Part shown: positions 1 through 41,697 of the stretch, in pieces
How positions within the stretch are numbered: position 1 is the stretch's first letter
How the letters are laid out: every line of letters starts with the position of its first letter
From: Candidatus Zipacnadia bacterium
GTDB taxonomy: Bacteria; Armatimonadota; Zipacnadia; Zipacnadales; UBA5352
Assembly: GCA_029820045.1 (NCBI GenBank)
Contig: JALGVE010000005.1
Location: 1-41,697 of the forward strand
Length of the DNA stretch: 41,697 nucleotides
Reading direction: 5' to 3'
Position numbers and translations under genes: made by a program
Notes under the pieces: model-generated
What the model saw: the letters and a program-made list of their open reading frames with translations, nothing else
What the model was told of the DNA's origin: nothing
The model's database searches: none

Positions 1-359
1 GCATCGGCAGCGTAAAGACCGTGGACCTGGGAACCAGTGCGGCTCTGTCCACCATAGACATCTCGACGGTGGCGGGCGCGAACGCGGCGATAGGGATCAT
101 AGACGAGGCCATCAACCAGGTATCCACCACGCGCGGCAACCTGGGTGGCTTCCAGGTCAACGAGCTGGAGGCCGAGGCGCGATCGCTGGCGGTATCCCGC
201 GAGAACCTGGCAGCCTCTGAGAGCCAGATTCGGGACACCGACTTCGGACGCGAGATGGCTGAGTTCACCACGGCTCAGGTCTTGGTGCAGTCGGCGACGG
301 CGTTCCTGGCCCAGGCTAACTCGCTGACGCAGACCGTGATGGCGCTGATGCGTGGCTAA
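1..359 (+). CDS. fliC: flagellin, C-terminal part (5' end outside window)
   Basis: The frame is open from the first bases of the window, so this is the 3' end of a longer gene. The last ~110 residues match the conserved flagellin C-terminal D0/D1 helices: the AINQVSTTRGNLGGFQVN segment, then SENLAASESQIRDTDF-like sequence (here SRENLAASESQIRDTDF), MAEFTTAQVLVQSATAFLAQAN and a terminal hydrophobic helix. These helices build the filament core and the export and FliS-binding end. The gene is followed by fliD and fliS, the usual filament-cap and flagellin-chaperone neighbours. The promoter, N-terminus and variable domain cannot be seen. A short GC hairpin (about 384-402) follows the stop but has no T-run. 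Confidence 0.95.
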   Translation, partial: IGSVKTVDLGTSAALSTIDISTVAGANAAIGIIDEAINQVSTTRGNLGGFQVNELEAEARSLAVSRENLAASESQIRDTDFGREMAEFTTAQVLVQSATAFLAQANSLTQTVMALMRG

Positions 360-465
360 GTGGACCGACACTCGCACAGGCGGTCCCGCCCATCGGACGG
401 GATGTGTCACAGTAAGGGCGGGACGGTGTTGGCGCGAGGCGCGCATGAAGGAGGGGTCATAGAGA

Positions 466-2739
466 ATGGATAGCGTCGGTCCAGTTACCTACAGTGGTCT
501 TATCTCAGGCCTTGACATCAACAGTATCATCACGCAACTGGCCCAGATACGCCAGCGGCCAATCCAGTTGCTGACGGACAAACAGACCAGCTATACCAAG
601 ACGCTGAACATCTACCAGCAACTCACGGCGAACCTGCTGGCCGTGAGCACCGCGACCCCGGCGCTTGTGAGCGGGGACGCCCTCAGACAGGTGACGGTGA
701 GCAGCGGCGACTCGGCGATCGTGCTCGCCAGCGGCAGCGCGGGCGCCGCCGTGGGTGAGCACGAGATAGCCGTCAGCCAACTCGCCCAAAACCATAAGAT
801 CTCGTCGGCCACCGTCGCCAACAGCGGCGAGGCCTTGGGCTACGCCGGGGATATCGTCATCAACGGCGCGGTCGTGACGATAGGAGCCGATGATTCCCTG
901 ACGGATGTGCGGGCGGCCATCAACGCTGCCGGAGCCGGAGTGACCGCGACGATTCTGACGGTCTCAGAGAGCGATCACCGGCTGATGCTCACCAGCCTGA
1001 GTAGCGGCGAGGCGAACGCCATTGACCTGGTGGACGCGAATGACTCTGACGTCCTCGAAAGCTTGGGCTTGCAGACCGGCTCGACCAGCATAAAGCACGC
1101 CGTCACTGATGGGGCGGCGGGGGACTACCTCTCCAGCAAGACGGATGCGGTGGGCACGGTGATGGGGCTGAGTGCCCCGCTCTCGGGGACGATCAAGGTC
1201 AACGGGACGGACGTCGCGATAGACCTCTCGACCGACAGCTTGGAGGCCATTGCGACCGCGATTGACGCGGTATCAGGCGTGACGGCGACGGTGACCAGCT
1301 CCGGCTCAGGGACCGACACTGTGTACCGCCTGGAGATCGTGGGCGACAGCGGCGCGCCGACCTTCACAGACGATAGCAACGTGCTGGTGACCTTGGGCGT
1401 GCTCGAGAAGGGGATCGCGAACCAAATAGATGCGGCACAGGACGCGAGCTTCACAGTAGATGGCATCAGCATGACGCGTTCGAGCAACGCCGTGGACGAC
1501 GCCATCGAGAACGTGCAGTTGCAACTGCTCGACGAGACCGGCGCCTCGCCGGTCACGGTGACGGTGGCCGCAAACAGTCAGGCTGCGGCCGATGCTGTGC
1601 AAGATCTCGTCACCTACTACAACCAGGTCATAGACCTGATGAATGAGAACCAGCAGTTCAACACCGACACCAACGAGGGCGGGGCCCTGTTCGGTAGCCC
1701 GACAGTACTCACTCTCGAGGTTGACCTGCGGCAGATGGTGATGGGCCTGGTGGACACCCTGGGTGGTGACCTGATCCTGGCCTCCCAGGCGGGCATAAGC
1801 ACCGATGAGCACGACCAGTTGGTCTTCGACCGGACCGAGTTCCTGGACGCGCTGGGGAGCGACCCGGTCGGGGTGCAGCGGCTGTTCGGCTTGTACACGG
1901 AGACGACGGACGCCGAGATCGAGTACTACTCCTCGACCTCCGCGGTCCGCGACTCTGGTGCGGACGGCTACGCCATCAACATCACGCAGGTGGCAACCAA
2001 GCCGACCGCAGTGAGCGCCGAGCTGGCAGGCGGCATCACGACGGACGAGACGCTGACCATCGGCGGCTATGACATCACCCTCACGGCAGGCATGAGTTTG
2101 CAGGACGCGGCTGACCTGCTCAACTCGCTCTTCAGCGCGCACAACATGGCGATGGACGCGACCGTCGAGGGCAACACCATCAAGATCGAGCACGAGGTCT
2201 GGGGTGACTCGCACACGATTGAGATCGCGTCCTCGCTTGACGACGGCTCAGGCGGGACCGACCTCGGCAGCGCCACGGCCGGAGAGGTGGAGACCTACAC
2301 CGGCCAGGACGTGGCCGGGACCATCAACGGGGAGAGCTGCACCGGCACGGGCCGGGTGCTGACCGGCGATGACGGGAATGAGAACACTGAGGGCCTGATG
2401 ATCGTGGTGAAGGCGACCACCACCGGGGATAAGGGCGTCATCAAGGTCAGCAAGGGGATCGCCTCGCGCCTGGCCGACCACATCAGCGCGGTAACCGATG
2501 AGGACACCGGCTCGCTGACGCTGGCGACCGATGGCGTCAGTAACGAGATTAACGCCATTGACGAGAGTATCCAGGACCTCAACGATGAGGTGGACCGCTA
2601 CATTGAGAACCTCCAACTGCAATTCGCGAGAATGGAGACCGCGATGACGCAGTCCATCTCCCTGCTGAACTGGATGACGCTGCAGACACAGAACCTGCCC
2701 GGAAGCTCCAGGGCGAGCGATACGTGGTGGGGCTCCTAG
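466..2739 (+). CDS. fliD: flagellar hook-associated protein 2 (filament cap)
   Basis: This is the filament cap protein that folds flagellin monomers at the growing tip. The N-terminus (TYSGLISGLDINSIITQLAQ) is the FliD_N signature, followed by the coiled region QIRQRPIQLLTDKQTSYTK. The last ~60 residues (SIQDLNDEVDRYIENLQLQF, then FARMETAMTQS) are the FliD C-terminal coiled coil. At 757 aa it is much longer than the usual ~450-650. The extra length looks like repeated Ser/Thr/Asp-rich D2/D3-type domains; similar 'GTI.VNG..V.I' segments occur near residues 240 and 600. The start is supported by an AAGGAGG-type ribosome site at 448-456. The gap to the flagellin gene is 106 bp and no convincing promoter is seen in it. 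Confidence 0.95.
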   Translation: MDSVGPVTYSGLISGLDINSIITQLAQIRQRPIQLLTDKQTSYTKTLNIYQQLTANLLAVSTATPALVSGDALRQVTVSSGDSAIVLASGSAGAAVGEHEIAVSQLAQNHKISSATVANSGEALGYAGDIVINGAVVTIGADDSLTDVRAAINAAGAGVTATILTVSESDHRLMLTSLSSGEANAIDLVDANDSDVLESLGLQTGSTSIKHAVTDGAAGDYLSSKTDAVGTVMGLSAPLSGTIKVNGTDVAIDLSTDSLEAIATAIDAVSGVTATVTSSGSGTDTVYRLEIVGDSGAPTFTDDSNVLVTLGVLEKGIANQIDAAQDASFTVDGISMTRSSNAVDDAIENVQLQLLDETGASPVTVTVAANSQAAADAVQDLVTYYNQVIDLMNENQQFNTDTNEGGALFGSPTVLTLEVDLRQMVMGLVDTLGGDLILASQAGISTDEHDQLVFDRTEFLDALGSDPVGVQRLFGLYTETTDAEIEYYSSTSAVRDSGADGYAINITQVATKPTAVSAELAGGITTDETLTIGGYDITLTAGMSLQDAADLLNSLFSAHNMAMDATVEGNTIKIEHEVWGDSHTIEIASSLDDGSGGTDLGSATAGEVETYTGQDVAGTINGESCTGTGRVLTGDDGNENTEGLMIVVKATTTGDKGVIKVSKGIASRLADHISAVTDEDTGSLTLATDGVSNEINAIDESIQDLNDEVDRYIENLQLQFARMETAMTQSISLLNWMTLQTQNLPGSSRASDTWWGS

Positions 2740-2787
2740 AGTTGAATGCGAGACAGAGGACCATGCCGCGCTTGAGGAAGTGAACTG

Positions 2788-3186
2788 ATGGCTTCAGTGG
2801 ATAGTGCGCCCGGCGCATATCAGGAGGTGCAGGTGCGCGGTGCAGACCGCCGCGGACTCGTGGTCCTCCTCTTCCGGGGACTACTGAAGTTCCTGGCCCG
2901 TGCGCGTCGGGCGGTCAAGGAGCGAGACTATGCCAGGAAGGCGGACGCCCTGGGCAAAGCCCAGGGCATACTGAGCGAACTCATCTGCGCTCTCGACGAT
3001 GACAAGGCGCCGGACCTGAGCCCCTCCCTCAGAGCGCTCTACGCTCATCTCCAGCGCGAGCTGGTCGAGGTGGACCTCAGTGACGACCTTGACCGGCTGG
3101 CTTACGTGACCGAGATAGCCGAGCGGCTCTGCGGCGCGTGGGAGGAGGCCCTGCAGATATGTCAGCAACAGCGCAAGGCAGCGTAG
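2788..3186 (+). CDS. fliS: flagellin export chaperone FliS
   Basis: The 132-aa helical protein has the FliS pattern: an N-terminal AYQEVQV segment (FliS 'AYQ...'), then LVVLLFRGLLKFLARARRAV matching the conserved helix with LYDG/LF..L..L..A, a KA..I..EL helix and a final DLDRL...LR-type helix. FliS holds the flagellin C-terminus in the cytoplasm before export. Its place just after fliD is standard. A GAGGAAG ribosome site (2774-2780) precedes the ATG. Its 3' end overlaps the next gene by 28 bp, so translation is probably coupled. Confidence 0.9.
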   Translation: MASVDSAPGAYQEVQVRGADRRGLVVLLFRGLLKFLARARRAVKERDYARKADALGKAQGILSELICALDDDKAPDLSPSLRALYAHLQRELVEVDLSDDLDRLAYVTEIAERLCGAWEEALQICQQQRKAA

Positions 3187-3647
3187 GGCGGCGGTCCGGC
3201 GAGCTGATTGCAGGTGTGGACGAGCTGGACAGGACGGAGCGAGAGGCCCTGGCGCGCGACGACTGGCTTGCCCTGGAGCAAGTCCTTGAGGGGCAGAAGA
3301 GGTTCTGGCAGCGCCTCGCCCGCCTTGCCCGGGATGGTGAAGATGAGGCGACGCGCGCAGAGGCCACAGCAGGGCTGAGGCGCCTGTACGAGACGCGGGT
3401 GCGCAATCACCCGGTGATAGAGCAGAAAACGGAGGAACTCAGGGCCAGGTTGATCCAGGTGCGGCGGACACCCGTCGCCGGCCGCGTAGGTGCCGCTGTA
3501 GACATAGGAGCGGCGACATTCTTGTCGCCGACAAGAGACGACCGCCCACAGGAATGTCGGCGCCCCTGCAAAGCAGACCGCGAAGGACGCAGAGAGTTGT
3601 CCGCTTTCTCAAGCACAGAGACGGAGGCTGGAACCCCACGTGTTTGA
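3159..3647 (+). CDS. FliT/FlgN-like flagellar chaperone with repeat-derived C-terminus
   Basis: The first ~105 residues are charged and helical (L-x-x-V-D-E-L-D-R-T-E..., DDWLALEQVLEGQKRFWQRL), resembling FliT/FlgN-type export chaperones, and the position after fliS is the usual place for fliT. Sequence similarity alone is weak. The chosen ATG has a strong GGAGGAGG site at 3141-3148 and lies inside the end of fliS; an upstream in-frame start at 3138 has no such site. From about residue 118 the reading frame runs through two copies of the GACATTCTTGTC palindrome family (3512-3568), giving GAATFLSPT and PQECRRPC. The last ~45 residues are therefore probably repeat-derived and not part of the chaperone fold. 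Confidence 0.6.
   Translation: MSATAQGSVGRRSGELIAGVDELDRTEREALARDDWLALEQVLEGQKRFWQRLARLARDGEDEATRAEATAGLRRLYETRVRNHPVIEQKTEELRARLIQVRRTPVAGRVGAAVDIGAATFLSPTRDDRPQECRRPCKADREGRRELSAFSSTETEAGTPRV
3508..3570. repeat. palindromic repeat pair inside the fliT-like gene
   Basis: The first unit is the hairpin GGCGACATTCTTGTCGCC (3512-3529). It is followed by a half unit ACAGGAATGTCGGCGCCCC (3548 on). It belongs to the same family as the large arrays elsewhere in the window. It stays in frame with the host gene and leads into the altered C-terminus. Confidence 0.85.
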
Positions 3648-5664
3648 GCGAAGCTCCCTGATAGGTGTCGCCGCCGGGCTGCTCCTGCTTGCCACCACGC
3701 TGCCGCGGACGCCCGGGAAGAGAGTGCCGGCGGGCGTGACCGTGCAGGGAGTCGCGCTCGGCGGCATGGACGAGACCCGGGCGCGCCGTGCGCTGACAGC
3801 GTCGGAAGGGCAGGAGCGCAAGCCCATCATCCTGACCGGCGCCGGGAGCTGGGCGATCCCCCGCAGGGCGCTCGGCGTCGAGCTTGACGCGCAAGGCAGC
3901 GCCCGGCTCGCGGTCATGGTCGGCGCTCGGGGAACGCTGATGAAGCGCTGGTGGGACCTATTCCTCGCCTGCCGGCTGCCTCACAGCCTTCCAGCCCGCT
4001 ATCAGGTTGATGCGGGTCAGGCGCGGGTGGCGTTGCGGCGCCTCGCGGCGCGCATAGATAAGGAGCCTCGGCCCGCCCGGTGGCAACACAGGAACGGCGA
4101 GGCGCGCCTCAACACGCACTGCCTGGGGCGGGCGCTCGACATAGAAGCAACGCTGGTGAGACTCAAGCGTGAAGCGGCGCGCGGGCTGCGCCGGCCCGTG
4201 CCGATGGCGCTGGTGTGGACGGAGCCCGCACTCACCGCGCAGGCGCTTCAGGAGGCCAGCGAAGAGCTGGGGCAGGCGAGGGTGCCGCTGGGCAGCGGGG
4301 CGCGATGGGCCAATGCAAGAGCGGGACTACGGGCCCTCGATGGCTGGGTCATACGCGCGGGCTCCGATGGATCGGCCTGCGAGGCGATGCTACCGTTCTC
4401 CCCCCACCGGGGTTACGCCTTCGCCACTGACGAAAGAGGCTGTGCAGCGTTAGGTGGTGGCGTGGAGGTCGCCATCAAGTTGCTCGCGACTGCAGCGGGC
4501 CACGCGGGCCTGGTCACGACCTGGCGGCAGCTTGAGCCTCAACTTGCCGCGCCGCTGCCCCTGCGCACCGACCTGTTACTCGGCAACAGCATGACGAAGG
4601 ACGTCGTGATCTCGGCCGGCGTGGAACGCGGCTACGGATGGGTTCGCATATTCGGCAGGCGGGCCCCAGGGCCAGCGCCACAGCCGGGTGCGGGCCGCCA
4701 ACTCCACCCGGCGGGCATAACGCTGGCCTTTGCCGGCGACCTGCTGCCGACAAGCGTCACGACGGGGGCATCTTCCCTCGCCGCGCTTGTCAGGAAAGCC
4801 GACGTGGCCTTCGCCAACCTGGAGTGTCCGATCTCCACGCGCGGCGCGCCGCTCTCTGCCAAGCAGGCGCCGGGTGAGTTCGCCTTCCGCGCGCCGCCGA
4901 AGGTGGCCCGTCAGCATCTACAAGCCTGGGGCCTGGACGTGGTATCGGTGGCGAACAACCATGCGCTGGACTACGGTCCCGATGCGCTTGAGGACACCCT
5001 GGCGACGCTCAAGCAAAGTGGCGTCCGCTGTACCGGAGCCGGGATGGACGCCACGAGCGCCCGGCGGCCGGCGATACTCGATCGCGGTGGGCTGAGGATC
5101 GGCTTCCTCTGCTGCGTGGGTAGCGAGACGCTACCCGTCGCCGAGCAGTTTGAGGCCCACCCGGATCGGCCCGGCATGGCGGTGCTGCACACCAGCGGGG
5201 TGCGGCTGGCGGAGGCCTGTCAGGAGCTGGCAAGCCGAACGCGGCAGTTGCGCTGGCAGGTTGACTTGCTCATCGTGTCGGTGCACTGGGGCAAGGAGGC
5301 AACGGGGACGCCGACTGCGGTACAGCGCGAGTTAGCTCGCGCCGCCGCCTCGAGCGGGGCCGACATCGTGCTGGGGCACCATCCGCACCGCCTGCAACCA
5401 TTTGAGGCGCATAGCTCAGACTCGTGCCTGATCGCTTACAGCCTGGGCAACTTCATCTTCCCCGCCCGGCGGCCCAGGCAGCGGCATTCCGGGGTGCTGC
5501 TGGTGCAATGGGGCGCTAAGGGATTGATAGCAGCCCGCTTCGTCCCTGCGCTGATCCAGGGCGCGCAGCCACGACCGGTCAGTGATTCGGACCAGAAGCG
5601 TCAGATTGCCGAGGAGGTGCTCGGGAGAAGGGAGACAATCGCCGAGGCGACGCAGCGTTCTTGA
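3640..5664 (+). CDS. membrane-anchored VanW-like / CapA-type metallophosphatase fusion
   Basis: This 674-aa protein joins two known modules. Residues ~7-20 form a hydrophobic N-terminal anchor. Residues ~28-110 (VPAGVTVQGVALGGMDETRA) match the YoaR/PG-binding domain that precedes VanW. Residues ~255-340 resemble VanW (GGG.......L...A..AGL, then a VRIFG strand) but lack the usual CQ-S-T motif after the glycines. From ~residue 350 there is a complete CapA/PGA-cap metallophosphatase: LAFAGDLLP, ADVAFANLECPIS, VVSVANNHALDYG, SVHWGKE, GHHPH, and YSLGNFIF. CapA-family proteins act in capsule or poly-gamma-glutamate synthesis. A cell-wall or surface-polymer role outside the membrane is inferred. The GTG start overlaps the previous gene by 8 bp and has an ACGGAGG site at 3621-3627. 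No direct flagellar role is known to me. Confidence 0.75.
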   Translation: MFERSSLIGVAAGLLLLATTLPRTPGKRVPAGVTVQGVALGGMDETRARRALTASEGQERKPIILTGAGSWAIPRRALGVELDAQGSARLAVMVGARGTLMKRWWDLFLACRLPHSLPARYQVDAGQARVALRRLAARIDKEPRPARWQHRNGEARLNTHCLGRALDIEATLVRLKREAARGLRRPVPMALVWTEPALTAQALQEASEELGQARVPLGSGARWANARAGLRALDGWVIRAGSDGSACEAMLPFSPHRGYAFATDERGCAALGGGVEVAIKLLATAAGHAGLVTTWRQLEPQLAAPLPLRTDLLLGNSMTKDVVISAGVERGYGWVRIFGRRAPGPAPQPGAGRQLHPAGITLAFAGDLLPTSVTTGASSLAALVRKADVAFANLECPISTRGAPLSAKQAPGEFAFRAPPKVARQHLQAWGLDVVSVANNHALDYGPDALEDTLATLKQSGVRCTGAGMDATSARRPAILDRGGLRIGFLCCVGSETLPVAEQFEAHPDRPGMAVLHTSGVRLAEACQELASRTRQLRWQVDLLIVSVHWGKEATGTPTAVQRELARAAASSGADIVLGHHPHRLQPFEAHSSDSCLIAYSLGNFIFPARRPRQRHSGVLLVQWGAKGLIAARFVPALIQGAQPRPVSDSDQKRQIAEEVLGRRETIAEATQRS

Positions 5665-5723
5665 CAGGGGGACAGTCCCCGGCGCGCCGCGGCGCGACCG
5701 GCGCTCCTCACGACAATAACCCG

Positions 5724-7115
5724 CTATCCTGTCTCGATGCCCTGGTCTCTGAGCTTCCGCTCCAGCGTACGCGGAGTTATGCCCAGGATCTCGGCCGTCC
5801 GGGCAATGTTGCCGCCGGTAGCCTCGTAAACGCGCGCCACGTGCTCCGCCTCCAGCTCCGCCAGCGTGAGCAGGCCCTCCTCGTCATGGGCTTCGGGCGC
5901 GGGGGACGAGTGACCCGCAGCCCCCCCCGGAAAGCCCGCATCATCAAGCATCAGGTGCTGGGGCCGGAGGGTGTCGCCATCGGCCATGAGCAGCGCGCGC
6001 TGAACGACGTTTTCCAACTGCCGCAGGTTACCGGGCCAAGGCTGCGCCTTGAGGGCGGCCATCGCCTCCTCCGAGATGCGCCGTGGGCCTCCTCCCTGGC
6101 GCCGACGGTACTTCTTCAGAAAGTGCCGCGCGAAGACCTCAACATCCTCCGGGCGCTGCTCCAGCGTCGGCAGACCCAGGGGAACCACGTTGAGCCGATA
6201 GAGCAGGTCCTGGCGAAAGCGCCCCTCTCGGACCGCCTGGGTCAGGTCCGTGTTGCTGGCGCTGATAATGCGCGTATCCACCTCGATGGGCTTCACCCCG
6301 CCCAGCCGCGTGAAGGTGTAATCCTGCGTGAAACGCAGGAGCTTGACCTGGTTCTCCGAGCTCATCTCGCCGACCTCATCCAGGAAGAGCGTGCCGCCGT
6401 CGGCCACCTCGCACAGCCCGACCTTGGCCTGCGTGGCCGAGGTGAAGGCGCCCTTCTCATGGCCGAACAGCTCGCTGGCAAGAAGCTGCTCGGGCAGAGC
6501 GCCGCAGTTGACCGCCACGAAGTGCTTGTCGGCACGGCCGCTCATGTAGTGCACGGCGCGGGCGAGGTACTCCTTGCCGGTCCCGGTCTCGCCCTGGACG
6601 AGGATGGGGGCGTTGCTGCCGGCGACGCGGGCGGCGGTGACGTAGGCCTGCTGTACCTTAGCATTGCGGCTCATCACGTGATCGAAGCCGTAGCGGCTGC
6701 GGAGGCCGTCCCAAAGATAGGCCATGCGGTCGAAGGCCAGCTCGGAGCTGAGGCCCTGTGACACGCGCTCGAGGAGGTCACCGGGCTTGAAGGGCTTCTC
6801 CAGGTAGTCGCAGGCCCAGTAGCCGAGGGCATCAATGGCGGTCTCGAGAGTGGGGTGGGCCGTGATGATGAGGGCAGGCCCGGCGAAGCCGCGCCCGCGC
6901 AGCTCGCCAAGCAGCTCGACGCCATCAGCGTCGGGAAGGACGCGGTCGAGCACCAATAGATCGCACTCCTGCTGGGCGAGCGCGGCCTCAGCCTCGGCGC
7001 CGGTCTCCGCGGTGCGGACTTCGTACTGCGCGCTCTCCAAGGCGCGCTGCACGGTGTCCCGCATGTTGGGATCATCATCAACGACCAGGATGCGCGGATT
7101 ATCGTTTGCTTCCAC
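5724..7115 (-). CDS. NtrC-family sigma-54 activator (REC-AAA+-Fis), flagellar type
   Basis: This is a response regulator that activates sigma-54 promoters, similar in build to FlrC/FleR/FlbD-type activators. From the chosen GTG, the receiver spans ~7-125 with acidic pocket DDD, phospho-acceptor Asp57 (LLVLD), Thr (IITAH) and Lys (LEKPFKP). The AAA+ domain has Walker A GETGTGKE (~175) and Walker B GGTLFLDE (~240). A C-terminal Fis helix-turn-helix carries GGNIARTAEILGITPRTLE. The sigma-54 contact loop reads GAFTSA (6435-6452) instead of GAFTGA. The GTG at 7115 has a GAGG site 5 nt upstream and gives a normal receiver N-terminus. An ATG at 7145 lies inside a palindrome, and longer versions are repeat-coded. 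It follows fliA in the same direction and likely acts on the -24/-12 sites of this locus. Confidence 0.92.
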   Translation of the reverse strand: MEANDNPRILVVDDDPNMRDTVQRALESAQYEVRTAETGAEAEAALAQQECDLLVLDRVLPDADGVELLGELRGRGFAGPALIITAHPTLETAIDALGYWACDYLEKPFKPGDLLERVSQGLSSELAFDRMAYLWDGLRSRYGFDHVMSRNAKVQQAYVTAARVAGSNAPILVQGETGTGKEYLARAVHYMSGRADKHFVAVNCGALPEQLLASELFGHEKGAFTSATQAKVGLCEVADGGTLFLDEVGEMSSENQVKLLRFTQDYTFTRLGGVKPIEVDTRIISASNTDLTQAVREGRFRQDLLYRLNVVPLGLPTLEQRPEDVEVFARHFLKKYRRRQGGGPRRISEEAMAALKAQPWPGNLRQLENVVQRALLMADGDTLRPQHLMLDDAGFPGGAAGHSSPAPEAHDEEGLLTLAELEAEHVARVYEATGGNIARTAEILGITPRTLERKLRDQGIETG

Positions 7116-7130
7116 AATGACCTCTATCTC

Positions 7131-7257
7131 TGGGGGCGCCGACATTCTTGTCGGCGGTTGCCGCCCAAGGGCGGGATCGTTTGCAGCTTTCAGCGCTCCG
7201 CCTGCGGCCTCAACGGGCCTGCGCGACAATAATGTCGCGCCTCCTCGAGGGGGCCGT
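7131..7257. repeat. cluster of three palindromic repeat units upstream of the sigma-54 activator
   Basis: Three hairpins follow one another: GCCGACATTCTTGTCGGC (7138-7155); TTGCCGCCC-AA-GGGCGGGAT of the TCCCGCCC/GGGCGGGA family (about 7158-7180); and GCGCGACA-ATAA-TGTCGCGC (about 7213-7232). They fill most of the gap between fliA and the activator gene. A CCGTTAGCC word is repeated at about 7255 and 7301. Confidence 0.8.
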
Positions 7258-7301
7258 TAGCCATTCCTGTATCCTCCGCGTCTCTGCGGTTCTTGCTGCC
7301 G

Positions 7302-8060
7302 TTAGCCGAGCCTGGCGAAGAGGCCGGCGCGCAGGCGCGCGATGGCCTGAGTGTGAATCTGGCAGATGCGCGATTCGGTCACGCCGAGCACCGCGCCGAT
7401 CTCCTGCAGCGTCAACTCCTCGTCATAGTAGAGGCCGATGACCAACTGCTCGCGCTCGGACAGCTCGCCTATCGCCTCGGCCAGCAGGCGGCGGAGTTCA
7501 GCGTTGTCCACCGCGGTCGCGGGGTTCCACTCGGTTCGGCCGGAGATGAAGTCATCGTTGGAGGGCATCCTGGCATCGCCGGCGGCCTCGGCCAGCGCCT
7601 CAATCGAGACGATGGCCGTGGCAGTGGCGTCCCTGAGGAGCTGCTCATATTCCTCGGGGCTGAGGCCAAGCTCGCGAGCGATCTCGCCCTCCTGGGGCTG
7701 GCGCCCGAGCTTCTGCCGCAGGCGCGCGATGCCGTCCTCCAGGCGGCGGTACTTGCTGCGCAGGCCGCGCGGCGCCCAGTCCATGGTGCGCAACTCGTCC
7801 ATGATGGCCCCGCGCATCATGGTGGTGGCGTAGGTCGAGAAGCTCGCGCCGCGGTTGGGGTCGAAGCGATCCACCGCCCGGATGAGGCCGATGATACCAG
7901 CGCTGATCAGGTCATCGCGGTCAACCTGGGCGGGAAGCCCAGCCGCGACCCGGTCCACCTCGTACTTGACCAGGTCCACATGCTGGTGGATGATCTGCTC
8001 TCGCTCACCCTGGGACATCTTCGACGAGCCCGGTGTCGTGTACAACGTAGTCCCTCTCAT
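7302..8060 (-). CDS. fliA: RNA polymerase sigma factor FliA (sigma-28, WhiG family)
   Basis: This sigma factor transcribes late flagellar genes such as flagellin and motor genes. Region 2 is clear: DRDDLISAGIIGLIRAVDRF, FSTYATTMMRGAIMDELR, and the FliA-specific MDWAPRGLR. Region 3 has GRQPQEGEIARELGLSPEEY and region 4 has LSEREQLVIGLYYDEELT with LQEIGAVLGVTESRICQIH. The length is normal. Two starts are possible: the ATG at 8060 (252 aa) and an ATG at 8018 (238 aa). The latter is nearer to the usual FliA N-terminus; neither has a strong ribosome site. A near-perfect sigma-28 promoter lies upstream of fliJ in this window. No anti-sigma gene flgM is seen here. Confidence 0.95.
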   Translation of the reverse strand: MRGTTLYTTPGSSKMSQGEREQIIHQHVDLVKYEVDRVAAGLPAQVDRDDLISAGIIGLIRAVDRFDPNRGASFSTYATTMMRGAIMDELRTMDWAPRGLRSKYRRLEDGIARLRQKLGRQPQEGEIARELGLSPEEYEQLLRDATATAIVSIEALAEAAGDARMPSNDDFISGRTEWNPATAVDNAELRRLLAEAIGELSEREQLVIGLYYDEELTLQEIGAVLGVTESRICQIHTQAIARLRAGLFARLG

Positions 8061-8111
8061 GCCCGGTGATAGGAGGTGGTTCGTACGTCGGGCGGTGTAC
8101 CATGCCTGCGC

Positions 8112-9131
8112 TCAGCCGCCGGACCATGCGCTCACTCGGTCCAGGTCATCAGACGTCAGGTTCGTCAGGAACTCGGTTATCAGCGATACTACGCTCTGCA
8201 CGTAGACCGGGTTGACCCGGTCGGTAGTGTCCGCGGCGGTGTGATTCGCCCGGTCCCCGAGCCGGTGTATCCAGACAGCAGGCAAGCCCGCCCGGGCGAA
8301 GGGCTCATGATCACTGTGCCCGGGATCAGGCTTGCGTGAGACAGCAACGCCCACCCGGCTGGCCGCAGACTCAATAAGAGCCAGCAGCGGCTCCGGCGCC
8401 GGCTCCACATAGCGTAGATACAGGTGGTCGCCGACGCCTATCATATCAACAGAAAGCATCGCTGCCAAGGGCCTTGCCTGATGAGCCTGGAAGTACCGCG
8501 ACCCGTAATGATGGTGCTCGGGGTTGTGATCCACCATCTCCTCCCCACCGAAGGCAACGAAGTAGATCGGACACGGGAGCGGCAGGTCGGCGGACACGCG
8601 CGCGATCTCCAGCATGGCGGCCACGCCCGAGCCGTTGTCGTTGGCGCCCGGAGAGAGCGCGTTGAGGTTGATAGAATCATAGTGGCCGCCTATGAGCAGC
8701 GCCGGCCCCGGCGGAGCGGAAGGCGGCCCCAGGGCCACGACGTTCTGAGTACACTTGCCGTCCTCGGCGAGCAGAATCGGCCCTTGAATGGTTGTCTGGT
8801 AGCCAAGCCCGGAGAGGTAGCCCTGCAGGTAGCGGGCGGCCTGGAGCTCCTCGGCGGAGCCCGCCGGCCTGGGGCCGATGGTCTCGGCCAGCAGGCGCAG
8901 GTGCCTCACGGCCAAGTCCTCGTCGTAACGGTTGGCCGGCGGTGAGGCCGGCTCGGGGGCGGTCTCCTCAAGAGCCGCGTCGCGGCTGGCCGATCCCACC
9001 CTTGGGCGGGACGAAGGCGGGGTCCCGGCCGCACCGAGGTGACCGGACACATAGCATCCCAGCCAGAAGGCCACCAGCGCCAGCGCGGCCTTGGCCAGCA
9101 CCTCGCTGGCTCGCGCTCTGCTAAGCCGCAA
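8112..9131 (-). CDS. M28-family zinc aminopeptidase, membrane-anchored
   Basis: After a single N-terminal hydrophobic segment (ALALVAFWLGCYVSG, residues ~14-28) and a Pro/Ala-rich linker, the domain shows the full M28 metal site: GGHYDS (His), ANDNGSGVA (bridging Asp), GGEE (catalytic Glu), SVDMIG (Asp) and a final NHTAADT His. It should remove N-terminal residues from peptides on the outer side of the cytoplasmic membrane; the substrate is unknown. The chosen TTG at 9131 overlaps the 3' end of flhB by 11 bp and has GGAGG just upstream. A longer reading frame to 9404 is only the shadow of flhB. It is thus translationally coupled to flhB and lies just upstream of fliA, an unusual place for a peptidase. 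Confidence 0.88.
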   Translation of the reverse strand: MRLSRARASEVLAKAALALVAFWLGCYVSGHLGAAGTPPSSRPRVGSASRDAALEETAPEPASPPANRYDEDLAVRHLRLLAETIGPRPAGSAEELQAARYLQGYLSGLGYQTTIQGPILLAEDGKCTQNVVALGPPSAPPGPALLIGGHYDSINLNALSPGANDNGSGVAAMLEIARVSADLPLPCPIYFVAFGGEEMVDHNPEHHHYGSRYFQAHQARPLAAMLSVDMIGVGDHLYLRYVEPAPEPLLALIESAASRVGVAVSRKPDPGHSDHEPFARAGLPAVWIHRLGDRANHTAADTTDRVNPVYVQSVVSLITEFLTNLTSDDLDRVSAWSGG

Positions 9132-10233
9132 AGCCCTCACCTCCCTGGGCGGGCGCCACTCGCTGCCGACTGCGCAGCAGCCGCTCGCGCCGGCGGCGGT
9201 AGACGACCGCGAAGATCTCGGCCACCACCTGATAGAGCGCCTCCGGCACGAAGCTGCCGATGGCGACCTGCTCGAAGAGGCTGCGGGCGACCGGCGGGTT
9301 CTGCGTGACCGGGATACCGTAGGTCCGCGCCAGCTCAATGATGCGGCGCGCGATGGCGCGCTGGCCCTTGGCGACGACACGGGGGGCCGGCATCTCGTTG
9401 GCATCGTAGCGAAGGGCGACCGCGATGTGCGTCGGGTTGGTCACAACCACGTCAGCGCTCGGCATCTCGGGCAAGATGCCCTGCTCCAGCAGGCCACGGG
9501 CAAGCTGTCGCCGCCGGGCGCGCACCTGGGGATCGCCCTCGGTCTCGCGCAGCTCGCGGCGGACCTCGTAGCGTGTCATGCGCAGGGACTTCTCGTGCTC
9601 CCACCACTCGTAGGCATAGTCGGCCGCTCCCAGGATCAGAAGCACCGCGCACGACTTGAGGATCATCTCGCCGGCGATGGAAACCACCGCCGCGGTCATC
9701 GGCCCAAGCTCCATCGCGCCCATGCCGACGAGGACATCCGCGCGCGCCCGAAGCACCCAGGCGCAAACTCCGAGTATCACGCCGACCTTGATGATGCCCT
9801 TGAGCGTGGCGACAGCGCCGCGCCAACTGATCAGGCGTTTGAAGCCGGACCCAGGGTTGAGGCGGTTCCAGTCGGGCTGAAGGGCGCTCGGCGCGAAGAG
9901 CAGGCGCGTCTGACCCAGGCTGGGCAGCACCGACCCCAGCAGCGCCGCCAGCATCAGGGGCCCCAGCATGGCCGCCAGCGCCGGCAGGAGGTGGCGATAC
10001 AGGGTCATGACTTGCTGCGGGTTCGCCTCCCCCTCCGGGTTCAGCGAGAACGCGCTTCCCAGCAGGTTCAGCAGATCGTCCGCGATGGAGTGCCCGGCCA
10101 GCCGCCAGACCAGGTAGATGGCAAGCAGCCCCAGCGCGCGTGAGAGGTCCACGCTGTGCGCCACCTGACCCTTCTCGCGGGCCTTGCGCCGCTTGCGTTC
10201 CGTCGGTTGTTCGGTACGTTCTTCGGTAGCCAT
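9121..10233 (-). CDS. flhB: flagellar export apparatus switch protein FlhB
   Basis: The 370-aa FlhB has the N-terminal E.TE.PT..K..KAREKGQVA signature, four hydrophobic segments in residues ~32-210 and the cytoplasmic domain with the self-cleavage site NPTH at residues 266-269 (VVVTNPTHIAVALRYD). Cleavage between Asn and Pro switches export from rod/hook to filament substrates, together with FliK. It is the third gene of a flhA-fliR-flhB run and its end overlaps the M28 peptidase start. The ribosome site is weak. Confidence 0.97.
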   Translation of the reverse strand: MATEERTEQPTERKRRKAREKGQVAHSVDLSRALGLLAIYLVWRLAGHSIADDLLNLLGSAFSLNPEGEANPQQVMTLYRHLLPALAAMLGPLMLAALLGSVLPSLGQTRLLFAPSALQPDWNRLNPGSGFKRLISWRGAVATLKGIIKVGVILGVCAWVLRARADVLVGMGAMELGPMTAAVVSIAGEMILKSCAVLLILGAADYAYEWWEHEKSLRMTRYEVRRELRETEGDPQVRARRRQLARGLLEQGILPEMPSADVVVTNPTHIAVALRYDANEMPAPRVVAKGQRAIARRIIELARTYGIPVTQNPPVARSLFEQVAIGSFVPEALYQVVAEIFAVVYRRRRERLLRSRQRVAPAQGGEGFAA

Positions 10234-10324
10234 CTCAGAACCTAGTGTTTGCTCTCACAGCTCACGCCGCCTCGGCAACGGGCCGGCGCGGCAAGCACGC
10301 GGCGCGACTGCCATGCACTGGCTT

Positions 10325-10390
10325 GTAGGTCGGGCTTTCTAGCCCGACTCAGCCAACGACCAAGGAGTCGGGCTAGAAAGCCCGACCTAC
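10325..10390. repeat. paired-hairpin element in the fliR-flhB gap
   Basis: There are two perfect 26-bp inverted arms, 10325-10350 and 10365-10390, around a 14-nt loop. Each arm is itself a hairpin of the form GTAGGTCGGGC-N6-GCCCGACTC, with the N6 spacer TTTCTA on the left and TAGAAA on the right. A second copy with a different spacer lies at 11282-11359. Confidence 0.9.
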
Positions 10391-10443
10391 GAACGGCATC
10401 CTTTCGCGGCCAATCAATACAACACGAGTTGCGGGAGACAGCA

Positions 10444-11223
10444 CTAAGAGACCCCTCTCACTATGAGGTGCAAGTACTTGCTCATAAGGTCAACGATCCA
10501 GCCGAGGTTGCGCCACAGCAGGGGCACACCCAGCGCCGCGAGCAGGATGCCCATCGCGATCTTAGCCGGTATGCCGACGATGAAGACATTGATCTGCGGC
10601 ACCGCTCGCGCCACCAGGCCGAAGGCCAGATCCGCGAGCAGCAGAGCCGCAATGATCGGCCCCGCGAGTCGCAAGCCCAGCGCAAATACCGACTCCCCAA
10701 GGTCCGCGACCACCTCCCCCAGGCCCGGGTCGTAGCTGAGGCAGCCTACCGGGGCGATGCTGAAGCTCGCCGCGATCCCGCGCAGCAACTCGTGGTGACC
10801 GTTGAGCTGGATGAAGAGGATGAAGGCGATCAGGTAGTAGACGGTGCTGAGAATGCCCGACTGCTCGCCGGTGGTCGGGTCGAAGAGTTGCCCCGCGCGC
10901 AGGCCGACCTGAAGGTCGAGTATTTCGCCGCCCATCCGGGCCGCCTCCAGCAACACGCGCAGGGCAAAGCCCAGAGCGGCGCCGAAGGCCAACTCCGCGA
11001 GACAGGTCTCGATGTACGTGCCAAGGTCCGACACAGGCGGCGTTTCGCGCACACAAACCGGCACGAGAATCCAGGCTAACGCCATGGCAAGCCCGACACG
11101 CACGCGCGCCGGCACCCGCTCGCTGCCGAGGCCAGGCGCGAAGAAGACGACGCCCGCTACCCGCAGTCCGGCGGGCAGGAGGGCAACGAATCTCTCAAGT
11201 ATCAGGCTGACTATGTCTGTCAT
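10444..11223 (-). CDS. fliR: flagellar biosynthetic protein FliR
   Basis: This integral membrane export-gate component is about 259 aa from the chosen ATG (MTDIVSLILERF). Typical FliR features are the FFAPGLGSERVPARVRVGLA segment, an Ala/Gly-rich helix with GAALGFALRVLLEAARMGG, then GLRAGQLFDP and a run of hydrophobic helices to the C-terminus (PQINVFIVGIPAKIAMG). The frame is open further upstream to 11331, but those 36 residues are coded by the paired-hairpin element at 11282-11359 and are unlikely to be translated. The order flhA-fliR-flhB is a common arrangement of the export gate. Confidence 0.95.
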   Translation of the reverse strand: MTDIVSLILERFVALLPAGLRVAGVVFFAPGLGSERVPARVRVGLAMALAWILVPVCVRETPPVSDLGTYIETCLAELAFGAALGFALRVLLEAARMGGEILDLQVGLRAGQLFDPTTGEQSGILSTVYYLIAFILFIQLNGHHELLRGIAASFSIAPVGCLSYDPGLGEVVADLGESVFALGLRLAGPIIAALLLADLAFGLVARAVPQINVFIVGIPAKIAMGILLAALGVPLLWRNLGWIVDLMSKYLHLIVRGVS

Positions 11224-11281
11224 TCTCGTTCTGTTCCCCGGGGCTCTGCCCGTATTCGGGCACACGCAGACAATGTCGTTC

Positions 11282-11359
11282 GTAGGTCGGGCATCCTTGC
11301 CCGACTCGTCAGTCATTTCCTCGGTGGCCAACGGAGTCGGGCAAGGATGCCCGACCTAC
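11282..11359. repeat. paired-hairpin element supplying the flhA stop codon
   Basis: There are two perfect 26-bp inverted arms (11282-11307 and 11334-11359). The form is GTAGGTCGGGC-N6-GCCCGACTC, as in the 10325 copy, but the spacer is ATCCTT/AAGGAT. The TAG in the outer end of the right arm (minus strand, 11356-11358) is the stop codon of flhA. Confidence 0.9.
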
Positions 11360-13422
11360 GCGGCCGCCGCCGCCAGCCCAACTGAGCCAAGTGACCTCAC
11401 CCGCATCTCCGGCACGATCTCCTGATGCGACAACACCGCCAGATCCGGGAAGTTGCGCGCTAGCAGGGCGCGCAGATGCCGGCGTATCGGCGGCGCGGCG
11501 AGTACCGCAGGCGGGTACCCACGCGCAAGCATGTCCTCGACGGCGTGGTTGGTGGCCTCCAGCAACTGCTGCAGAGCGGATGGCTCCAAGATGCAGATCT
11601 CCCCGTGCGGCGTATCCACCAGCGCCTCGCTTATCTGCGCCTCGAGCACCGGGTCCATGATGTAGACGTAAAGCTGACCGTCCTCGCTGCGGTTCTTCTC
11701 GCAGATCGTGCGGCCCAGGGCGGCGCGCACGAACTCGATGGCCTCGGTCAGGCTCTCGGTGACGCGCAGGCCGTCGGCCAGAGCCTCGACGATGGTGGAG
11801 AGGTCCAGGATGGGCACGCCCTCCTCCAGCAGCGCGCGCAGCACCTGATGAAGCTGGCCCACGGAGGCCAGGTCAGGTATCAGTTCGTTCACGGCGGCGG
11901 GGTTGGTCTGCCGGAGTTGGTCAAGCATCAGTTGCACGTCCTGGCGACTGAGAACTTCGGAGCCGTGTTGCTTGATCAACTCGCTCAGGTGTGTCGCCAG
12001 CACCACGTCAGGCTCCACCACGGTGTAACCTCGCGCCTCGGCGATGCTCCGCTGCTCCGGCTCGATCCAGTACGCCGACAGACCGAAGGCGGGCTCAGTG
12101 ACGGAGGCGCCCGGAAGGGCATCGAGGCCTTCCCCGGACGCAATCGCCATGAGGCGTTTGAGCTGCAGCGCGCCCTCGGCGATTACGGAGCCGCGCAGCA
12201 GGATCCGGTACGCGTAGGGGTCGAGGCCCATGTTATCCTGGATGCGAACCGGCGGGACAATGAGGCCAAGCTGGTTAGCGCACTGCTCGCGGATCGCGGC
12301 GATGCGGGCCAGCAGCCCGCCCTGAAGCCGCTCGTCCACCAGCGGGATGAGGCCGTAGCCTATCTCGATGCCGAGGCGGTCCGGGGCAGGCGCTGTGAAC
12401 AACTCCTCGTGGGCCGAGGGCCCCTCGCGGGTCTCCTCCGTATCCGACTCAGGCGCGGCGCCCTGGTGGCTTACGTAATATGCTATCAGCCCCGCGATCG
12501 AGCCGACGAGGAAGAAACTGACCTTGGGCAGCCCCGGAACCATGCCGAAGAAGACGAGCATGACGGCGACGATGGCTACCGCCCGCGGCTGGGCGAGAAC
12601 TTGAGCTATCACGTCCCTCCCCAGGTCCTGCTCGGAGGCGGCACGGGTGACAACCAGGCCCGTGGCGGTGGAGATGAGCAACGCGGGTATCTGACTTACC
12701 AGGCCATCCCCGACCGTGAGCAGCGCGTAGCGCTGCAGCGCCTCGCCGGGCGCCAGGCCCAGGCGCGCCACGCCGATGATCAGGCCCGCGACGATGTTTA
12801 TGAGCACGATGATGATGGCCGCGATGGCGTCGCCGCGCACGAACTTGGTGGCGCCGTCCATCGCCCCGTAGAAGTCGGCCTCGCGCTCGATACTGCGGCG
12901 GCGAACCCTAGCCTCATCCTCCGTGCTCAGGCCCGCATTGAGGTCGGCGTCAATCGCCATCTGTTTGCCGGGCATCTCGTCCAAGGTGAAGCGCGCAGCG
13001 ACCTCGGCCACGCGCTGGGAGCCGCTGGTGATGACCACGAACTGAATCACCACCAGGATGAAGAACAGGATCATCCCCACCACGAGGTCGCCGCCGACCA
13101 CGAAGTTGCCGAAGGCCTCGATCACCCTGCCGGCGTGGGCGTGCAGGAGGATGAGCCGGGTGGACGAGATGTTCAGAGCCAGCCGGAACAGCGTCGCCAC
13201 CAACAGCAGCGAGGGGAAGACCGCAAACTCCAGCGGCTCGCCCACGTACATGCTGACCAGCAGAATGCACAGTGCAAGGCCGAAGTTGAGGGTCAGCAGC
13301 ATGTCCAACACGAACGGGGGCAGCGGGATCAGCATCATGGCGACGAGGCCGATGATGCCCAGGGCCATCATCACGTCGCTTTGTTGCAGGGCGCGTTGGA
13401 GTATCGAGACCGTCACCGTCAT
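11356..13422 (-). CDS. flhA: flagellar export gate protein FlhA
   Basis: The 688-aa FlhA has an N-terminal ~330-residue membrane domain with the signatures IPLPPFVLDMLLTLNFGLAL, FPSLLLVATLFRLALNISST and the FHIPEP-type loop region (DEMPGKQMAIDADLNAGLS). The cytoplasmic substrate-docking domain fills the rest (EIGYGLIPLVDE, LGLIVPPVRIQDN, VVEPDVVLATHLSELI, LSRQDVQLMLDQL). The last residues GLAAAAA are followed by a stop codon that lies in a palindromic element. GGAGG is only 1 nt before the ATG, so the GTG at 13416 may be the true start. It begins 38 bp after the divergent sigma-like gene. Confidence 0.97.
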   Translation of the reverse strand: MTVTVSILQRALQQSDVMMALGIIGLVAMMLIPLPPFVLDMLLTLNFGLALCILLVSMYVGEPLEFAVFPSLLLVATLFRLALNISSTRLILLHAHAGRVIEAFGNFVVGGDLVVGMILFFILVVIQFVVITSGSQRVAEVAARFTLDEMPGKQMAIDADLNAGLSTEDEARVRRRSIEREADFYGAMDGATKFVRGDAIAAIIIVLINIVAGLIIGVARLGLAPGEALQRYALLTVGDGLVSQIPALLISTATGLVVTRAASEQDLGRDVIAQVLAQPRAVAIVAVMLVFFGMVPGLPKVSFFLVGSIAGLIAYYVSHQGAAPESDTEETREGPSAHEELFTAPAPDRLGIEIGYGLIPLVDERLQGGLLARIAAIREQCANQLGLIVPPVRIQDNMGLDPYAYRILLRGSVIAEGALQLKRLMAIASGEGLDALPGASVTEPAFGLSAYWIEPEQRSIAEARGYTVVEPDVVLATHLSELIKQHGSEVLSRQDVQLMLDQLRQTNPAAVNELIPDLASVGQLHQVLRALLEEGVPILDLSTIVEALADGLRVTESLTEAIEFVRAALGRTICEKNRSEDGQLYVYIMDPVLEAQISEALVDTPHGEICILEPSALQQLLEATNHAVEDMLARGYPPAVLAAPPIRRHLRALLARNFPDLAVLSHQEIVPEMRVRSLGSVGLAAAAA

Positions 13423-13460
13423 TCCTCCGGACGTGGAGGCTGGCTTGCCCGCTGCTGCCG

Positions 13461-14180
13461 TTAGCCGTCGTTGGCTGTCGTTAGCGCGGCGCGGATCGTG
13501 ACCGCGCAGCGGCCGTAGAGCGCTTGCACCTCGTCGGGCGGCACCTCAAGCAACTCCACGATCTCCGGGAAGCTGAGCCTCTCCTGGAAGTACAGGGTGA
13601 GCAGCTTGGCTTGCGGCGGTCGCAAGCCAGCGATGGCGGAAGCGAGGTCGGCACGCTGCGCCGGGCTGAGCTGCCCCACGGGAATCATCCGCTCCGGGCT
13701 GACCCCGAAGACTAACCCCGCCTCCACGAAGGCATCCTGAAGATCATCGGTGTCGAGGCCAAGCTCGGCAGCGAGGTCCTCGTCCACGCGCGGGTCGCAT
13801 CGGCAGGCGGCGGCGCACAGGGGCTCGACCCGCCGCGACCAAGCAGATCGAAACCACCCGGTGCCCTGGGCCCAGCGTCGCAAGTCCTCCAGGATCTGCC
13901 GCGCAGTCACCTCCTCGAACCGCGTCTCGTCCATCCCTGCGTGCTCAGTTGCCTCGATGAGCGTCATCAGGCCCCGGCCTATCAGGAGGCTCTCGTCCAG
14001 GTACGGCGAGAGCTGCGCGCCGAGGCGACCGATGGCTACCTTGACGAGATGAGGGAACCTCTGTACCAGCTCATGACGGCTCGCCAGGCTCTCGGGCGAG
14101 CCGTGCAAGAGCGCCCGCGAGGTCGGGCAGTGATTGTGATAGGCCAGGTCGCGATAGGTCGCGAGGGCTTCCAGCGTCAT
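13461..14180 (-). CDS. divergent FliA-like sigma-70 family protein
   Basis: This 239-aa protein aligns by eye along its length with the FliA encoded at 7302-8060, although identity is low. HLVKVAIGRLGAQLSPYLDE matches the region-2 start DLVKYEVDRVAAGLPAQVDR, and LLIGRGLMTLIEATE matches LISAGIIGLIRAVD. DEDLAAELGLDTDDLQ matches the region-3 motif. LRPPQAKLLTLYFQERLSF then PEIVELLEV..DEVQALYGR matches region 4. The -10-binding segment (GAIMDELRTMDWAPR in FliA) is poorly kept (QILEDLRRWAQGTGW). It may be a second flagellar sigma factor or a sigma mimic. A strong AAAGGAGA ribosome site precedes the ATG. It lies between fliQ and flhA in the operon. Confidence 0.6.
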   Translation of the reverse strand: MTLEALATYRDLAYHNHCPTSRALLHGSPESLASRHELVQRFPHLVKVAIGRLGAQLSPYLDESLLIGRGLMTLIEATEHAGMDETRFEEVTARQILEDLRRWAQGTGWFRSAWSRRVEPLCAAACRCDPRVDEDLAAELGLDTDDLQDAFVEAGLVFGVSPERMIPVGQLSPAQRADLASAIAGLRPPQAKLLTLYFQERLSFPEIVELLEVPPDEVQALYGRCAVTIRAALTTANDG

Positions 14181-14526
14181 GCGTTGTCTCCTTTGAAGCG
14201 ACTACTGACATCCGACCACTGATATCTGATCACCGGTATGCGACCACCAATATCCGGCTAACGACAACGGACAATGATATCTATCTACGGGGGGCGCTGA
14301 GATTTGCCCCCCTGAGAGGGGCGCCGGCATTTGCCCTCCCTGAGAGGGGCGCCGGCATTTGCCCTCCCTGAGAGGGGCGCCGACATTCTTGTCGGCGGCC
14401 GTTTGTCGTTTGTCATCTCAACAACCTTCCGCGACACGAATGTGGCGACTCCTCTGAGAAGGGTGTGCCGTTAGCGGTTCCCCAGTGCCCATTCCCCATT
14501 CCTCGCCGATAGCTGTTGCCGTAGTG
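14181..14526. repeat. repeat-filled gap between fliQ and the sigma-like gene
   Basis: No gene is seen. The gap holds a GGACAATGATATCTATCTACG block (about 14270-14290) that recurs on the other side of fliQ. It then holds about three copies of a 28-bp tandem unit (GAGAGGGGCGCCGGCATTTG plus CCCTCCCT, about 14313-14380), a GCCGACATTCTTGTCGGC hairpin (about 14380-14397), a degenerate GCGACACGAATGTGGCGA unit (about 14431) and a short CCGTTAGCGG word (about 14469). Confidence 0.8.
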
Positions 14527-14796
14527 CTAGCGCACAAACTCCGGCAGGCGCGCGAACAGGTCCCCGGAGAAGCTGACCAGCGAGCGCAGCATCCACGCGC
14601 CGCCCACAAGTATCGTGAGCGCGATAGCCAGTATCTTGGGCACAAAGGTAAGCGTCATCTCCTGAATCTGGGTGACGGCCTGCAGGATGCTGATGGCGAC
14701 GCCCACCACTAGCGCCACGCCCAGGATGGGCCCGCCCAGCTTGAGCGTGACGATGAAGATGTCTCTTGTCAGCGCCAGAAAGATGTCGCCGGACAT
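14527..14796 (-). CDS. fliQ: flagellar biosynthetic protein FliQ
   Basis: The small membrane protein of 89 aa with two transmembrane helices has the usual FliQ length and pattern: LKLGGPILGVALVVGVAISI, then LQAVTQIQEMTLTFVPKILA and a second helix ending in a short cytoplasmic tail. FliQ forms part of the FliPQR gate of the flagellar export apparatus. GGGAGGAG precedes the ATG. It sits between fliP and the divergent sigma-like gene, with homologous repeat blocks on both sides. Confidence 0.96.
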   Translation of the reverse strand: MSGDIFLALTRDIFIVTLKLGGPILGVALVVGVAISILQAVTQIQEMTLTFVPKILAIALTILVGGAWMLRSLVSFSGDLFARLPEFVR

Positions 14797-15055
14797 GAGT
14801 GCTCCTCCCAGTACCGACCTCGGATTACCGACTACGGACTACCGACTGACGGCAACGGACAATGACATCTATTTACGGGGGCGCCGACCTTTCTCCCCCC
14901 TGATAGGGGCGCCGAGATTCTTGTCGGCGGGCCTTTTTCCTTTCTCACCCCAACAACCTTGCGCGACAAGAATGTCGCGCCTCCTGCAAGAGGTGTGTGC
15001 CGTTCGCCGTTCGCCGTTCGCCGTTAGTCGGATGTCGGTGGTCGGTAGTCGGTCG
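14797..15055. repeat. repeat-filled gap between fliP and fliQ
   Basis: No gene is seen. Positions about 14850-14925 repeat the block found at about 14262-14340 (CGGACAATGACATCTATTTA, then GGGGCGCCGA and CCTGATAGGGGCGCC). It is followed by a GCCGA-type hairpin (about 14908-14928), GCGCGACAAGAATGTCGCGC (about 14962-14981) and a microrepeat with four CCGTT(C/A)GCCG-like words (about 14998-15028). Confidence 0.8.
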
Positions 15056-15841
15056 TTACCTGAAACTCAGCACCACCGATTGCGTGATCAAATGCCACCC
15101 ATCCACCATCACGAACAGCAGTATCTTCACCGGCAGCGATATCATCACCGGCGGCACCATCAGCATTCCCATGGACATGAGACTGCTGGCGACTACGATG
15201 TCAATGACCAGGAAGGGCACATAGAGCACGAAGCCCATCTGGAACGCGGACTTCAGCTCGCTAACGATGAAGCTGGGCATGATAACGCGGAAGGGAACCT
15301 CTGCGGCGGTGGCGGGCGGCGGCAGGTGAGCGATCTCGACAAAGAGCGCCAAGTCCTTCTCGCGCGTCTGCCGGAACATGAAGTCGCGCAGCGGCGCGCC
15401 AACGGCAGCGAGAGCCTCTTCAGAGGTGACCGCGCCAGCCAGATAGGGCTTGACGCCCTGCTCGTTCGCCTGCTTGAGCACGGGCTGCATGATGAAGAAG
15501 GTCAGGAATAGCGCGAAGCTCACCAGCACGGCGTTAGGAGGCGTCTGCTGGGTGCCCAGGGCACTGCGCAGAAAGCTGAGCACGATGATGATGCGCGTGA
15601 AAGAGGTCAGGGTAATCAGCAGCGCCGGGGCGAGTGAGAGCACGGCCAGGCCAAGCAGGATGCGGAGCGTCAGCACGATCTGCTCCGGCTGGTTAGAGGT
15701 CCACTGGGAGGGTATCACCGGCAGTTGCGGCGTTTGCGCATGGGCGTGCGGCGCCACGAGCATGAGCAAAGCCAGGCCCCAGAGGGCGGCGGGCACTGCC
15801 CGGCGTGCGACGCCCTGCCCCCATGATAGGAGGGCCGACAT
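15056..15841 (-). CDS. fliP: flagellar biosynthetic protein FliP
   Basis: FliP is the main component of the flagellar export gate. The protein (261 aa from the chosen ATG) has a signal-like N-terminus (ARR, then hydrophobic, then APHAHA before QTP) and the FliP signatures: LLITLTSFTRIIIVLSFLRS, ALGTQQTPPNAVLVSFALFL, VIMPSFIVSELKSAFQMGF, and the final DIVVASSLMSMGMLMVPPVM plus WHLITQSVV. The frame stays open for another ~150 residues upstream, but those residues are only the translated 48-bp tandem repeat. The first start that keeps the basic part of the signal peptide is the ATG at 15841, which lies in the first repeat unit. A GTG at 15796 would drop the basic residues. No proper ribosome site is visible, so the start is uncertain. 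Confidence 0.93.
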   Translation of the reverse strand: MSALLSWGQGVARRAVPAALWGLALLMLVAPHAHAQTPQLPVIPSQWTSNQPEQIVLTLRILLGLAVLSLAPALLITLTSFTRIIIVLSFLRSALGTQQTPPNAVLVSFALFLTFFIMQPVLKQANEQGVKPYLAGAVTSEEALAAVGAPLRDFMFRQTREKDLALFVEIAHLPPPATAAEVPFRVIMPSFIVSELKSAFQMGFVLYVPFLVIDIVVASSLMSMGMLMVPPVMISLPVKILLFVMVDGWHLITQSVVLSFR

Positions 15842-16262
15842 TCTCCAGGGGTGGCGACATTCCTGTCGCCGGGCGACGTCGGCCGACATTCTCCAGGGGC
15901 GGCGACATTCTTGTCGCCGGGCGACGTCGGCCGACATTCTCCAGGGGCGGCGACATTCCTGTCGCCGGGCGACGTCGGCCGACATTCTCCAGGGGCGGCG
16001 ACATTCCTGTCGCAGGGCGACGTCGGCCGACATTCTCCAGGGGTGGCGACATTCCTGTCGCAGGGCGACGTCGGCCGACATTCTCCAGGGACGGCGACAT
16101 TCTTGTCGCCGAGCGAGGTCGGCCGACATTCTCCAGGGGCGGCGACATTCCTGTCGCAGGGCGACGTCGGCCGACATTCTCCAGGGGCGGCGACATTCTT
16201 GTCGCCGAGCGACGTCGGCCGACATTCTCCAGGGGCGGCGACATTCTTGTCGCCGAGCCGCG
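15833..16262. repeat. tandem array of nine 48-bp units with internal hairpins
   Basis: Units begin with GGCCGACATTCTCCAGGGG at a strict 48-bp spacing: the GACATTCTCC words start at 15837, 15885, 15933, 15981, 16029, 16077, 16125, 16173 and 16221. Each unit also carries the hairpin GGCGACATTC(C/T)TGTCGCC (or the variant ending TGTCGCA). Because 48 is a multiple of three, long false reading frames run through it on both strands. It fills the fliO-fliP gap and touches the fliP start. Confidence 0.95.
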
Positions 16263-16311
16263 TGCTCAATAAGAATGTCGCGCCTCCTAGCCACAAATGC
16301 GCGCCTCACGA

Positions 16312-16908
16312 TCAGGACTCCTCCAGCTCACGAAGCAGTTTGTCCCGTCGCTGGGCCCAGGCGTCGGGGTCGGAGACTACGTCGGGCCGCACGGCCCGCG
16401 TGGACAGGGGCACGTGAACGATGTTCAGCTCGTCCCTATCGGCTCCGGGGCCGCTGGGGACCGAGGTGAACCTGGATGTGCCCACGGGCAGGTCCGTGCC
16501 CAGGTCGGAGAGATGCTCGATGCTGCCGTCGCTCTCTGCCAGCAGGAACCGGCGCCCCTCAACCGAGACGATGTAGAGCTTGGCATCCGCCCCCAGCGCG
16601 AGGACCTCCTCCAACCGCATGCTCCCGTGGTCACCGGGTCGGCGGCTGTGCGGGTAGTGCTGCTGGGCCCAGCGCAGCGCCAGCGACAGACCGTAGGCGA
16701 TCAGCACCGCGATGGTGAGCTTCCCTATCAGGTCGAGCACCGAGAGGTAGACCGGCTGCGTGGCCGGCCGTGCGCCTCCACCGCCCTCGGGCACTGCCTT
16801 CCACTGCATCTCGCCGCCGGTATCGGCTGGCGGATCAGCCCAAGCGAGGGGCGCCGCTGAGGCAAGGACCAGAGCCAAGGTGCAGCTTACAGCCAGACGC
16901 GCTTTCAA
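16312..16908 (-). CDS. fliO: flagellar biosynthetic protein FliO
   Basis: The 198-aa protein has an N-terminal signal peptide (residues 1-24, ending LAWA before DPP), a Gly/Pro linker, one transmembrane helix (~55-78, VLDLIGKLTIAVLIAYGLSL) and a FliO-type cytoplasmic domain (MRLEEVLALGADAKLYIVSV, GRRFLLAESDGSI). FliO assists FliP stability. The gene lies between fliN and fliP, the classic fliN-O-P-Q order. The start is a TTG 6 bp after the fliN stop, with GGGAGAG at the end of fliN as ribosome site. Confidence 0.9.
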   Translation of the reverse strand: MKARLAVSCTLALVLASAAPLAWADPPADTGGEMQWKAVPEGGGGARPATQPVYLSVLDLIGKLTIAVLIAYGLSLALRWAQQHYPHSRRPGDHGSMRLEEVLALGADAKLYIVSVEGRRFLLAESDGSIEHLSDLGTDLPVGTSRFTSVPSGPGADRDELNIVHVPLSTRAVRPDVVSDPDAWAQRRDKLLRELEES

Positions 16909-16914
16909 TCAGGT

Positions 16915-17382
16915 TCACTCTCCCTGCAGGTCCGTTGCGACCCTCGTTGTTCCGTGCTGCACCAACTGGGTGATGCGATAGCCAAAGGTGTCATTAATGA
17001 CCACGACCTCGCCCTTAGCGAAGAGGCTGCCGTTGACCAGCAGGTCTATCGGCTCACCGGGGAGCCGGTCAATCTCGACCACGGAGCCGGGCCGCAGCTT
17101 GAGCACCTCGGCCAACTGCAGGTCCGTGCCGCCGAGTTCCACCGTCAGCGACAGCGGCACGTCGAGCATGCGCTGGAGGTTGTCAGGGCTGGGTTGGGCG
17201 TCCGCCTGTGTTGGCGGCGCCGAGGCGCCCGGGTCAGGTGCGAGCTGTGGTTCCTCGCGCGGGCTGGCGGACGGGGCCAGCTCAATGACCGGCGCGTCTT
17301 CATCCTGCTCATCCGCGATTTCCTCGCTTGCTGCCCCAGCTTCTTCCTCAGGGGTTTCCTGGCCCCGTTCAGCATCGGCCAC
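16915..17382 (-). CDS. fliN: flagellar motor switch protein FliN
   Basis: The 155-aa protein has an acidic, Pro-rich first half (residues 1-65) and a C-terminal SpoA domain with clear FliN sequence: MLDVPLSLTVELGGTDL, then LAEVLKLRPGSVVEIDRLPG, EPIDLLVNGSLFAKGEVVVI and a final FGYRITQLV. FliN forms the lower C-ring with FliM and FliG and binds FliH. The start is a GTG with AAGGAGG 10 nt upstream. It is the first gene of the fliN-fliO-fliP-fliQ run. Confidence 0.95.
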   Translation of the reverse strand: MADAERGQETPEEEAGAASEEIADEQDEDAPVIELAPSASPREEPQLAPDPGASAPPTQADAQPSPDNLQRMLDVPLSLTVELGGTDLQLAEVLKLRPGSVVEIDRLPGEPIDLLVNGSLFAKGEVVVINDTFGYRITQLVQHGTTRVATDLQGE

Positions 17383-17404
17383 CTTGGCGAGACCTCCTTC
17401 TGCG

Positions 17405-17472
17405 ACCTATTAGGAGCGGCGACGGTCTTGTCACCGACCGACTGCGCGACAAGAATGTCGCGCCGCCTGTGA
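17405..17472. repeat. palindromic repeats in the fliL-fliN gap
   Basis: A degenerate GGCGACGGTCTTGTCACC unit (about 17417-17434) is followed by GCGCGACAAGAATGTCGCGC (about 17444-17463). The family is the same as in the arrays. Confidence 0.75.
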
Positions 17473-17487
17473 GCCCGGCCCCTCCTG

Positions 17488-18039
17488 CTACTGCATGACA
17501 AACGAGGTGAACAGGACGTCACTCACCCGGTAGTTCTCGAGGATGGCGTCGAGCTTCTGCTGCAAGATGCCCTTCAGCTTCTGCTGACCGGCGGCGCTAC
17601 GGAGCGTCTCAAACTGCTGGTTGGAGAGCACGGCGATGGCCACGTCGCGAGCGTAGCGCTCGGCGGCAGGGGGCAGCTTCTCCTCAACCGCCTCGTCGTG
17701 GCCGTGCTTTGTCTCCTTCCTCTTGCCCCCCTCGGCTTGAGCCTCATGCACTACCAGGCAAATGTCGGTCTTGAGGTAGCGGAGTTGGCCGTCACCGCTG
17801 CGGATGTTGACCAGAAACTCGTCCCCGAGGCTAACGGTCTGCGCCGGGGCCTCGGGCTCTTGCTTCTGCTCGCCTTCCTTCCCCTTACTGCTCTCGCCGA
17901 CTTCATCTCCCTGCTCCTTCTCGGTACTGGAGCCTCCCCTGAGCTGCACCGCAGCGAAGGCCCCGCCTGCCAGGACCACGACCACAATGATGATGAGCTT
18001 GAGTGGCAGCTTGCCGCTTTGCGGGTTACGATGACGCAT
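17488..18039 (-). CDS. fliL: flagellar basal-body protein FliL
   Basis: The 183-aa FliL has a basic N-terminus, one transmembrane helix (LIIIVVVVLAGGAFAAV, residues ~16-32), a Lys/Glu-rich linker and a periplasmic FliL domain (SLGDEFLVNIRSGDGQLRYL then KTDICLVV; ARDVAIAVLSNQQFETL; GILQQKLDAILENYRVSDVL ending in FTSFVMQ). It surrounds the stator units. The ATG at 18039 has a very good AAAGGAGG site. A longer open frame to 18207 comes from repeat DNA in the motB tail. It is the usual partner of motAB. Confidence 0.95.
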   Translation of the reverse strand: MRHRNPQSGKLPLKLIIIVVVVLAGGAFAAVQLRGGSSTEKEQGDEVGESSKGKEGEQKQEPEAPAQTVSLGDEFLVNIRSGDGQLRYLKTDICLVVHEAQAEGGKRKETKHGHDEAVEEKLPPAAERYARDVAIAVLSNQQFETLRSAAGQQKLKGILQQKLDAILENYRVSDVLFTSFVMQ

Positions 18040-18073
18040 CGGTAACTGCCTCCTTTGAATGAACCTCGCGTAT

Positions 18074-19159
18074 TCAAGGCTGTTGGTCCACCTGATAGTA
18101 GGACAGACGCCTCGTCTGACCGTGTCTGGACTGGTGTAGGGCGGGGACCTGTTTGTCCCCCGTAGCCTTGGCGAAGGGGGGTGCCCCGCCTGCCTGGGGC
18201 GCGTCACGGGTGCGCGCCCTACCTACAACAGTGCCGACCACGTCCCAAGGCGGACATAGGCGTATCGGCGGGACGATGTTGACGGGGACCTTCTGCGGGC
18301 TAGCGGGCCTCGTCTCGGGCAACCGCGCCGGGAGCGACCGGTTCATGGCGGGGCTGGGCTTCAGCTCAGCCCCCACCTTTCGGACCAGGTCCCTGAGCCT
18401 CTCGGGCTCCTGATCTGACAGGACAACGACGTCCACGCGGCGATTGCGCTGACGGTGGGCTTCCGAGTCGTTGGGCGCCAGCGGCCGGGTAGAACCGTAT
18501 CCGGCGGCGACGATGCGCAGCGGCGATATGCGCGCGCGGCGGATGAGGAAGGCCATGACGCTGGCGGCCCGGGCGGCTGACAGCTCCCAGTTGGAGGGGA
18601 ACTCACGCGTGTGAATCGGCATGTCACAGGTGTGCCCCTCAACGCGCAGTTGGAACGGCACCTCATAGAGCACCGCGCCGATCTCCCTGAGTATGCGCTG
18701 GGCCTGAGCGGTGAGCGTGGCCGTCCCCCGGGGGAACAACACCCGCGTCTCCTTCAGGCGAAGCGTGACCCGGCCATCGCTCTGCACGACCTCAACAGCA
18801 TCCTTCAGTTCATCCGGCAGGTTCTGCTTGACTTGCTGCGTGATGCGGTTAGCGAGGCTCGCGCTGCCTACCACGCTGCCGGGCACGGCGCCGTCCAGCA
18901 GCCCTGCCCCACCCCCCAAGAAGCTGGGTCCGCCGGACGCTGCCGCACCCGCAAAGGGGCTTGCGCTTCGGCCGCCGCCGAAGGTGGTGCCCATGGCCCC
19001 GGCCAACTCCTGGAACTTATGCAGGTCCACCACCGACATCGCGTACATCATGATGAAGAAGGCCATCAGCAGGGTGATCATGTCCGCATAGGTCAGCAAC
19101 CACCGCTCGAGGTTCTCCTCTTGGTCTTCTCCGCTACGACGCTTTCGCTTGCCGCTCAA
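18074..19159 (-). CDS. motB: flagellar motor stator protein MotB with repeat-derived tail
   Basis: MotB anchors the stator to peptidoglycan and carries the ion-binding Asp, here Asp26 in LLTYADMITLLMAFFIMMYA. An OmpA-like domain follows (LRVEGHTCDMPIHT, NWELSAARAASVMAFLI, GYGSTRPLAPNDSEAHR, QRNRRVDVVV). The TTG start lies 26 bp inside the end of motA with GGAGG 10 nt upstream, so translation is coupled. The final ~50 residues (…GGAPPFAKATGDKQVPALHQ…) are coded by repeat DNA at about 18087-18222, related to a copy at about 32066-32130. This tail is not part of normal MotB. Confidence 0.95.
   Translation of the reverse strand: MSGKRKRRSGEDQEENLERWLLTYADMITLLMAFFIMMYAMSVVDLHKFQELAGAMGTTFGGGRSASPFAGAAASGGPSFLGGGAGLLDGAVPGSVVGSASLANRITQQVKQNLPDELKDAVEVVQSDGRVTLRLKETRVLFPRGTATLTAQAQRILREIGAVLYEVPFQLRVEGHTCDMPIHTREFPSNWELSAARAASVMAFLIRRARISPLRIVAAGYGSTRPLAPNDSEAHRQRNRRVDVVVLSDQEPERLRDLVRKVGAELKPSPAMNRSLPARLPETRPASPQKVPVNIVPPIRLCPPWDVVGTVVGRARTRDAPQAGGAPPFAKATGDKQVPALHQSRHGQTRRLSYYQVDQQP
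18087..18222. repeat. two repeat fragments coding the motB C-terminal tail
   Basis: One fragment (about 18098-18118) begins GTAGGACAGACGCC and matches the end of the element at 23045-23118. A second (about 18136-18222) has complementary ends TAGGGCGGGGAC and GCGCGCCCTACC, with CCCCGTAG...CCTTGGCGAAGGGG inside. A relative of the second lies at about 32066-32130. Both are read through by motB. Confidence 0.7.
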
Positions 19160-19958
19160 CGTCCTCGTCCTCCGACGCGCTCCCGCCCTGCGACTGCTCG
19201 AGCCTATCCCGGTGCTTGGGCGTTATGAAGGCTTTGAGGCTCTCTGCAACGATGATGGGGCTGGCGCCTTTCTGTATTGCCCTGACGCCTTCGATGATGA
19301 TCTCGCACACGAGTTGCTCCCGCTTGCTCAGCCCCTTGAGCTTGTTGCCCAGGGGGATGAAGATGATGTTGGCCGAGGCGACGCCGTAGAGGGTCGCCAG
19401 GAAGGCGGAGGCGATGGCCGGCCCCATCGAGCCGGGATCGTTCAGTTGGCCCATCATATGCACGAGACCCATTACGGTTCCGATGACACCCAGCGTCGGC
19501 GACAGCCCGCCCATGGTGAGCAGGATGTTCGCGGAGCCGCTGTGACGTTGTTCAAGCTGATGAAGCTCGGTCTCCAGCACCTCGGTCACTACCTCCGGCG
19601 CGGTGCCGTCAACCACCATCTGTATGCCCTTGACCATGAACGGGTTCGGTATGTTTTTGATGGCCTCCTCAAGCGCGAGAAAGCCGTCGCGACGCGCGGA
19701 GGTCGCCAACGCCACCATCTGCTGCGTGGTAGCCACAGGATCACGCGGCGCCGAGAAGAAGGCTTGCCGAAGGACCACGGGCAGCTTGAGGATGTCCTCA
19801 AGCCGGTTGGAGACGACCGTGGCCCCCAAGGTCCCGCCAAAGACGATGAGCGCCGCCGGTACGTTGACAAGAGCGCCCAGGTGCCCGCCCTCGATCACAA
19901 CCGAGCCGAGAATTGCACCCAGCGCGATGCACAGGCCCAGCACCGTGGCGATATCCAA
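19134..19958 (-). CDS. motA: flagellar motor stator protein MotA
   Basis: The 274-aa MotA has four membrane helices: 1-2 in residues ~1-50 (LGAILGSVVIEGGHLGALVN, PAALIVFGGTLGATVVS) and 3-4 in ~150-205 (GGLSPTLGVIGTVMGLVHMM, AIASAFLATLYGVASANIIF). A cytoplasmic loop lies between them (RRDGFLALEEAI, PNPFMVKGIQMVVDG), with basic and acidic residues that contact FliG. It converts ion flow into torque together with MotB. The start is TTG with GGAGG upstream. It follows flbD and overlaps motB by 26 bp. Confidence 0.97.
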   Translation of the reverse strand: MDIATVLGLCIALGAILGSVVIEGGHLGALVNVPAALIVFGGTLGATVVSNRLEDILKLPVVLRQAFFSAPRDPVATTQQMVALATSARRDGFLALEEAIKNIPNPFMVKGIQMVVDGTAPEVVTEVLETELHQLEQRHSGSANILLTMGGLSPTLGVIGTVMGLVHMMGQLNDPGSMGPAIASAFLATLYGVASANIIFIPLGNKLKGLSKREQLVCEIIIEGVRAIQKGASPIIVAESLKAFITPKHRDRLEQSQGGSASEDEDVERQAKAS

Positions 19959-20023
19959 CTAACTGATCGCCTCCGCCTATCTTGCGCAGGTCGGCCCTAC
20001 CAGCCTGACACCATCCCGGGAGC

Positions 20024-20123
20024 CCCGACATTCTTGTCGCGGGCCGTGCCTCGGCGATCCCGCCCGATGGGCGGGACGCCGCTCCTATGGTACGCTTCAG
20101 GGGGCCCGACATTCTCATCGGGG
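20024..20123. repeat. palindromic repeats between flbD and motA
   Basis: The gap contains a half-degenerate CCCGACATTCTTGTCGCGGG unit (about 20025-20044), GATCCCGCCC-GATG-GGCGGGA (about 20057-20077, the TCCCGCCC family) and a CCCGACATTCTCATCGGGG unit (about 20105-20123) that ends at the flbD stop. Confidence 0.75.
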
Positions 20124-20360
20124 CTAGCGGATGATGCGGCCCCACTGCGCCATGGTGGCCGGGCTGCCCGCGTCGTCCTCGGCGCGCAGGGAGCGCATGT
20201 ACTCGACCGCGCGCGCGACTACCTCATCCACGCTCTCCCGGACTACGTAGCTGTTGCCGGTGGTGAGCGTTATCACGGTGTCCGGCACCGCCTCCAGCTT
20301 TTCCACCAGCAGGGCGTTGATCACCAGTTCCCGACCGTCAAAGCCCGTCACGCGTATCAT
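20124..20360 (-). CDS. flbD: flagellar protein FlbD
   Basis: This 78-aa protein matches the small FlbD family (not the Caulobacter regulator of the same name): MIRVTGFDGRELVINALLVE, KLEAVPDTVITLTTGNSYVV and RESVDEVVARAVEYMRSL cover the family pattern I.VT...G....N..LIE.IE..PDT.ITL..G....V.ES..E. Its role is not established; it is commonly found between flgE and motA, as here. A sigma-54-type promoter lies just before it, so close that the predicted transcript start would fall almost at the ATG. Confidence 0.9.
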   Translation of the reverse strand: MIRVTGFDGRELVINALLVEKLEAVPDTVITLTTGNSYVVRESVDEVVARAVEYMRSLRAEDDAGSPATMAQWGRIIR

Positions 20361-20374
20361 GCCAATCCCCGGTT

Positions 20375-20393
20375 AAGCAAGTGTTGTGCCAAG
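20375..20393 (-). promoter_or_regulatory. sigma-54-type -24/-12 promoter before flbD-motAB
   Basis: The minus strand reads CTTGGCACAACACTTGCTT. It has TGGCAC at -24 and TTGC at -12 with GG-N10-GC spacing. The predicted start of transcription (~20365) is only about 5 nt before the flbD ATG at 20360, so the flbD ribosome site (CCGGGG) would be largely outside the transcript. It may mainly serve motA and later genes, or flbD may be translated from a near-leaderless mRNA. Confidence 0.65.
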
Positions 20394-20471
20394 CGGTTCG
20401 GAAACGCTCGAACGCCCAGGCACGCAGAAAGATGTGCGCCCGGGCGTGTTGACCTGGACTGTTGGGACCGG

Positions 20472-21692
20472 CTACGACTGGACAAGCCTCACCACGTCAT
20501 CGAGCATGCGGTTAGCGGTAGCGATGACCCGGGTCGAGGCCTGGAAGCTCCTCTGGGTCGTGATCATCTCCACGAAGGCTCGCGTTATGTCCACGTTGGA
20601 CATCTCCAGCGACTGACTGACGATATGCCCGCGGCCGCCGACGCCGGCGGCGCCGATAGTGACGACGCCCGCGGCGGGCGCCTCTTCGTAGATGTTGGCG
20701 CCGGTCCGCCTGAGGCCGCCCACGTTGGGGAAGTTCGCTAGCGCTACCTGGGCCAGCGTCTGAGTGCGGCCGTCGGAGAACTGCCCTTGGACGATACCGT
20801 CCTGAGCCATCTGCACGGATACCAGGGCGGCGGGAGGCCGACCGTCCTGCGAGGCGACCGCTACGCTGCTCGCCTGAGAAAGCTGGGTTAGTTGAGCCAG
20901 AGAGATGTCCACCGACTGCGGCGAGGTCGCGCCGTTGGTCAGCGTCAGGTCCAGGGCTACGGAGTCGGTACCCGTGAGCCGGCCGTTAGCGTCGAAGGTG
21001 AGGGTGGCGGAGGCCGAATCGGCTCCGTAGATGGCTTCGCAGGTCCACTCATTCGGGTTGGCTGTCCTGGTGAAGGTCGCCGCAATCTCGTGCATGGTGC
21101 CGAGTGAGTCGTAGACCCCTACTGTCGTCGTGATCTGGTCGCCCTCCGCAGCGGTCGCATCGAGGTTGCCGACAACGGTGGCGTTCTCCGTTGCTTCCGC
21201 CGGCCACAACTCGCCTACCTGAAAGGTGAGGTCAGAAGTGCCACCAGTCGAGTCAACCTGACCGTCGGTGGCCATCCAGCCCTGAACTCGGAAGCCGGTG
21301 GTGGCTCCGACCAGGGTGTTGGTGTTGTCGAGGATGAAGGCTCCGTCGCGGGTGTAGAAGGTGCCCGCGCCATCGGAGAGGACGAACATGCCATGCCCGT
21401 CGACGGCGGCATCCAGCGCCTGCCCGGTGCGCTCCAGCGAGCCCTGGCTGTGCCGCACCTGCACGCTGCCCAGGGAGACGCCGCTGCCAATCTGCATGGG
21501 GTTGAGACCGCCGAGGCCGAGGTCGCTGCCAGCTCGGCCCCCTCGCAAGGTCTCGTAGAGAGCGTCCGAGAAGGTCACGCGCGCCTCATTGTACGCAACG
21601 GTGTCGGCGTTGGCGATGTTATTCGCCACCACGTCCAGACGGTTCTGAAAGGCAAGCGTTCCTGACAGTCCGGCGAAAAGTGCCCTGTTCAT
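20472..21692 (-). CDS. flgE: flagellar hook protein FlgE
   Basis: The hook protein is 406 aa. The N-terminal rod/hook signature is clear: MNRALFAGLSGTLAFQNRLD, VVANNIANADTVAYNEARVT. Mid-protein segments GSGVSLGSVQVRHSQGSLER and TGQALDAAVDGHGMFVL are typical of the FlgE/F/G family. The C-terminus SLEMSNVDITRAFVEMITTQ plus RSFQASTRVI is the FlgE C-terminal helix. The central D1/D2 domains (YDSLGTMHEI) mark it as hook and not rod. AGGAGG precedes the ATG. It follows a histidine kinase gene and flgD. Confidence 0.96.
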   Translation of the reverse strand: MNRALFAGLSGTLAFQNRLDVVANNIANADTVAYNEARVTFSDALYETLRGGRAGSDLGLGGLNPMQIGSGVSLGSVQVRHSQGSLERTGQALDAAVDGHGMFVLSDGAGTFYTRDGAFILDNTNTLVGATTGFRVQGWMATDGQVDSTGGTSDLTFQVGELWPAEATENATVVGNLDATAAEGDQITTTVGVYDSLGTMHEIAATFTRTANPNEWTCEAIYGADSASATLTFDANGRLTGTDSVALDLTLTNGATSPQSVDISLAQLTQLSQASSVAVASQDGRPPAALVSVQMAQDGIVQGQFSDGRTQTLAQVALANFPNVGGLRRTGANIYEEAPAAGVVTIGAAGVGGRGHIVSQSLEMSNVDITRAFVEMITTQRSFQASTRVIATANRMLDDVVRLVQS

Positions 21693-21766
21693 ACTTCATT
21701 TCCTCCTGTCACTGCATCGTGCGTTGACCATCAGCCCAACCTGCGAACGCCATTGACGGCCTGCCC

Positions 21767-23152
21767 TCAGAGGTCGGATAGCACTTCCCTGATAAGCTGC
21801 TCGGGGGCCTGAACGGGCTGTGGCGGCTCGCACGGGAGCCTGAGGTCCACGCGGGCGCCCCGACCGGGCTGCGACTTGATCGTGAGCTGCCCGCGGTGCG
21901 CGACGACTATGCCGCGGGTGACGCTCAAGCCCAGGCCCTGATGAGTGCCCGGGCGGGTCGTGAAGAAGGGTTCGGTGGCACGTCGGCATACCTCCTTTGT
22001 CATCCCGGGGCCGTTGTCTTCGACCGAGATGTGGCAGTGACCGCCCTCGCGCTGAGTGATCACCGCAATATCGCCGTCGCCTTCGAGTGCCTGAATGGCG
22101 TTGAAGATGATGTTGATGAGAGCCTCACGAATCTGAGCCGCACTTCCCCACGCCAAGCAATCGGCACACAGGTGGGTGCGCAGCCGGATGCCCCGACATG
22201 CCCCGGGATCAATACAGACCTGCTGAACGAGGCGCACGACGTCGCCCGCGAGTTCGCTGAGATCCACAGGCTGCATCTCGCCGGTAATGGGGCGGGCCGC
22301 GAACTTCTCAAGCGAGCGCATCATGTCAATGCCCGCGTACGTGGACTGCTCCAGCTTGCGCTCTAGCTCCACGCAAGCGCTGTCCTCCAGCCGCTCGCCC
22401 AGGAAGTACAGGTTGCCCAGGATGGCGCTGAAGATGTTGCCGAGCGAGTGCGCCACGCCGAAGGCCATGTTCATCAGAGCTCTCATCTGCTCCACATCGT
22501 GCACGTCGTAGGGGGTGCCGAGCTTCAGCTCGGCCTGGAGGGGTCGGGCTCCAGGGGCCGAGCTAGAGCTCCGCTCCTCCAACCGCCACAGCACCGCGGC
22601 GACCGAGGAGGCGATGGGCTCCAGAACCTGCGCGGACTCGCAGCAGACCCGGTCGGCGCCACCGGCGAAGCCCAGCAAGCCGATGGGCTCCTCACGCTCG
22701 GTCGGCCGCAGCGGCAGGGCTAGCCAACTCTCAAAGCCAGCGTCACTGAGATACCCATCGAAGGCTGAGTAGGGCTCTACCTCAGCGTCGGCGCGATTCG
22801 ATGACCGCTCGAAGATGCGGGTCGCCTGCGGTCCCAGGTCCCATATCTCCCCGGGATGCAGAGAGGCCTCCGAGAGCGGCGCCGCTGCCTCGACACAGAG
22901 GGCGTTGGGCTCTCGCGACGGTGCCAGCAGGAATACCTGGTCGTAGTCAAGCATGTCGTGGAGTTCCTCGGTAACTAGGACGGCGGCATTCCGCCGGTCA
23001 TAGCTGCCACCGGCTGCCCGGGCTATCTTCTCCAGGCAGGAACTGTAGGACAGACGCCCTCGTCTGTCGGAAGCGTCGGCAGACGAACAAGAAGGACGAG
23101 TGAGGTCACCTGTCCTACCGACGGCGCGGAACGGCGACGCCGATGATGGCAT
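21767..23152 (-). CDS. GAF-type sensor histidine kinase in the flagellar operon
   Basis: This 461-aa cytoplasmic kinase has no membrane segment. Residues ~40-195 look like a GAF domain (VTEELHDMLDYDQVFLLAPS, SWLALPLRP). The H-box is FGVAHSLGNIFSAILGN, with the likely phosphorylated His near residue 235. The ATPase domain has NIIFNAIQAL (N-box), DNGPGM (G1), EPFFTTRPG and HQGLGLSVTRGIV (G2). The ATG at 23152 has GGGAGG 8 nt upstream. Two repeat elements lie in frame: 23045-23118 (residues ~12-36) and a CCGAGCTTCAGCTCGG hairpin (~22516-22532) in the linker before the kinase core. It may phosphorylate the NtrC-type activator at 5724-7115, as FlrB does FlrC; this is inferred from context only. 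Confidence 0.88.
   Translation of the reverse strand: MPSSASPFRAVGRTGDLTRPSCSSADASDRRGRLSYSSCLEKIARAAGGSYDRRNAAVLVTEELHDMLDYDQVFLLAPSREPNALCVEAAAPLSEASLHPGEIWDLGPQATRIFERSSNRADAEVEPYSAFDGYLSDAGFESWLALPLRPTEREEPIGLLGFAGGADRVCCESAQVLEPIASSVAAVLWRLEERSSSSAPGARPLQAELKLGTPYDVHDVEQMRALMNMAFGVAHSLGNIFSAILGNLYFLGERLEDSACVELERKLEQSTYAGIDMMRSLEKFAARPITGEMQPVDLSELAGDVVRLVQQVCIDPGACRGIRLRTHLCADCLAWGSAAQIREALINIIFNAIQALEGDGDIAVITQREGGHCHISVEDNGPGMTKEVCRRATEPFFTTRPGTHQGLGLSVTRGIVVAHRGQLTIKSQPGRGARVDLRLPCEPPQPVQAPEQLIREVLSDL
23045..23118. repeat. 74-bp element with inverted ends inserted in the kinase gene
   Basis: The ends GTAGGACAG (23045-23053) and CTGTCCTAC (23110-23118) are perfect 9-bp inverted repeats. 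The inside also has AGACG...CGTCT pairs. A fragment of the same element is at about 18098-18118. It is read in frame by the histidine kinase gene. Confidence 0.8.
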
Positions 23153-23243
23153 ACTCAAGCCTCCCTGAACGGTCTTGTGCGGGCAGGTGCCCTCACCTGC
23201 CCACACAGTCAACGGCGGGCAGACGAGGCGTCTGCCTGCACAC

Positions 23244-23675
23244 TCAGGCCGTTGCCTTCACCCTGTTGTCCGTCAGGCCAACCGAAAGTATCTGATCTAG
23301 AGACAACTGCTCTTCGCCCACCACCAGCACATACCCCCGATCAGAGGTCAACTCCACGCGGTCCACGGTCCCCGAGACGCGCTCGCCGGTCTCGGCGTCA
23401 ATCCATTGGACCTCGCGCCCAATCAGTGACAGCGTTGGGTTCAAGCTCTCCAGGTCCATGAGCTGCATGAGTTGCTGGTTCATCGTGCTCAACTCGGAGA
23501 CCGATTGAAGCTGGGCGAGCTGACTCATGAAGTCGCTGGCATCCATCGGGTCGAGCGGGTCCTGAGCCTGCAACTGCGCTATGAGCAAGGTCATGAAATC
23601 CTGGCTCAGGGAAGTCGTCTGCGTTGGGGCAGCCTTCATCTGCGCGGTCGCTGCAGCTACGGGTGACACTCTCAT
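23244..23675 (-). CDS. flgD: flagellar hook capping protein FlgD
   Basis: The 143-aa protein has the diagnostic FlgD N-terminus: SLSQDFMTLLIAQLQAQDPL, then DPMDASDFMSQLAQLQSVSE and STMNQQLMQLM. The C-terminal half (SLIGREVQWIDAETGERVSG, then VDRVELTSDRGYVLV) is a short FlgD domain; the Fn3/Tudor hybrid part is reduced compared with the ~220-aa E. coli protein, as in many Gram-positive-type FlgDs. The ATG at 23675 has GGAGGAG 9-10 nt upstream. Longer starts overlap the end of fliK. FlgD caps the growing hook. Confidence 0.93.
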   Translation of the reverse strand: MRVSPVAAATAQMKAAPTQTTSLSQDFMTLLIAQLQAQDPLDPMDASDFMSQLAQLQSVSELSTMNQQLMQLMDLESLNPTLSLIGREVQWIDAETGERVSGTVDRVELTSDRGYVLVVGEEQLSLDQILSVGLTDNRVKATA

Positions 23676-23731
23676 CGGGACATGCTCCTCCATCTCGCAG
23701 CGCTGCCGGTCGCGGTCTGACGCGAACCGGG

Positions 23732-26056
23732 TCAAGCTAATACGTCTACAGTGCCGATCGGCGGTCTGCTGGTCTGCCTGAGGGCAGTCCCGCCCAGCGG
23801 GGCGGGATCGCGCGCGGCGGCAGCCAGGCCAACGGCAGCAGGCGCGAGGGCCGCGGACCGTTGCGCCCCGGCGGTGAAGTGGCCCGGCCCGCCAGCCGCG
23901 CCCTGCTGAACGTCGAAGGCGGCCACCTGGATGCCCTGGTCAAGCAATGCCTCGCGTATCTGGGCTTCGGCATCGCGCAGCACAGCCACCGTCTCGGGCC
24001 GCTCGACCAAGACCAGCGCGTGCAGGGCATGTCTGTGCATCGCCAGCTCCAGCTCGCACGCGCCCAGCTCCGGTGGATGAACCTCGAGCCGCAGGTGCTT
24101 GACCTCACCCTCCGCAGGCACAGACGAGGCGGCAATCTCGGGGATGCGGACGGCCCGAACCGGTGCAGAGGTCTCCGTGGCGCGCGACGGCGAGGGCATA
24201 AGCTCAGCCACGGCCTCAGAGCTGGCGGGCGCGGAAGCAAAGCGTTCGCGCACCGCGGGTTTCGCTGGCGGCGCCTCGATCAATGGCCCGGCGTCCGCGA
24301 CCTCTCGCGCCTCCGTCAACTGCCCCGCGTCCTTGACTCTTGGCGTCCGGGCCACAGGCGAGGACGATGACGCACTCGGAGGCAGCACCCGGATTCGCGT
24401 CGCTACGGTCTGAGGGTGGCCGCGTCCAGCGCCATGTCCCCACGTAGATGGGAACGGGCCGGCCTCGGCCGCCTTCGCCTGCCCCTTCGCCAAGGCTACG
24501 GGCAACGAGACGGCTTCGGCCCCTTTGTGCGGCCCTCCCGCTGCGGCTGAGACGTCGCGCCGAGCGGCGCTTGCGCGTGGTCCCTGCACTACGGCCGATA
24601 CGTCGTGCGGAGAGGCCGTACGAGGTCCTGTCCCACTCACGCCGGTCAGGGTCCAGGTCGGCGCAGGCCTTGAGGAGGCCAGGCTCAACTCGAGAGACCT
24701 GACTGCGGAGGGCGCGTCGCCCGCACGCATCTGAGGTCCTTCCGCTGAGGGCGACTTGTCGGCTGAGGTGGGTCGCGCCGCGGCTAGCATCTCAGATCGC
24801 GCTGCCAACGTAGGTGATTCCACCGGCTCACCATCAGCGCGTACGTCGCGCGTCTCTTGCCCATCCCGTCCAAGGACGGCACCGACGAGTCGGGCTGAAA
24901 AGCCCGACCTGCCAACTACACTGACGGACTCTCCACTAACACCGCCGGAGTCGGTGGGGACGGCACGGGCACTTACCTGCGGAGACGCGAGCACTGTTGT
25001 CTCGCCGACGGAGGTCGTAGGGCGCGCCACGGGCGCGTGCACGATAGACGGCCCCAGGCGGCCGCTCCATCCTGCGGTCGCCACAGTATGATCCAACGCC
25101 CTGCTCATCGCCTGCTCTATCACGGCGCGCGCGGCCGGAGTAAGGGGGGCGTCGCCTTGAGGGAGCTCAACATCAGACTCGACGTCCTGCAGGGAGGGGG
25201 GGACAGGAGTCCTTAGCACCCTCAAGGCGACAAGACTATCCGCCGATGGCACTCCCGTCACGCCAGGACTGCCCTCTGTGACTCCGCCGAGTGCCCTTGC
25301 GCCGCCCGAAGCCGTGGGGCTTGGGCGCGGTTGCCCCGGCGATGCCAGGAGGCGCCGCGTGAGGCCCTGCGCACCGAGGCGGGAGGACCGAACCTGGCCC
25401 ATTTCCCTCCAACCGGGGGCCGACTTCGGGCGTCTTGCGCAGGCGAGGGCGTCTTCCCGCCCAAGGGGCGGGATCAGCCGGCCCCTCCATGGGACAGATG
25501 TCGTTGGCTCAACTAGTCCCGTCCCAGTGCCCCTAGCGGTCAACTCAGGGAACGGAGCAAAGGCAGCGGTGCGATCCGGCGCGTTGGCCGGGATCGGCGC
25601 TGATCCCGCCCGCCGGGCGGGGCCGAGAGGAGGCGAGACTGCAATCGGCAAGCTGGGGACGGGAGCTAGCGCACTCATCTGGGCCGAGGAGGGGGAGGGT
25701 CGCAGCAGGGAGGAGGCGGCGCTGCCCGGGAAACGTGCAGCTAGGTACCGAACGCCGGCTGCGACCGTTTCCCCCTCGACGGCGCGATGCAGCCCTGTTG
25801 GCTGCGGTGGTTTTCCAGCCTTGCCTATCGGCGATACGGCGTCCGCGCTTGCCTGTGAACACTCCCCCTGAGCCTCGGCGGAGCGAATCGGCGCCTCCGG
25901 CGGGGTGGCAGGCTGCCCGAGCAACGTACTATGCAGCAGGGCAGCAAAGTCGTTGCCACCGGCGATGAGGTTGTGCTGATCTGTCGTCGCGCGATCCCGC
26001 CCGCTGGGCGGGTTCGGCAACAGCAGGTACGGTATGAAAGCAGTGGCTGGGCTCAT
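23732..26056 (-). CDS. fliK: flagellar hook-length control protein FliK
   Basis: The 774-aa protein is Ala/Pro/Ser-rich and low in predicted structure for most of its length. Only the C-terminal ~100 residues match the FliK substrate-switch domain (VKHLRLEVHPPELGACELEL, VLRDAEAQIREALLDQGIQV). It measures hook length during export and then triggers FlhB to change substrate class. The length is about twice that of typical FliKs. Several palindromic repeats lie in frame (23787-23808, 24887-24913, 25453-25474, 25602-25623, 25992-26013), so repeat capture seems to have helped lengthen it. The ATG start overlaps the transglycosylase stop by 4 bp. Confidence 0.88.
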   Translation of the reverse strand: MSPATAFIPYLLLPNPPSGRDRATTDQHNLIAGGNDFAALLHSTLLGQPATPPEAPIRSAEAQGECSQASADAVSPIGKAGKPPQPTGLHRAVEGETVAAGVRYLAARFPGSAASSLLRPSPSSAQMSALAPVPSLPIAVSPPLGPARRAGSAPIPANAPDRTAAFAPFPELTARGTGTGLVEPTTSVPWRGRLIPPLGREDALACARRPKSAPGWREMGQVRSSRLGAQGLTRRLLASPGQPRPSPTASGGARALGGVTEGSPGVTGVPSADSLVALRVLRTPVPPSLQDVESDVELPQGDAPLTPAARAVIEQAMSRALDHTVATAGWSGRLGPSIVHAPVARPTTSVGETTVLASPQVSARAVPTDSGGVSGESVSVVGRSGFSARLVGAVLGRDGQETRDVRADGEPVESPTLAARSEMLAAARPTSADKSPSAEGPQMRAGDAPSAVRSLELSLASSRPAPTWTLTGVSGTGPRTASPHDVSAVVQGPRASAARRDVSAAAGGPHKGAEAVSLPVALAKGQAKAAEAGPFPSTWGHGAGRGHPQTVATRIRVLPPSASSSSPVARTPRVKDAGQLTEAREVADAGPLIEAPPAKPAVRERFASAPASSEAVAELMPSPSRATETSAPVRAVRIPEIAASSVPAEGEVKHLRLEVHPPELGACELELAMHRHALHALVLVERPETVAVLRDAEAQIREALLDQGIQVAAFDVQQGAAGGPGHFTAGAQRSAALAPAAVGLAAAARDPAPLGGTALRQTSRPPIGTVDVLA
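24887..24913. repeat. GTCGGGC hairpin within fliK
   Basis: GAGTCGGGC-TGAAAA-GCCCGACCTGCC is a single arm of the paired-hairpin family at 10325 and 11282, with its own spacer. It is translated in frame as part of the fliK linker. Confidence 0.75.
25453..26013. repeat. three TCCCGCCC/GGGCGGGA hairpins in the 5' half of fliK
   Basis: Hairpins lie at about 25453-25474 (TCCCGCCC-AAG-GGGCGGGA), 25602-25623 and 25992-26013. A fourth lies near the 3' end at about 23787-23808. Related copies occur at about 384-402, 7158-7180, 8996-9010 and 20057-20077. The stem is kept and the 3-5 nt loop varies. Confidence 0.75.
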
Positions 26057-26694
26057 TGACTGCCTCTGTCGGCCGGTGCGCTTTGCTCGGCGAGATACTC
26101 CGCGACGCGTCTGACGTAGGCCTGAGTCTCGCGGTAAGGTGGGACGCCGTCATATCTTGCGACCGCGTTCGGACCCGCGTTGTAAGCGGCGAGCGCTAAG
26201 GTGAGGTCGTTGAACCGGTCAAGCTGTTCGCGCAGGTAGCGGGTGCCCGCGTCCAGGTTCTGAGCCGCATCATAGGGGTCTGTCACGCCCAGGGCGCGAG
26301 CGGTCCCGGGCATGAGCTGCATCAGGCCCATGGCGCCCGCTGATGAGGTGCAGCGAGGGTCGTAGTCGGATTCGGCGCGGACAACCGCGTGGACGAGGTC
26401 AGCGCTGACGCCGTGCTTGGCGGCTGCGCGCCTTATGAGATCGTCGAAGTCACCGGCGATGGGCGGGCGTCGGGGAGCTGATGTTCCTGAAGTTGCGCGG
26501 TTGAGGTGGGCTTCGAAGCTTGACCCGGGGACCCGGCGGGGAAAAAGGGGACAGTCACCTGTTTCCCTGTCACGGGTGGTGACGAGCGGAAGCGAAGAGA
26601 GGGAAACAGGTGACTGTCCCCCTTTTCCCAACTCCCGAAGCTGGGAGCGGATCTCAGCCACGCGGCTAAGCACTGCTGGCAGGCGACTGTTCAC
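26053..26694 (-). CDS. lytic transglycosylase (SLT domain), flagellar
   Basis: This 213-aa protein has a C-terminal SLT/goose-lysozyme-like domain from ~residue 78: DLIRRAAAKHGVSADLVHAV, VRAESDYDPRCTSSAGAMGL (catalytic Glu in the AES motif), MQLMPGTARALGV, RYLREQLDRFNDLTLALAAY, NAGPNAVARYDG. It cleaves peptidoglycan glycan strands. In this operon it probably opens the wall for the rod, taking the place of the FlgJ muramidase. Residues ~22-52 are coded by a 91-bp inverted-repeat element (26539-26629) that lies in frame. No signal peptide is obvious, so export through the flagellar apparatus is possible. The start is GTG with AGGGGG upstream. The stop overlaps the fliK start by 4 bp. Confidence 0.9.
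   Translation of the reverse strand: MNSRLPAVLSRVAEIRSQLRELGKGGQSPVSLSSLPLVTTRDRETGDCPLFPRRVPGSSFEAHLNRATSGTSAPRRPPIAGDFDDLIRRAAAKHGVSADLVHAVVRAESDYDPRCTSSAGAMGLMQLMPGTARALGVTDPYDAAQNLDAGTRYLREQLDRFNDLTLALAAYNAGPNAVARYDGVPPYRETQAYVRRVAEYLAEQSAPADRGSQ
26539..26629. repeat. 91-bp inverted-repeat element inserted in the transglycosylase gene
   Basis: The arms of 29 bp (26539-26567 and 26601-26629) match with one difference: they read GGGAAAAAGGGGACAG then TCACCTGTTTCCC, against its complement. The loop is about 33 nt. The element keeps the host frame open. Elements with AAAAGGGGGACGG ends at 37378-37543 are similar. Confidence 0.9.
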
Positions 26695-26744
26695 TTCTGC
26701 CCCCTGAGTCGTTCACGCAGCGCTACGGACAAGGTCCATTGAAG

Positions 26745-27257
26745 CTACGCGGCACGCCTGGCGGCGGGACGGATGCCGCGCAGTGCCCTGTCCTTGTGCC
26801 CGGAAAAGCTGGTAACCGCCACCTCGTCCAGCAGGCGGTGCTCGCGCCGAAGCTCCGCCCGCCGATGCTCCCGCTCGCGCCGCTCCCGGAGGCGCTCGAG
26901 CGTCTTGCGCCTTTGCGCGGCGGTGATGACCTCCTGGCGGCGCTGTTCGCAGACCTCGTTGGCTTGGGCGAGGCGCTGCCGGTAGAGCTCAATGAGCTGC
27001 CTGAGTTGCGTGAGGTAGTCCTCCGAGTACCCGATCTGCGCCATCTCGACAGCCGCGCCCCGCGCCGTGATGTCTTCACGGACAGCGGCTATTGCCTCCC
27101 GGTACCGGGCCTGCGTGTCGCGCAGGTGCGCCCGGATGCCATCCGCCACCCGCTGGGCCTCGGCGAGGCGCTGCTGCGCCGCCTCTTCCTCCTGGCGGCG
27201 CAGATCAAGAGCAGTCTGCAGGGAGAACTCGAACTTGCGCACGGGTCCCACTCTCAC
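26745..27257 (-). CDS. fliJ: flagellar export protein FliJ
   Basis: The 170-aa protein is almost wholly coiled coil, starting with the FliJ-type motif RKFEFSLQTALDLRRQEEEA and continuing in long charged helices (YLTQLRQLIELYRQRLAQAN, ERLRERREREHRRAELRREH). FliJ is the central stalk of the FliI ATPase ring and a chaperone-escort factor. GTG codons at 27257, 27251 and 27242 are possible starts; the last begins nearest the family consensus. It is cut off from fliI by an 850-bp repeat region and has its own sigma-28 promoter at 27301-27327. Confidence 0.88.
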   Translation of the reverse strand: MRVGPVRKFEFSLQTALDLRRQEEEAAQQRLAEAQRVADGIRAHLRDTQARYREAIAAVREDITARGAAVEMAQIGYSEDYLTQLRQLIELYRQRLAQANEVCEQRRQEVITAAQRRKTLERLRERREREHRRAELRREHRLLDEVAVTSFSGHKDRALRGIRPAARRAA

Positions 27258-27300
27258 GAAGTTCGGCGCTGGAAACGCACTTCGCTCAGCTTATGACCAT

Positions 27301-27327
27301 GTATCGGCGTGATGACCCAGAACTTTA
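27301..27327 (-). promoter_or_regulatory. sigma-28 (FliA) promoter upstream of fliJ
   Basis: The minus strand reads TAAAGTTC, 11 nt, GCCGATAC, against the enteric consensus TAAAGTTT-N11-GCCGATAA (14 of 16 matches and exact spacing). The -35 is at 27320-27327 and the -10 at 27301-27308. The predicted start near 27294 gives a leader of about 40 nt before fliJ. The TAAA word is rare in this GC-rich DNA, so a chance match is unlikely. Confidence 0.85.
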
Positions 27328-27540
27328 GCCCCCATTAATCCGGTAGGTCGGCCTGCGCCTGCCGGTTCCCGCGTACCTCCTCGCCAGCCGAGGGCTTGCC
27401 CTCAGTGTGGAGCGTAAGCGCTCCGCTGCGACGGACGGAAGGGAAGCGCCTGGCGGCCCCAAAGAGCTAAGTCCGGACACTGACCTGACCTTGTGCAGCA
27501 GGGCTGAAGGGCGGCAAAAGGGGGGGAGGAGCGGCGAGGG

Positions 27541-28140
27541 GGGATAGTGCAGGGCCGGCGACATTCTTGTTGCCGGTCGTTGAGCCAACAGGAGTAGGAG
27601 GCGTAGGGCAGCCCGACAAGAATGTCGGGCCTCCGGGAGAATATCGGGTCCCCTGAGGGATAGTACAGGGGCGGCGACATTCTTGTCGCCGGTCGTTGAG
27701 CCAGGAGGAGTAGCAGGCTTAGGGCAGCCCGACAAGAATGTCGGGCCTCCGGGAGAATGTCGGGCCCCCTCAGGGATAGTACAGGGCCGGCGACATTCTT
27801 GTCGCCGGTCGTTGAGCCAGCAGGAGTAGCAGGCTTCGGGCAGCCCGACAAGAATGTCGGGCCCCCTGAGGGATAGTACAGGGCCGGCGACATTCTTGTT
27901 GCCGGTCGTTGAGCCAACAGGAGTAGGAGGCGTAAGGCAGCCCGACAGGAATGTCGGGCCCCCGGGAGAATGTCGGGCCCCCTGAGGGATAGTACAGGGG
28001 CGGCGACATTCTTGTCGCCGGTCGTTGAGCCAACAGGAGTAGCAGGCTTAGGGCAGCCCGACAAGAATGTCGGGCCCCCGGGAGAATGTCGGGTCCCCTG
28101 AGGGATAGTACAGGGCCGGCGACATTCTTGTCGCCCATGC
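27541..28140. repeat. tandem array of 116-bp units between fliI and fliJ
   Basis: Six starts of the ACATTCTTGT word at 27561, 27677, 27793, 27890, 28006 and 28122 define 116-bp units, one shortened to 97 bp by loss of 19 bp. Each full unit holds GGCGACATTCTTGTCGCC, the phrase GGTCGTTGAGCCA, and CCCGACAAGAATGTCGGGC, followed by GGGAGAATGTCGGG and CCCTGAGGGATAGTACAGGG. No gene is supported in 27328-28169; open frames there are repeat-coded. Confidence 0.95.
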
Positions 28141-28169
28141 CCGCCCGGGGCGCAGCGCCGCGACCGGGC

Positions 28170-29612
28170 TTACGCATCGTCCGCCTCCCGCTCAAGGTTG
28201 GCGGCGGCCACGAAGCTGTCAAGAGCATGAAGCCGAGGGCGGCGCATGGGGGTGGACTGCTCGGTGGGGGGTGGCGCTGACTCCGCCGAAGGCCTGGGCG
28301 GAACCTGCACGGCGGCCTTGAGTTGAGAGAGCGTGTCGTCGAAGCTGATGCGCTCATCGGCGCCCTGGCGCAGGAAGTCGTTTATCTGTCTGCGCAGGGC
28401 GATGGCGCGGTCTATCTCCGGGTTACTGCCGGCCACGTAGGCGCCGAGGTTAATAAGGTCCTCCGCTTCGCGGTAGGTGGCGACTGCCTCGCAAAGCTGG
28501 CGGGCGGCCTCCTGATGCTGCGCGGCGGTGATCTCGGGCATGAGCCGGCTGACGCTGTCGAGCACATCCACGGCCGGGTAGTGCCCCTGGTTGGCCAGGT
28601 CACGCGACAGCACGATGTGCCCGTCGAGGATGCCGCGAGCCGTATCGGCTATCGGCTCCGTCATGTCATCACCCTCCACGAGTATGGTGTAGAGGGCGGT
28701 GATGCTGCCCTTCTCCGACATCCCGCTGCGCTCCAGCAGCTTGGGCAGCATGGCGAAGACCGAGGGCGTGTAGCCGTTGCGCGTCGGCGGCTCGCCGGTG
28801 GCGAGGCCGACCTCGCGGCTGGCCCAGGCGCAGCGCGTCAGCGAGTCCATCATCAGCAGCACGTCGTGCCCTCGATCACGAAAGAACTCGGCGACGGCGG
28901 TGGTCACCTGCGCTCCCAGCAGCCGAACCAGGGGCGGCTGATCGCTGGTGGCGGCGATGACCACGGAGCGTTGAAGTCCGCGTTCGCCGAGGGTTGCTTC
29001 TACGAACTCCCGCACCTCCCGGCCGCGCTCGCCGACCAGTCCGATGACATTGATGTCGGCCTCGGTGTTGCGAGCGATCATCCCCAGCAGGGTGCTCTTG
29101 CCGACCCCGGAGCCGGAGAAGATGCCGATGCGCTGGCCCTTCCCGCAGGTCAAGATGCCGTCAAGGGCCCGCACACCCAGGGCCATCGGCTCAGTGATGC
29201 GGCGCCGCTGCATGGCCTGCGGCGGCGCGGAGTCCACGGGCAGGAAGACCTCCGGCGCCGGCGCGGGCTTGCCGTCCATGGGGCGACACAGGCCGTCGAA
29301 GACGCGCCCCAGCATATCCTCGCTAACCGGCACGGTCATGGCCTCGCCGGTGGCGAAGACCTGGCTGCCGGCCCCTATCTCCTTGGTCTCCCCAAGCGGC
29401 ATCATGAGAAGTCGCTCATCACGGAAGCCCACGACCTCAGCGACGATGTGATCGCCACGAGCGGTCGAGATCTCGCAGAGCTCCCCGACGCGCGCCGGCG
29501 GCCCCTCGGACTCAATGACGATGCCGATGGACTGAACCACCCGGCCCGTGCGGCGGATGGTGTCAACACCGCGCAGCCGTGAGCGCAGCTCTCGGTAGAG
29601 GTCGTCGTTCAT
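28170..29612 (-). CDS. fliI: flagellum-specific ATPase FliI
   Basis: The 480-aa export ATPase is homologous to the F1 beta subunit. Walker A is GSGVGKST at residues ~167-174, Walker B VLLMMDSLTR at ~251-260, with GERGREVREF at ~195. Other family segments are GRVFDGLCRPMDG, TRNGYTPSVFAMLPKLLERS and ILVEGDDMTEPIADTARGIL. The C-terminus is extended by ~40 Pro/Arg-rich residues. The start codon overlaps the fliH stop (TAATG), so translation is coupled. It energises unfolding and delivery of export substrates at the cytoplasmic face. Confidence 0.98.
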   Translation of the reverse strand: MNDDLYRELRSRLRGVDTIRRTGRVVQSIGIVIESEGPPARVGELCEISTARGDHIVAEVVGFRDERLLMMPLGETKEIGAGSQVFATGEAMTVPVSEDMLGRVFDGLCRPMDGKPAPAPEVFLPVDSAPPQAMQRRRITEPMALGVRALDGILTCGKGQRIGIFSGSGVGKSTLLGMIARNTEADINVIGLVGERGREVREFVEATLGERGLQRSVVIAATSDQPPLVRLLGAQVTTAVAEFFRDRGHDVLLMMDSLTRCAWASREVGLATGEPPTRNGYTPSVFAMLPKLLERSGMSEKGSITALYTILVEGDDMTEPIADTARGILDGHIVLSRDLANQGHYPAVDVLDSVSRLMPEITAAQHQEAARQLCEAVATYREAEDLINLGAYVAGSNPEIDRAIALRRQINDFLRQGADERISFDDTLSQLKAAVQVPPRPSAESAPPPTEQSTPMRRPRLHALDSFVAAANLEREADDA

Positions 29613-30343
29613 TATCCTGCCTTCAGGAGGCGGTCTACCTCTTCGCTCAGCAACTGCAACTGGGTGTCAATGCGCGCGTCGAACTTGCCGCGCTCGGTCT
29701 CAACCAGGCATCCCCCCGGAAAGATCTGCTCATCGGCGATGATCTGCAGCTCCTCGACCGGCCCCAAGGCGGCGAGGAGCGTCTGCTGAGCCTCCCGCAC
29801 CAACGGCTCATCGCTAGGACTGATACGCACGGTGATCTGGTTCGCGCCGGCGGCCTGTTCCAGCGTCTCGCGCACCACGGCCAAGACGATCTCGTCGTCA
29901 GCCTCCAACTTGCGCCGGATGACCTTCTCAGCCATGGCCGCGATGAGCGAGAGCATCTCCTCCTCGATCTCGGCCAGGCGCTGCTCAAAGGCCTCGCGAA
30001 GCTCTTGCAGCAACCGATCTCGCGCTTGCTCGAAGGCGGTCGCCTGTTCGGAGGTGACGGCGCGGACAGCCGCCTCCAGCTTCTGGTGAGCCTCCTGCGC
30101 AGCCTGCTCCTTGATCTGTTGCCGGATTTCCTCGGCCTGTCGGCGTGCGCTTTCCAGCAGGCGGTCCGCAGCAGCCTGCCGCTGAGCGCTGGTAGCCGGA
30201 CTCTCACGAAGCGCTGAGTGCTGGGTCCCCCCGGAGGTGACGACGGCGCAGAGCGATATCGGTACGAACTCCGCCGTCTTCAGCTCGAACTCTTCGCTGA
30301 GCTCCGGCCAGTAGTAGGTCTCGACACGCTCGGCATCAGCCAT
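29612..30343 (-). CDS. fliH: flagellar assembly protein FliH
   Basis: The 243-aa protein has a long coiled-coil central region (residues ~60-150, EEIRQQIKEQAAQEAHQKLE, EQRLAEIEEEMLSLIAAMAE) followed by the FliH/V-ATPase-E-like C-terminal domain (KVIRRKLEADDEIVLAVVRE, VRISPSDEPLV, QIIADEQIFPGGCLVETERG, FDARIDTQLQLL). It is the stator-like regulator that links FliI to FliN. It sits between fliF and fliI, where fliG would usually lie; fliG is elsewhere in this locus. Confidence 0.93.
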   Translation of the reverse strand: MADAERVETYYWPELSEEFELKTAEFVPISLCAVVTSGGTQHSALRESPATSAQRQAAADRLLESARRQAEEIRQQIKEQAAQEAHQKLEAAVRAVTSEQATAFEQARDRLLQELREAFEQRLAEIEEEMLSLIAAMAEKVIRRKLEADDEIVLAVVRETLEQAAGANQITVRISPSDEPLVREAQQTLLAALGPVEELQIIADEQIFPGGCLVETERGKFDARIDTQLQLLSEEVDRLLKAG

Positions 30344-30359
30344 CTCAGGCGCTCACCAC

Positions 30360-31904
30360 CTAACCCTCATCAGGAGGATTCATCCACCCCCGGAGCTGCT
30401 CGGCGAAGACCTCGGGCGCTTCCGCGCCGATGCTGGAGAGATCAGAGATGAGGTCGGGTTCGATGGGCTCCTCGGAGGGCGTAGGCGCTATCTCCTGGGC
30501 CAGCTCAGCAGCCTCCGGCTGGGTGGCGGATATCTCCTCCGCCTGCTGAGCGGCGAGCGGAAGCGCCGAGAGCCGACGCAATACCATGTAGAGCGCCGCG
30601 GCGACCATCGCGGCGGTGATGAGGAAGGAGCCGTAGTGAAGCGCGCTGCGCATGGTGCGCTCGCGAGCGCGGTCGGCCTGATAGGCCTCAGCCAGCTTCG
30701 CCTCCTCCTCGGCGGCCTTGAGCGCGTCAATCTTCATGGTCTCGACGGTCACCTGATCGCCGCGCTCCGAGTCAATACCGGCGGCGGCGGTGATGACACT
30801 GCGGACCTTCTCCATCACCGAGGCGCCCAGGTCCTCGTCAATCACCGCGGCCACCGTCAGGCGCTGGAGCTGTCCCGGGGGCTTGTGTATCTCCTCGACA
30901 TTGCGCGAGTACTCATACTCCCGGCTCTCGTGCTTGTGTGAGTATTTGCCGCCCTGCTGGCTGGTCTCAGAGGGCGCGCTCGCGACAATGCCCGCCGCGC
31001 CACCGACCTCCGGAGACACGCCCGTGTAAGTCTCCTCCGTGGTTTCCTCGTGCGTGACCAGGGCTGAGGGCGTCGCGGGCTCCAGGCTCTGCCTGGTGAC
31101 ATCCTGAGACTGAAAGTCCAGTTGAGCCTGGACTCTGACCACGGACTTGTGCGGCCCCAGCACTGCGTCCAGCATGGACTGAATGTGCTCGCGCAGGCGG
31201 TCCTCGTAGGAGCGCCGCGCCTCAAGCTGCGCCAGGGTCTGCAAGCCTCCGGCCTGCCCTGAGCCGCCCGAGAGCAGCCGCCCCGCCGTGTCCACCACCG
31301 TGACGGCGTCCGACCCCAGGTTCGGTACCGCGCTCGCGACAAGCTGCGTGATGGCCGCGACCTGCGCGGGCGTGGTCCTGCCACCGCTCAGCCCTAGCAC
31401 AACCGCGGCGCTCGCGGGCTGCTGCTGGTCCGTGAAGAGTCGCTCCTCGGGCAGGGCGAGGTGCACACGCGCCGTGCTGACCTGATCCAGCGTCGTGATG
31501 CTGCGCTCGAGCTCCCCCTGCAGGGCGCGCTGCAGGCTGACGTTGTTCTGCAGGTCACTGGTCGAGAAGCTCGCGCGGTCAAAGAGTTCAAAGCCGACCA
31601 CGCTGCTATGTGGCAGTCCCTTGCCCGCCAGCGCCAGGCGCAACTCGTAGAGCTTCTCCTGCGGCACCTGCACCGTGCTGCCGCCGGAGCTGAGCCGGTA
31701 GGCCACGCCCTGCTCGCGCAACTGCTCGACCACCGCCGCCGCGTCCTCGTCCGACAGGCCCGTGTACAGCGCCACGAATACCGGCCGGCTGGCCCAGTAG
31801 GCCATGCCGATGAGGCCGGCGGTGATGGTAAGCACAAGCGCCACCAGGCTGATCTGCTGGCGGCGGCCCATTTGTCCCCAGAAAGCGGCTATTTGATCCA
31901 GCAT
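30360..31904 (-). CDS. fliF: flagellar MS-ring protein FliF
   Basis: The 514-aa MS-ring protein has TM1 at ~18-38 (ISLVALVLTITAGLIGMAYW), then ring-building motifs (YTGLSDEDAAAVVEQLREQG; YELRLALAGKGLPHSSVVGF), the strong segment ARVHLALPEERLFTDQQQPA with SAAVVLGL, a long loop with SREYEYSRNVEE, and TM2 near ~430-452 (SFLITAAMVAAALYMVLRRL). The acidic C-terminal tail (APEVFAEQLRGWM) is the FliG-binding part. It is the first large basal-body structure to assemble and lies with fliE, fliH and fliI. Confidence 0.97.
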   Translation of the reverse strand: MLDQIAAFWGQMGRRQQISLVALVLTITAGLIGMAYWASRPVFVALYTGLSDEDAAAVVEQLREQGVAYRLSSGGSTVQVPQEKLYELRLALAGKGLPHSSVVGFELFDRASFSTSDLQNNVSLQRALQGELERSITTLDQVSTARVHLALPEERLFTDQQQPASAAVVLGLSGGRTTPAQVAAITQLVASAVPNLGSDAVTVVDTAGRLLSGGSGQAGGLQTLAQLEARRSYEDRLREHIQSMLDAVLGPHKSVVRVQAQLDFQSQDVTRQSLEPATPSALVTHEETTEETYTGVSPEVGGAAGIVASAPSETSQQGGKYSHKHESREYEYSRNVEEIHKPPGQLQRLTVAAVIDEDLGASVMEKVRSVITAAAGIDSERGDQVTVETMKIDALKAAEEEAKLAEAYQADRARERTMRSALHYGSFLITAAMVAAALYMVLRRLSALPLAAQQAEEISATQPEAAELAQEIAPTPSEEPIEPDLISDLSSIGAEAPEVFAEQLRGWMNPPDEG

Positions 31905-32320
31905 CAGGATTCTATCGCGCTCTCACTTGGCGCTGTTTCTCAGGCCAACCGGGTCGGGCAGGAATGTCCGGCCTACGAACCGCCTGAGGCTGCTGCCACC
32001 GTTAGCGGTTTCTCGCCAGGAGTATCGGTCCTAGCTGGCTGGTGGGTGTACAAGTGTTTTTCAGTGTAGGGCGCGGACCTGTTTGCCCCCCGTGGCCCGG
32101 ACCTTCGCGAGGGGGGTGCCGCGCCGCATTGAGAGTCGGGCTAGGAAGCCCGACCTACGCGGGCCGGGAGCCGTTGGGGGGGGCGGGCCTCAGCCCGGCC
32201 CGCAATGCTTGGTTAGACCCTGACAACACACAACCCAACTATGATCAACTCAACCAACACCAAGAACGATGCTCCTGGGTTTCTTGCTTCTCGCTTCCGC
32301 CGTTCCCTTTGCCCGCGCTC
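31905..32320. repeat. repeat-containing gap between fliE and fliF
   Basis: No gene is seen. It contains a GGGTCGGGC-AGGAAT-GTCCGGCCTACG hairpin (about 31949-31975); a CCGTTAGCGG word (about 31999); a GGGCGCGGAC...GGGGGTGCCGCGCC unit (about 32066-32130) related to the motB tail repeat; GAGTCGGGC-TAGGAA-GCCCGACCTAC (about 32131-32156); and a GGGCGGGCCTCAGCCCGGCCCGC hairpin (about 32178-32200). The last ~120 bp before the fliE stop is AT-richer, with several CAACAC/CAACC words, and has no clear signal. Confidence 0.75.
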
Positions 32321-32695
32321 TCACACTTGCATCCGCGAGATTTCCTTGTAGGCCTCGATAGCGCGCTGGGTTACCTGCGCAGTCAGGCGTAGAGCCAGGT
32401 CAGCTTTCTCTAAGGCAATGACCGCCTCGTGGAGGTCCTCCGCGTCCCCGGTCGCGACCCGCTCGGTTGCCACGTCGGCCTCCTGCTGAAGGGCGTTGAC
32501 GGCGCGCAGCGCCTTCGCCAGCAGTTCGGTGAAGCTGCCGCCCAAGTCGTCCGTGGCGGGGGCTGCCTCCAGCCCCCGCATTGCGGCCCGCGTGGGGGGC
32601 GAGGGCGCCGCCCGCCGCGATCCCGGAGACTGAAGGCGCGGCAGTTCCGAGCGCTTGAGCGGGATGGTTCCGGTGTCGGTGGCTTGTATCCGCAA
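32321..32695 (-). CDS. fliE: flagellar MS-ring/rod junction protein FliE
   Basis: The 124-aa FliE has a clear C-terminal half: GGSFTELLAKALRAVNALQQ, ATGDAEDLHEAVIALEKADL and ALRLTAQVTQRAIEAYKEIS ending in RMQV, the conserved end of FliE. It joins the rod to the MS ring. The start is TTG (leading IQATDTGTIPL) with GGAGGG 11 nt upstream. Residues ~25-46 (RRAAPSPPTRAAMRGLEAAP) correspond to a GC-rich repeat at 32558-32620 that recurs in the gap at 32727-32783, so they are probably an in-frame insertion. Confidence 0.88.
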   Translation of the reverse strand: MRIQATDTGTIPLKRSELPRLQSPGSRRAAPSPPTRAAMRGLEAAPATDDLGGSFTELLAKALRAVNALQQEADVATERVATGDAEDLHEAVIALEKADLALRLTAQVTQRAIEAYKEISRMQV

Positions 32696-32783
32696 CTGAC
32701 TTCATTCCCTCCAAGGCGTTTGTGGGCGGGGCTGCCCCCACCCCCGCATTCCTGTCCGTGCGGGGGGCGAGGGCGCCCCCGTC
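32558..32783. repeat. pair of ~60-bp GC-rich repeats in and before fliE
   Basis: Copy 1 (32558-32620, inside fliE) and copy 2 (32727-32783, in the fliE-flgC gap) share GGGGCTGCC.CCA.CCCCCGCAT, then TGGGGGGCGAGGGCGCC-type sequence. Only the middle differs. Confidence 0.8.
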
Positions 32784-32787
32784 ACCC

Positions 32788-33222
32788 TCATGCCAGGATA
32801 CTAAGGCACTGCCGCAGCATGTCCCGTCCCGCGCGGAAGGCTACGGCGTTGGCCTGGTAGGCGCGCGTCGCAAGCAGCATGTCCGCCATCTCCGTGGGCA
32901 GGTCCACGTTGGGCATGGACACATAGCCCTCCTCATCCGCGTCTGGATGGCTCGGATTGTACACGCGCGGCAGCTCGCCCTCCGCCGGCTCGACCGCGAC
33001 TACGCGCACGCCCAGGCGCCGCGGCGCGATCCCACGCGCTCCGAAGCGCCGACCCGGGGGCATCCGGGAGGCGCTGAGCACAACCTGGCGACGCCGGTAA
33101 GGCCCGCCCTCGTCGCCGCGCGTGCTCTCCACGTTGGCGATGTTTTCGCTGATTACGTCCAGCCTCGTGCGCTCGGCCCTGAGGCCGGAGGCGCTTACTC
33201 TCATGCCCGTGAATACACCCAT
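32788..33222 (-). CDS. flgC: flagellar basal-body rod protein FlgC
   Basis: The 144-aa proximal-rod protein has the N-terminal rod motif GMRVSASGLRAERTRLDVIS, ENIANVESTRGDEGGPYRRR and the FlgC-specific Q..V, GVRVVAVE, YNPSHPDADEEGYVSMPNVD and LPTEMADMLLATRAYQANAV. It builds the rod with FlgB. It starts 2 bp after the flgB stop. Confidence 0.97.
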   Translation of the reverse strand: MGVFTGMRVSASGLRAERTRLDVISENIANVESTRGDEGGPYRRRQVVLSASRMPPGRRFGARGIAPRRLGVRVVAVEPAEGELPRVYNPSHPDADEEGYVSMPNVDLPTEMADMLLATRAYQANAVAFRAGRDMLRQCLSILA

Positions 33223-33224
33223 CT

Positions 33225-33644
33225 CTAGCCTTTCCTCCCGTCGCCGATAGCGGTCCCGACCATCTGCAGCTTCTTTCTCAGCAGCCGGGTGAGCGCTTCA
33301 TAGCGCAGGCTGGTCTCGCTCAGGGCCGTCATCTCAGCCTCGATGTCCACGTTGTTCCCGTCCGCGCTCATTGGCTGCGCAGTCGAGCGCACGATGCGAG
33401 GCTCAACCCGCTCGAGCGGCGAGGGTTCAGCCCCATGCGACCGCTCACCAGGACGGCCCTCGGCGGCGAGGGCGGATCGCAGCAGGTCCTCGAACTCGGC
33501 GTGGCTGGCGATGAAGCCCGGTGTCTCGAGGTTGGCCAGGTTGTTCGCGATCAGCCTCTGCTGAAGCGCCGTGCCATCCAGCGCCTTCTCCAGGGCGAGG
33601 GCGCTCATGTCCGTGACTATTCGTGGTGACATCGTTGACACCAT
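33225..33644 (-). CDS. flgB: flagellar basal-body rod protein FlgB
   Basis: The 139-aa rod protein has the motif QQRLIANNLANLETPGFIAS and FEDLLRSAL, and the C-terminal part MSADGNNVDIEAEMTALSET then SLRYEALTRLLRKKLQM, typical of FlgB. The true start could be the ATG at 33644 or 33632; neither has a clear ribosome site. A longer frame to 33686 would begin inside the sigma-54-type promoter at 33685-33703 and is unlikely. It is the first gene of the flgB-flgC-fliE-fliF-fliH-fliI run. Confidence 0.93.
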   Translation of the reverse strand: MVSTMSPRIVTDMSALALEKALDGTALQQRLIANNLANLETPGFIASHAEFEDLLRSALAAEGRPGERSHGAEPSPLERVEPRIVRSTAQPMSADGNNVDIEAEMTALSETSLRYEALTRLLRKKLQMVGTAIGDGRKG

Positions 33645-33684
33645 GCCGTTGCGGCGGAGTGGTCTTGAGCTTCCGTCACGACAC

Positions 33685-33703
33685 ATGCAACAACTGTGCC
33701 GCG
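33685..33703 (-). promoter_or_regulatory. sigma-54-type -24/-12 promoter before flgBC-fliEFHI
   Basis: The minus strand reads GCGGCACAGTTGTTGCATG. The -24 element is CGGCAC (one change from TGGCAC) and the -12 is TTGCAT, with GG-N10-GC spacing. The predicted start is near 33676, leaving 30-45 nt before flgB. It lies between rpoN and flgB, where a new transcript for the rod and MS-ring genes makes sense. Confidence 0.75.
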
Positions 33704-33754
33704 TGGACGAGACCTTCCACGAGGGGCGAGAGTCGACATCACGGATGATGACAT

Positions 33755-35110
33755 CTAGGCCGCGGCCTGGGCCTTGCGCTGTGAGGAAGACGGTATGCCG
33801 AGGGCGTGGCGGTACTTGGTGACGGTCCGGCGCGCCAGGTCAAAGCCTCGCTCGGCCAGGAGCCTCTGAAGCTGATCGTCAGTAAGGGGGGCGTCCGAGG
33901 CCTCCGAGGCAATGAGGCCCTTCATCACCGTCTTCGCAGGCAGCGCGTCATCAAAGAAGAGCGAGTAGGGCGCGACCTCGCCCGAGGGCATCATGAGCAG
34001 CTTGCCGGCGACCGCGCGGGACACCGTGGACTCGTGCAGGCCGGTTGTCTCAGCCACCTGCTTGTGCGAGAGCGGCTTGAGCGCCAGCGGGCCCTCGCGG
34101 AAGAAGTCGGCCTGCGCCTCGACGATGGCTTGAGTAACCTTGTACAGACCACGGTTGCGCTGGTCGAGGGACCATATCAGTTGCCGGGCGGCGCGCACCT
34201 GCGCGCGAGCGTACTTGGTCGCCGCATCCCCGGCTCGCAGGTTCTGCGCGCGCATACCCTCATCGAGGCGGCGGTAGGCCTCGCTCAGTCGGACCACGAT
34301 GTTGCGGGAGGAGAGCAACTCAGTCTGGAGCTGTCCATTGCGCAGCGACACAAGCGCATCGGGCTGGGCGGCATAGGGGTTGTCGGGCAGCAGGTGCTGC
34401 CAGGGCGGGTGGAACTGCTCGCCTGGATACGGGTGCAGGTTGTGCCGCACGAAGCTGAGGGCGCTCTCCAACTGTTCCCGGCTCAGTCCCAGGCTGCGGC
34501 AGAGGTGCGCATATCCGCCGCGTTCAGTCAGCTCGGCCGTGTGCTGTATGATCTGCCGCACATGCGGGGGTTCCTCAGGAAGCGCTTCCAGTTGCAGCAG
34601 CAAGCACTCGCGCAGGTCGCGCGCGCCAACACCCGGCATGCTCAGGCTCTGAAGGCGACGCAGCGCCGCCTCAACCTCGGTCTCCTCTACCCCTAGCTCC
34701 AGGGAGGCGTCGAAGACGCTGGTGTTCAGGTAGCCGCGCTCGTCAATGTGCTCAATGAGGTAGTCAACTATGCGGCGCTCACGCTCGTTCGTAGCGCACG
34801 CCGCCCGCCACCGAAGTTCATCCCTGAGCGTGTACCGCGCAGGCGCCCGCAGGGTCGGGTCCTGAGACTCCGGCGGACCCGGGTTGCCGGGGGGGAGGGG
34901 CGCGTCCCACCAGGCGCGCCAGTTCCACTGCTCGATGGAGGGGGGCCTCACCTCGACCTCCAGGGCAGGGTTCTCCTCCGCCTCCTCCGTGATCCTCTCA
35001 CAGAGTTCGAGATAGGGTAGTTCCAACAGTTCGCTGCGAATGATAAGCTGACAGTTTACCGTGGGGACTTGGTCAACCGACATGGCGACGGTGGTGGCGA
35101 ACTCGAGCAA
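33755..35110 (-). CDS. rpoN: RNA polymerase sigma-54 factor RpoN
   Basis: The 451-aa sigma-54 has the core-binding and DNA-binding parts clearly kept: RIVDYLIEHIDERGYL, LQSLSMPGVGARDLRECLLL, HPYPGEQF, the HTH AETTGLHESTVSRAVAGK and the RpoN box ARRTVTKYRHALGIPSSSQR. Region I is divergent: the Gln-rich MTPQLQQAI..LQL pattern of well-studied RpoNs reads TVNCQLIIRSELLELPYLEL. The start is TTG with AGGGGG 11 nt upstream; an ATG at 35083 is the alternative. Its place beside flgB and the presence of three -24/-12 sites in the locus suggest a flagellum-dedicated sigma-54. Confidence 0.95.
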   Translation of the reverse strand: MLEFATTVAMSVDQVPTVNCQLIIRSELLELPYLELCERITEEAEENPALEVEVRPPSIEQWNWRAWWDAPLPPGNPGPPESQDPTLRAPARYTLRDELRWRAACATNERERRIVDYLIEHIDERGYLNTSVFDASLELGVEETEVEAALRRLQSLSMPGVGARDLRECLLLQLEALPEEPPHVRQIIQHTAELTERGGYAHLCRSLGLSREQLESALSFVRHNLHPYPGEQFHPPWQHLLPDNPYAAQPDALVSLRNGQLQTELLSSRNIVVRLSEAYRRLDEGMRAQNLRAGDAATKYARAQVRAARQLIWSLDQRNRGLYKVTQAIVEAQADFFREGPLALKPLSHKQVAETTGLHESTVSRAVAGKLLMMPSGEVAPYSLFFDDALPAKTVMKGLIASEASDAPLTDDQLQRLLAERGFDLARRTVTKYRHALGIPSSSQRKAQAAA

Positions 35111-35210
35111 TTCGTGGTGCCCCCTGTTTGCCGAGAGATGTACACATATATCGGCGTCAGGGGAGCCAACTTGAGGAAATCGCCGCTGTGAGCTGGAAGT
35201 GAAATCCTCA

Positions 35211-35266
35211 CCCGCCGGCGGCGCGGCGTATTACGCCGCGCAAGGCGCGGGATATGATCCCGCGCC
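35211..35266. repeat. two adjacent hairpins upstream of rpoN
   Basis: GCGCGGCG-TATTA-CGCCGCGC (35221-35241) is followed after two bases by GGCGCGGGA-TATGA-TCCCGCGCC (35244-35266). The design resembles the other paired palindromes but the sequence is distinct. They lie between the receiver gene and rpoN and could also affect transcription into rpoN. Confidence 0.8.
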
Positions 35267-35365
35267 TCCGGACGACAAATCCTCGCCGTCGCTGCGAGGG
35301 AGAGGGGAAAGAGACCGCGCAACGGTCTCAGGGATGAGACGGTTGGCGCAGCGCCATCAGGCCGC

Positions 35366-35743
35366 TCATGGTGAGTCAGGCTGAGACCGCGTGGTGAGGG
35401 TGGTCATGATGTGCTGCTTGAGTTCGTGGAAGTCGGGGCTCCGTTTCATGAACCCCTCCGCAACCCAGGCCAGTACCTCATCGGTTCGGGTCGCGGAGAC
35501 GGCGCTGATGACCAGCGGCACCGGCCGGTCCAGCATGGCTATGTCCCACAGCAGGTCCAGTCCATCTATGTCCGGTGCGGCGAGGTTGAGCACTGCCACG
35601 TCGGGCCATCCCTCCCTGATGGCCGCAACCGCGCCATCGGCGTCGTCTACGTCTCGCACCTCGAAGCCCTCGCCCTCAAGAGCATCGCGGTAGTCGGTGC
35701 ACAGATCGCTATTGCCCTCAAGCAGCAGAACTCGTGTCGGCAT
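35366..35743 (-). CDS. stand-alone receiver protein lacking the phospho-acceptor Asp
   Basis: The 125-aa protein has the fold pattern of a response-regulator receiver with no output domain. The usual V-L-D-L-x-M-P motif reads VAVLNLAAPDIDGLDLL, so the phospho-acceptor position is Asn. The acidic pair after strand 1 is Glu-Gly (LLLEGNSD) in place of Asp-Asp. The Ser/Thr switch residue (VISAVSA) and the Lys (GFMKRS) are kept. It should not be phosphorylated in the normal way and may act as a constitutive binding protein. AGGAGG precedes the ATG. It sits between fliM and rpoN, where a CheY- or motor-related role is possible but unproven. Confidence 0.85.
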   Translation of the reverse strand: MPTRVLLLEGNSDLCTDYRDALEGEGFEVRDVDDADGAVAAIREGWPDVAVLNLAAPDIDGLDLLWDIAMLDRPVPLVISAVSATRTDEVLAWVAEGFMKRSPDFHELKQHIMTTLTTRSQPDSP

Positions 35744-36400
35744 CTTCCCGGCCTCCTGACGCTCGTTCGGCCCAACGGGTTGGATGACATCCGTGCGACG
35801 TGAACGCGAGGTTACCCCTCAGGGGTCTCGAGATTCCCATCCGCCTCAGGGGCCCCGACATTCCTGTCGGGGCGTCATTCGGCGACAAGAATGTCGCCGC
35901 CCCTGTGTGCTGTCGAGGCCCGACATTCTCGTCTCAGGGGCCCCGACATTCCTGTCGGGGCGTCATTCGGCGACAAGAATATCGCCGCCCCTCTTCGAGG
36001 TTCTCTCGGCGCCTTGTGAATGCCCCGTCCATTCCTCAGGATGCCCGACATTCTCCTGCGCCCCAGGGGCCCCGACATTCCTGTCGGGTTCCTGTTGCCG
36101 TTCGGCGACAGGAATGTCGCCGCCCCTGTGTACTGTCGAGGCCCGATATTCTCGTCTCAGGGGCCCCGACATTCCTGTCGGGGCGTCATTCGGCGACAAG
36201 AATGTCGCCGCCCCTGTGTACTGTCGAGGCCCCACATCCTCGTCTCAGGGGGCCCGACATTCCTGTCGGGGCGTCATTCGGCGACAAGAATGTCGCCGCC
36301 CCCGTGTACTGTCGAGGCCCGATATTCTCGTCGAGCCGTCCATCCTCAGGGCCTCCTGCAAGAAGTGTGCCAAGCCTTGGGGGAGTGTCCGCATTGTCCG
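35744..36400. repeat. tandem palindrome array between fliM and the receiver gene
   Basis: Five copies of CCCCGACATTCCTGTCGGG-type hairpins start at about 35853, 35941, 36070, 36164 and 36252. The spacing is 88, 129, 94 and 88 bp. Each is followed by GGCGACAAGAATGTCGCC-type hairpins and a CTGTCGAGGCCC phrase. No gene is supported here; the open frames on both strands are repeat-coded. Confidence 0.92.
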
Positions 36401-37357
36401 TCACGGCGCGAACTCCTCCGTTGGGCCCAGCAGGCGCGCGGCGAGATGCCCTTGGCGCACTCCTGCCTGAGCCAGGAACTTGGGGCGACCGCGCACCGCC
36501 AGGGTCAGGGGGGCGTCCATGGGCTTCCGCAGCGGAATCACTTGCCCTTCGCGCAGGCGCATCGCCTGCCCGAGGGAGATACTGCCCTGATGGACGACGA
36601 CGCTCACCCGCACCATGACCTGAGAAGCCGTCTTGTCCAGCGACAGTCTCGAGGTGGCGTCGGCCTCCGCGCGCGCGTCATCCTGCTCGCTGCCCAGCAA
36701 ACGCTGCACGGTGTTGACCGGTAGCAGCAGGTTCATCGCGCCCTGCTGCTCCGCAATGGTTGTGGCGATGCGAAACCACATCACCTGCTCGTCGCGCACT
36801 CGCGTCTGCAATTGCGCGAGATCGGCCACGACCTCGGTGACCTCGGGGTGCCATTGAGCCAGGCCCTCCCACGTCGCCGCCCACACGTCCATCATCTCCT
36901 GGATGAAGCGCCCGAGCAGGGCGGATTCCAGAGCGGTGGGCGAGCGCCCGAACTCCAGCGTACCGCCGCCCAGCATGTGGCCAATGATCGCTCCGGTCAG
37001 GACGCCGTCTATGTGCCAGATGATATCCGGCAGGTGCTCGGCGACCTCCACAATGCCTACCACGGGGAACTCGCCGAGCCGCTGAAGGCAGCGATCCAGT
37101 GTCGAGGCCTCCAGGGCCTCCGTGTGAGCGCTCGCGGTGGTATCGAGGTACGCGCTTACGATGGGCCCCAGCACCCGGGCGAACTTCCCGCACCGGGTCC
37201 GAAGCTGGAAGACGCCCTCACGTGGCATCTCGCTCCCCGTGCGGAAGTCGTAGGGCTCCGGGGCGGTGGCAGAGGCATCTGGTTCCTGGGAATCGTGCCC
37301 TTGCGCGGGCCCAGCGAGACCTTCAGGCAGGGACTCGGCGGCGGATGCGTCCATCAC
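36401..37357 (-). CDS. fliM: flagellar motor switch protein FliM
   Basis: The 318-aa FliM starts its conserved core at residue ~35 (PYDFRTG, FQLRTRCGKFARVLGPIVSA), continues with the middle CheC-like domain (VVGIVEVAEHLPDIIWHIDG, HMLGGGTLEFGRSPTALESA, PEVTEVVADLAQLQTRVRDE) and ends in a FliN-like SpoA domain (VRVSVVVHQGSISLGQAMRL, LTLAVRGRPKFLAQAGVRQG). The N-terminal CheY-P-binding motif (LSQ.EIDALL) is missing; the first ~34 residues are Ala/Pro/Glu-rich. The start is GTG at 37357 or ATG at 37354, with GAGGGGG upstream. Confidence 0.94.
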   Translation of the reverse strand: MMDASAAESLPEGLAGPAQGHDSQEPDASATAPEPYDFRTGSEMPREGVFQLRTRCGKFARVLGPIVSAYLDTTASAHTEALEASTLDRCLQRLGEFPVVGIVEVAEHLPDIIWHIDGVLTGAIIGHMLGGGTLEFGRSPTALESALLGRFIQEMMDVWAATWEGLAQWHPEVTEVVADLAQLQTRVRDEQVMWFRIATTIAEQQGAMNLLLPVNTVQRLLGSEQDDARAEADATSRLSLDKTASQVMVRVSVVVHQGSISLGQAMRLREGQVIPLRKPMDAPLTLAVRGRPKFLAQAGVRQGHLAARLLGPTEEFAP

Positions 37358-37377
37358 AAATAGCCCCCTCGGACCTT

Positions 37378-37545
37378 GCGAAAAGGGGGACGGAGCCTTT
37401 TCCCCTTTCCAGTAGGGCGGGCTTCCAGCCCGCCGGCACAGCGATGACGCTCCGCCTTGGCGTGGTGGGCTGGAAGCCCGCCCTACTGGTACAAGGAGGC
37501 TGTCGCTTCTGTGGGCGTGGGGAAACGCTCCGTCCCCTTTTTCCG
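37378..37545. repeat. nested inverted-repeat elements in the fliG-fliM gap
   Basis: The outer arms are GAAAAGGGGGACGGAGCC (37379 on) and its near complement ending GGGGAAACGCTCCGTCCCC (about 37519-37537). Inside lies a second element with arms GTAGGGCGGGCTTCCAGCCC plus GCC (37412-37434) and its complement (37465-37487, one mismatch). The inner type recurs at 39062-39142. The arrangement suggests insertion of one element into another. Confidence 0.88.
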
Positions 37546-38526
37546 CTACTCAATGTACGCCTGTTTCTGGGCTGACAGGCTGATCTCTCCGGCATCCTCC
37601 AGCTCAAGGGCCTTCTGCACGAACTCCTTCTGTGCCGCTTCGACCTCGCTCACCAGCACGGGACCGAGCAGCTCCATCTCCTGCTCGAGAATCTCCTGCG
37701 CGCGCTGTGAGAGGTTGGCGAATACTAGCTGCACGACCTCATCATCCATGCCCTTGAGCGCGCGCGCGATGACGGCGTGGTCCAGGGCCCGCAGCACTAG
37801 TTGGAAGTCACGCTCCGGCAGCTTGATGACGCTGTCGAAGGTGAACAACTGATCCTCCACCTGAGCGGCGAGCTCCTCGTCGCGAGCGCGCAGCTCCTCC
37901 AGGAGCTGCTTGCCGGTCGCCCGGTCCATATCCTCGAGCAGCTTGACCACAAAGCCCACGCCGGTGCCGGTTGTGCTCTCGTCGTCAAGGAGATAGGAGC
38001 GTGCGCCCAGTTGCTCGCCGATGGCCTCGAGTGTGCCCGGCGCCAACTGTCCCAGGGTCGCGACCCGCCAGGTCAGGTCCGCACGCTCCTCCTCGGGCCA
38101 GGCCTCCAGGACCTGTGCCGCCTTCTCCGGCGTGAGCTGAGCGAGAATGAGCGCCACCATGGGAGGCGCCTCCCCCTGCAGAAGCCGCCGCACCGTGTTG
38201 GGGTCGGACTTGCTCAGGGCCCGCACTCTCTCCAGCGCCGACTGCTGTTTCGGGTCACGCCGTCTCGACCCTCTTGGGCCGAGGACTGCGTCCATCAGCT
38301 CCTCGGCCACGCCAGCGCCGCCCAGGGGCCTCGCATCCCCCATGTGCTCGCGGAAGGCGGCGAGCACCTCTCGTTGCTCCTCGGGGGGCACAGGCCCCAG
38401 CGTGGCGATCTCCTTGAGCAGCCTCTCCGCCTCGACCTCGCTCATCCGCTTGCACACCTCGGCCGCTGTCTCCTGGTCGAGACTCGCGAGTACGATGGCA
38501 GCCTTGCGCAGTTCTGCCCTGTCCAT
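37546..38526 (-). CDS. fliG: flagellar motor switch protein FliG
   Basis: The 326-aa protein shows the three FliG domains: the N-terminal FliF-binding part (LRKAAIVLASLDQETAAEVC), the middle ARM domain (LILAQLTPEKAAQVLEAWPE) and the C-terminal torque domain (EDQLFTFDSVIKLPERDFQL, VLRALDHAVIARALKGMDDE, VFANLSQRAQEILEQEMELL). The EHPQ-like motif of the middle domain reads EAPPMVALILAQL. The frame is open to 38736 upstream, but those 70 residues cross the sigma-54-type promoter at 38695-38713 and have no FliG similarity, so the ATG at 38526 is chosen. It leads the fliG-fliM-receiver-rpoN run. Confidence 0.95.
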   Translation of the reverse strand: MDRAELRKAAIVLASLDQETAAEVCKRMSEVEAERLLKEIATLGPVPPEEQREVLAAFREHMGDARPLGGAGVAEELMDAVLGPRGSRRRDPKQQSALERVRALSKSDPNTVRRLLQGEAPPMVALILAQLTPEKAAQVLEAWPEEERADLTWRVATLGQLAPGTLEAIGEQLGARSYLLDDESTTGTGVGFVVKLLEDMDRATGKQLLEELRARDEELAAQVEDQLFTFDSVIKLPERDFQLVLRALDHAVIARALKGMDDEVVQLVFANLSQRAQEILEQEMELLGPVLVSEVEAAQKEFVQKALELEDAGEISLSAQKQAYIE

Positions 38527-38694
38527 TCGAGGTGACCTATGTACCCTTCTCTCGCTGAAACCGGGGGTGTCGAGGCGGGCTCGATCGAGCTCAGCAGGCG
38601 CAGCAGTGACACAGGCGACCTCGCCTGCGCACGTCAAGAGCAAGGCGCTGAGCCGAGAAACCTGCACCAGCCGGGCTTGACGCCAACGAGAGGT

Positions 38695-38713
38695 GTGCAA
38701 TTGGCGTGCCAAG
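38695..38713 (-). promoter_or_regulatory. sigma-54-type -24/-12 promoter before fliG
   Basis: The minus strand reads TTGGCACGCCAATTGCAC. This is a full match to TTGGCACG at -24 and TTGC at -12 with GG-N10-GC spacing, the strongest of the three sites in the window. The predicted start is near 38686, giving a leader of about 160 nt before the fliG ATG. It would drive fliG, fliM and possibly the receiver gene and rpoN, allowing sigma-54 to promote its own synthesis. Confidence 0.85.
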
Positions 38714-39061
38714 CCGCCTGCGCGCGGGCCGGTCATGCTGGCCCGGCGGCTGTGGACCCAGGACCAACCTCACGAGTGAAGGGGCGAGACCAGGTCCGGG
38801 CAGCCTGATCTCGCCCTGGCTTTCGGCCACTGACCCCGCCCCAGGGGGTGGAAGCGGAGCCCGCCGATTACCGCCTTTGGCCCCACGCCCAGGTGATGGC
38901 CTGCGCAGATGGAGCCTGCCACAAGGACTATCGGGACGCCAGGGTCTGAGATTGAGCGGCCAGAGGTAAACCTTTTCGCTTGGCAGGAGCATCGTTTTTC
39001 ACAAGGGTGGGCCTTCTGAGTGGCACAGGCATCCATTCGTGGACGACAGACGCACTCAAGC

Positions 39062-39142
39062 AGTAGCGCGGGCTTCCAGCCCGCCAGGCAGATGGGTGAC
39101 TGTCCGCCTTGGCGTGGCGGGCTGGAAGCCCGCCCTACTGGA
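39062..39142. repeat. inverted-repeat element, second copy of the GGGCTTCCAGCCC family
   Basis: The left arm GCGGGCTTCCAGCCCGCC (39066-39083) and its complement (about 39116-39136, ending GCCCGCCCTACT) flank a centre that, like the copy at 37412-37487, contains TCCGCCTTGGCGTGG. Confidence 0.85.
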
Positions 39143-39401
39143 AGATGTCTGGCAAGCAGAAGCCCATCAGCCGGGCGCCGACCGGCGCACCCCAAAACCG
39201 ATGCTCCTATTTCGCTTGGGCTGTGCCTTGACCGGGGAACAGTCCCCGAGGTGCAGGCCCTTCGAGGGGCTGGGCTTCAGCTTAGCCCCTGCCGCTCGTT
39301 CTCGGCCGAGCTAAAGCCCGGCCGCTCCGTACGGCATCCGCTACCATTCCAGGTCGCAATCCGCCGACCTGAGTCTGAATGCTGGCCCCACTTGAGGCGG
39401 C

Positions 39402-39433
39402 ACAACGAAGAAGGGCCTCCGTAGAGGAGGCCC
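39402..39433 (-). terminator. intrinsic terminator of the SLH porin gene
   Basis: On the minus strand the stem GGGCCTCC (39433-39426), loop TCTAC, and stem GGAGGCCC (39420-39413) are followed by TTCTTCGTTGT. It begins 31 bp after the stop codon at 39464. Confidence 0.8.
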
Positions 39434-39463
39434 TGGAGTGGCGGCGAGGCTTTGCGACTGCGA

Positions 39464-41317
39464 TCAGAAGGAGGTGATGGCGCGCAACTCGAGCAGGTCA
39501 CGGTCGGTGTCGTCGAACTGCCCGCTCGGCTCCTGGTGAGCGTAGGTCAGGCTGCCCTCAAGCCCGTCAACGATCTGATGGCGCAGGCGCGCGCCCCAGA
39601 GCTTGTCGTAGTGGAGCCCGTCCAGATGCGTGTCCACCCACCAATCGCTCAGGGCGCCGACATCGTAGTAGAAGAGATCGAGGGGATAGCGGTCGTTGTC
39701 CAGGTGCAGGGTCGCTTGGGCCCCGTACATGCGCAGGTTGGTTATGCACAGCGGTCTGCGCAGCCATCGGTCCCAAGGGAAGCCCGGGGTCAGCCTTGAG
39801 CATACGCTCTCAAAGTAGGGATGCAGCGAGGAGTAGATAACGTCATACTCCGCATTGACGTGAGTAGCGACGCCGGACAACGAGAGGTCATCGCCGGTAA
39901 GAAGCTCTACGCTGATCATCCAGGCCTCTGGCTTGTGGTTGCCCTCGCGCGTGTAGATGTGTCGGTTGGCATGGCCCCACTGCTTGGCGTACTCCATGTA
40001 GAGGTCCTTGTCACCGGAGTAGTTCCACCACAAGGTAATGCCCCGGGCGTCCTCGTCGTATTTCCTGCCATCCTCGGTGTCGTAGGAGTAGCCGTTGACC
40101 AGCCAGGGTATGCCGATGGACCAGCGCGGCCGCTTGTACTGCAGGAAGACCGAGCCGTACCCGTCGTTGTTTGTGCTCCAGGGCGTGGGTAGGAACTCCC
40201 AGTTGGCGCCCCCGAAGAAGGCGTCCAGGTAGAGGTCATCGGCCAGGAAGTTGTCTATCTGCATCCGCACGCCCTGTTGCGCCAGGCGCTCGTTATTGAC
40301 GACCAGCCCCAGCCCGTAGGCCTGGAACTGGCGGCCCACCGTCCACTGAGCCTCGAACGGCCGCTTGGTCGGGAAGGACACCCAGGCCTCATCAAGGTAG
40401 ACGTCGCCCCCCAGATAGCCCAGTTCCGGGTCTGGATTCGGGCCAGGGGGCCTTGCTACTGGCGGGCCCTCTCCCACCTCGATGCCCAGCGCCGCCAGTG
40501 GCTCGCGGCTATCCGAGCTCTTGATGGCTATCCGTCCGTAGGCTTCGTCAGTTACATAGCCCTCTATGCCGATCTTGGCGGTGAGAGCATCAGTCTCATG
40601 CTCGAAATCCAGCTCGCTGCAAAGCCCGAGGCGGTAGTCCAGGAAGCCGGTGATCTCCGGCCCGGGCCTGCGCCGCTCTATCGCGGATAGCCGCGTATCC
40701 AGGTCTACCAACTGCCCTGCAATCGCGGCGGGCTTCCCCCTCACAGCGGCAATCTCGTTCTTGAACTCGTCCAGAAGCCGTCGCACGACCTGCAGTATCT
40801 GCTCGTCCGATGCTGGCGGCCCCGGCGCCCCGGGTGGTCCCTTGTCCCCCTTGTCGCCCTTCGGGCCGGGTGGGCCGTCCTTGCCGGGTGGGCCGTCCTT
40901 GCCGGGCGGGCCCGCAGCGGCGGCGGGCATCTCGGCAAGCCTGTCAAGCAGCCGCGAGATCGCCATCGCGAACTCGTAGCGCGTCATGGCGCGGTCGCCG
41001 TACATGCCCATATCGGGGTAGCCGATGAGAATGCCCTGCTCCTGCAGCATCTTCACCGCGTCGTAGGCCCAGTGCTCGCGTGGCACGAGCGCGGCTAAGG
41101 CGCCCGCGTTCTCCTCGCCAGGCGACACCTGTGCAAGGCGGAGTGCCGGAGTTGTTACGCGGGGCTGCATGAGCGGCATTGAGGGACCTGAGGCGGTCGG
41201 CCCACACGGGCCGCGGGACGGCGCGGGAGGCGCAGAGTACGCGCTTCCCCACGCTCCCGAACTATTGACCGCCATCATTACCGCGACACCTGCGGCGATG
41301 TGTGCTGCGATACGCAT
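39464..41317 (-). CDS. SLH-domain porin with collagen-like stalk
   Basis: This 617-aa exported protein begins with a signal peptide (residues 1-25). An SLH domain follows (~76-130: LVPREHWAYDAVKMLQEQGI, GYPD, YGDRAMTRYEFAMAISRLLD), then 11 collagen-like G-x-y triplets (136-168), a short coiled coil (~171-216) and a ~395-residue region with alternating aromatic strands typical of an outer-membrane beta-barrel (GFLDYRLGLCSELDFEH, YLDEAWVSF, WTVGRQFQAYGLGLVVNNER). It ends in Phe (RAITSF), as barrel proteins do. SLH-barrel proteins tether the outer membrane to wall polymers and act as porins. The collagen-like insert is unusual. GAGGGGG precedes the ATG; promoter and terminator are visible. It is a separate unit from the flagellar genes. 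Confidence 0.85.
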   Translation of the reverse strand: MRIAAHIAAGVAVMMAVNSSGAWGSAYSAPPAPSRGPCGPTASGPSMPLMQPRVTTPALRLAQVSPGEENAGALAALVPREHWAYDAVKMLQEQGILIGYPDMGMYGDRAMTRYEFAMAISRLLDRLAEMPAAAAGPPGKDGPPGKDGPPGPKGDKGDKGPPGAPGPPASDEQILQVVRRLLDEFKNEIAAVRGKPAAIAGQLVDLDTRLSAIERRRPGPEITGFLDYRLGLCSELDFEHETDALTAKIGIEGYVTDEAYGRIAIKSSDSREPLAALGIEVGEGPPVARPPGPNPDPELGYLGGDVYLDEAWVSFPTKRPFEAQWTVGRQFQAYGLGLVVNNERLAQQGVRMQIDNFLADDLYLDAFFGGANWEFLPTPWSTNNDGYGSVFLQYKRPRWSIGIPWLVNGYSYDTEDGRKYDEDARGITLWWNYSGDKDLYMEYAKQWGHANRHIYTREGNHKPEAWMISVELLTGDDLSLSGVATHVNAEYDVIYSSLHPYFESVCSRLTPGFPWDRWLRRPLCITNLRMYGAQATLHLDNDRYPLDLFYYDVGALSDWWVDTHLDGLHYDKLWGARLRHQIVDGLEGSLTYAHQEPSGQFDDTDRDLLELRAITSF

Positions 41318-41697
41318 AGCCGAGTACCCCCTCGCGTTTTGCGTGCGCGGTTTCAGGTGGCATACTACCTGTGCAGGCGCTGACTGTCAACTGTCCAGCG
41401 CATTATGATAGCGTCTTAAGTCGTGATGAGATCGTCTGACAGCGCATCCCAGCCGTCGTATCGTGGCACATGCGGCCTCGCCTGTGCACACCAACGACGA
41501 ATCCAGAGGCGAGGGCGCCTGCGCTACCATAACACAGCCGGAGAGAGGCGCAGCGCCCTCCTTCACAGGAGGCGCGACATTCCTGTCGCGCGAGGCGGTT
41601 GGCGCCCGGAATGACACACGGCCGCCGACAGGAATGTCGGCGCCCCTGGTGGTTCTGGATTGCGCAGGCGAGGGCGCCTGCGCTACCGTAACACAGC
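41318..41697. repeat. upstream region of the SLH porin gene, with repeats
   Basis: Apart from the promoter at 41362-41390 no gene is seen. A phrase GGCGAGGGCGCCTGCGCTAC followed by CNTAACACAGC occurs at about 41507-41537 and again at about 41667-41697, the end of the window. Between them lie GCGCGACATTCCTGTCGCGC (about 41571-41590) and GCCGACAGGAATGTCGGC (about 41624-41641), both members of the palindrome family. Confidence 0.75.
41362..41390 (-). promoter_or_regulatory. sigma-70-type promoter of the SLH porin gene
   Basis: The minus strand reads TTGACA (41385-41390), 17 nt, TAGTAT (41362-41367). The -35 is perfect, the spacing ideal and the -10 keeps the key T, A and final A, T. The predicted start near 41355 gives a leader of about 38 nt before the ATG at 41317. 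Confidence 0.75.

Follow-up and report, generated by a model that had tools for sequence, protein, structure and literature searches.

A probable flagellum-centred sigma-54 circuit encoded within the flagellar gene cluster of a Zipacnadia bacterium

Sigma-54 is usually a multi-purpose regulator. The flagellar cluster on a 41,697-nt contig of an uncultured member of the class Zipacnadia (Armatimonadota), hereafter the window, by which we mean the whole stretch of DNA analysed, raises the question of whether this sigma factor can be devoted chiefly to one organelle. We consider it quite probable that a flagellum-centred sigma-54 circuit is encoded within this cluster, and sigma-54 appears to be reserved mainly for flagellum building and for making more of itself. 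In the proposed mechanism, the single NtrC-family activator is probably phosphorylated by a cytosolic histidine kinase responding to a presumed signal, and would then open RNA polymerase-sigma-54 complexes at -24/-12 promoters that precede fliG and flgB, with probable further sites after fliM and before flbD. Transcription from the fliG promoter, joined here by the extra site after fliM, would run into rpoN and thereby create a positive feedback, while late-structure genes would be left to FliA. The protein components are as follows.

33755..35110, minus strand: rpoN (sigma-54); Pfam PF04552 4.7e-40, PF04963 8e-38, PF00309 2.5e-7; NCBIfam TIGR02395 above cut-off
5724..7115, minus strand: NtrC-family enhancer-binding protein (receiver, AAA+ with GAFTSA, Fis HTH); Pfam, genome search and motifs
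5727..5846, minus strand: C-terminal Fis-type HTH of the activator; Pfam HTH_8 5.2e-11
21767..23152, minus strand: soluble histidine kinase (weak GAF, HATPase) between flgD and flgE; Pfam
7302..8060, minus strand: fliA (sigma-28), adjoining the activator gene; TIGR02479 above cut-off

A sequence-only reading of the same DNA, whose observations were confirmed with corrections and whose overall interpretation is partly supported by the present analysis, had named RpoN, an NtrC-type activator and a histidine kinase at these positions, and Pfam and NCBIfam confirmed all three. RpoN contains region I, the core-binding domain, the DNA-binding domain and the RpoN box (ARRTVTKYR), and the genome scan for a second copy that the reading had advised returned this single match in the sequence analysed (2.6 Mb, ~60% complete). 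The activator has a receiver domain (PF00072, 6.9e-26), whose phospho-acceptor Asp in LVLDRVLP aligns across the clade, and an AAA+ domain (PF00158, 6.2e-65) with the Walker A motif GETGTGKE. It is encoded by the only true sigma-54 activator gene in this ~60% complete genome; three other weak AAA+ (Sigma54_activat) matches were of ClpC or MoxR type and were rejected as activators. At this completeness a further rpoN, activator or target may lie in the part not recovered, but the sister genomes compared for copy number, which are 86-98% complete, also have one of each, and no second rpoN or activator was found in them. The histidine kinase, in which no transmembrane segment was found, is conserved in the family and in G007 adjoins fliA and the activator gene; it is likely the partner of the activator, judging from these sequence features. 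For FliA (sigma-28) a late role is predicted, and no match to a sigma-28 consensus was found in the window or near fliD of relatives.

The exact GAFTGA motif was not found in loop L1 of the activator, and GAFTSA occupies this place in 25 of 25 clade members. Laboratory changes in GAFTGA usually abolish function. Since the F and T are retained in GAFTSA, contact with sigma-54 is plausible, and the window protein is best described as an NtrC-family homologue whose L1 loop is a variant and whose activator function is predicted. A literature search for 'GAFTSA' returned no paper, an absence that is no proof of novelty; the motif variant found in this clade is natural and conserved. Furthermore, the C-terminal HTH is present in the window copy, is absent in many orthologues and has been lost several times in the clade, leaving receiver-AAA+ proteins in G001, G008, G009, G014, G019, G023, G035, G036, G039 and others. 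Frameshift or assembly error was rejected as the source of this loss, no HTH being found in any downstream frame.

Whether such an activator would have promoters to act upon depends on the sites listed below with their neighbouring genes.

38696..38710, minus strand: candidate sigma-54 -24/-12 promoter core upstream of fliG; core match, conserved in sisters, PWM 18.5, above controls
33686..33700, minus strand: candidate sigma-54 -24/-12 promoter core upstream of flgB; core match, PWM 19.0
36357..36371, minus strand: extra candidate sigma-54 -24/-12 core after fliM; core match, PWM 16.0, above controls
20376..20390, minus strand: weaker sigma-54 -24/-12 candidate upstream of flbD-motA-motB; PWM 9.5, within controls
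37546..38556, minus strand: fliG; 5' end approximate and domain-based, longest ORF to 38736
36401..37357, minus strand: fliM; domain match
33225..33608, minus strand: flgB; domain-based start
20124..20360, minus strand: small flbD-like protein encoded before motA; sister-genome copies 65-73% identical

Three minus-strand sites with GG-N10-GC spacing had been proposed earlier (38695-38713, 33685-33703 and 20375-20393), and a core is found in each of them. The spacing itself, which had been taken as the promoter criterion, carries no statistical weight, as GG-N10-GC occurs 946 times in the window against 949 expected; it was rejected as promoter evidence, and the full core is needed. This full core, GGCACNNNNNTTGCW, occurs four times in the window against 0.24 expected (0 of 100 shuffles reach four), always on the minus strand, before fliG, flgB and flbD and once after fliM. 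The last of these, 30 bp past the fliM stop and upstream of a receiver-like gene and rpoN, had been missed in the earlier list. Of the three sites listed there, that before flbD is weak: it overlaps the flbD Shine-Dalgarno sequence, and with a predicted leader of 5 nt its use would cut that sequence off. The fliG, flgB and flbD sites share the form GGCAC-N5-TTGCW, and the stricter TGGCAC form, TGGCACNNNNNTTGCW, has exactly three matches in the 2.6 Mb of genome, all within the 41.7-kb contig. Although the longest ORFs of fliG and flgB overlap their sites, domain and sister-species alignments place both starts downstream (~38556 and ~33608).

The sequence-only reading had offered a genome-wide match frequency equal to chance as the result that would speak against it, and for a looser core pattern the total is indeed at chance (10 matches, 11 for the reversed control). 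This test is unsuitable because the regulon consists of few promoters, the placement of which, and not the number, is non-random; the genome-wide count was hence rejected as evidence and placement alone was used, four of the ten matches falling in this contig and the other six being intragenic. When a PWM was built from sister species alone and compared with 20 Markov controls, its top three were the flgB, fliG and post-fliM sites, each exceeding all 20 controls. Neither a shared activator-binding palindrome nor shared 8-mers around the sites rose above shuffles. One could argue that the sites arose by chance in intergenic DNA rich in GC and that only sigma-70 and sigma-28 transcribe the cluster, considering the chance-level totals of both GG-N10-GC and the genome-wide core and an intragenic chance match elsewhere that scores 21.9 on the PWM. 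We regard this as very improbable, for every strict match of the genome lies in one contig, and orthologous sites have been conserved in the sister species while the surrounding intergenic DNA diverged: at fliG in 8/8 testable sister genomes, and at flgB in 7/8, the eighth having one -12 change. The fliG and flgB sites are best read as putative promoters.

The fliG site had further been supposed to promote the operon of rpoN itself. This self-promotion is plausible, but in the window genome transcription must cross a 1.3-kb gap between fliM and rpoN, which holds a hairpin array and a receiver-like gene.

35817..36390, minus strand: array of tandem, hairpin-rich repeats in the gap between fliM and the receiver-like gene; dispersed hairpin family
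35366..35743, minus strand: stand-alone receiver-domain protein; Pfam Response_reg 4.4e-10

On its way from the fliG promoter to rpoN, transcription in this genome would also meet weak terminator-like hairpins. The stand-alone receiver is probably a pseudo-receiver, since Asn stands at the expected phospho-acceptor Asp (VAVLNLAAP). The gap with its array, together with the lack of any sigma-54 site within 360 bp upstream of rpoN in the window genome, would suit an arrangement in which the fliG and flgB promoters are sigma-54-dependent while rpoN has its own sigma-70 promoter between fliM and rpoN, with no self-amplification here. We hold this to be the less probable arrangement, though one to be taken seriously: no sigma-70 consensus was found at 33600-38800, the extra sigma-54 site directly after fliM may take over transcription toward rpoN, the gap measures just ~100-165 bp in five sister species, and in G035 and G036 a sigma-54 site lies directly before rpoN, ~23-30 nt ahead of its start. 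Positive self-regulation of rpoN is predicted and likely.

The surroundings of these genes are also kept among relatives. In sister genomes whose contigs span the region, rpoN lies between fliM and flgB, and the activator gene adjoins fliA and is single in each sister genome. Elsewhere in the order, too, other families have rpoN next to flgB or fliG/motA. A distant target, a lipoprotein gene, has a -24/-12 site in all eight sister genomes having the gene, and it is near flgF/flgG in both loci examined for position. Nevertheless, the flagellar dedication of sigma-54 is not absolute, as many genomes of the phylum with no flagellar flhA match keep rpoN and the activator. Across the phylum rpoN was found in 28/30 genomes with a flagellar flhA match vs 20/31 without (Fisher p ~0.01, a test that ignores relatedness and is blurred by missing contigs, e.g., G004); the association is present but loose. 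It has to be weighed whether rpoN just happens to lie in the flagellar cluster and serves a broad regulon (nutrition, envelope, exopolysaccharide) with flagella as one target among several. Besides the 20 relatives that retain rpoN, G021, G039 and G040, which belong to a family without flagellar flhA, have rpoN and the activator orthologue together in one locus among genes for exopolysaccharide/sugar modification, and in G005 two near-perfect sigma-54 sites stand ahead of genes that look ATP-synthase-like. We judge a broad regulon rather unlikely for the window's family, in which the one activator gene per genome lies within the flagellar cluster, the one conserved distant target is that near flgF/flgG, and the non-flagellar core matches are all intragenic in the analysed part of the window genome.

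A flagellum-dedicated sigma-54 is already known in other phyla. The RpoN-FlgS-FlgR system of H. pylori and C. jejuni is a flagellar sigma-54 circuit with an NtrC-type activator and a cytosolic kinase (PMC3930126), and the window, as far as can be read from its DNA, likewise combines an NtrC-type activator, a non-membrane kinase and sigma-54 for flagellar genes; many orthologues in its clade also resemble H. pylori FlgR in having no C-terminal DNA-binding domain, which can be dispensed with. Unlike in H. pylori and C. jejuni, rpoN, activator and kinase all lie inside one flagellar cluster, the candidate promoters also precede early genes (C-ring, rod, MS-ring), and the activator, from a different phylum, has GAFTSA and keeps its HTH. 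Group 5 bEBPs such as FlgR and CtcC are receiver-AAA+ proteins without a DNA-binding domain (PMC7175178), whereas the window activator has the group 1 layout with HTH and so is not FlgR-like, its clade having alternated between the two layouts several times. In R. sphaeroides, the flagellum-dedicated rpoN2 is inside the fla1 locus (RpoN2-FleQ-FleT; PMC7277832), similar to the window in placing rpoN in a flagellar locus and sigma-54 promoters before basal-body genes; rpoN is present there in four copies, with two flagellar activators, against a single rpoN and a single receiver-domain activator in the ~60% complete window genome. Given these precedents, a flagellum-linked, dedicated rpoN is less unusual than had been claimed. 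The -24/-12 promoter-like sites before flagellar operons, seen in the sequence and in their conservation, are of the kind that a dedicated circuit would have, and the circuit would carry such control into an uncultured Armatimonadota class, where a single locus holds a nearly complete module that probably amplifies itself. A literature search found no paper combining Armatimonad*, flagell* and sigma-54, which is no proof of novelty.

Sigma-54 has been proposed as a controller of the bacterial exterior in a survey across phyla that predates these genomes (Francke et al.; PMC3162934). Here orthologous rpoN/activator pairs are found with flagella in one family and with exopolysaccharide loci in a sister family, and the switch between orthologues within one order provides a close-up case for that proposal. 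More tentatively, the sigma-54 of this order might form a private self-amplifying pair with its only activator, in which GAFTSA and sigma-54 region I co-diverged, the HTH became dispensable and was repeatedly lost, and flagellar and exopolysaccharide roles were exchanged without new enhancer sites, a scenario we think doubtful. Its reasoning is that the DNA-binding domain would be dispensable where there is only one activator, and the orthologues provide a natural experiment on the conditions under which enhancer-binding proteins can drop this domain, making testable the prediction that it is lost when the activator is the sole one in the cell.

The source assembly (2.6 Mb, 60% complete) contains the window as one entire contig, whose FlhA is 71-75% identical to that of metagenome-assembled genomes of the Armatimonadota class Candidatus Zipacnadia (UBA5377/WS1). 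Flagella are attributed to this class in its description from Guaymas Basin sediments, a paper whose main text does not contain the word sigma (PMC10290634). The flagellar cluster, chiefly on the minus strand, is borne out by Pfam and comprises fliG, fliM, rpoN, flgB, flgC, fliE, fliF, fliH, fliI, an SLT protein gene, fliK and flgD, followed by the kinase gene, flgE, flbD, motA, motB, fliL, a FliN-type protein gene, fliO, fliP, flhA, fliR, flhB, fliA and the activator gene; fliD was assigned by Pfam to the plus strand. Within the family, nine sister genomes keep this gene order wherever their contigs span the cluster, with rpoN flanked by fliM and flgB. The features concerned are:

5724-7115, minus: NtrC-type activator
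13461-14180, minus: degenerate sigma-70-like protein between flhA and fliP, region 4 only
20360-20390, minus: -24/-12 site of flbD (core at 20376-20390) and the stretch to the ATG
21767-23152, minus: kinase
27425-28135: tandem array of hairpin CCCGACAGGAATGTCGGG
33686-33700, minus: -24/-12 site of flgB
33755-35110, minus: rpoN
35366-35743, minus: stand-alone receiver-like protein
35817-36390: tandem array of hairpin CCCGACAGGAATGTCGGG
36357-36371, minus: -24/-12 site directly after fliM
38696-38710, minus: -24/-12 site of fliG

The degenerate sigma-70-like protein is nearest to FliA/WhiG and shares 39-44% identity with counterparts in several sister genomes.

The sequence-only reading had recognized its candidate promoters by GG-N10-GC spacing, which is by itself at chance level in the window (946 observed vs. 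949 expected). The full core GGCACNNNNNTTGCW is well above chance, with 4 observed in the window against 0.24 expected, and all three matches to TGGCACNNNNNTTGCW in the 2.6-Mb assembly lie inside the window, which makes up 1.6% of the genome (chance odds ~4e-6, post hoc and a guide only). The genome-wide frequency of a looser pattern is that of chance, 10 matches against 11 in the reversed control, but placement favors the sites, four lying in the window (chance odds ~1e-5, likewise post hoc and a guide only) and the other six being intragenic. A scoring matrix trained on sister species only, and compared with 20 Markov controls, placed the flgB (19.0), fliG (18.5) and post-fliM (16.0) sites ahead of all others in the window, each exceeding the best control score of 15.2; the flbD site (9.5) fell within the control range.

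In each of the eight sisters with a contig extending that far, the -24/-12 core precedes fliG; it precedes flgB in seven of eight, the remaining one having TTAC instead of TTGC. The flbD site occupies the same position in several sisters with a less perfect match, and its GC-to-ATG distance is nearly fixed at 15-16 nt. Because the predicted leader is then 4-5 nt long and the Shine-Dalgarno falls inside the promoter, hence outside the transcript, this site may drive a transcript with almost no leader, act for motA, or simply be weak.

Self-promotion of rpoN from the fliG site, as had been proposed, is possible in five sisters, in which the fliM-rpoN gap (~100-165 bp among those measurable) leaves the two genes almost contiguous, so that transcription can read through into rpoN. 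In the window genome such read-through would have to cross 1.29 kb containing a hairpin array and a probable pseudo-receiver gene, but this gap also has the extra sigma-54 site immediately past fliM. In two genomes of a different family of the same order (G035 and G036), rpoN lies between fliG and motA with a sigma-54 site ~23-30 nt upstream of its start. The inferred feedback on rpoN thus appears to persist under differing arrangements, which argues for its importance. The receiver-like protein of the window has Asn in place of the phospho-acceptor, and G004 has a similar degenerate receiver-like ORF in its own fliM-rpoN interval. Hairpin CCCGACAGGAATGTCGGG looks like a REP-type element, being dispersed in 106 matches (≤2 mismatches) over the 2.6-Mb assembly against none for the reversed control; these include variants with compensating arms (GCC..GGC, CGC..GCG).

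That the locus holds one rpoN and one activator was confirmed, each being single in the window's assembly (60% complete); the remaining weak AAA+ matches were rejected as sigma-54 activators, being of ClpC and MoxR type. Sister genomes carry one activator each and at most one rpoN locus, double matches being pieces of one gene; in sister G007 rpoN was not found. The sole conserved candidate target outside the cluster is a Pro-rich lipoprotein gene of unassigned family (L183, L184, L185 and orthologues), whose start carries a -24/-12 site in 8/8 sister genomes possessing it, and which in two of the loci examined is close to flgF/flgG with a TauE-like gene adjacent. It was not found in the window's genome (60% complete) or in G008. 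In G005 only, two near-perfect sigma-54 sites (L186, G005:C27:377357-377609) precede genes that, by eye, resemble those for AtpI/AtpZ-type ATP synthase proteins.

The activator carries GAFTSA in its AAA+ domain in 25/25 orthologues of the order, a clade upheld by trees, while among seven outgroup sequences four end in FTGA (GAFTGA once, GSFTGA twice, NAFTGA once) and three are degenerate (G043-G045). The HTH is absent from 12 of the 25, much as H. pylori FlgR activates without DNA binding (PMC3930126), and well-supported branches of the whole 32-row tree force at least six changes of HTH state. No HTH remnant was found in any frame downstream of the HTH-less activators, nor was an upstream activator site at the promoters. 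In a cell with a sole activator, sigma-54 by itself could determine which promoters are chosen, which fits the pattern of HTH loss. The kinase, with a weak GAF domain and a HATPase domain, is retained in the flagellar cluster of the family (in G007 a copy adjoins fliA and the activator); no transmembrane segment was found in it, and, predicted to be cytosolic, it resembles FlgS.

A flagellum-dedicated rpoN is less unusual than had been supposed, since H. pylori and C. jejuni are established cases of sigma-54 dedicated to the flagellum (PMC3930126), and R. sphaeroides has a dedicated rpoN2 within a flagellar locus (PMC7277832). What sets the present case apart, as judged from predicted promoters and an incomplete (60%) genome, is the lone rpoN and lone activator sharing one cluster, the probable self-amplification of rpoN, and the variant contact motif in an activator clade that has repeatedly lost its DNA-binding domain.

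In another family of the order (G021, G039 and G040), orthologous rpoN and activator genes lie a few kb apart, adjoining genes for polysaccharide export, for sugar transferase and for sugar modification, and flagellar flhA was not found; this neighborhood fits the proposal that sigma-54 is a controller of the bacterial exterior (PMC3162934). Elsewhere in the window's genome, on contig C13, is another type III export locus (L063), which looks non-flagellar and has SctV-, SctU-, SctT-, SctR-, SctQ-, SctN- and SctL-like genes. A second FlhA-like match of this kind occurs in many relatives, some of them without flagellar flhA, and L063 encodes a sigma-28-like factor of its own that shares 52% identity with the FliA of the window.
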